Positions 1-39,704 of a stretch of 39,704 nt of DNA are shown here, one piece after another. The notes under the pieces were generated by a model. It made no database searches. It was not told where the DNA came from and saw nothing but the letters and a program-made list of their open reading frames with translations. The first letter of the stretch is position 1; each line of letters opens with the position of its first letter. Both the position numbers and the translations under genes were made by a program. This stretch comes from Gemmatimonadaceae bacterium. Its GTDB lineage: Bacteria > Gemmatimonadota > Gemmatimonadetes > Gemmatimonadales > Gemmatimonadaceae. The DNA lies in the NCBI GenBank assembly GCA_026786185.1, contig JAJAYP010000165.1, positions 1 through 39,704 on the forward strand, in the 5' to 3' direction.

Positions 1-91
1 GCCCCCCCCGCTCTGCCCGGCCACGCGCGCTATTGCGGGTTTCACCCAGGGCCCGGGGGGGGCCCCGCGCCCCCCCCCTCTTCTTGTCGTT
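1..91. other. Low-complexity poly-C/poly-G contig edge, probably low-quality assembled sequence
   Basis: C8 and C9 runs and 'gggcccggggggggccccgcgccccccccc' directly at the window edge; no coding signal. Confidence 0.5.
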
Positions 92-526
92 CTACCCCTT
101 CGTCGATGGCTTCGCTCCGCGCGCGTGAGGCTTCGATGCCTTCGGCGCCGCGTGCTCCTTCGCATCCGCTTTCGCCTCGGCCCTCTCCATCGCGGGCGTT
201 TCGTGCGTATTGCTCAGAACCGCGCCCGTGATGGCATCGATCTGCACCTCGTCGATGCCCGACTTTCCCTTCGTCGCGATGTCGAACGAATAGAGCAGCC
301 GCCCGTTCTCGCGCTCCAACTCACCGGACTTGACCTTGCCCTGCGGCACCAGCGCCAGCGCCGTCGCGCGCGCCGTATTGCTCGAGACCTTGGCCTCGGC
401 CTTGAGCTGCGCCATCGTTTCGTGCGCCGATGCCGTCTTCCCTGCCTGCGCCTGGGTGACGGCGGGAAGTGCGACGATGATGGCCATGATGGCCGTCAGG
501 ATCGGGAGTCTGTGATGCGTGTGCAT
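92..526 (-). CDS. PepSY domain-containing secreted protein
   Basis: N-terminal signal peptide (ILTAIMAIIVALPAVTQAQA); PepSY-like 'GELERENGRLLYSFDIATKGKSGIDEVQIDAITGAVL'; last gene of the RND operon. Confidence 0.8.
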   Translation of the reverse strand: MHTHHRLPILTAIMAIIVALPAVTQAQAGKTASAHETMAQLKAEAKVSSNTARATALALVPQGKVKSGELERENGRLLYSFDIATKGKSGIDEVQIDAITGAVLSNTHETPAMERAEAKADAKEHAAPKASKPHARGAKPSTKG

Positions 527-534
527 GGTACCTC

Positions 535-3500
535 TCAGGTGGATGGAATTTCCGCGCTCGCCCTCGCGAGCAGCGGCCGTACGGCCCGTCGACTGCGAAG
601 CGTGTAGTCGCGGCCACGCACCGCGATCAGGAACGCCGGGACGAGATACAGCGTGATCGGCGTGGACAGCGCGAGCCCACCGATGACGGCAAGCGCCAGC
701 GGCCGCTGCATCTCGCTACCGGCGCCGAGACCAAGGGCCAGCGGGAGCAGCCCGACCAGGGTGCACAGCGTCGTCATGAGAATGGGGCGCAATCGCACAC
801 GACCGGCCTCGAGCAGCGCCGGCTCGAGCGATTCGTGCTCCGTGAGCATGCGATGATGCGTGAAGTCCAGAAGGATGATCCCGTTCTTCACGATGAGGCC
901 CACGAGCAGGATCAGCCCCATGAATGACGACACGTTCAGTGGCGTCCCGGTGATCCAAAGGAGCAGCATCGCTCCCACGAACGAGATCGGCGCTGCGGCG
1001 AGGATCACCAGGGGCTCGACGAACGAGCGGAACTGCAGCACCATCACGCCGATCACCGCGGTGACCGCCAGCGCCAGCACGGTGAGCAAGGACCGGAACG
1101 CGTCCGCCTGCCCTGCCGATTGCCCACCGATCTCGACGCGGATACCGCTCGGTGCCGGATGCCTCGAGAGTACGGCACCGACTGCGCGCATCACCGATCC
1201 GAGCGACCCGTTCACGTCGCCTGTCATCGTGATCATCTGCTGCTGGTTCTCGCGCGTGTAGCCAGAGCGAACCTCGGTCGGCGTGAAGCTGGCCAGGGCC
1301 GAGAGTGGTGCCGTGGTGCGGCTCGACGGGATCGCCACCGGCAGGCTGCCGAGGCGAAGGGCGTCGTTGCGCACCACGTCCGGCGCCCGCACGCGCACCT
1401 TGATCGATCGGTCCTGCAGGCGGACCTCGCCCGCATCCACGCCGAGCAATGCGCCATTGACGGACGCGCCGACCTGGTCCGGCGTGAGCCCGAGCCGATT
1501 CGCCGCGACATTGTTGATCCGCATCATCAGCTCGGGTGACTGCTCGCTCACGCCGTCGAAGAAGTCCTCGAGTCCGGGCACCGCTGTCATGTCCGGCTCG
1601 AGCGAACGGGCATATGCCTCGATCGCGCCCAGATCCGGCCCGAACAGCTTGATCTCCACCGGCCGCGCGGCGCCGGCCAGATCGTTGATCACGTCGCTCA
1701 GGATCTGGACGAACTCGATGCGCAGACGCGGGACAGCGGACTCGATCTTCACGCGGACATCGTCGATCACCTGGGCGCTCGAGCGTCGCCGATCGCCCGA
1801 CGGCGTGAGCCGCGCCACGATGTCGCCACGATTCTGCTCGGTGGCGAACAGGCCGAGCTCCGCACCCGTGCGCCGCGAGATCCCGGCGACTTCCGGGGTC
1901 GCCAGCAGGATCTCTTCCGCGACGTGCACCATGCGGTCCGTCTCGACGAGCGCCGTCCCACCGGGAGTGAAGTAGTCGAGCACGAACGCTCCCTCGTCGA
2001 TCTCCGGCAGGAATCCCGTCGGCACGAACCGGTAGACGACGACGCCGCCGACGATCATGAGCGCGGCGCCGACGAGCATGACGCGCGTGTGCCGCAGTGC
2101 GCGTGCGAGCGTTCTCGTGTATCGGTCCGCCAGCGCGTCGACCGCCTGGCCGATGGCGGCGAGCGCTCCGCGGCGCCGCGGAGCCCTGTCGTCCCGCACA
2201 CGATGCGCCGTGTCGCCCGCGGCACCAGACCCGGACGGCTCCGCCTCGAGGAACGCCTCGGCGAGCAGGGGGATGATCGTGACCGCGAGCACGAGCGAGA
2301 CCAGGACCGCGATCGTGAGTGTCACGGACAGCGCCGCGAAGAACTGGCCCACGACGCCCTGCAGCAATCGCAGCGGGAGGAACACGACCACCGTCGTGAC
2401 GGTCGAGGTGGTCACCGGCACGATCAGCTCCTGTACCGCTTCACGGATCGCCTGGCCGCGATCGGGGGTGAAGCCGAGATGCCGCACGATGTTCTCGCTG
2501 ATCACGACGGCGTCGTCGATCACGATGCCGATCGCGATCGCCATGGCGCCCAGCGTCATGAGATTGAATGTCTGCCCGACGAGCGACATCACGAACACGG
2601 TGATGGCGAGCGTGAGCGGAATGGACGCCGCGCTGATCGCGGTGATGCGGCCGCGACGGAGGAAGAGGAAGAGGATGATCACGGCGAGCACCGCGCCGAT
2701 GAGCATCGCATCGCGAACGGAGGCCGTCGCCTCCCGGACGAGCGATGCCTGGTCGTACACCGGCTTGAGGATCATGCCCGCCGGCAGTGAGTGGCGAACG
2801 GTCTCGGCCACCCGCGCCACACTGTCGGCGATCGCCACCGTGTTGCCGCCGGCCTGCCGCGTGATGTTGAGGAGCGCGGCGGGCTTTCCATCTCCCGCCA
2901 CGATGCGCACGTGATCCTCCGTTCCCGGCACGACGGTCGCTACATCCCGCACCCTGAGCCCGCGACCCACGACCACGTTCGCGATGTCCTCGGCGGTCGT
3001 CGCTTCCTGCGCCGTCACCACGAGGTACTGCTTGTAGTCCTGTGCCACCCGTCCCACCGCCGCGACCGTGGTGGAGGCGCGGATCGCACTCGCGATGTCC
3101 TGGTACGAGAGCCCCTGCTCCGCGAGGCGCACCGGTTCGGCGATCACCTGGATCTCACGGATGTCGGACGCCTGCACCTCCACCCGCCCGACACCGGGTA
3201 CGCGAGAGAGAAGCGGTCGGATTCGGTAGCGCGCGATGTCGTACAGCGTCGCGGGATCGCCGCCTTCCAGGTTGTACGAGATGACCGGAAAGAGCGCCGG
3301 CGACAGCCGCTCCACCTGAACCTCGAGACCAGGCGGCAGCGCCGATACCGCCTGATTGACCCGCGACTGCGTCTGCTGCAGCGCGAATGCCATGTCGGTG
3401 TTCGGGGCGAACGTCACCGATATCTCGCTGGCGCCGCGGATGGAGCGCGACTGCACGCGCGTCACGCCCGCGATCACACCGACCGCTTCCTCCAGTGGCT

Positions 3501-3735
3501 GGGTGATGGAGAAGACCACCTGCCGAGCGCCAAGGGCGGTGCCCTCCGCCACGATGGTGATGCGCGGAAACTGGAGCTCGGGATAGATCGCCGACGGGAG
3601 CATGAGTCCCGCCCGGATGCCTGCGGCGCATAGCAGCGCGACGGCGAGGTAGACGAAGCGACGTTGACTGCCGACGGCGCCGGCAAGCGACCCGCGCTCC
3701 GGGACCGCGGCGTCGCCGGGCAGCGGGCCGCTCAT
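535..3735 (-). CDS. Efflux RND transporter permease subunit (AcrB/CusA superfamily)
   Basis: 1066 aa; 'AIGIVIDDAVVISENIVRHLG' RND TM4-type motif, two large periplasmic loops, 'GLIVKNGIILLDFTHH' C-terminal repeat. Confidence 0.95.
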   Translation of the reverse strand: MSGPLPGDAAVPERGSLAGAVGSQRRFVYLAVALLCAAGIRAGLMLPSAIYPELQFPRITIVAEGTALGARQVVFSITQPLEEAVGVIAGVTRVQSRSIRGASEISVTFAPNTDMAFALQQTQSRVNQAVSALPPGLEVQVERLSPALFPVISYNLEGGDPATLYDIARYRIRPLLSRVPGVGRVEVQASDIREIQVIAEPVRLAEQGLSYQDIASAIRASTTVAAVGRVAQDYKQYLVVTAQEATTAEDIANVVVGRGLRVRDVATVVPGTEDHVRIVAGDGKPAALLNITRQAGGNTVAIADSVARVAETVRHSLPAGMILKPVYDQASLVREATASVRDAMLIGAVLAVIILFLFLRRGRITAISAASIPLTLAITVFVMSLVGQTFNLMTLGAMAIAIGIVIDDAVVISENIVRHLGFTPDRGQAIREAVQELIVPVTTSTVTTVVVFLPLRLLQGVVGQFFAALSVTLTIAVLVSLVLAVTIIPLLAEAFLEAEPSGSGAAGDTAHRVRDDRAPRRRGALAAIGQAVDALADRYTRTLARALRHTRVMLVGAALMIVGGVVVYRFVPTGFLPEIDEGAFVLDYFTPGGTALVETDRMVHVAEEILLATPEVAGISRRTGAELGLFATEQNRGDIVARLTPSGDRRRSSAQVIDDVRVKIESAVPRLRIEFVQILSDVINDLAGAARPVEIKLFGPDLGAIEAYARSLEPDMTAVPGLEDFFDGVSEQSPELMMRINNVAANRLGLTPDQVGASVNGALLGVDAGEVRLQDRSIKVRVRAPDVVRNDALRLGSLPVAIPSSRTTAPLSALASFTPTEVRSGYTRENQQQMITMTGDVNGSLGSVMRAVGAVLSRHPAPSGIRVEIGGQSAGQADAFRSLLTVLALAVTAVIGVMVLQFRSFVEPLVILAAAPISFVGAMLLLWITGTPLNVSSFMGLILLVGLIVKNGIILLDFTHHRMLTEHESLEPALLEAGRVRLRPILMTTLCTLVGLLPLALGLGAGSEMQRPLALAVIGGLALSTPITLYLVPAFLIAVRGRDYTLRSRRAVRPLLARASAEIPST

Positions 3736-4832
3736 GGCCGCGCGGCTGCGGAGCGCGAGACTCGCGCGCTGTCCGCCAGCCCGTAGGCGCCCGTGGTGAC
3801 GACCCGTTCCCCTCCTCGGAGACCCGAGAGAATTTCCGCCCTCGTGCTCGTCCGGCCGCCGAGCGTCACCTCGCGCGCGCGTGCGATGCCCGCAGGGTCC
3901 ACCACGAAGACCCTGAACCGACCCGGCTGGTCGGTAGGGACCAGTGCCTCCACCGGGACCACGACCGCGTCGGCTCGCACCTCCACCGCGATCGAGCCGG
4001 TCACGCTCTCACCCAGCCGGAGCGCGCGCACCGGCGTGGCGACATGCACCCGCACCTGCACCGACCGCGACCCGCTGTCCACGATCGCGCCCACCGATTC
4101 GACGATGCCGAGTCCGAGCGACCGGTCATCGATCGCGTCACCCGACGACAGCTCGACCCGCCTGCCCGGGAGCACGGCGCTCGCCTCGGCCGGCGCGAGC
4201 GCCAGGACGACGTCGAAGGTGCGCGGGTCGGCGATCTCGACCAGCACCTGTCCGGCGTCGGCGGCGGCGCCGAGCACCGCGACCATGCGCGTGATTACGC
4301 CGTGCATCGGCGAGCGCAGCACCGAGAGCCGTGCGGCGCGCGAGGATACCAACGCATCGCTGCGTGCCTTCGCCAACTCCGCGGCCGCCGCCTCCACATC
4401 CTTTCGTGGGAGAATTCCCTCGTTGGCGAGGCGCTGCGCGCGTTCCTGGTTGCGTTGCGCGGCCGCGAGCGCGGCGCGGCTCGCCGCCGCCGCCGCGTCG
4501 AAGGGCGCCTGCTCGAACTCGACGAGCGGCTGACCCGCCGTGACGCGCTCGCCCTCCGCCACGTACACGCGCGAAATTCGCGTCGGGGCCGGTGCGCTGA
4601 GCGCGGCCTGATGTCCCGGACGCCCCACGACGCTCCCGATCGCGGAGAGCGTGCGCGTCATCGGCTCGACCGACACGATGGCTGTCGTGACCGCAACGAG
4701 CGGCATCGCAGGTTCTCCCGCCGTCTCGTCCGATGTTCCGCAGGCGATGACGGAGAGTGCGAGCGCCGCCGACGCCATGATGACGGGCGTCGCGGACCGA
4801 CGGCGACCATGAGTCCTGCGCGAGACGATCAT
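3732..4832 (-). CDS. Efflux RND transporter periplasmic adaptor (membrane fusion) subunit
   Basis: Lipoprotein-like N-terminus (ALSVIAC), 'ISRVYVAEGERVTAGQPLVEFEQ' biotinyl-lipoyl-like domain; 4-bp overlap with the permease gene. Confidence 0.92.
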   Translation of the reverse strand: MIVSRRTHGRRRSATPVIMASAALALSVIACGTSDETAGEPAMPLVAVTTAIVSVEPMTRTLSAIGSVVGRPGHQAALSAPAPTRISRVYVAEGERVTAGQPLVEFEQAPFDAAAAASRAALAAAQRNQERAQRLANEGILPRKDVEAAAAELAKARSDALVSSRAARLSVLRSPMHGVITRMVAVLGAAADAGQVLVEIADPRTFDVVLALAPAEASAVLPGRRVELSSGDAIDDRSLGLGIVESVGAIVDSGSRSVQVRVHVATPVRALRLGESVTGSIAVEVRADAVVVPVEALVPTDQPGRFRVFVVDPAGIARAREVTLGGRTSTRAEILSGLRGGERVVTTGAYGLADSARVSRSAAARP

Positions 4833-6154
4833 TCCGGCGGCGGTGACTGGGTGAGCGCGCGTAGCTCGGACTCCACCGTCAGTAGCGCTGCCGTGTCGGT
4901 GATGTACTGCCCCATGACCTCGCGCGCGCTCCGGCGTGCCTCCAGCACCGCGGGAAGCGCCGATGCGCCCTCGCGGTAGGCGACGAGCGATCTCGTCGCC
5001 ACACGTTCGGCGCGAATCACGAGATCGCGGTCGCGGGCGATGCGCTCCCGAAGGGAACTGCGCTCGCGCAAGCGGTCGATGACTCGCTGCCGCACCAGCA
5101 GGCGCGTCACGGCGAGATCGGCGTGGGCCCGATCGCGCTCCGCCCGGGCCACGGCGATTGGTCCCTGGTTGCGATTCAGAAATGGCAGCGGGATCGACAC
5201 GCCGATCAGCGGGAGCGCGCGGTTCTGGTCATTCGATCCGGGATCGCCCCACTCTACTCCTGCTTGCAGGGATGGCACTCCGATGACGTTCCGTCGCTCG
5301 CGGACCATCGCGAGCTCGGCCGCCTCGAGCGTCGCCTCTGCCGCGGCGATGCCCGGCGCGGCGCTGGCTGTCATCGGTGCGCCGGCAGTGCGTGACGCGC
5401 CCCTGGCTGCGCTGTCCGGCTCGATCAGCCGCCGGCCCTCATCCCCGGGTGCGGGCAGGAGCGAGTCGGCCAGCACGATCGTGGCGCCGTCCGCCCCGAT
5501 GCCCATGAGCGTCTGCACGGTGAGCACGGCGCTCAGGTACATCGCCGAATCCGCCGCTGCCACGTTCGATTGCTGGCCCGCGATGATGGTCGCGAGATCG
5601 ACGTCGAGGTCGCTCGCATCGCCCGCATCACGACGAGCCACGGTCATCGCGCGAAGTGCACCCGCGTCACGGGCTGTCGTGCGCGAGAGGCGAAGCCTGG
5701 CCTGCGCCGCAAGCGCCATCGTGTAGGTGGTGTCGACGTCCATCGTCGCCATCGCTCGCTCGGACGCGAAGCGCAGCCGCGCCGCGCGAACCGTCGCCGC
5801 AGCCGCGCCGACCCGTGAGCGGCGGGACGAGGGCAATTCGATCGGGACGTCGAGAAGCAGGTGCTTCCGGGGCGGCGACTGGGAGTACGTCGCGGCGACC
5901 GACGGATTCGGCAGCGCCCTGGCCGTGATCAGCGCGGCGCGCGCCGCGGCCGTGTCCGCACGCGCGAGCGTGACACGCGGCCCCGCGAGAAGTGCGGCCC
6001 GATTCGCGTCCGCGCGCGTGACGTGCATCTGCGCGCTCGCGGCGTGTGGCAATCCGGCGAGCAGAAGGACGGCGGCAGCCAGCAGGCGCTGCGAGTGTGG
6101 TGACGAGGGATGGGCCACCGTCGGAACGCTAGTGCGGCGACCTGTCAGCATCAT
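4829..6154 (-). CDS. TolC family outer membrane efflux protein
   Basis: Signal peptide and 'ALPNPSVAATYSQSP', 'GVSIPLPFLNRNQGPIAVARAERDRA' typical of TolC/CzcC; overlaps the adaptor gene by 4 bp. Confidence 0.92.
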   Translation of the reverse strand: MMLTGRRTSVPTVAHPSSPHSQRLLAAAVLLLAGLPHAASAQMHVTRADANRAALLAGPRVTLARADTAAARAALITARALPNPSVAATYSQSPPRKHLLLDVPIELPSSRRSRVGAAAATVRAARLRFASERAMATMDVDTTYTMALAAQARLRLSRTTARDAGALRAMTVARRDAGDASDLDVDLATIIAGQQSNVAAADSAMYLSAVLTVQTLMGIGADGATIVLADSLLPAPGDEGRRLIEPDSAARGASRTAGAPMTASAAPGIAAAEATLEAAELAMVRERRNVIGVPSLQAGVEWGDPGSNDQNRALPLIGVSIPLPFLNRNQGPIAVARAERDRAHADLAVTRLLVRQRVIDRLRERSSLRERIARDRDLVIRAERVATRSLVAYREGASALPAVLEARRSAREVMGQYITDTAALLTVESELRALTQSPPPE

Positions 6155-6167
6155 GACAGCGGTGCCG

Positions 6168-7478
6168 CTATGTCGGCGCGTGCTCCGGCAGCTGGGCGTT
6201 CAGGAACGCCACCGTCACGCGCACCCCCTGCCCGGGCTCCGAGACGATGCGCAGGCGCGCCCCGTGCGCCGATGCGATCCACTGGGCGATGGAGAGGCCC
6301 AGCCCCGCGCCACCAACCCGCGAGCGGGCCGGGTCGCCGCGGTAGAATCGCTCGAGCACGTGGGGAAGCTGGTGTGCGGGAATGCCGCAGCCGGAGTCCT
6401 CCACGGTGAGAGTCGGCTGCGGCTCGGGCTGAACGCGCACCCGCACCGTGCCGCCCGACGCGGTGAACTTCACGGCGTTGTCCAGCAGGATCACCACGAG
6501 CTCACGCACGAGCAGAGCGTCGCCAACGATGGGCGTCTCCTCGAACTCATCCACCGCCAGTGTCACACCGGTGGCATGCGCCAGCGTGCGCACCGAGACG
6601 GCCGCGTCCAGTACGACATCGTCGAGGAAGAAGCGGGCGCGCGCGACCGGACGTTCCCCCGCATCCGCTCGCGCGAGCGTGAGCAGGTCGTCCACCACGC
6701 GGCCGAGCCGCGCTGCCTCGTGGCCCATGCCACGCAGTGCGGCCGCGTACTCCGATGGCGTTCGCTCTGCCTGGAGCGCGACGTCCGCTCGCGTGCGCAG
6801 CACCGCGATGGGGGTGCGCAGCTCGTGTGCCGCGTCGGCCATGAAGCGTCGCGTGTACGCGATGGAGCGCTCCACCGGCGCGGTGGACTTCCGCACGAGG
6901 AAGTACCCGCCGCCGAGCACCAGCACCACGGCAGCAAGCGCCGCAGCTCCGAAAGCGGCGATGAGCGCCGCGTACCGGTCGCCCAGCTCGACATTGTCGG
7001 CCACGGCCACTGCGACGAGCAGTTGTCCCGACGCGAGGCGAAATCGCTCGGCGTGCAGCGACAGCGTGTGGTCCCGCTCGAGATCCTGCTCATCCGAGTG
7101 CACGCCGGTGGCGGCAGCCTGCCGCGCCGCCGCGCGGATCCAGTCGGTCGCCGACGTCGGCGTGACCGGCACGCCGGCGCTGTCGAGCAGGTAGAGCGCG
7201 CGGTCGGGAATGTGAATCTCGTCCACGGCGTCCACCACGTCGCCGCGCGCACCCTTCGACTCGCGCTCGCGGATGCGTGCCGCATTCACGAGTTCGTGCG
7301 ATGCCGCCGCCAGCGAATCGCTGAGCTGTCGTGCGAACTGGGCGTGGATCGCCGCGTACAGCCCGCTGCCCAGCAACAGGAGGATGAGTCCGAACGTCGC
7401 GGCATACCACGCCGTCAGTCGGCGGCGGAGTTGCACCAGCGGCTGGACAACCAGCGCCGCGCCGCCCTGTTCCGTCAC
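6168..7478 (-). CDS. Two-component sensor histidine kinase
   Basis: 'FMADAAHELRTPIAVLRTRADVAL' HisKA; 'LLDNAVKFT', 'VEDSGCGIP', 'GGAGLGLSIAQWI' HATPase motifs; two TM segments. Confidence 0.96.
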   Translation of the reverse strand: MTEQGGAALVVQPLVQLRRRLTAWYAATFGLILLLLGSGLYAAIHAQFARQLSDSLAAASHELVNAARIRERESKGARGDVVDAVDEIHIPDRALYLLDSAGVPVTPTSATDWIRAAARQAAATGVHSDEQDLERDHTLSLHAERFRLASGQLLVAVAVADNVELGDRYAALIAAFGAAALAAVVLVLGGGYFLVRKSTAPVERSIAYTRRFMADAAHELRTPIAVLRTRADVALQAERTPSEYAAALRGMGHEAARLGRVVDDLLTLARADAGERPVARARFFLDDVVLDAAVSVRTLAHATGVTLAVDEFEETPIVGDALLVRELVVILLDNAVKFTASGGTVRVRVQPEPQPTLTVEDSGCGIPAHQLPHVLERFYRGDPARSRVGGAGLGLSIAQWIASAHGARLRIVSEPGQGVRVTVAFLNAQLPEHAPT

Positions 7479-8143
7479 GGGCCGAGGCGGTATCCGGCGC
7501 CGCGCATGGTGTGAATCAGCTTCGGCTCGAAGTCGTCGTCGATCTTGCGGCGTAGCCGCCGAACCAGCACTTCGAGCACGTTGGTGAAAGGGTCATGATT
7601 GTCGTCCCAGACGTGCGCCGTGATCGTCGCGCGATCCAGCACCTCGTCCGGATGCAGCGCGAAGCATTCGAGCAACGCGAACTCCTTGGCGGTCAGCTCG
7701 ATCACTCGGTCACCCCGATGCGCACGCCGTGCCGCGAGGTCGATCTCCAGGTCGGCGATCGTCACCGTACGCGGCGCGAGCGCCGGCCGTCGTCGCGCGA
7801 GCGCCCGGACGCGCGCGCGAAGCTCCTGCAGGGCGAACGGCTTGGTGAGATAGTCGTCGGCACCGGCGTCGAGCCCCACGACACGATCCTCCACGGCATC
7901 ACGCGCCGTGAGCATGAGAATGGGCGTCGTGAGTCCGATGTCGCGGAGCGAACGACAGAGCGCGAAGCCCGAGCCGCCGGGGAGCATGACGTCCAGGATC
8001 ATCACGTCCTGTTCCTCGAGTCGCGCGCTCCGAAGGCCGGCAGCGAAATCGGCGGCGATCAGCACCACGGCCCCGATGCCGCGCAATCCCGCCGCCACTT
8101 CGCGTGCGAGCTCGGCATCATCCTCCACGAGCAGCACACGCAT
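7475..8143 (-). CDS. OmpR-family response regulator transcription factor
   Basis: Start set at MRVLLVEDDAELAREV; 'DVMILDVMLPGGSG' receiver phospho-Asp; 'VRRLRRKIDDDFEPKLIHTMRGAGYRL' wHTH; 4-bp overlap with the kinase gene. Confidence 0.95.
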   Translation of the reverse strand: MRVLLVEDDAELAREVAAGLRGIGAVVLIAADFAAGLRSARLEEQDVMILDVMLPGGSGFALCRSLRDIGLTTPILMLTARDAVEDRVVGLDAGADDYLTKPFALQELRARVRALARRRPALAPRTVTIADLEIDLAARRAHRGDRVIELTAKEFALLECFALHPDEVLDRATITAHVWDDNHDPFTNVLEVLVRRLRRKIDDDFEPKLIHTMRGAGYRLGP

Positions 8144-8271
8144 CAGGGCGGCGGATTCTGAACGGACATGACTCGACTGCGGGAAGGGCTCGCGAGGGAT
8201 GGCTTCGTGCAACTTGCAGCCCGCACGGTCGGCACGCCATCGTTGACTCTCACCGACTCCCGGAGATCCTC

Positions 8272-9705
8272 ATGGTTCGCCTGCACCGGTCGCTGCTCCT
8301 CTGCACACTCGTCGTGGCGTCTGCTGGCGCGCAACAGCGTCCCGCGCTGACTCCGCATCAGCGACTCGCGCGCGATGTGTATCGCGAGCTGATCGAGATC
8401 AACACCGCCGATTCTGTCGGGTCGGTCACGCGCGCTGCGCAGGCGATGGCACGCCGCTTCCGCGCGGCGGGCTTTCCCGCACGTGACGTGCAGGTCCTCA
8501 TTCCGCCGGGCAAGCCCACGAAGGGCAATCTCGTCGTGCGATACCGCGGGCGAGGTGGCCCGAACGTCGCCAGGCCCATCCTGTTGCTCGCCCATCTGGA
8601 CGTCGTCGCTGCGCTTCGTACCGATTGGACGATCGATCCGTTCGTGCTGACGGAACGCGACGGCTATTTCTATGGCCGCGGCACCAGCGACGACAAGGCG
8701 ATGGCGGCGATCTTCGTCGCCAACCTGATTCGCGATCGGAAGAATGGCTGGGTCCCCGACCGCGACGTCATTCTCGCCCTCACGGCGGACGAGGAGGGAG
8801 GCGACGCCAACGGCGTGGATTTCCTGCTGGACCGCCATCGTCCACTGATCGATGCGGCGTACGCCATCAACGAAGGCGGCGGCGGTTCACTGCGTGACGG
8901 GAAGCCGTTCTTCAACACGGTGCAAGCCGCGGAAAAGGTCTACGCGGACTTCACGCTCACGGCGAGGAACCGGGGCGGACACTCGAGCGTGCCACGGTCG
9001 GACAATGCGATCTACCAGCTCGTCGATGCCCTGGCGCGCGTGGCGCAGCACCGGTTTCCCGTGCAGCTCAACGAGGTGTCTCGTACGTTCTTCGAGCGTA
9101 CGGCAGCGCTGGAGTCGCCTGCCCTGGCCGCCGCCATGCGAGCCGTCGTCGCCGATGCGTCCGACGCTGCTGCGGTCTCGGTGCTCGAGCGCGATCCCCG
9201 CTACAACTCCATGCTGCGCACCACCTGCGTGGCCACGCGGCTCAGCGGCGGGCACGCGTACAACGCACTGCCGCAGACCGCGACGGCCAACGTGAATTGT
9301 CGCATCGTGCCCACGTCCAACCCGCGCGAAGCACGTGAGGCACTCATGCGCGTGATCGCCGACACCGGCGTCGCGATCAGCGAGACGATCGCGCTCGGCG
9401 ATCGCGCCGACGCGATTCCGAGCCCGCTCACGGCGGAGATCATGGATCCGGTCACCACCATCACCGGCGAGTTGTTCGGTCCCGGTGTGCCGGTCATCCC
9501 CGTGATGTCCACGGGCGCCACCGACGGCCGCATCCTTCGCTCGGCGGGCATCCCCACATACGGCGTGAGTGGACTGTTCGGCGACCCGAACGACTCGCGT
9601 GCGCACGGCCGCGACGAACGGATGCTCGTGAAATCGTACTATGACGGCCTAGAGTTCCTCGACCGGCTCGTGCATCGCCTGGCCGGCGGGAGGCCGATCA
9701 CCTGA
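8272..9705 (+). CDS. M20 family metallopeptidase (secreted)
   Basis: 'LLAHLDVVAALRTDWTIDPFVLTERDGYFYGRGTSDDKAMAA' M20 metal-site motif; signal peptide from MVRLHRSLLLCTLVVASAGAQ. Confidence 0.93.
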   Translation: MVRLHRSLLLCTLVVASAGAQQRPALTPHQRLARDVYRELIEINTADSVGSVTRAAQAMARRFRAAGFPARDVQVLIPPGKPTKGNLVVRYRGRGGPNVARPILLLAHLDVVAALRTDWTIDPFVLTERDGYFYGRGTSDDKAMAAIFVANLIRDRKNGWVPDRDVILALTADEEGGDANGVDFLLDRHRPLIDAAYAINEGGGGSLRDGKPFFNTVQAAEKVYADFTLTARNRGGHSSVPRSDNAIYQLVDALARVAQHRFPVQLNEVSRTFFERTAALESPALAAAMRAVVADASDAAAVSVLERDPRYNSMLRTTCVATRLSGGHAYNALPQTATANVNCRIVPTSNPREAREALMRVIADTGVAISETIALGDRADAIPSPLTAEIMDPVTTITGELFGPGVPVIPVMSTGATDGRILRSAGIPTYGVSGLFGDPNDSRAHGRDERMLVKSYYDGLEFLDRLVHRLAGGRPIT

Positions 9706-9732
9706 CCGCGTACGCGTAGATGAAACGAAGCG

Positions 9733-9760
9733 AGCCCGCCGGAATGCTTCCCGGCGAGCT
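9733..9760 (+). terminator. GC-rich stem-loop after the M20 peptidase gene
   Basis: agc-c-CGCCGG-aatgcttc-CCGGCG-a-gct; 6-bp core stem plus outer 3 bp; no clear U tract. Confidence 0.4.
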
Positions 9761-9884
9761 CTGCGCCTGTGCCCTCTCTCGTAAGTGCTTCGCTCCGGAC
9801 GGTGGCGCGCATCACTGCAAGGCATGTCGCGCGCCACGAGGTCGCTGGGTGCACGACTCTCGTGCGCCCACGTATCATTCCGAC

Positions 9885-11192
9885 ATGTCGCTCTCTCGTT
9901 GCACAAATGTTTCGCGTGTGATTCGCGGGGTCACAGTTGCGGTCCTCATGTTTGCCACAGCGTGCACCCGCACCGCGGCCAACCAGATTCCGGTCATCCT
10001 GCCTACGCCCGTTTCGTCCGTGCCGGGTCCACCACCGCCGCGGCTCCCGTCGGCCGTGCGCCTGCAGGCCGCCCTGCCCGCCACGGTCGGCATGGACTCC
10101 ACGCTGCCCGCCCGGCTCGACAGCATCCTCCGCGCCGCCCTGGCCGAGGGCGCTGCGCCCGGCGCGTCCATCGCGGTGGGACGATGGGGACGACTCGTGC
10201 ATCTCAAGGGCTATGGCACCCTCGACTACGCCACCGGCTCGCCGGCGGTCGACGCCGGCAGCATCTACGATCTGGCCTCACTCACGAAGGTCATCGCCAC
10301 CACGACGTCGGCCATGATCCTCGAGGAGTCCGGCACGCTCGACCTCAACCGGCCCGTTCGCGAGTTCGTGCCCGAACTCGATGCGCCCGACAAGGCGGCG
10401 ATCACCGTACGCATGCTCCTCACGCATTCCGGTGGCCTGGAAGCCTATGCGCCCCTGTACCGGCAGGCGCGGGGACGTTCCGAGTATCTGCGCGAAATCA
10501 ACGCGCGTCCGCTCGCGAGCCTGCCCGGATTTCAGACGGTGTACAGCGACTGGGACATGGTGCTCCTGCAGGCGGTGCTCGAGAAGCTCGCCGGCATGTC
10601 GCTCGACAACTACGCCGACGGGCACATCTTCCGCCCGCTCGGCATGAACGACACCCGCTTCGCCCCCGATACCACTGATCGGTCGTATCGGCGCCGAATC
10701 GCGCCCACTACTTCCGACGAGTTGCGCGGAGGACCGCTGCAGGGCACGGTGCACGACGCGAACGCGTGGGCCATGGGCGGGGTGTCCGGTCATGCCGGTC
10801 TGTTCTCGTCGGCACGAGACGTCGCGACGTTCGCGCAGTTTCTCCTCGATGGCGGCAGCTACGCCAATGTCCGCATAGTCGCGCCCCGGACGATCGCGCG
10901 GTGGACATCGCGTCAGGACGGTACCACCAGCCGCGCACTCGGGTGGGACACCCCCGCCCCGTCGTCCAGCGCGGGCCGTTACTTCTCGCCGCGAAGCTTC
11001 GGACACACGGGCTTCACGGGTACCTCACTGTGGATCGATCCCGAGCGCGGATTGTTCGTCGTGCTGCTCATGAACCGGGTGAACTCGCGCGGCGAGGGCA
11101 CTCGGCACGTGCAGCTCCGGCGCGACGTGTCCGACGCGGTGCAGCGCGCCGTGCTCGACGCGCCACTGATCGAATGGGAAGCGCTTCGCTGA
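9885..11192 (+). CDS. Serine hydrolase, beta-lactamase/penicillin-binding-like (class C fold)
   Basis: 'LASLTKVIATTTSAMIL' SxxK motif; 'YSDWD'; 'HTGFTGTSLWIDPERGLFVVLLMNRVN'; start chosen at MSLSRCTNVSRV. Confidence 0.92.
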   Translation: MSLSRCTNVSRVIRGVTVAVLMFATACTRTAANQIPVILPTPVSSVPGPPPPRLPSAVRLQAALPATVGMDSTLPARLDSILRAALAEGAAPGASIAVGRWGRLVHLKGYGTLDYATGSPAVDAGSIYDLASLTKVIATTTSAMILEESGTLDLNRPVREFVPELDAPDKAAITVRMLLTHSGGLEAYAPLYRQARGRSEYLREINARPLASLPGFQTVYSDWDMVLLQAVLEKLAGMSLDNYADGHIFRPLGMNDTRFAPDTTDRSYRRRIAPTTSDELRGGPLQGTVHDANAWAMGGVSGHAGLFSSARDVATFAQFLLDGGSYANVRIVAPRTIARWTSRQDGTTSRALGWDTPAPSSSAGRYFSPRSFGHTGFTGTSLWIDPERGLFVVLLMNRVNSRGEGTRHVQLRRDVSDAVQRAVLDAPLIEWEALR

Positions 11193-11219
11193 CGGCTGGC
11201 GCTTGGGCCGGTCAGCCGG

Positions 11220-14200
11220 TCACTTCGCCGGCGCCGCGAAGCGCACGCCCGGCATCCGTTCCGCCATGTCCTTGAGCGCCGTGTAGCGCGCGGCGAGCGG
11301 CACGAACTGCTGCACCGTGGAATGGTCCGCGAAGCGATGCACCGCCTCCCACACGCGCGGATCGCGCTCGGCCAGCGTCGCCGCGCAATCGGCCACCAAC
11401 CACGCCGCGGCATACACATCCATCGGTTCGAGCCGCTCGACCGCCGTGCGAAATCGCACCTGCGCGGCGTCATGCCGGCCGGCATGCGCATCGATGCGGA
11501 TCGCCAGTGATTCCAGTAGCTCGCGCCCCTGGAACCACCAGTCGGTGCGGCCGGCGAAGATCTGATACGCTGAATCGAGCGCAGCATGAGCCGCGGGCAT
11601 CGCATCCAGCCGGAGCGCAGCGAGTCCGACACCCGCATGCGCTCCCACCGCGATGTCCTCTGCGTCCAGTTCCGTCGCCAGCGCCGCCGTCTCGCGATAC
11701 AGCCGCTCCGCCTCTTCGGCCGCGCCGCGCTCGCGCTCGAGGTTCGCCAGGTTGTACAGCGCGACGAGGCGATGCGCGTTGTTGCGCAGCGTCGTGTACA
11801 GCCGCAATGCTTCCTGCAGTGCCTCGTGCGCCCCGGTGAAGTCGCCGGCGCGCAGCCCGATGACGCCGAGGTTCACCGACGCATTGGCGGCGACATCCAG
11901 CGTCTGCGCATCGCGGGCGATCGTCAACGCGGCCCGGAACGCGTCGGCGCCTCCGAGGTCGTCGCTCGTGCGCATGCGGGCGATGCCGAGCGAAAGGAAG
12001 GCGCGCGCCTCCATGGCGCGGTCGCTGCGACCTCGCGCGCGATCGACGAGCCGCTGCAACAGGTCCACTGCATCCGACGGGCGGGCGGCGAGCAGGGTGG
12101 TGGCGAGGCGATACATGGCCTCGTCGGCCAGCCCATCACTGCCGTTCTCCTCGGCGATTCGCACCGATTCCTCGGCGATACGAATCGCCTCGTCCGTCTC
12201 GCCCATGCGCGCGAGTGTCTGCACAAGCAGCGACCGGGTCTGCACGATATCGGCGCAACTGCCCACTCGTTCGGCAGTTGCGAGCAGTTCGCGACACTCG
12301 ATTTCCGTCTCGCGTGCGCCCTGGCCGAGTCGCACCCTCGCCTGAAGTCGGCGCAGTTCCACCGGGACCGCCTGCCCGGGCTTCGCGGCGAACGACGGCG
12401 ACGCGAGAATGGCATCGCACGAGCGCTCCACGTCTGCCCATCGTCCTGACTGCTCTGCCGCGCGCGCGATCTCGTCGTGCACGACGGCGCTCTCGTCGTC
12501 GTTGCCGGCGTGCTGGAGGGCGTGCCGCAGAAACTCGGCCGCCTCGTCCAGCGCGTAGAGCGTCATCGCGCGCGCGGCGGCCTTGCGGCACCATTCGTAC
12601 GCCTTGCCCGAATTTCCGCTGCGTGCGTAGTGCGACGCGATGCGGTCGATCGCGGTCGGCGAGCGGAGCACGAGCACGTCGGCGATCTTTTCATGCTTCA
12701 CACGCTGCCGCGCCGGGCTCACCGAATGCAGCACAGCATCGATGAGGAGCGCGTGCGCGAACTGGTAGGTGTCGTCATCGTGCTCGCGCGCCGGCTCGAT
12801 CACCGATGTGGCGAGTCCGGCGTCGATCGCGTCCAGTACCGCCTCCAACGAGACGTCCGCCGCCTCGGACAACAACGCGAGCGGGAAGGTCCGCCCGATC
12901 GCCGCGGCGGTGACGAGGATCTTCATCGCGTCGGCCGACAGGCGCGACAGCCGGCGCCCGACGAGATCCGTCATGCCGGCCGGCAGCGACAGTGCGCTCG
13001 GAATGGTCCACGTCCACGACGTGCCGACGTAGGTGAAGACCCCTTCCTCCGCCATCGTCCGCAGGAGCTGCGTCACGAGGAACGGGTTGCCTTCCGTATG
13101 GCGCAGCACGTAGTCCAGGAGGTCGGCGCCGAGATCGGAGCGATGGAGCGCGCCCTGCAGCCACTCGCGGACTTCTGTCGCCGTGAGCCGCTCCAGCCGC
13201 AGCTCGCGCACACGTTCGTCGCGGGAAAGTCGCTGGCGTCGCTCTCGCACTGGTCCGTACGCTGCTTCCTCGCTCCGGATCGTGAGTGCGATGCAGATGC
13301 GTTCCGTCGTGAGTTGCGCGAGCACGTACTCCAGGGCTTCCCAGCTCGCCGTGTCCGCCCAGTGCATGTCCTCGAGCACGATCGTCAGCGGGCGCGCTTC
13401 GCTCGCGCCGCGCAGGAACGACACCAGCTCTTCCAGCAGCCGGTGTCCCTGGAGCGGATCGAGCTGCGCCGTCATCGACGTGGCCGGCGTGCCCGCGCGA
13501 AGCGGCGTGATGAGCCGGGCGAGCACGGGCCACTGCCTGGCCGGTGCGATGCCGAGCTCGTAAATGCCGGAGAGGGCTTCGGCCCACACGCCGAACGGCG
13601 GCCGGCTCTCGGTCTCCATCGCACGTCCCGTCACCATCACCGCGCCTCGCAGGCGCACTTCCGGCAACAGCTGTCGCACGAGCGACGACTTGCCGACGCC
13701 GGCTTCGCCGATCACGAGACGCGCCTGCGGCGTGCCGTGCGCGCTGTTGTCCAGCGCCGTCACGAGCGAGCGCAGTTCGATCGAGCGACCGACGAAGCGG
13801 CTGAGCACCAGTTGCGGCGCGCCCTGACTTTCCATCCCGGCCACGATGACCTTGTCGCGCCCCTCGCGCTTCGCCTCGAACAGGGCACGATCCGCCGCGG
13901 AGAACATCGCCTCGAAGTTCTCTCCGTGCTGCGGCGCCGTCGCGACGCCTACCGAAAGCGTCACGCTCATCGCGCGCTCCGGCTGATCGCGCAGCGGGAT
14001 CTGCAGCTCCGCCGTCGTCCGCCGGATCTCCTCGGCGATCGCCTTGCCGCCGTCGGCGTCGAGGCCGGGCAGGAGGATCACGAACTCGTCGCCCGCGTAC
14101 CGGCCCACGTACTGCCCTGGCCGCAACTGCTCGCGAATGACGCCGACCACGAGGCGCAGGGCATCGTCACCCGCGAGGTGGCCGAACGTATCGTTCACCG

Positions 14201-16028
14201 ACTTGAACTGGTCGACGTCGACCACGAGCAGCGTCACCGGCGCTCCCGTCCGACGCCGTTCGGCCAGTACCGCGGTGATGACGTTCGTGAAGGCGCGTCG
14301 CACCAACGCGCCGGTGAGGTCGTCCTCCTCGGAGACCGTCACCGTGCCGTTCTTGCCCGAGCGCCGCACCGGCATCGCCCGCTGTGCGGCCGCCGGCGCG
14401 TTCACGGTTCCGCGACGCACCATCTCCTCGAATTTCACGAAGAGTTGCGGGTCGAACTGCTTGCCGACGTCGCGGCGCATGATCTCGATCGCCTCGAGCT
14501 GCGAGAACGCGCGCTTGTAGCTGCGCTCCGTCGTCAACGCGTCGTATACATCCGCCACGCAGAGGATGCGGGCCGGCAGCGGAATCGCCTCGGCGACGAG
14601 GCCGTCGGGGTAGCCTTTGCCGTCCCATCGCTCGTGATGGCTGCGCACCATGGGCGAGACGTCCCAGGGAAACTGCACATCCGCCAGCATCTGCTCGCCA
14701 GCTTCTGGATGCTTCCGCACCAGCGCCCACTCCTCTTCCGTGAGCTTGCCGGGCTTGTTCAGCACTTCGGCTGGAACGATCAGCTTGCCGACATCATGCA
14801 GCAGGGCACCGATCCGGAACCAGAAAAGCGAGTTCTCGTCCAGCCCCGCCTTGGCCGCGAGCGCGCCGGCGAGATCGGCGACGCGCTCGCAATGACCCTG
14901 CGTATGAATGTCCTTCGATTCGATCGACTCGCCCCATTTCCGCACGACGTCGAGAAAATCGCCCTCCAGCCGCGCCATCCGCCTGCCCACGTCCGCCAGC
15001 TCGTGTCGTGCGCGCAGCTGGGTGAAGCAGGAGTGGGCGCGGTTGAGCGCCTGCAAGGTCTCGCGATTGCGGCCGAGACGGCCGTACAATTCCGCGAGCT
15101 CACGATTCGTGTCGCCCTCGAGCGCGAGGTCGTTGGCGGCGGCGGCCATCGCTCGTCCCTTGACGAGATGGGTCTCGGCCGCGGCCAGGTCGCCTGTCTC
15201 GCGCGCGATGATCCCGTAGACTTTCTCCGCCTCACCGTTCGCCCGCGCGTCGTCGAGATGCTCGGCTAGCGCCATCGCGCGGTCGCACCGGCGTTTGGCC
15301 TCGGCGAAATCGCGCTTCTCGATCTGGAGCGCTGACGAATTGACCTCGAGCTGGATGCGCGTCGAGAGGCCGCCGAGGGCGTTCGCGATCGTCAGTGCCT
15401 CGGTGAACGCTTCCTCGGCCGCGTCGTGCCGTCCGAGCGCCATGTTCGCCATGCCCAGGTTGTTGAGCGCGACGAGGATGTTGTCGAGGAGCGAGTACAG
15501 GCGACCGTGCGCGAGCGCGTCCTGGTAGTAACGCAGTGCCTCCCGGAAATCGCCGCGAATGCTGGCGAGCGTCCCCAGGTTCGTCATCACGTCCACCTGG
15601 AGTCGTGGATCCGTCGTACTCGTGCCGCGCTCGAGGGCTTCGTGGAAGAGTTGTTCCGCGTGGTCGAGATCGCCCTGCCGCCAGCGTACCGCGGCGAGCA
15701 CGTTGAGCGCATGGCCGAGCGCATTGCGCTCGTCGCCCAGCTCGGCCGTGGCCACCGCGGCCGTGGCGCAGTCCTCGGCCGCCTGGTAGTCCGCATCCAC
15801 CTCGTAAGAGCGCGCGATCCACCGCAGCAGCATCGAGGCGAGCGAGGGCGACGGCGTCGTGATGCTGCGCAGTGCCTGCTCGTAGAGCGCGCGGGCTTCG
15901 CCGCGGCGGCCCAGCTTGTCGAGCGCGCGGGCGTCTTCGATCAGTGCGCGCGTGGACGGGTGTTCCGCCGGTGAATCCACCAGGCGGAGGTGCACGGCTC
16001 GCGCGGTACTATCGGAGGTCGATGCCAC
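11220..16028 (-). CDS. Giant signalling protein, copy 1: TPR - HD-GYP - GGDEF (AGDEF) - STAND/AAA ATPase - TPR
   Basis: 'ALLHDVGKLIVP' + 'HHERWDGKGYPDGL' (HD-GYP); 'VDVDQFKSVNDTFGHLAGDDAL...GRYAGDEFVILLPG' (GGDEF family); 'VIGEAGVGKSSLVRQLLP' Walker A and 'LTIVLEDMHWAD' Walker B; flanking TPRs. GTG start at 16028 chosen by alignment to copy 2. Confidence 0.93.
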   Translation of the reverse strand: MASTSDSTARAVHLRLVDSPAEHPSTRALIEDARALDKLGRRGEARALYEQALRSITTPSPSLASMLLRWIARSYEVDADYQAAEDCATAAVATAELGDERNALGHALNVLAAVRWRQGDLDHAEQLFHEALERGTSTTDPRLQVDVMTNLGTLASIRGDFREALRYYQDALAHGRLYSLLDNILVALNNLGMANMALGRHDAAEEAFTEALTIANALGGLSTRIQLEVNSSALQIEKRDFAEAKRRCDRAMALAEHLDDARANGEAEKVYGIIARETGDLAAAETHLVKGRAMAAAANDLALEGDTNRELAELYGRLGRNRETLQALNRAHSCFTQLRARHELADVGRRMARLEGDFLDVVRKWGESIESKDIHTQGHCERVADLAGALAAKAGLDENSLFWFRIGALLHDVGKLIVPAEVLNKPGKLTEEEWALVRKHPEAGEQMLADVQFPWDVSPMVRSHHERWDGKGYPDGLVAEAIPLPARILCVADVYDALTTERSYKRAFSQLEAIEIMRRDVGKQFDPQLFVKFEEMVRRGTVNAPAAAQRAMPVRRSGKNGTVTVSEEDDLTGALVRRAFTNVITAVLAERRRTGAPVTLLVVDVDQFKSVNDTFGHLAGDDALRLVVGVIREQLRPGQYVGRYAGDEFVILLPGLDADGGKAIAEEIRRTTAELQIPLRDQPERAMSVTLSVGVATAPQHGENFEAMFSAADRALFEAKREGRDKVIVAGMESQGAPQLVLSRFVGRSIELRSLVTALDNSAHGTPQARLVIGEAGVGKSSLVRQLLPEVRLRGAVMVTGRAMETESRPPFGVWAEALSGIYELGIAPARQWPVLARLITPLRAGTPATSMTAQLDPLQGHRLLEELVSFLRGASEARPLTIVLEDMHWADTASWEALEYVLAQLTTERICIALTIRSEEAAYGPVRERRQRLSRDERVRELRLERLTATEVREWLQGALHRSDLGADLLDYVLRHTEGNPFLVTQLLRTMAEEGVFTYVGTSWTWTIPSALSLPAGMTDLVGRRLSRLSADAMKILVTAAAIGRTFPLALLSEAADVSLEAVLDAIDAGLATSVIEPAREHDDDTYQFAHALLIDAVLHSVSPARQRVKHEKIADVLVLRSPTAIDRIASHYARSGNSGKAYEWCRKAAARAMTLYALDEAAEFLRHALQHAGNDDESAVVHDEIARAAEQSGRWADVERSCDAILASPSFAAKPGQAVPVELRRLQARVRLGQGARETEIECRELLATAERVGSCADIVQTRSLLVQTLARMGETDEAIRIAEESVRIAEENGSDGLADEAMYRLATTLLAARPSDAVDLLQRLVDRARGRSDRAMEARAFLSLGIARMRTSDDLGGADAFRAALTIARDAQTLDVAANASVNLGVIGLRAGDFTGAHEALQEALRLYTTLRNNAHRLVALYNLANLERERGAAEEAERLYRETAALATELDAEDIAVGAHAGVGLAALRLDAMPAAHAALDSAYQIFAGRTDWWFQGRELLESLAIRIDAHAGRHDAAQVRFRTAVERLEPMDVYAAAWLVADCAATLAERDPRVWEAVHRFADHSTVQQFVPLAARYTALKDMAERMPGVRFAAPAK

Positions 16029-16068
16029 GGATGGGCGCCCGGGATCTTGGAAATGAGGTAGTGGAGCT

Positions 16069-16134
16069 TCAGTGTCCGGCGGCCCACAGAGTGCGTGGCA
16101 CCGCCGGACACTGACCAGCCCGCGCGAGGCGGGC
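16069..16134 (-). promoter_or_regulatory. Two adjacent strong stem-loops between smORF and regulator copy 1 (attenuator, terminator or processing element)
   Basis: TCAGTGTCCGGCGG (16069-16082) / CCGCCGGACACTGA (16101-16114): perfect 14-bp inverted repeat, with an inner CCAC/GTGG; then GCCCGC-gcgag-GCGGGC (16118-16134). Confidence 0.7.
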
Positions 16135-16157
16135 CGTCCAGCGATCATGCTCTAGAC

Positions 16158-16331
16158 TCAGCTAGACGCCACGATGTAACCGGACCGGCGGGCGCTGTAC
16201 GCCGCGACGTCCATCGTGCTCTTCTTCACGGAACCGGTGGTCCCGTTCCGGCTCAGCGACTCGGACAAGCTCGCTGCCCCGGCCAACACGGCGACGCCAG
16301 CGCAAAGCGTCAATGCGATGCGACGAATCAT
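16158..16331 (-). CDS. Small secreted/anchored peptide candidate (57 aa), absent from the supplied ORF track
   Basis: Read from the minus strand: MIRRIALTLCAGVAVLAGAASLSESLSRNGTTGSVKKSTMDVAAYSARRSGYIVASS*; positively charged N-terminus + hydrophobic core; lies between lipoprotein 1 and regulator 1, same strand. Confidence 0.6.
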   Translation of the reverse strand: MIRRIALTLCAGVAVLAGAASLSESLSRNGTTGSVKKSTMDVAAYSARRSGYIVASS

Positions 16332-16406
16332 TTGTGGTCTCCCGTACGGCAGTACACGGCTTCGCGTACTACCCGTGGTTGAGGATCAATGAGTGGGGAA
16401 CAGCGG

Positions 16407-17060
16407 TTAGAAACCGAGGAAGGCGTCGGCCGACTCGGTGAGCTGAGCGATCACGTAACCGCTGAAGTGCTTGATCCGACGGAATACCACCTTGTTCTCC
16501 ACATCGACGTTCGACTTGAGCTCCACGTCGGTCAACGATTCGTCAACGCACGACGTCTCGTTGCAGTACTTCATGACGCGACTCGCATCGATCGACGCCT
16601 GATTCGACACGACCAGGTACAGACTGACGGTCTTGTCGGGGCTGAAGCGCATCGCCGGCTGGAAATCGATGCTGGGGTGATCGGTCGCGGCATTCTTCAC
16701 CACCGCGGTGATCGTCAGCGCTTCGTTCTGCAGCGAGCAGTCGTTGTTCCAGTGAGCCGCGCCGTACGACGAGGTGGCCAGGTCGCAGATCGCGTTCGCC
16801 GGGATGAACAGCTGGCTGGCTCCGAACGCCAACACGTGGTCGCGCGTCGGATCGATCGAGAAGCTGTAGGTGCCATCGCTGGCGCCCACGAGCGCCTTCT
16901 GCGCGTCGGTCGGAATGAAGGGCGACGTCGCCAGCTTTGACGAAAGCGCCGGCGCATTCGGAGCAGTCGACTCACCAGCGCAGCCGGTGAGCAACGTGCT
17001 CGCCAGGACCAGCGCCGAGAGCAGTGAATTTGGGTAGCGAGCCATCATCGGCAATCGCAT
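16407..17060 (-). CDS. Cys-rich lipoprotein, copy 1, ending in FRRIKHFSGY (ZU5-like beta domain suspected)
   Basis: Lipobox LLTGC; 'AICDLATSSYGAAHWNNDC', 'YCNETSC', 'PAMRFSPDKTVSLYLVV', 'FRRIKHFSGYVIAQ'; paralog at 22232-22849; start set at MRLPMMARY. Confidence 0.85.
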   Translation of the reverse strand: MRLPMMARYPNSLLSALVLASTLLTGCAGESTAPNAPALSSKLATSPFIPTDAQKALVGASDGTYSFSIDPTRDHVLAFGASQLFIPANAICDLATSSYGAAHWNNDCSLQNEALTITAVVKNAATDHPSIDFQPAMRFSPDKTVSLYLVVSNQASIDASRVMKYCNETSCVDESLTDVELKSNVDVENKVVFRRIKHFSGYVIAQLTESADAFLGF

Positions 17061-17254
17061 CGGGACCTCTCGAGCCTGAGCTCTTCGAAAAGGGAGGGAA
17101 GCTGAAACCACCACGTGAAGCCTGTGGTCGTGGCAGTAGTCTCTTTGGCAATGCCGAGGCCATGTGGTGAGCTCTGCAGCACCCGTCAAACTGTCTCGCT
17201 CATTGGGGTACCAAGCCCTGATTAGGACACTTTGACCGCACACAAACGATATCC

Positions 17255-17283
17255 TGACCGACCGATTTTCCGCCGCTAATCGG
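17255..17283. promoter_or_regulatory. Shared upstream element, copy 1: TGACCGACCGATTTTCCGCCGCTAATCGG
   Basis: Perfect inverted repeat CCGATT-N10-AATCGG; aligns without gaps to 23024-23052; ~195-220 bp upstream of the lipoprotein 1 start. Confidence 0.45.
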
Positions 17284-17348
17284 GCAAACTGCAACGAAAC
17301 GTGTATTTTGCGACAGGAGATTGAGTGATTGAAAACACAACTGATGTA

Positions 17349-20300
17349 TTAATCGGTCACTCGTACATCTAATATTGCCGAACTGTCAAGAAATATATCA
17401 CCGAGGCCGATAAATGCAAATGGCCCGCTTGAGCGGCCTGCTGATGGACGGTCGGCGAGGTCCCGCAAGGCCGTGAATCGCGCCGCAAGCGGCACGTAAT
17501 CCTGCACGGATGGATGAGCGGCGAATCGATTGACGACCTTCCAGACCCCTTCGTCGCCATCCGCGATTTCGGCGGCACAGTCCGCTACCATCCATGCGGC
17601 GGGATAGACCTCGAGCATCTCCAGGCGGGCGACGGCGGAATGGAACCGGCGCCGAGCACCCCCCAGGTCACCATCGAGCGCGGCCATGCGAACTTCGAGC
17701 GACTCCAGCAGCTCGCGACCCTGAAACCACCAGTCGGTCCGTGATCCCAGTGCCAGGGTTGCGGCAGCCAGCGCCGCGCGAGCTACAGCCTTTTCGTGCA
17801 GACGCAGGGCGCTGTTCCCGACGCCGGCGTGTGCACCGATCACGATGTCCGTGGCCCCGAGTTGCTCCGCCAGCACGACGGTCTGCTGATAGATCGCCAG
17901 TGCCGCCTGGGCGTCGCCTCGCTCCCGCTCGAGATTGGCCAGGTTATAGAGCGCGATGAGGCGATTGGTGTTGCTTCGGAGGGTCGTGTAGAGGCGAAGC
18001 GCTTCCTGACATGCCTCGTGCGCCGCGACGAAGTCGCCTCGGCGCAAGTCGCTCACTCCCAGGTTCATCGACGCATTCGCCGCGACGTCCAGCGCCTGCG
18101 CGTCGCGCGCGACGGCGAGTGCGGCCCGGAATGCGTCGGTGCCGGAGCGCTCGTCCCGCGTGCGTGTGCGCGCCACGCCCAGCGAGAGGAGCGCGCGCGC
18201 TTCCAGCGGGCGGTCGCGACGCGTGCGCGCGCCCGCCACGAGTCGAAGCAGCAGGTCGACAGCCTCCGCCGGCCGCACGTTGTTCAGCGTGACGGCGAGC
18301 CGAAGTGTCGCCTCACCAGCCAGCGATTCGTCGCCGCCCTCCTCCGCGAGCAGCACCGATTCGCGCGCGATCCGGATCGCGTCCTCGGTCTGGCCCATGC
18401 GGGCGAGCGCCTGCACGAGCAGCGACCTGACCTGCACCACGTCCGTTCGGCTTCCGAGTCGCTCGGCGACAGCGAGCATGTCGCGACATTCGAGCTCCGT
18501 TTCCCGCGCGCCCAGTCCCAGCCGGACGCGCGCCTGCAGCCGCCGCTGTTGCGCGGGCACCGCTCGCGAGTAGGCGCCGACGAGTATCGGAGAGGCGAGC
18601 ATCGCATCGCACCAGCGCTCGACCTCGGCCCATCGGCCCGACAGCTCGGCGGCACGCGCCAGCTCATCGTAGGCCGCCACCCGCTGCTGCTCCGTCGCGG
18701 CATGCGCCAGGGCGAGCGTAAGGAAGTCGGTTGCCTCATCCAGCGCGTACAACGACAGCGCGCGCGCCGCGGCACTTCGACACCAGGTGTACGCCTGCGC
18801 CGCGTCACCGCTCAGTGCGTAGTGCGACGCCACCTGGTCGACCGCCTGCGGCGTGCGCACGGCCAGCAGGTCGGCGACGCGACGATGCGTGAGGCGCTGC
18901 CGCGCGGGACTCACCGAGCGCATCAACGCATCCATGAGCAACGCGTGCGAGAACTGATAGGTATCGTCGTCCTGCCCGTGAGCCGGTTCGAGCACCGACG
19001 TCGCGAGTCCGCTGTCTACCGCATCGAGCACGGCGTCCATCGAGACGGCGGCGGCCTCGGCGAGCAGGTCGAGCCGAAAGGTGCGCCCGATCGCCGCCGC
19101 CGTGACGAGGATGCGGAGCGCGTCGTTGGGCACGCGTGACAGGCGTCGACCCACCAGGTCGGACATGCCGGCCGGCAGGACGAGCGTCGTCGGAATCGTC
19201 CAGACCCACGCGCTGCCGCTATATGTGAAAACCTCCTCCTCCATCATCGTCCGCAGGAGCTGCATGACGAGAAACGGATTTCCTTCCGTGTGGCGGAGGA
19301 CGAATTCCAGCAGATCGTCACCCAGCTCGGTCCGATGCAGGGCGGCTTGCAGCCACTCGCGCATCTCGGTGGCGGTGAGTCGCTCGAGTTGCAGCTCGCG
19401 CACACGCTCGTCGCGCGACAGACGGCGGCGGCGTTCGCGCACCACGCCGTACGCGGCCTCTTCGCTGCGCAGCGTGATCGCGATGAATACGCGCTCGACG
19501 GCGAGCTGCGACATCACGTACTCGAGCGCGTCCCAACTGGCCGTGTCGGCCCAGTGCATGTCCTCCAGCACGAGCATGAGCGGTCGCGTCTCGCTCGTCA
19601 CCCGGAGAAAACCAACCAGCTCCTGCAAGAGTTGGTGTCCATGGCTCGGATCGAGCGGCGGCAACGCAACGGGATCGAGCGTTCCGCGCAGCGACGGGAC
19701 GAGGCGCTCGAGCAGCGGCCAGGGACGCGAGGTCGCGAGACCGAGCCCGTGCAGCGCGAGCACCAGTTCCGCCCACGGCCCGAATGGCGCGCGGCTCTCG
19801 CTTTCGAGTGCCCGGCCCGTCACCAGGGCGGCGCCACGCAGTCGCGCTTCGGGCATGAGTTGTCGCACGAGCGTCGATTTCCCCACTCCGGCCTCGCCAA
19901 TGATGAGGCGGCATTGCGGTCCCACCCGGCCGCTGTCATCGAGGGCGCTCACGAGCGCCCGCAGCTCCGGTACTCGTCCCACGAACCGGCTGAACGCGAG
20001 CTGCGGGGGTCCGTCATGCTCGGTGCTCGCGACGACGACCGTGTCGCGGCCCGCGCGCTTGGCCTCGAACAGCGCGCGATCGGCAGACGTGAACAGCGCC
20101 TCGAACGTCTCCCCATGCACCGGCGCCGTCGCGACACCGATCGACAGCGTCACCGATAATGCCTGCCCACTCGATTCGCGCAGGGGAATCGGGAGCGAGG
20201 CCATCGTGTGACGCACTTCGTTCGCGAACGCCTGCGCTGCCCGTGCATCCAACCCCGGCAGGAGCACCACGAACTCGTCTCCTCCATAACGCCCCACGTA

Positions 20301-22223
20301 CTGGCCCGGCCGGAGGTTGTCCCGGATCGCCCCCGAGACGAGTCGCAGCGCGTCGTCACCGGTGAGATGGCCGTACGTGTCGTTCACCGCCTTGAACTGA
20401 TCGACGTCGAGCACGAACATCGACACCGGCGCCCCCGTGCGCCGACGCTCGGCGAGCACGGCCGCCGTGACGTTGACGAACGCCCGACGCACCAACGCTC
20501 CGGTGAGATCGTCCTCCTCCGACGCCATCACGGCGCCGATCGCGCCGGTGGTTCGCGATGGGATGGCGAGGTGCGCCACGGGCGGCGTCTTTACCGCGCC
20601 ACGCCGCACGAGATCCTCGAACTTGATGAAGAGTTGCGGGTCGAACTGCCGCCCCACCTCGCGGCGCATGATCTCCATGGCCTCGAGGTGCGAGTACGCG
20701 CGCTTGTAGCTGCGCTCCGTCGTCAGCGCATCGTACACGTCCGCGATGCACAGGATGCGCGCCGCCAGCGGGGTCGCGTCGCCCTCGAGACCGTCGGGGT
20801 ACCCCTTGCCGTCCCATCGTTCGTGGTGATTGCGCACCATCGGCGTGACGTCCCACGGGAACTGCACATCCGCCAGCATCCGCTCACCCGCGTCCGGGTG
20901 CTGCCGCATGAGCGCCCACTCCTCGTCGGTGAGCTGCCCCGGACGATTCAGCAGGTCGGCTGGGACGATGAGCTTCCCGACGTCATGCAGCAACGCACCC
21001 ATGCGAAACCAGAACAGCGATGCGTCGTCGAGCCCGGCCTTTGCGGCGAGCGCGCTCGCGAGGTCGGCGACTCGTTCGCAGTGCCCTTGGGTGAGCACGT
21101 CCTTCGACTCGATCGACTCACCCCAGCGTCGAACGACGTCGAGGAACTCGCCTTCGAGCTTCGTGAGGCGGCGTGTCACATCGGCCAGCTCGTGCCGCGC
21201 GCGCAGCATGGTGAAGCAGACGTGCGCGCGGTTCAGTGCCTGAATCGTTTCCCGATTGCGCCCGAGCCGCCCATACACCTCGGCCAGCTCGCGGCTTGCC
21301 TCACCTTCCAGTCTCAGATCGCGCACGCCAGCGCCTGCCTCCCCCGCACGCCGCAAGTGCCCCTCGGCGGCGACGAGATCGCCCGTATCCCGCGCGATGA
21401 TGCCGTAGACCTTTTCCGCCTCACCCTTCGCGCGCGCGTCACCGTGGTGTGCGGCGAGCGACATAGCGCGGTCGCAGCGGCGTCTCGCCTCGTCGAAGTC
21501 CCGGCGCTGGATGGCGAGCACGGCGCAGTTCAACTCGAGCTCGATGCGCAGCGACAGCCCACCGAGCGCGTTGGCAATCGTCAGCGCTTCGGCAAAGGCA
21601 CTGTCCGCCGCATCCAATCGGCCCAGCTCCATGTTCGCCATGCCTAGCTCGTTCAGCGTGGCGACCATGTCGTCGAGGAGCGAGTGGCGGCGGCCGTGAG
21701 CGAGCGCATCCTGGTAATACCGGAGCGCCTCACGAAAATCGCCGCGGATCTTCGCCAGCGAGCCAAGATTGATCGTGACATCCACGTGAAGGCGTGGATC
21801 GGTCGAGCTCGCGCCGCGTTGGAGCACGTCCTGAAAGAGCTGCTGCGCGACATCGAGCTCGCCCTCATGCCAGCGCGCGGCCGCGAGCACGTTGAGCGCG
21901 TGACCGAGCGCATTGCGGTCGTCCGCAAGCTCGGCCGTCGCCACCGCCGCTTCCGCACAATCGGCCGCCGCCTGATAATCCGCGTCGAGCTCGTACGTGC
22001 TGGCGATCCTGCGCAGCAGCATCGACGCCACCGACGCCGACGTCGTCTCCAGGCTGCGCAGGGCGCGCTCGTACAGCGCTCGCGCCTCCGCACGCTGCCC
22101 CAGCTTGTCGAGCGTACGTCCTTCCTCGATCAGCGCGCGCGCCGGGGCGTCCGCTTCCTCCGGGTCCACCAGGCGGAGATGCGCAGCACGAGCGTGCGAG
22201 GAACCATCCGATGAACGTGACAC
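17349..22223 (-). CDS. Giant signalling protein, copy 2: TPR - HD-GYP - GGDEF - STAND/AAA ATPase - TPR
   Basis: Collinear with 11220-16028; 'LLHDVGKLIVP', 'KGYPDGL', 'GRYGGDEFVVLLPG', 'IIGEAGVGKSTLVRQLMP', 'LMLVLEDMHWAD'; GTG start at VSRSSDGSS, 8 nt after the lipoprotein 2 stop. Confidence 0.93.
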   Translation of the reverse strand: MSRSSDGSSHARAAHLRLVDPEEADAPARALIEEGRTLDKLGQRAEARALYERALRSLETTSASVASMLLRRIASTYELDADYQAAADCAEAAVATAELADDRNALGHALNVLAAARWHEGELDVAQQLFQDVLQRGASSTDPRLHVDVTINLGSLAKIRGDFREALRYYQDALAHGRRHSLLDDMVATLNELGMANMELGRLDAADSAFAEALTIANALGGLSLRIELELNCAVLAIQRRDFDEARRRCDRAMSLAAHHGDARAKGEAEKVYGIIARDTGDLVAAEGHLRRAGEAGAGVRDLRLEGEASRELAEVYGRLGRNRETIQALNRAHVCFTMLRARHELADVTRRLTKLEGEFLDVVRRWGESIESKDVLTQGHCERVADLASALAAKAGLDDASLFWFRMGALLHDVGKLIVPADLLNRPGQLTDEEWALMRQHPDAGERMLADVQFPWDVTPMVRNHHERWDGKGYPDGLEGDATPLAARILCIADVYDALTTERSYKRAYSHLEAMEIMRREVGRQFDPQLFIKFEDLVRRGAVKTPPVAHLAIPSRTTGAIGAVMASEEDDLTGALVRRAFVNVTAAVLAERRRTGAPVSMFVLDVDQFKAVNDTYGHLTGDDALRLVSGAIRDNLRPGQYVGRYGGDEFVVLLPGLDARAAQAFANEVRHTMASLPIPLRESSGQALSVTLSIGVATAPVHGETFEALFTSADRALFEAKRAGRDTVVVASTEHDGPPQLAFSRFVGRVPELRALVSALDDSGRVGPQCRLIIGEAGVGKSTLVRQLMPEARLRGAALVTGRALESESRAPFGPWAELVLALHGLGLATSRPWPLLERLVPSLRGTLDPVALPPLDPSHGHQLLQELVGFLRVTSETRPLMLVLEDMHWADTASWDALEYVMSQLAVERVFIAITLRSEEAAYGVVRERRRRLSRDERVRELQLERLTATEMREWLQAALHRTELGDDLLEFVLRHTEGNPFLVMQLLRTMMEEEVFTYSGSAWVWTIPTTLVLPAGMSDLVGRRLSRVPNDALRILVTAAAIGRTFRLDLLAEAAAVSMDAVLDAVDSGLATSVLEPAHGQDDDTYQFSHALLMDALMRSVSPARQRLTHRRVADLLAVRTPQAVDQVASHYALSGDAAQAYTWCRSAAARALSLYALDEATDFLTLALAHAATEQQRVAAYDELARAAELSGRWAEVERWCDAMLASPILVGAYSRAVPAQQRRLQARVRLGLGARETELECRDMLAVAERLGSRTDVVQVRSLLVQALARMGQTEDAIRIARESVLLAEEGGDESLAGEATLRLAVTLNNVRPAEAVDLLLRLVAGARTRRDRPLEARALLSLGVARTRTRDERSGTDAFRAALAVARDAQALDVAANASMNLGVSDLRRGDFVAAHEACQEALRLYTTLRSNTNRLIALYNLANLERERGDAQAALAIYQQTVVLAEQLGATDIVIGAHAGVGNSALRLHEKAVARAALAAATLALGSRTDWWFQGRELLESLEVRMAALDGDLGGARRRFHSAVARLEMLEVYPAAWMVADCAAEIADGDEGVWKVVNRFAAHPSVQDYVPLAARFTALRDLADRPSAGRSSGPFAFIGLGDIFLDSSAILDVRVTD

Positions 22224-22231
22224 GGGCGAGT

Positions 22232-22849
22232 CTACGACTCCACGTAGTATCCGCTGAAGTGCTTGATGCGGCGGAAGAGTGTCCTGCTCCCGTAGTCGAG
22301 ATGCGTGGCCAGTGTCGGATCCAGCTCCGCCTCGTCGATGCACGCATCCATCGACTGCGTGGCACAGTACAGGATGCGCCACGCTGTCGGGTCAGGAGTT
22401 AGCGTCGGGACGTAGAGCGAGAGGATGACGGTCCGTCTCGCACTGAAGCGCATCGCTGGCGACACGTCGATGCGCGGGATCCCGGTCGCAGTGGAACGCA
22501 CCAGCGCCGTGATAGTCACCGGCCCACTCTCGCGCGGGCAATCCAGCTCGAACGAGGACTGGCCATACCCGGATGTCGCGGTACAAATGGCCCTGGACGG
22601 AATGTCGAGCGTGTGCGGTCCGAAATGCAACACGTTTCGGCGCCGAGGATCGATCGTGACCGTATACGATGTAATGGTCCCGCCGTCGAACTCGTCGATC
22701 GCGGCGGTGCCGTTGCCTTTCACATCGCCCGCTCGCGTTCCCGATGCAGGCGAAACAGGCTCGAGCGACGATGGTGCGGTCGCGTCCATCGAGCAGGCGC
22801 TCGACAGGACGATGCCTGACAGAAGCAGGCCGATCGAGCGAGAGCGCAT
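22232..22849 (-). CDS. Cys-rich lipoprotein, copy 2, ending in FRRIKHFSGYYVES
   Basis: Signal/lipobox-like 'LLLSGIVLSSAC'; 'LDIPSRAICTATSGYGQSSFELDC', 'PAMRFSARRTVILSLYV', 'LYCATQSMDACIDEAELD', 'LFRRIKHFSGYYVES'; start set at MRSRSIGLLL. Confidence 0.83.
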   Translation of the reverse strand: MRSRSIGLLLSGIVLSSACSMDATAPSSLEPVSPASGTRAGDVKGNGTAAIDEFDGGTITSYTVTIDPRRRNVLHFGPHTLDIPSRAICTATSGYGQSSFELDCPRESGPVTITALVRSTATGIPRIDVSPAMRFSARRTVILSLYVPTLTPDPTAWRILYCATQSMDACIDEAELDPTLATHLDYGSRTLFRRIKHFSGYYVES

Positions 22850-23023
22850 TGTGAAGGGACGGAGGAAGAGACGAACAAGGGAGAGAAACGTGCTTCTCTC
22901 GACTGTCCCGGACCATCGCCTGGCCCGGTTGCGTTCCGACATGCGGAAAGGCAACGGTGGGGCCACGAATGTGCGATGCGTCACCTCGGTCAGGCTGTCA
23001 CGCTAACGACACGATGTTCGTCG

Positions 23024-23052
23024 TGATCGGCCGAAAAGTCCGAGCCAATCGG
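23024..23052. promoter_or_regulatory. Shared upstream element, copy 2: TGATCGGCCGAAAAGTCCGAGCCAATCGG
   Basis: 18 of 29 positions identical, ungapped, to 17255-17283; conserved ends TGAYCGRCCGA and AATCGG; ~180-200 bp upstream of the lipoprotein 2 start. Confidence 0.42.
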
Positions 23053-23183
23053 TTAAATGGTCGGAGCGCGAGAACGCTGTACATCGTGCAGAACGCCTGA
23101 AAATTTGCAATCTGCGCTGTTGGTGTCGTGACTCGATCGTCTCCCCATCGCTGATCCGGGGTCGGAAGCGTTTAGCGGCGCGA

Positions 23184-23718
23184 TCATGGCCTCCTCGCGA
23201 CCCGAACGATCAACGGCCAGTTCGCCATTCGATGAGATGAGTCACCCCAGTCCTTCCGGAGTCGCTCCATGACGCCGGGCCGCGGATCGCGATGCGTCGC
23301 CGCCCGGTAGCGGCCGACCGCCGACCAGGTCGACAGAAATCCGCCGAGGTGATCCAGCGTCCACTCTGCTTCCATGGTGAACCTGGGAGCCACGATTTCC
23401 GGATATGGCAGCGCGATGTCGGCATACCCGCGGTCCACCATGGCAGGTTCCGCCGGCCAGTAGTCGCCGAGCGTGTCATGGTAGAAGGCACGTAGCACCC
23501 GGTCCACGGACGGCTCGATGCTGACGAGTCCGTAACTCCACACCGCGAGAGCGCCTCCACGCCGAAGTACACGATCGACCTCGGCAAAGAAGCGCTCGTG
23601 ATCGAACCCGGGCGGGCGAGTGACGAGCGACCCATTCGTATAGCGCCGCCGGGTAGTGCGGACGGTGAGTCGCGTACGACCTAGCGGCGAAGGCGAAGTG
23701 GTCTCGGAAGGCCGGCAC
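23184..23718 (-). pseudogene. Class I SAM-dependent methyltransferase remnant: frameshifted, SAM-binding core missing
   Basis: N-terminus 'MPAFRDHFAFAARSYATHRPHYPAALYEWVARHSPAR' in one frame, continuing in another as 'PPGFDHERFFAEVDRVLRRGGALAVWSYGL...'; no motif I glycine loop or 'DLVTVAQALHW' segment between them. Confidence 0.75.
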
Positions 23719-23866
23719 GGGTTAGCGGTCGCGAGCTGATGGAACCCATGCGCCATCATGAACGTATGCTTCGGCGATTGACGGGCGAACGGAGTGTCGC
23801 GACCTTGCGTCGTCGTCCGCCCCAACCTTGTCGTCACGGCAACATCCCCGATGTAGATTCGTCCAG

Positions 23867-24115
23867 ATGCCCGACTCCTCCGAGTGCGCTGTGCCAGCGC
23901 CCGCCGAACGTGCCGATCCTCGCGAACGAGTGTTCGTCGATGAGGACGGCGTTCGATGGCAAGTGTCGGAACGGCCCTTCGCCGACTACGATCGTCGTCG
24001 CGGCATTTCCCTGATCTTCGCGAGCGACGCCGCCGTCCGCCGGGTGCGCGATTTCCCCGCCAACTGGTTTTCGCTCTCCGTCGAAGCGCTCATCGCGTTG
24101 AGCTGGAAGGCCTGA
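23867..24115 (+). CDS. Hypothetical protein (82 aa)
   Basis: MPDSSECAVPAPAERADPRERVFVDEDGVRWQVSERPFADYDRRRGISLIFASDAAVRRVRDFPANWFSLSVEALIALSWKA; compact, plausible composition. Confidence 0.65.
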   Translation: MPDSSECAVPAPAERADPRERVFVDEDGVRWQVSERPFADYDRRRGISLIFASDAAVRRVRDFPANWFSLSVEALIALSWKA

Positions 24116-24149
24116 CGGCGCGACGGGCTGTCGTGCGTCGATCGCGCGA

Positions 24150-24839
24150 CTAGCTCGGGTTGCGCTCGCTCGCCGGCAAATGGGACAGCTCGGCCGACCG
24201 GGCGACTGCTCGCTCCCCTTGTCCCACCGGAACGCCGACACGCTGCTCGCCGAGCAGTCTCGTGACGAATCGCTGGCCTTCCGAAACCCGTTCGATCTCG
24301 ATCGCGATGGCCTCCATCGCCTGCTCCATTCGTTCGAGTCGTTGTGCCGATTCGCGATCCGGCGTCGCCGAGCGAGGCAGTGAACCGCGCCGCCAGATAT
24401 TCCGCGCGATGGACATCGCGATGGGAAAGAGCACGAAGACCGAGAGCATGCCGACGATCGGGATGGCACGGTCCATCGTGAAGTCCGGGCTCCCGCGCGA
24501 GCTCACGAGCGCCGCGGGCGCGGACGACAGGAGCCTGCCCGTCTCGTCGATGTCGGTTTCGAGCCGCGCAAGGCGGGCGTCGAGGACACCAATCCGCTGC
24601 TCCAGTCCCGCCTTGTCGGCGCCGGTCGCGTTGCGGGCCAGCTGAGAAAGCTCCTTCCGCCTACCGTCGGCCGACTCGAGCTGATCGGACAGCACGCGTC
24701 GCCGAGCCCGGAGCGCACTCACCTCCTGCGCGCTCATGGGTGCGCCGTTGAGCACGCGCGAGGAAATACTCGTCACGCCCGGTGCGGCGGGAGGCAGAGG
24801 CGCTGGGGGCGGGGTGCCGGGTGACTGGATCATGCCCAT
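24150..24839 (-). CDS. Hypothetical coiled-coil protein with one central TM segment
   Basis: 'ALRARRRVLSDQLESADGRRKELSQLARN...LDARLARLETDIDE' coiled coil; 'AIPIVGMLSVFVLFPIAMSIARNIW' TM. Confidence 0.75.
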   Translation of the reverse strand: MGMIQSPGTPPPAPLPPAAPGVTSISSRVLNGAPMSAQEVSALRARRRVLSDQLESADGRRKELSQLARNATGADKAGLEQRIGVLDARLARLETDIDETGRLLSSAPAALVSSRGSPDFTMDRAIPIVGMLSVFVLFPIAMSIARNIWRRGSLPRSATPDRESAQRLERMEQAMEAIAIEIERVSEGQRFVTRLLGEQRVGVPVGQGERAVARSAELSHLPASERNPS

Positions 24840-25011
24840 CTGTACGGGTGATCGTGATCGGTGGTGTCACCGGGAGCTTATGGCGCTCGCGCCGTGCCGG
24901 CCAGACTCCGGCGCATGACGCGCGTGGAGTGCTCGTGACACGCGGGTGGCGGACCCGTCGCCATCGGGCGACGTTTCTGCTCCCACGATCCCCTCTACCC
25001 AGCTCTCGCGC

Positions 25012-25389
25012 ATGCCAGACGCCTCGTCCGTTCGTCACGTCAGATGGTCCGACCTTCCAGAGGAGCGCGTCACCGATCTCATCTCGCGCCGGCTCATCAC
25101 CGGCACGGACATGATGATCGCGCACGTGTACCTGAAGAAGGATGCAGTCGTTCCGCAGCATTCCCATCACAACGAGCAGATCACCTACATCCTGTCGGGC
25201 GCGCTGCACTTCTGGATCGGCGCCGATCGCGCGCGCGAGGTGATCGTGCGCGAGGGTGAGGTGCTGCACATTCCGTCCAATGTGCCGCACGAGGCGCGTG
25301 CGCTGGAGGACACCCTAGACGTCGACGTCTTCAGCCCGCCGCGGCAGGACTGGCTGGACGGCACCGACAGCTATTTCCACCGGAAGTAG
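25012..25389 (+). CDS. Cupin domain-containing protein
   Basis: 'VVPQHSHHNEQITYILSGALHFWIG' cupin motif 1, 'GEVLHIPSNVPHEARALEDTLDVDVFSPPR' motif 2. Confidence 0.93.
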   Translation: MPDASSVRHVRWSDLPEERVTDLISRRLITGTDMMIAHVYLKKDAVVPQHSHHNEQITYILSGALHFWIGADRAREVIVREGEVLHIPSNVPHEARALEDTLDVDVFSPPRQDWLDGTDSYFHRK

Positions 25390-25391
25390 CG

Positions 25392-26180
25392 ATGGACCTC
25401 GGTCTCGGTGGCAAGGTCGCACTCGTCGCGGCGTCCAGTCGCGGACTGGGGCGCGCGGTGGCGGAGGAACTCGCACGCGAGGGTGCGCGCGTGGTGGTGT
25501 GCGCTCGGGGCGACGCGGCATTGCGCGAGACTGCCGACGCGATCCGGGCGCTGGGTGGGGAGGTCGAGGCGATCACGGGCGACGTCAGTCACCCGGCTGA
25601 CGTGGCGCGTATCGTCGAGTCGGCGACCCGCGCGTTCGGTCGCGTCGACATTCTTGTGACGAATGGAGGTGGCCCGCCGGCGGGTCCGTTCGAATCGCAT
25701 TCGGCCGATGCGTGGCACGAGGCGGTTCGCCAGAATCTGGACAGCGTCGTGGAGTTGACGCGCGCCGTGCTGCCGGGGATGAAGGAGCGTCGTTGGGGAC
25801 GCATCATCAACGTGACGTCGATCGCGGTGAAGCAGCCTGTCGACAACCTCATCCTGTCCAACAGCGTGCGCGCGGCGGTCACCGGGTTCGCGCGCACGCT
25901 GGCGAACGAGGTCGCGCCGTTCGGCATCACCGTCAACTGCGTGATGCCAGGCTACACGCGCACGCAGCGGGTGGACGAGCTCGCGGCGCGCAACGCGACG
26001 CTGCGCGGGACGTCGGCCGAGGCGCAGGTCGCCGTGTGGGAAGGGCAGATTCCCATGGGGCGTCTTGGTCGGCCCGACGAGTTCGCAGCGATGGTAGCCT
26101 TTCTCGCGTCGGAGCGCGCGAGCTACACCACGGGTGCATCCATTCCCGTCGACGGTGGGTGGATCCGCTCCCTGGTCTGA
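25392..26180 (+). CDS. SDR family oxidoreductase (3-oxoacyl-ACP reductase-like)
   Basis: Rossmann-type 'VALVAASSRGLGRAVAEELA' (TGxxxGxG variant), 'VTNGGGPPAG', C-terminal 'GASIPVDGGWIRSLV'. The canonical YxxxK tyrosine is not evident: 'SIAVKQPVDNLILSNSVRAAVTGFART'. Confidence 0.9.
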   Translation: MDLGLGGKVALVAASSRGLGRAVAEELAREGARVVVCARGDAALRETADAIRALGGEVEAITGDVSHPADVARIVESATRAFGRVDILVTNGGGPPAGPFESHSADAWHEAVRQNLDSVVELTRAVLPGMKERRWGRIINVTSIAVKQPVDNLILSNSVRAAVTGFARTLANEVAPFGITVNCVMPGYTRTQRVDELAARNATLRGTSAEAQVAVWEGQIPMGRLGRPDEFAAMVAFLASERASYTTGASIPVDGGWIRSLV

Positions 26181-26181
26181 C

Positions 26182-26697
26182 TCAGAACGGCAGGTCGTCG
26201 TCGTCGTGCGGGGGCGCGTCGTCGAATGGGGGCCGGTTCATCGACGAGGGGACACTGTCGTGGGAGCCTGCGGACTTCTCGCTCCCACTCGGCTTCCGAG
26301 GTGCCGACGCCGGATAGGGGCTGGGCGACCCATCGCGTGAAGGCCAGATCACGCCTTCACAGCCCGGCCCGCCGCGCTCCTTCGGCTTGTTGCGGCACTT
26401 GAAATCGGGCGCGCGCGGATTCCGCTTGGACGTGCGGTCATCCCACATCGGGCCGCCGCACAGTGGGCAGGCGGGCATGCCCGGCGCCACCGGACCGGAG
26501 GGCGCGGCAGCCGGTGCAGCCTCGGCCGGCTTTGCGCCGCGCGGGGGCCAGACCACCCCGTCGCACTCGCGGTCCTTGCACTTGAAGTCGGGGGCCTTGG
26601 GGTTCTTCTTCCCGACCCGGTTATCCCACATCGGCCCCTCGCATTTGGGGCAGTTGGGAAGCTGCGTCGCGTCGGCGGGCTGCTGTTGTTCGGTCAT
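26182..26697 (-). CDS. Protein with two tandem C4 zinc ribbons
   Basis: 'CPKCEGPMWDNRVGKKNPKAPDFKCKDRECDGVVWPP' and 'CPLCGGPMWDDRTSKRNPRAPDFKCRNKPKERGGPGCEGVIWPS'. Confidence 0.85.
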   Translation of the reverse strand: MTEQQQPADATQLPNCPKCEGPMWDNRVGKKNPKAPDFKCKDRECDGVVWPPRGAKPAEAAPAAAPSGPVAPGMPACPLCGGPMWDDRTSKRNPRAPDFKCRNKPKERGGPGCEGVIWPSRDGSPSPYPASAPRKPSGSEKSAGSHDSVPSSMNRPPFDDAPPHDDDDLPF

Positions 26698-26808
26698 GAC
26701 GGGCGGAGTGGAACGGAGGTCGGTTGCACCTCCACCAACATAGCGCAGGCGTCCGTCAGCGTGCGGGTGCTGCGCGAGCGAGTCGGCGCGGCGCGAGTCT
26801 GTCGGCGC

Positions 26809-26997
26809 TCAGTGGTTGCTGTCAGCGCCCCGCAACTCGTACTTGAGCTGAAGGGCGGCCATCCGCTGGACCAGTTCCTGGAACTGATCGTCGGGCATCT
26901 CCGCGCAGCTCGGCCGAAGCCGTCGACGCAACTCCGCCTCGATGCGTTCGAGTCGATCGGCGCGCGCGTGAAGAGTCAATTCGGCGATTCTCATCCG
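26809..26997 (-). CDS. Small hypothetical protein
   Basis: MRIAELTLHARADRLERIEAELRRRLRPSCAEMPDDQFQELVQRMAALQLKYELRGADSNH; amphipathic helical composition. Confidence 0.45.
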   Translation of the reverse strand, partial: RMRIAELTLHARADRLERIEAELRRRLRPSCAEMPDDQFQELVQRMAALQLKYELRGADSNH

Positions 26998-27177
26998 GGT
27001 CGGACGAAGGGGAACGGGACACTCGGGAGCCATCGACGAGACAGTGCTCGATGCAAGACGCGCCGACGTCAGGAGTTGTCACGGCCGTGTTTGCCAAGCC
27101 GCTCCGCGAACGAACTCAGCGTGCCGGTCGGAAAATTGCTTTGCACGCGATTATCACCACGCACACAGAGGATTGCG

Positions 27178-28014
27178 ATGCGCTTCGGATCTGGGGGACG
27201 CAGCTCGAACGTCGAGGACAAGCGAGGACTGGGCGGCAGGGCGGGCATGGGAATCGGAGGCACGGTCGTGCTGCTCGTCCTCAGCCTCGTCTTCGGACGT
27301 GACTTCATCGGCGAGTCCGGCTTGCAACCGGGGGTGACGTCGACATCGGGTGGTGGCTTGTCGGCGGCGGACTCCGCTCGCGAGGAGCCGCAGGTCGTGT
27401 TCGTGGGCCAGGTGCTCGACGATGCGCAGCGGACGTGGGCCACGCTGCTTCCGAAGTATGGCGCGCAGTATCGCGACGCGAAGCTCGTGCTCTTTCGCGA
27501 TGCGACCGCCACCGGATGCGGCACGGGGCAGTCGGCGATGGGTCCGTTCTACTGCCCGCTGGACGAGAAGGTCTACATCGACCTCGGCTTCTACGACGAG
27601 CTACAGCGCCGGCTCGGCGCATCGGGCGACTTCGCGCAGGCGTACGTGATCGCGCATGAGATCGGACACCATGTGCAGCATCTGCTGGGCACCGATCAAC
27701 AGGTGCGCCGCGCACAACAGGGCGATCCGGGCTCGGCGAACCAGTACTCGGTACGGCTCGAGCTTCAGGCCGACTGCTTCGCCGGCGTGTGGGGTCGCTC
27801 GACGGAGCAGCGCAACAATCTCAGTCAGGGCGACATCGAAGAGGGGATGAATGCGGCCGCTTCAGTCGGCGACGACCGAATCCTCCAGAAAACCGGCCGG
27901 AGCACGAACGTGGAGTCGTTCACCCACGGCTCGTCGGCGCAACGCGTGAGCTGGTTCAAGAAAGGGTTCGACTCGGGTGACCCGAAGGCGTGCGATACCT
28001 TTGCCGCGCGCTAG
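27178..28014 (+). CDS. Neutral zinc metallopeptidase (YpfJ-like family)
   Basis: 'MRFGSGGRSSNVEDKRGLGGRAG'; 'YVIAHEIGHHVQHLLG' HExxH; 'RLELQADCFAGVWG'. Confidence 0.95.
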   Translation: MRFGSGGRSSNVEDKRGLGGRAGMGIGGTVVLLVLSLVFGRDFIGESGLQPGVTSTSGGGLSAADSAREEPQVVFVGQVLDDAQRTWATLLPKYGAQYRDAKLVLFRDATATGCGTGQSAMGPFYCPLDEKVYIDLGFYDELQRRLGASGDFAQAYVIAHEIGHHVQHLLGTDQQVRRAQQGDPGSANQYSVRLELQADCFAGVWGRSTEQRNNLSQGDIEEGMNAAASVGDDRILQKTGRSTNVESFTHGSSAQRVSWFKKGFDSGDPKACDTFAAR

Positions 28015-28023
28015 GGCGCGCGG

Positions 28024-28125
28024 GCGTGCGGCGAGAGGCGAGAGGCGTGCGGCGAACTGACAACTGACAGCTCCTTATTTCGAACGGTTCACGGTTCACG
28101 GTTCACGAGCAGTTTTCAGTTCGCC
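28024..28125. repeat. Heptanucleotide-phased repeat cluster with a 10-bp inverted repeat, between convergent genes
   Basis: In-register 7-mers gcgtgcg|gcgagag|gcgagag|gcgtgcg|gcgaact|gacaact|gacagct|...|gttcacg x3; perfect inverted repeat GGCGAACTGA (28051-28060) / TCAGTTCGCC (28116-28125). Confidence 0.75.
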
Positions 28126-28131
28126 GGCCGC

Positions 28132-29517
28132 TCAAACAGCGTCACTCAGGCTCGTGAAGTTGAAGTCGCGAACCTTGAGCGTGGGGAACACCACGTTCCC
28201 GCCCGATTCGGTGCCCGCGATACGGTCGGCGCGGCCAATCATCTCCAGGTTATTCAGCATGAACAACGGGCTCTCGTTGAAGCGAAGATTCTTCACCGAT
28301 CGCGTCACCTTCCCGTTCTCGATCAGGAAGGTCCCATCCCGTGTGAGTCCGGTATACAGCACGGTGCGGGGATCGACCTGACGCAGATACCACAGCCGGG
28401 TGACGAGGATGCCGCGCGGGGTCGACGCGATCATCTGCTCGGTCGTCGCGTCTCCGCCTACCATCTTCACCGATCCCAGCCCGCCGTTCGGGCGCACGTT
28501 CTTCTTCTGCGCCCAGAAGCGTGAGTAGTTGAGCTGCTTCAGCACGCCGTTCTCGATCCAGACCTCGCGGCCGAGCGGGAGTCCTTCGCCAGTCCAGGGT
28601 TGGCCGAGCAGCTGCTGATCGGCGGGGTCGGAAAAGAGCGTGACCTTCGAATCAACGATCTTCTCGCCGATCTTCGTGCCGCCTCCCTGCTTGGCGAATG
28701 CCGAGCGTCCTTCGTCGGCGCTGCGCGCATCGAGGGAGAACGCCAGCAGCTGTACGAGATCGCCGACCGCCTGAGGTTCGAGGATCACCGTGTAGCGGCC
28801 TGGCTCGACGGCCACCGGATTGCGCGAGGCACGCGCTTTCTGGATGGCGCGATCGCTCACCGACTTGAAGTCGATCTGTCGCCAGTCCGGATGATCCGCC
28901 GCCGCCCAGCCGGAGCCGGTGCCGTCGTTGGTGCGGACGGTGAGCTGGTAGTTGGCGCTGGTAGAGGGAAAGTAGGCATACAACCCCGTGTTGGACGCGA
29001 TGGCGTTGTAGTTCGTGCCGGCGACGATGAAGCCAGCAGCCGCGAGATCTCCTGCCGCCTTCGCGGCGTCGATGGCCGTGCGCGCGGCCGCCGCGCGGTC
29101 GGCCGGGGTGAGATTCGCCGTCGAATCGAACCAGGAATCGACGTCGCCGTACTGCTGCGGAGGCAGCAACGGCATGTTCTCGGGATCATCTGGCGCAAGC
29201 TTCGCAATCGCCTCGCTCTGTCGCACGGCTCGCTCCACGCCGGCGGCCGAGAAATCGCTCGTCGTGACGACGGCGTGCTTGGGCCCGTATCCGCTTTGCA
29301 CCACGAGCTGCGAATTGCTCACGCCGCCCGAGGTCGAGATGCGATTGGCGGCGAAACGGATGTTGCCGGTGTACCCGCCGTTGAGCTGCACGCCGATGGT
29401 GTCAGCCTTCGACAGCTTCACGATGCGCTCGAGAAACGCCTGCGCCTCGGCCCGGGACATCATGTCGTTGGGCGACAGCGGGCTGTCCGTTCCGAACAGG
29501 CTTCTGGGGGCGCTCAT
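28132..29517 (-). CDS. TldD/PmbA family protein (PmbA/TldE-like)
   Basis: 461 aa; C-terminal TldD/PmbA-type 'GGNVVFPTLKVRDFNFTSLSDAV'; no HExxxH; start overlaps the upstream TldD stop by 4 bp. Confidence 0.85.
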   Translation of the reverse strand: MSAPRSLFGTDSPLSPNDMMSRAEAQAFLERIVKLSKADTIGVQLNGGYTGNIRFAANRISTSGGVSNSQLVVQSGYGPKHAVVTTSDFSAAGVERAVRQSEAIAKLAPDDPENMPLLPPQQYGDVDSWFDSTANLTPADRAAAARTAIDAAKAAGDLAAAGFIVAGTNYNAIASNTGLYAYFPSTSANYQLTVRTNDGTGSGWAAADHPDWRQIDFKSVSDRAIQKARASRNPVAVEPGRYTVILEPQAVGDLVQLLAFSLDARSADEGRSAFAKQGGGTKIGEKIVDSKVTLFSDPADQQLLGQPWTGEGLPLGREVWIENGVLKQLNYSRFWAQKKNVRPNGGLGSVKMVGGDATTEQMIASTPRGILVTRLWYLRQVDPRTVLYTGLTRDGTFLIENGKVTRSVKNLRFNESPLFMLNNLEMIGRADRIAGTESGGNVVFPTLKVRDFNFTSLSDAV

Positions 29518-31139
29518 GCCTTTCTCCCCGTGTTGATGACGTTGATGTTGCGGAAGCGGCTCGGCACGCAGCCGTGACTCACCGCATTCGATTGTGCAGG
29601 CTGTCCCTTTCCGTCGAAGAAGCTCGCGCCCATCTCATAGCTCGCGCGTCCACCCATCATGTCCAGGGCATTCCAGAATTCCGGCGTGCGTATCTGATAC
29701 GCGACGTCCTTCAACATGCCGATGACCTTTCCTCCCTTGATCTCATAGAACAACTGACCGCCGAACTGTGCGTTGTAGCGCTGCTGATCGATCGAGAAGC
29801 TGCCGTCGCCCACGATGCCGATGCCGCGATCGGTCGCGGCGATCAGGTCGTCCCAGCCCTGCTCCTTCGTGCCCGGGAGCTGCGAGACGTTCGGCATGCG
29901 CTGGAACTGCACGCTGCTCCAGTTGTCGCCATGACTGCACCCGTGGCTTCGCACGGGTCGCTTCTGGCTGGTGTACCACCAGTCCAGCATGGGCGCCTGC
30001 TCGCGCGTGGTCTGGTAGTCGTTGACGACACCCTCCTTGATGATCAGGAACTCGTCCGGCTTCACGCCGTCGTCGTCCCATCCGATCGTCGAGCATCCAC
30101 CTTCCTGCGAGCGATCGCCCTGGATGTTCAGCATGCTCGGCCCGTAACGGAACGAGCCGAGCTTCTCGCGCGGCGGCGCCAGGAAGCTCGTTCCAGCGTA
30201 GTTGGCCTCGTACCCCATGGCGCGATCGAGCTCGGTGGGATGCGCGATGCTCTCGTGAATGGTGAGCCACAGGTGGTTCGGATGCAGGATGAGATCGTAC
30301 CGACCCACGTCCACCCCCTTGGCCTTGAGCTTCTCGGCCGCCTCTTCGCCCCATTGCCGCGCATTCTCCACGGGCCTGGCGGCGACGAGGTATTCGTAGC
30401 CGCGCGCCATCGGCTGGATCACGTTGGTGCGCGTCTGGAAGTCGGAAAAGTCGGGCTTCACCGCCGTCGCGGCGAAGGGGAGCCAGCTGCGTATCACCGT
30501 CTGCGTCGTGAACGTCCCTTCCGTGTTCGCGTAGTTCTTCTCTTCCTTCACGAAGAACATGTTGCTGTTCACGAACTTCACCCCCGGCACCTTCATGGCT
30601 TCGGCATTCGCGCGGATGAGCAGGTCGGCCTTCTGCTCGATCGGCACGGTGAAGGGATCGATCGTGTGCGGGGTGACGTAGCGTCCATCCGGAGTGGGGC
30701 TGGCGGGTGCGAGGCGCACCCGGTCGGCCGCCGTCAGCGCATTGGCTTTCGCGATCGCCAGCGCCTCTTTCGTAGCCGCCACCACGCCGCTCTTCGTGAG
30801 ATCGCGAGAAGCGCCGAACCCCCACGTGCCCTTCACGAGCACCCGGACGCCGACGCCGAGGGTGTCCGTGTCGACCACGTTGATGATCTGCTGCTCGCGA
30901 GTGATGACGAAGTTGTTGCGGTAGCGTCCGATGCGGGCATCGGCGAACTCCGCCCCACCCATCGTCGCCGCGTTCAGCGCTTCGGTGAGCAGCTCCTTCG
31001 TCGCCGGATCCATTGCCGGCGGTTCGGACGGGGGAGACGCGCCGCGGGCGAGCGAATCGGCTCTCGCCAGTGCCGGCGCGCCCAGCGCGAGGGCGCCGGC
31101 GGCGGCGCCGGTTTTCAGGAAGTCACGCCTGGTGGTCAT
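29514..31139 (-). CDS. TldD-like metallopeptidase with Tat signal
   Basis: Tat signal MTTRRDFLKTGAAAGALALG; 'LTIHESIAHPTELDRAMGYEANYAGTSF' HExxxH. Confidence 0.9.
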   Translation of the reverse strand: MTTRRDFLKTGAAAGALALGAPALARADSLARGASPPSEPPAMDPATKELLTEALNAATMGGAEFADARIGRYRNNFVITREQQIINVVDTDTLGVGVRVLVKGTWGFGASRDLTKSGVVAATKEALAIAKANALTAADRVRLAPASPTPDGRYVTPHTIDPFTVPIEQKADLLIRANAEAMKVPGVKFVNSNMFFVKEEKNYANTEGTFTTQTVIRSWLPFAATAVKPDFSDFQTRTNVIQPMARGYEYLVAARPVENARQWGEEAAEKLKAKGVDVGRYDLILHPNHLWLTIHESIAHPTELDRAMGYEANYAGTSFLAPPREKLGSFRYGPSMLNIQGDRSQEGGCSTIGWDDDGVKPDEFLIIKEGVVNDYQTTREQAPMLDWWYTSQKRPVRSHGCSHGDNWSSVQFQRMPNVSQLPGTKEQGWDDLIAATDRGIGIVGDGSFSIDQQRYNAQFGGQLFYEIKGGKVIGMLKDVAYQIRTPEFWNALDMMGGRASYEMGASFFDGKGQPAQSNAVSHGCVPSRFRNINVINTGRKA

Positions 31140-31280
31140 GGGTATCGGGGAAAAGGGTCGTTCACGACGGACACATCGATTATACGACAGCACGAGGCCG
31201 GTGTTTCGTTGGCGCGACGGCCGGACGGGATGGAATCATCGCCGTCACGACCCGGTGGCGGAACGCGCGCAGATCGCGGG

Positions 31281-32939
31281 TCACGCGGTCCTCCCCGTGT
31301 TCACCACATTCACGTTCCGGAACCGGCTCGGCGGGCAGCCATGACTCACCGCGTTCGACTGCCCGGGCTGTCCCTTGCCGTCGTTGAAGGTGCCACCCAT
31401 TTCCCAGCTCTTCGCACCGCCGAGGAGGTCGAGCGACTTCCAGAACTCGGGTGTTCGCATCTGGTAGGCGACGTCCTTCAGCATCCCGACGATCTTGCCG
31501 CCCCGGATCTCGTAGTAGAGCTGGCCGCCGAACTGCGCATTGTAGCGTTGCTGGTCGATGGAGTACGAACCACGGCTGAAGATGGCGATGCCGCGGTCGG
31601 TCGCGGCGATGAGGTCATCCCATCCCAGGTCCTTTTCTCCGGGCATGAGGGAGACATTCGGCATGCGCTGGAACTGGACGTCGGATGACCGCTGGGCGTA
31701 GGAGCAGCCGTGCGATCGCATCGGCTTCCCCTGCCGCGCGTACCACCAGTCGAGCATCGGCGCCTGTTCGCGCGTCGTCTGGTAGTCCACCAGTACGCCG
31801 CGGCGGATGATGTCGAATCGATCGGGCTCCACGCCTTCGTCGTCCCACCCGATCGCAGCAAGCGACCCGGGTTGATCGCGGTCACCAGTGATGTGCATGA
31901 GGGGCGAGCCGAACTGGAGCGTTCCCAGCACCTCGCGGGGCGGCGCGGCGAAGCTGGTGCCGGCGTAGTTGGCTTCGTAGCCGAGCGCGCGATCGAGCTC
32001 GGTGGGATGGGCGACCGATTCGTGAATGGTGAGGAACAGGTGGCTGGGGTGGAGCACCAGATCGTACCGGCCGACATCCACCGATCTCGCCTTCAGCTTT
32101 TCCGAGGCCTGCTCGCCCCAGAGACGTGCGTTCTCGACGGGCTTCTTCTCGAGGAGGTATTCGTATCCGCGACCCATCGGCGCGATCACCTCGCCACGCG
32201 ACTGGAAGTCGGTGCGGTCGGTGGACACGGCGGTCGCGGTGAACGGCATCCAGCTCCGGACGGCCGTCTGCTGCGTGAACGTGCCCTCGGAATTGGCGTA
32301 GCTCTTTTCCTCCTTCACGAAGAGCATCGAGCTGGTGACGAAGCGAACGTTCGGCGCCTTCAACGCCGCCGCGTTGGTGCGCAGCAGCAGGTCGGCCTTC
32401 TGCTCGATCGGCACGTCGAACGGATCAATGGTGTACGCCGTCTGCCAGCGCCCATCGCGCACGACGGGCGCTGGCGCCAGCCGCACCCGGTCCGATTCGG
32501 GCAGTCGGTTGGCGCGCGCGATGGCGACCGCTTCACGTGCGGCGGCCACGACGCCGGCCTTCGTGAGGTCGCGAGTGGCGCCGAATCCCCACGTACCCTG
32601 CACAAGCACCCGCACTCCGACGCCCATCGTGTCGCCCTCGGCCACGTTCACGATCTGCTGTTCCCGCGTGCTCACGGAGCTGTTCCGATAGCGTGACAGG
32701 CGAGCGTCGGCGAACTGCGCGCCGCCACTTCGTGCCGCATCGAGCGCCTCGAGCAGAAGCTCGCGGACCACGGGATCCATGGCCGGCGGGCGGAGGTCTG
32801 CACCGGGCTCCAGGCGATCATCCAGCGAACTGGCCATGGCCGCTGCCGGGGCAAGCGCGCCGGCGGCGGCCGCGAGCGCCGCTGCCGAGGTTGCGCCCGA
32901 GGTGACGGTGGCCAGGAATTTTCGGCGGCTCTGGTTCAT
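31281..32939 (-). CDS. TldD-like metallopeptidase with Tat signal (tandem paralog)
   Basis: Tat signal MNQSRRKFLATVTSGATSAAALAAAAGA; 'LTIHESVAHPTELDRALGYEANYAGTSF'; collinear with 29514-31139. Confidence 0.9.
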   Translation of the reverse strand: MNQSRRKFLATVTSGATSAAALAAAAGALAPAAAMASSLDDRLEPGADLRPPAMDPVVRELLLEALDAARSGGAQFADARLSRYRNSSVSTREQQIVNVAEGDTMGVGVRVLVQGTWGFGATRDLTKAGVVAAAREAVAIARANRLPESDRVRLAPAPVVRDGRWQTAYTIDPFDVPIEQKADLLLRTNAAALKAPNVRFVTSSMLFVKEEKSYANSEGTFTQQTAVRSWMPFTATAVSTDRTDFQSRGEVIAPMGRGYEYLLEKKPVENARLWGEQASEKLKARSVDVGRYDLVLHPSHLFLTIHESVAHPTELDRALGYEANYAGTSFAAPPREVLGTLQFGSPLMHITGDRDQPGSLAAIGWDDEGVEPDRFDIIRRGVLVDYQTTREQAPMLDWWYARQGKPMRSHGCSYAQRSSDVQFQRMPNVSLMPGEKDLGWDDLIAATDRGIAIFSRGSYSIDQQRYNAQFGGQLYYEIRGGKIVGMLKDVAYQMRTPEFWKSLDLLGGAKSWEMGGTFNDGKGQPGQSNAVSHGCPPSRFRNVNVVNTGRTA

Positions 32940-33133
32940 TCGTCTGGATGTGATCGAGCGGACGATATCCGCGCGGAAGCGGCGCGGAGAGAGGGTGCGT
33001 CGATTCCCGGGTCTATGCGATGGCGATGCCTCTCGACATGTTGGATGCCGGCCAATGCGGACGCAACCTGGGCCCGCGTGGTGGGCGTATTTTTGCGCAT
33101 GTGCGTGAATCACTCATTGGCTCGTTCCACATC

Positions 33134-34807
33134 ATGACCAGCGGTTCGACTCCTTCTGACTCCGGCACGATGGTGCCGATCCAGCACAACGATCCTGCTG
33201 GCGCCACGGTGGCGCCAAGCTCACCGCGTGGCGTCGGGGAAGGTGCCAGGGAAGGCATTCGTCCGACGCAGCGTCCCAGTCGCACCCGGAGGACCGCTGT
33301 GCAGGCCACGCCACTCGCGGCGAATGCATCCGCACCATTGGTGCGGCCCGATGGTTCGCCGGCTCCCGTCGTGCATCTCGTTCCCGAACTCTCGCCGTAT
33401 GCGCGAACGGGCGGACTGGGCGAAGCGGTGTCCAGCCTCGCGAAGTATCAGGCCGCGTCGGGCATTCCCGTCACCGTGTTCATGCCGTTGTACGCGGTGA
33501 TCCGGGAGCGGGTCGAGGTGCAGCCGGTCGGGCCGGCGTTCGCGGTCGGGGGGGGGCCCCGTACGGAAACGGCGCGCATCTTCGAGCCGGTCGCGCCACA
33601 GGCGACTGGCGCGCCACGCGTGCTGTTCGTGGAGAGCGAGGAATACTTCGACCGACCAGGCTTGTACGGCGACGACGCGGGAGATTACCCGGACAACGCC
33701 GAGCGTTACGCGCTGTTCACGCGAGCCGTGCTCGTGGCCTTGCCCCGCGTGATGCCGCAGGCGCCGAGCATCCTGCATGCGCACGATTGGCAGACGGCGC
33801 TGGCGAGCGTGTATCTGAAGACCGAGTTCCTCGCGCATTCCTACTACGAGGGGATCCGGGCCGTGCTCTCGGTGCACAACGCCGGCTACCAGGGTCACTT
33901 TCCGGAATCGACGATGCCGGAGATCGGGCTCTCGCCGCTTCTGTACAACGATCGTCAGCTCGAATGGTACGGCCGCCTGAACCTGCTGAAGGGCGGGCTC
34001 GTGTTCTCCGATCTGGTGATCACCGTGAGCCCGACGCACGCGCACGAGCTTCGCACGGAGAAGGGAGGGTTCGGGCTCGATGGCGTGTTCGTGGGGCTGC
34101 GTGACCGGCTCGTCGGGATCGTGAACGGCATCGATCAGGACGTGTGGGATCCGTCGCGCGACACCTTCATCCCGCGTCGATTCTCCTCCGAGAACCTGCA
34201 GGGCAAGAAGCGCTGTCGCGTCGCCCTCCAGCGTGCGACCGGCATGAGCCGGTGGCAGGCGCCGATCTTCGCGCTCACGGCGCGGCTCGTCTCGCAGAAA
34301 GGGCTGGACCTGATCCTCGGCGATCCCGGCTACTTCGCGTTCGACGCACAGTACATCTTCCTCGGCCATGGTGAAGCGCGCTACGAGGCGATGCTCACCG
34401 AGCTGGCCGAACGGGCGCCGAGCCGGATCGCGGTGAAGCTCGACTTCACGGACGAGTTCGAGCACCTGCTGCTCGCTGGCGCGGACATGTGCCTCATGCC
34501 CTCGCAGTACGAGCCGTGCGGCCTCACCCAGATGCGCGCGCAGCGATACGGCACCATCCCCGTGGCGAGGCGGGTCGGTGGATTGGCGGACACCATCGAG
34601 GACGGCGTCACCGGCTTCCTGTTCGACGATTATACGCCGGCGGATTTCATGCGCGCCGCCATGCGCGCGGTGGATCAGTATCGCGAGACCGACGCGTGGG
34701 AGGAGATGATGCGCGAGGCGATGGCGCGCGACTTCGGATGGGAGAAGAGCGCTGCGCGATACCTCACGGTGTACCGCCGAGTGCTGACGCAGGCGTCGGT
34801 GCGGTAG
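33134..34807 (+). CDS. Glycogen/starch synthase (GT5 family)
   Basis: 'VVHLVPELSPYARTGGLGEAV', 'HAHDWQTALASVYLK', 'SVHNAGYQGHFP', 'LMPSQYEPCGLTQMRAQRYGTIPVARRVGGLADTIEDG'. Confidence 0.9.
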   Translation: MTSGSTPSDSGTMVPIQHNDPAGATVAPSSPRGVGEGAREGIRPTQRPSRTRRTAVQATPLAANASAPLVRPDGSPAPVVHLVPELSPYARTGGLGEAVSSLAKYQAASGIPVTVFMPLYAVIRERVEVQPVGPAFAVGGGPRTETARIFEPVAPQATGAPRVLFVESEEYFDRPGLYGDDAGDYPDNAERYALFTRAVLVALPRVMPQAPSILHAHDWQTALASVYLKTEFLAHSYYEGIRAVLSVHNAGYQGHFPESTMPEIGLSPLLYNDRQLEWYGRLNLLKGGLVFSDLVITVSPTHAHELRTEKGGFGLDGVFVGLRDRLVGIVNGIDQDVWDPSRDTFIPRRFSSENLQGKKRCRVALQRATGMSRWQAPIFALTARLVSQKGLDLILGDPGYFAFDAQYIFLGHGEARYEAMLTELAERAPSRIAVKLDFTDEFEHLLLAGADMCLMPSQYEPCGLTQMRAQRYGTIPVARRVGGLADTIEDGVTGFLFDDYTPADFMRAAMRAVDQYRETDAWEEMMREAMARDFGWEKSAARYLTVYRRVLTQASVR

Positions 34808-34828
34808 TCGTCGATCCATCACCCGGGA

Positions 34829-36394
34829 ATGTCTCTCATGCTTCAGCTACGTCGTCTCGCGATGCCGTTCGTGCTCGCATCGTGTGCAGTGATTCCCGCC
34901 AGCGCGTGCGGCCAGCTACCGCCCGCGTCACGGGCAGTAGCCGACAGTGCGCCACCGCCAGTGCCCCGCGAGTTTCGCGCGGCCTGGGTCGCATCGGTGA
35001 GCAACATCGATTGGCCGTCCAGGCCGGGCCTCAGCACTGCGGAGCAGCAGTCCGAGCTGATCGCGATGCTCGACAAGCTCGTGCAGCTGCGCATGAACGC
35101 CATCGTGCTCCAGGTCCGGCCGGCGGCCGATGCGCTCTATCAGTCGTCGCTCGAGCCGTGGTCGGACTTCCTCACGGGGGAGATGGGGCGCGCGCCGGAT
35201 CCGTTCTACGACCCGCTCACGTTCGCGACGGCGGAAGCGCACAAGCGCGGCCTGGAGATGCACGTCTGGATCAATCCGTACCGCGCGAAGCATCCCGCGA
35301 GCAAGTCGACGTCGGCCAGCCACGTCAGTCGCAGCCGGCCGGAGCTGGTGCGCACGTATGGCTCGTTCCTGTGGATGGATCCGGGGGATCCTGCCGTACG
35401 CGCACGCACCACCAACGTCGTGCTCGATCTTGTACGCCGCTACGACATCGATGCCGTGCACATGGACGACTACTTCTATCCGTATCCGGAATCGCGCAAC
35501 GGCCGTGAGATCGAGTTTCCGGACGAGTCCACCTATCGGCGCTATCGCCAGGGTGGCGGCACGCTGGAGCGGGATGACTGGCGGCGCGAGAACGTGAATG
35601 TGCTCATCAAGGAGCTGTACGAGAGCATTCACGCGACGAAGCCGTGGGTGCGGTTCGGTCTCAGTCCGTTCGGTATCTGGCGGCCCGGCTATCCGGCGTC
35701 GGTGCGCGGGCTCGATCAGTACGCCAAGCTCTACGCCGATGCGCGAAAGTGGCTGCACGAGGGGTGGGTGGACTACTTCACTCCGCAGCTCTACTGGGCG
35801 GTGAATCGCCCGGAGCAGAGCTACCCCGTGCTGCTGAAGTGGTGGACCGAGCAGAACCTGAAGGGTCGCCACATGTGGCCGGGCAACTATACCGGCAAGG
35901 TGGCGTTCACGAATTCGTCCGCCTGGCGGACCGACGAGGTGCTCGAGCAGATCCGGCTGACGCGCGCACAGCCTGGCGCGACCGGCAACGTGCACTTCAG
36001 CATGAAAGTGTTCATGGACGATCCGGATCATCTCGACGAGCGGTTGATGAGCGAGGTATACACTGAGCCGGCGCTCGTGCCGGCGTCACCATGGCTCGGC
36101 AGCGGCGTGCCCGTCGCTCCACGAATCGCGATGCGCGACGACTCGGCGTCCGGGTACTGGGTGCTCGACATCGCGCCGGGTGATACCGTGGTGAACGCTG
36201 CGCGGGCCGGCGCGACATGGCTGTTCGTCGTGCAGATGCGCACCGACGCCGGCTGGACGACGCGTATCGTGCCGGCGACCGAACGCCTGCACGTGCTCGC
36301 GCCGCGCAGCGGCGCAGCACCTCTCGACGTTCGCGTGATGGCGGTGGACCGTGTGGGAAACGCCGGACCAGCCGCGAGGCTGCCGCTGCGCTAG
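34829..36394 (+). CDS. Secreted family 10-like glycoside hydrolase (GHL10/DUF187 type)
   Basis: 'EFRAAWVASVSNIDWPSRPGLS', 'LEMHVWINPYRAKH', 'DAVHMDDYFYPYPE', 'VDYFTPQLYWAVNRPEQSYPVLLKWW'. Confidence 0.93.
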   Translation: MSLMLQLRRLAMPFVLASCAVIPASACGQLPPASRAVADSAPPPVPREFRAAWVASVSNIDWPSRPGLSTAEQQSELIAMLDKLVQLRMNAIVLQVRPAADALYQSSLEPWSDFLTGEMGRAPDPFYDPLTFATAEAHKRGLEMHVWINPYRAKHPASKSTSASHVSRSRPELVRTYGSFLWMDPGDPAVRARTTNVVLDLVRRYDIDAVHMDDYFYPYPESRNGREIEFPDESTYRRYRQGGGTLERDDWRRENVNVLIKELYESIHATKPWVRFGLSPFGIWRPGYPASVRGLDQYAKLYADARKWLHEGWVDYFTPQLYWAVNRPEQSYPVLLKWWTEQNLKGRHMWPGNYTGKVAFTNSSAWRTDEVLEQIRLTRAQPGATGNVHFSMKVFMDDPDHLDERLMSEVYTEPALVPASPWLGSGVPVAPRIAMRDDSASGYWVLDIAPGDTVVNAARAGATWLFVVQMRTDAGWTTRIVPATERLHVLAPRSGAAPLDVRVMAVDRVGNAGPAARLPLR

Positions 36395-36430
36395 CGCCAA
36401 CGGGACGCGGGGGCGCTCCGTAACCGTACC

Positions 36431-39400
36431 GTGTCCCGTCGCGCGTCTCCGCTCACCCACCTGCTCATGCGTCGTTCGGCCCTCCTCCTGCTCGGCGTCG
36501 TGTTCGCCGGCATTCTCGCGCCATGCCCGATGCCGGCGCAGCAGCTCGACTCGACCCTGCTCACCGCCTTCCGCTGGCGGCCCGTGGGGCCGGCCAACAT
36601 GGGCGGCCGCGTCACGGACGTGGAAGGCATTCCGTCGCCGTCCAAGACGTTCTACGTCGCAGCGGCGGCGGGCGGTGTGTGGAAGACCACGAACGCGGGC
36701 ACGACCTTCCGCCCGGTGTTCGACAACGAGCGCGTCGCGTCGCTCGGCGATCTCGCGAGCGCGCCGAGCGACACGAATGTCGTGTACCTCGGCACGGGCG
36801 AGGAGGACTCGCGCAACTCCATCTCGCCTGGCGGCGGCGTCTGGAAGACGACGGACGGCGCACGCACCTGGAAGTTCATGGGCCTGGCCGAGACGCAGCA
36901 GATCGCGCGCATCGTGGTGGATCCGCGCGACGCCAACGTGGTGTACGTCGCCGCGCTGGGGCATGCGTGGGGGCCGAACCGCGAGCGTGGCCTGTACAAG
37001 AGCACCAACGGCGGGACGACGTGGGAGCTCGTGAAGTTCATCAGCGACAAGGCCGGGTTCGTGGATGTGCAACTCGACCCGGGCAATCCCGACGTCGTCT
37101 GGGCGTCGAGCTGGGAGCGGGTGCGCGGTCCGTACTTCCTGTACAGCGGCGGCGCGGGATCGGCACTCTGGAAGTCCACCGACGCGGGGAAGACGTGGGC
37201 GGAGGTGAAGGGCGGCGGACTGCCGGAGACGACGAAGGGGCGGATGAACTTCGACATCTCGCGCAGCAATCCGAAGATGATCTACCTCATGATCGAGGCA
37301 GACACGGTCATGAACGGGAAGAGCGACAAGAGCGTGAAGGGACAGGTCAGACCGTCAGGTCTGTACCGTTCCACTGACGGCGGCGCGACGTGGGAGAAGC
37401 GCAACTCGGCGAACGTGCGGCCCTTCTACTACTCGCAGGTGCGCGTCGATCCCCGGAACCCGGAGCGCGTGTACTTCACGTCCACGCCCGTGCTGTTCAG
37501 CGACGACGGTGGCAAGACGTCGCGCACGGCCACGCAGGGCATCCATGTCGACCACCATGCGATGTGGATCGATCCGAACGACCCCGAGCATTTCATCGTG
37601 GGGAACGACGGCGGCGTCGCGGTCACCTGGGATCGCGGCGGGAACTACGACAACGTGAACACCATGCCGCTGGGGCAGTTCTACGCGGTGTCGTTCGACA
37701 TGGCCGTGCCGTATCGCGTGTGCGGAGGCCTGCAGGACAATGGAAGCTGGTGTGGGCCGAGCAGGCGGAAGCAGGGTCCGATCACCAACTCGATGTGGTT
37801 CAACGTGGGCGGAGGCGACGGTTTCTACACCGCGCAGGACCCGACCGACGCGAACACCGTGTATTCGGAGTCGCAGGGCGGGAACATGAATCGCGTGAAT
37901 CTCGTCACCGGCGAGCGGACGTCGCTCACGAAACCCGGCTGGCGCAATCGTTACCGGCAGTTCGAGGATTCGATCATCGTCACGCGTGGCGACACCCTGC
38001 AGCCGACGCCGCGCGACGCACAGCGGCGCGTGGACGACCTCCGGCGGCGCGCGGCGGCGGATTCAACGGAGTGGGACATCCGCTTCAACTGGAACACGCC
38101 GTTCTTTCTTTCGCCGCACAACTCGAGCGTGTTCTACGCGGCGGGGAACAAGGTGCTCAAGAGCACCGCGCGCGGTGACAGTCTCATTCCGATCTCCCCG
38201 GATCTCACGACGCGCGATCCGCTGAAGATCAGGATCAGCACGCAGACCACGGGTGGTATCACGCCGGACAACACTGGTGCCGAGACGCACAGCACCAGCA
38301 CGACCGTCGCCGAATCGCCGGTGCGACCGGGGCTGCTGTACGCTGGCACGGATGACGGCAATGTCTGGCTCTCGCGGAACGACGGTGCGGCGTGGGAGAA
38401 TCTCACGTCGCGATTCCCCGGCGTGCCCAAGAACACCTACGTGAGCCGGATCGAGCCGAGTGGTACCGACTCCAGCGTGTTCTACGTTGCGTTCGATGGC
38501 CATCGGACGAACGACTTCACGCCATATCTGTACATGACGTCCGACTACGGGCGCACCTTCCGGTCGATCGCATCGAACCTGCCTACCGGGGGTCCGGATT
38601 TCGTGCATGTCGTGCGCGAGGATCCAGTGAATCCGAAGCTGCTGTTCGTGGGCACCGATGTGGGCGTGTATGCGTCGATGGATCGCGGCGGCTCGTGGCG
38701 GAAGTTCATGAACGGGTTGCCCACCGTGCCCGTGCACGATTTGCGAATTCACCCGCGCGAGCACGAGTTGATCGCCGGCACGCATGGCAGGTCGATCTGG
38801 ATCGTCGACATCACGCCGCTCGAGCAGATGACCGATGGCGCGCGCGGCGTGACGCTGTTCGCGCCGAAGGTTGCGCACCAGTACGGCCAGGCCGTCGTGG
38901 AAGGACAGGCGGTGGGGCACAAGATCTTTGAGGCGCCGAGTCCGGCCTACGGGGCTGATCTGTGGTACCGGCTGACTGGCGGTTCACGCACCGACCGAAC
39001 GACGCTCGTGATCTCCGACGCGAGCGGTGACACGATTCGCACGCTCACCGGCCCGGGTGGTCCGGGCCTGCACAAGGTGACCTGGGATTTCCGTGGGAAG
39101 GCGCCGAAGACTCCTGCGCTGTCGCCCGCGGGAGTTCGCGATTCCATCGTGCAGGCGCGGCGCACGGCGTTCGTGCTCGATTCGCTCGAGAAGGACGGCA
39201 CGGTGCCGAAGGAAGCGCTTGAGCGTTTGCGGAGCGCGACGGCTGGCGGGAGCGTCCAGGGTCTCGCGCAGCTCTTCGGCGGTGGTGGTGGTCGCGTCAC
39301 AGCGGGGGGAGCTGACGCCTTCAATCCACGTCCCGGTGAAGGCGCGCCGTCGCGCGGCGCGGCGGCGGTGCAAGGAGAGAGTGCGGAGACGACTGCGCCG

Positions 39401-39589
39401 GTGGATGCCGCGCAGCTTGGACAGCTCGCGCAGCTCTTTCGAGTGGGTGGGCGTGGTGGTGGTGGCTTTGGCGGAGCGGGCGGCGCGCCGCTCGTGGACA
39501 CGGGAGATTATCTCGTCACGCTGAGCGTGGGCGGACAGCGGCTGAAGCAGGTGTTGCGTGTGCAGCGGGTGATCGGCACCAATCCCTGA
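36431..39589 (+). CDS. Large secreted WD40/YVTN/BNR-repeat (sortilin/VPS10-like) protein
   Basis: Repeated BNR/Asp-box segments: 'GVWKTTNAGTTF', 'GVWKTTDGARTWKF', 'GLYKSTNGGTTWELV', 'ALWKSTDAGKTWAEV', 'GLYRSTDGGATWEK'. Confidence 0.92.
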   Translation: MSRRASPLTHLLMRRSALLLLGVVFAGILAPCPMPAQQLDSTLLTAFRWRPVGPANMGGRVTDVEGIPSPSKTFYVAAAAGGVWKTTNAGTTFRPVFDNERVASLGDLASAPSDTNVVYLGTGEEDSRNSISPGGGVWKTTDGARTWKFMGLAETQQIARIVVDPRDANVVYVAALGHAWGPNRERGLYKSTNGGTTWELVKFISDKAGFVDVQLDPGNPDVVWASSWERVRGPYFLYSGGAGSALWKSTDAGKTWAEVKGGGLPETTKGRMNFDISRSNPKMIYLMIEADTVMNGKSDKSVKGQVRPSGLYRSTDGGATWEKRNSANVRPFYYSQVRVDPRNPERVYFTSTPVLFSDDGGKTSRTATQGIHVDHHAMWIDPNDPEHFIVGNDGGVAVTWDRGGNYDNVNTMPLGQFYAVSFDMAVPYRVCGGLQDNGSWCGPSRRKQGPITNSMWFNVGGGDGFYTAQDPTDANTVYSESQGGNMNRVNLVTGERTSLTKPGWRNRYRQFEDSIIVTRGDTLQPTPRDAQRRVDDLRRRAAADSTEWDIRFNWNTPFFLSPHNSSVFYAAGNKVLKSTARGDSLIPISPDLTTRDPLKIRISTQTTGGITPDNTGAETHSTSTTVAESPVRPGLLYAGTDDGNVWLSRNDGAAWENLTSRFPGVPKNTYVSRIEPSGTDSSVFYVAFDGHRTNDFTPYLYMTSDYGRTFRSIASNLPTGGPDFVHVVREDPVNPKLLFVGTDVGVYASMDRGGSWRKFMNGLPTVPVHDLRIHPREHELIAGTHGRSIWIVDITPLEQMTDGARGVTLFAPKVAHQYGQAVVEGQAVGHKIFEAPSPAYGADLWYRLTGGSRTDRTTLVISDASGDTIRTLTGPGGPGLHKVTWDFRGKAPKTPALSPAGVRDSIVQARRTAFVLDSLEKDGTVPKEALERLRSATAGGSVQGLAQLFGGGGGRVTAGGADAFNPRPGEGAPSRGAAAVQGESAETTAPVDAAQLGQLAQLFRVGGRGGGGFGGAGGAPLVDTGDYLVTLSVGGQRLKQVLRVQRVIGTNP

Positions 39590-39627
39590 CGAAGGTGGCG
39601 AACGACGAACGGTAGCCTCGATAGAGT

Positions 39628-39704
39628 GAACGCCGGGGCCCGCGCCCAAAGCCCGGGCCCCCCGGGCCAAGGTGGGGCGGCGGCCCACCGCCAGGCGCGC
39701 CGAC
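39628..39704. other. Low-complexity G/C-rich contig edge, probably unreliable
   Basis: 'gccggggcccgcgcccaaagcccgggccccccgggcc' at the window edge, similar in character to the left edge. Confidence 0.45.

Follow-up and report, generated by a model that had tools for sequence, protein, structure and literature searches.

The window, a stretch of 39,704 nt, carries twice in succession, both times on the minus strand, a gene for a lipoprotein followed by a gene for a giant regulator with c-di-GMP domains. This arrangement raises the question of whether the two proteins belong together and, if so, how a lipoprotein at the cell surface could be linked to a regulator inside the cell. At the sequence level, the pair forms a recurring module: its lipoprotein has a ZU5 fold and an HF|S motif, SGY peptides are linked to full-length regulators, and oligopeptide transporter genes recur as neighbours at related loci. 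The presence of SGY tails on the ZU5 lipoproteins and on unrelated small precursors, together with these transporter neighbours, suggests that the signal enters the cell in the form of an imported peptide. The original prediction pictured a surface lipoprotein signalling inward; a lineage-specific signalling module is strongly supported, and the picture is incomplete in that it gives no account of the SGY peptides or of the transporter neighbours.

Two tandem units and their recurrence in Gemmatimonadaceae

The features of the two units are as follows.

22232..22849, minus strand: ZU5-fold lipoprotein 2 (205 aa, lipobox Cys19), ending ...RRIKHF|SGYYVES, assigned by homology to lipoprotein 1
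22235..22255, minus strand: codons of the putative released peptide SGYYVES, 3' of the predicted HF|S cleavage site, from the family motif and the SGY-stop scan
17349..22223, minus strand: regulator 2 (1624 aa, GTG start), TPR - HD-GYP - GGDEF - AAA_16 (STAND-type) - TPR, from Pfam and motifs
16407..17060, minus strand: ZU5-fold lipoprotein 1 (217 aa, lipobox Cys27), ending ...RRIKHF|SGYVIAQLTESADAFLGF, assigned by predicted fold
16410..16463, minus strand: codons of a putative 18-aa C-terminal fragment of lipoprotein 1, from the motif and presumed cleavage
16158..16331, minus strand: small ORF (57 aa), MIRRIALTL...ARRSGYIVASS, a secreted-type propeptide encoded after lipoprotein 1 and before regulator 1
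16161..16184, minus strand: codons of the putative mature octapeptide SGYIVASS, from a genus-wide pattern search and synonymous variation
16069..16114, minus strand: hairpin in the interval that separates the small ORF from regulator 1, with arms (TCAGTGTCCGGCGG/CCGCCGGACACTGA) that form a perfect inverted repeat of 14 bp
11220..16028, minus strand: regulator 1 (1602 aa, alternative ATG at 16148), TPR - HD-GYP - GGDEF (AGDEF) - AAA_16 - TPR
14934..15971, minus strand: TPR superhelix at the N terminus of regulator 1, a candidate peptide receptor, from AlphaFold2 and a Foldseek search of the PDB

The same-strand gene pair had been predicted to occur twice, and it does: the lipoproteins share 38% identity over 208 aa (E 4e-40) and the regulators 69% from end to end. 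Pfam recovers the predicted order of TPR, HD-GYP, GGDEF, ATPase and TPR domains as TPR - HD_5 - GGDEF - AAA_16 - TPR, and regulator 2 does begin 8 nt after the end of lipoprotein 2. The two lipoproteins share, as had been noticed, the block FRRIKHFSGY and four cysteines beyond the lipobox Cys; across the wider family, invariance is limited to the lipobox Cys and the first two of these four. A similar element was also thought to lie upstream of both units. This finds no support, the best local match being no better than in shuffled sequences, 19% of which reach it. Consensus searches for sigma-70 promoters and intrinsic terminators likewise returned no more than in shuffles. The 57-aa ORF at 16158-16331 had been overlooked. 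In a congener, the counterparts are 90% identical for copy 1 and 84% for copy 2, whereas copies 1 and 2 are 69% identical to each other. The duplication is thus old and predates the split from the congener, and a recent tandem duplication was rejected. Elsewhere in the window, 5-10 kb from the module, three genes of the TldD/PmbA metallopeptidase family lie in a row (28138-33113, minus strand). TldD/PmbA-type proteases mature some bacterial peptides.

A neighbourhood tally had been proposed as the check on the pairing, in which rare adjacency would speak against it. Among 68 full-size lipoprotein relatives in 118 Gemmatimonadaceae genomes, 52 lie no more than 3 kb from a regulator, in 50 cases with both genes on one strand, and reading of the loci added three further pairs (55/68). 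With so few regulators in a genome of 3-6 Mb, we estimate that a given gene would have one as its neighbour by chance in about 1% of cases. The pair occurs in two arrangements: the lipoprotein either precedes a full-length regulator or follows a short one (GGDEF-like, AAA, TPR). Tandem double units are found in two congeners and in one genome of another genus. The window's own genome has the second arrangement as well, on contig C203 (genome G000; loci L006 and L003), where a third lipoprotein, whose ZU5 tail reads SGYIVASGYTCDPTRQDCGSAPPSP, lies directly 3' of a third, shorter regulator, which lacks the N-terminal TPR and HD-GYP parts and has a degraded GGDEF domain. The first ~60 bases of this contig are low-complexity assembly junk.

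Within the phylum, both protein families appear confined to a single family. Among 298 genomes sampled across the phylum, they were seen in this family alone, with the exception of partial TPR/HD-GYP matches in one other genome; for the regulator, this distribution is a lower bound, because few candidates were scored per genome. Named records with the lipoprotein all belong to Gemmatimonadaceae/Gemmatimonadetes, mostly metagenome assemblies, and include Roseisolibacter sp. H3M3-2. The tally and this restriction to one family strongly support the idea of a lineage-specific signalling module. Many genomes of the family also encode stand-alone TPR-HD-GYP proteins of ~550 aa that match the N-terminal half of the regulators, and the full-length regulator may be a fusion of such a protein with the GGDEF-AAA-TPR form.

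ZU5 fold, HF|S motif and SGY peptides

The window lipoproteins have no match in Pfam or NCBIfam, and a PDB sequence search with a profile of their subfamily (type I) gave no match. The same gene clusters also contain a type II subfamily, whose profile aligns with that of type I (97%) and which finds, in the PDB, ZU5 proteins only (ZO-1, ankyrins and UNC5B). Type II reaches or comes close to the Pfam ZU5 (PF00791) cut-off of 21 bits, which four of the eight relatives tested pass. The AlphaFold2 model of lipoprotein 1 (pLDDT 88.9) retrieves the ZU5 domain of ankyrin-B at ranks 1 and 2 of a Foldseek search of the PDB (probability 1.00, TMq 0.49, E ~0.01), and the modelled likeness is one of fold, not a close one; a search of a viral structure library gave no credible match. 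Across the lipoprotein family, HF[ST]G[YFW] is near-invariant, and in the model the HFSGY site of lipoprotein 1 is placed between two adjacent C-terminal beta-strands. Autoproteolysis occurs at HF|S in Nup98 and PIDD, and at SF|S in CARD8/NLRP1 (PMC3210808); ZU5 autopeptidases have been proposed for bacterial surface proteins (PMC3482391). Given the fold, the near-invariant motif and these precedents, the lipoproteins are expected to cleave themselves at HF|S, which would free a short C-terminal peptide beginning with SGY.

SGYYVES is all that follows the HF site in lipoprotein 2, and many relatives have 7 or 8 residues there (SGYFVEW, SGYMVSE, SGYNVWA, SGYIVAMD, SGYMLALG, SGYNVTAF). Several longer lipoproteins carry a second SGY-like block at the C terminus (GSGYILVSGH, TGYMLAWA, AAGYMLASG), and some ZU5 tails are long and have no SGY ending. 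The ending differs with the type of regulator: it is SGY-like in 30 of 47 lipoproteins beside full-length regulators versus 0 of 27 beside short ones (p 8e-9). At short-regulator loci L108-L140, the ZU5 lipoproteins have Cys-rich tails (CDP...PDC) after HFSGY, possibly disulfide-bonded fragments of 18-35 aa. Two ZU5 genes (upstream of 6863 in L068, and L130:1339-2187) have a broken HFSGY (HAGRS and HFSRY) and retain the C-terminal ends DGSGYVVVE and DGSGYINAE. The two units of the window differ in their peptide, and their counterparts in the congener keep the type (SGYIVASS/SGYIVASS and SGYYVES/SGYFVEW).

SGY tails are also found outside the ZU5 lipoproteins. The 57-aa ORF of unit 1 has a signal-peptide-like start and ends in RRSGYIVASS. 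This tail was first noticed in the window and in one congener, and the wider counts came after. With signal peptides called by a home-made hydrophobicity rule, small ORFs that have such a start and end in [SA]GY make up 8 of 37 near full-length regulators versus 1 of 537 elsewhere, and this lone exception lies directly downstream of another regulator. A scan for SGY-stop in the 1-kb regions that precede full-length regulators returned 33 motifs in sense versus 2 in antisense, with ~1.4 expected from background, an enrichment of ~20-fold; L110 and L224 are the same locus of genome G082 entered twice, and counting it once leaves 31 motifs in 24 of 50 loci. The scan found none upstream of short regulators, which lack the N-terminal TPR and HD-GYP parts. 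About half of the full-length regulators, including the whole basal clade L079-L083, have no SGY-stop in the 1 kb upstream, and in a few of these the motif is downstream or divergent instead.

Within the genus, a whole-genome search for SGY[IT]xA[ST][ST]-stop gave 11 matches in ten genomes and none for the reversed pattern. Each of the 11 comes directly after a ZU5 lipoprotein gene, with a weak ZU5 match in one case, and SGYIVASS has a single match in its own genome. The propeptide has 57 aa in the window, and 51-79 aa or fewer in relatives. Most small propeptides are positive by the hydrophobicity rule; the SGYIIASS propeptides of L277, L279, L283 and L285, of only ~27-30 aa, have no signal peptide visible to it. 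The codons of the SGY peptide vary synonymously, and several loci have precursors that are otherwise unrelated to one another. One regulator clade (L122, L075, L072 and L251) has the ending SGYNVTAF/Y/PAN both on a ZU5 lipoprotein and on small non-ZU5 lipoproteins. Judged from these sequences, it looks as though the SGY peptide itself is the conserved, selected product, common to ZU5 lipoproteins and unrelated small precursors. Most related loci also have strong hairpins, of unrelated sequence, 3' of the small ORF, as would fit a separate gene with an attenuator or terminator behind it.

Transporter neighbours and the candidate receptor

An SBP_bac_5 gene, encoding an oligopeptide-binding type of transporter component, adjoins the full-length regulator in 14 loci (of ~50 full-length regulators), which span six genera and include one in a congener of the window. 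Genes for OppB/OppC-type permeases are also present in ten of the 14. These neighbours stand in several orientations relative to the regulator, and a genome has only 3-5 SBP_bac_5 genes. No SBP_bac_5 neighbour was seen beside short regulators with wide flanks. The window contains no transporter gene, so that import for its two units would depend on one of the five SBP genes that the genome carries at other sites.

Both regulators have HDVGK and HHERWDGKGYP as well as Walker motifs (GEAGVGKS and VLEDMHWAD in regulator 2), with AGDEF in regulator 1 and GGDEF in regulator 2, and no RxxD inhibitory site in the GGDEF domain of either. HD-GYP, GGDEF and Walker motifs are intact in most full-length regulators (HD in 50/51 and GYP in 49/51, one locus being counted twice), and GGDEF is degenerate in most short ones. 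The AAA-TPR part matches the TOMM kinase/cyclase family TIGR03903 below its cut-off, and the TPR part weakly matches HaaT RiPP models. The N-terminal TPR region is found in full-length regulators only. Its AlphaFold2 model in regulator 1 (pLDDT 91.5) retrieves from the PDB by Foldseek eukaryotic LGN/Pins first and then peptide-bound Rap pheromone receptors (TMq 0.62-0.67); as the Rap-like matches rank below LGN, the fold is not specific for a receptor role. Peptides and receptors diverge together (Mantel p 0.002). The attempt to assign the receptor domain from co-divergence of the peptide with single domains was given up, because no domain stands out.

A possible peptide circuit and its alternatives

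We propose, with a probability of roughly 55%, that each unit is a peptide-pheromone circuit made up of a ZU5 lipoprotein or small propeptide, an SGY peptide, oligopeptide import, a TPR receptor and an HD-GYP/GGDEF output. The ZU5-fold precursor would be exported and anchored by its lipobox, and self-cleavage at HF|S would free or expose a short C-terminal SGYxVxx peptide; in many units, a separate small propeptide would supply the same kind of peptide as its last eight residues (SGYIVASS in unit 1). The peptide would leave the cell surface or periplasm, enter through an oligopeptide (SBP_bac_5/OppBC-type) permease and bind a TPR region of the giant regulator. Binding may then shift the state of the STAND ATPase and the balance between c-di-GMP breakdown by HD-GYP and synthesis by GGDEF, so that cell density or spacing would set c-di-GMP. 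Cleavage, release, import, binding and c-di-GMP output are the steps that we infer from the genes and their surroundings. What weighs against the circuit is that many full-length regulators show no SGY peptide, that some propeptides show no signal peptide, and that the window's own units have no transporter gene next to them.

The most serious competitor, which we nevertheless consider unlikely, is a structural or tethered role, in which the SGY segment serves as the final beta-strand of the ZU5 fold and remains bound whether or not cleavage occurs. The small SGY proteins would complement or compete for the fold, and the lipoprotein would be a surface sensor or adhesin to which the regulator responds indirectly. 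The modelled position of HFSGY between two adjacent C-terminal strands fits this, the fragments of known HF|S proteins usually remain associated (PMC3210808), and the ZU5 proteins beside short regulators keep HFSGY yet carry long Cys-rich tails. It is harder to reconcile with the clade of L072, L251 and L075, which has SGY-tailed small precursors at loci that yielded no ZU5 protein next to the regulator, or with L068 and L130, which lost HFSGY but kept a C-terminal SGY, and it leaves the peptide transporter neighbours unexplained. That old tandem duplication simply maintained a regulator and a lipoprotein side by side with no functional link is the least probable of the alternatives. The two copies are plainly paralogous, but adjacency recurs in two gene orders with two regulator types, along with 14 transporter neighbours, and random linkage would not last across more than ten genera.

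Two further readings start from the peptides. A RiPP or peptide-toxin system, with the SGY tail as a modified core peptide and the AAA/TPR protein as its regulator or maturation partner, could draw on the sub-threshold match to TIGR03903, the weak TPR match to HaaT models and the three TldD/PmbA-family genes ~5-10 kb away. Yet the loci read show no conserved modifying enzyme next to the modules, the SGY core is not rich in Cys, Ser and Thr as TOMMs are, the c-di-GMP domains do not fit, and the family matches fall far below curated cut-offs, which makes this reading very unlikely. To sensing of nutrient or environmental peptides we give slightly less weight again: the permease and the regulator would sense foreign peptides, and the ZU5 lipoproteins would be unrelated and nearby through common regulation. 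Nutrition is a common role of oligopeptide permeases, and transporter genes adjoin only 14 of the ~50 full-length regulators; if foreign peptides were sensed, however, one would not expect the genome itself to encode near-invariant SGY peptides just upstream of the regulator.

The pheromone circuit has its closest likeness in the RRNPP systems, for which the published criteria are a Sec-secreted propeptide of 10-100 aa, a receptor of 250-500 aa with peptide-binding TPRs, and directly adjacent genes (PMC10075063). The 57-aa ORF lies within this propeptide range, the ZU5 precursors (205+ aa) exceed it, the propeptide and receptor genes adjoin, and the regulators (1602 and 1624 aa) are far longer than the receptors described. 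As in Rap-Phr, NprR-NprX and PlcR-PapR, where the mature peptide is the last 4-10 residues of a small secreted propeptide, the propeptide gene is next to that of a TPR receptor, here a candidate whose N-terminal fold resembles Rap among other TPR proteins, and an oligopeptide permease is implicated. Unlike them, the module combines a 1600-aa candidate receptor bearing HD-GYP, GGDEF and STAND domains with a ZU5 lipoprotein precursor, a diderm host and a putative c-di-GMP output. Thus, the circuit would work like an RRNPP system but is not a member, since its receptor is too long and one precursor type is a ZU5 lipoprotein.

The individual proteins also depart from their known relatives. The lipoprotein shares the ZU5 fold and an HF|S near the C-terminal strand with the autoproteolytic ZU5/FIIND/Nup98 domains (PIDD, CARD8, NLRP1) and with the ZU5 autopeptidases of polymorphic toxins. 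It differs in being a stand-alone lipoprotein that has no toxin, death or adhesion domain, is partnered with a c-di-GMP protein, and often has only 7-20 aa after the predicted cut. The regulator has the canonical HDxGK, HHExxDGxGYP and [AG]GDEF motifs of composite HD-GYP + GGDEF enzymes, but in it these domains are flanked by two TPR regions and fused to a STAND-type ATPase, and there is no membrane or receiver domain. Its AAA_16 P-loop followed by TPR repeats resembles AfsR/MalT-type STAND/TPR regulators and the AAA-TPR part of the TOMM kinase/cyclase (TIGR03903), from which it is set apart by the lack of a DNA-binding or kinase domain and by scores far below the family cut-off.

A literature search within a limited collection of papers found no peptide-signalling system in Gemmatimonadota and no ZU5 lipoprotein of this kind. 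Peptide quorum sensing through an intracellular TPR receptor has been described as a trait of Gram-positive Bacillota (PMC10075063). The module might be a Gram-negative system in which a self-cleaving surface ZU5 lipoprotein is a pheromone precursor, its SGY peptide of 7-18 aa being re-imported and read by a TPR/STAND c-di-GMP protein, with paralogous units using different peptides (SGYIVASS versus SGYYVES); this more specific proposal is a tentative one, and we put the odds somewhat against it. The model predicts exact peptide sequences and is therefore directly testable. Self-cleaving ZU5 domains are used in apoptosis and inflammasome proteins of animals. If the model is true, ZU5 autoproteolysis would gain a signalling role in bacteria, and Gemmatimonadaceae would possess a Gram-negative counterpart of the peptide 'hormone' systems of Gram-positive bacteria, extending this mode of communication to another cell plan.
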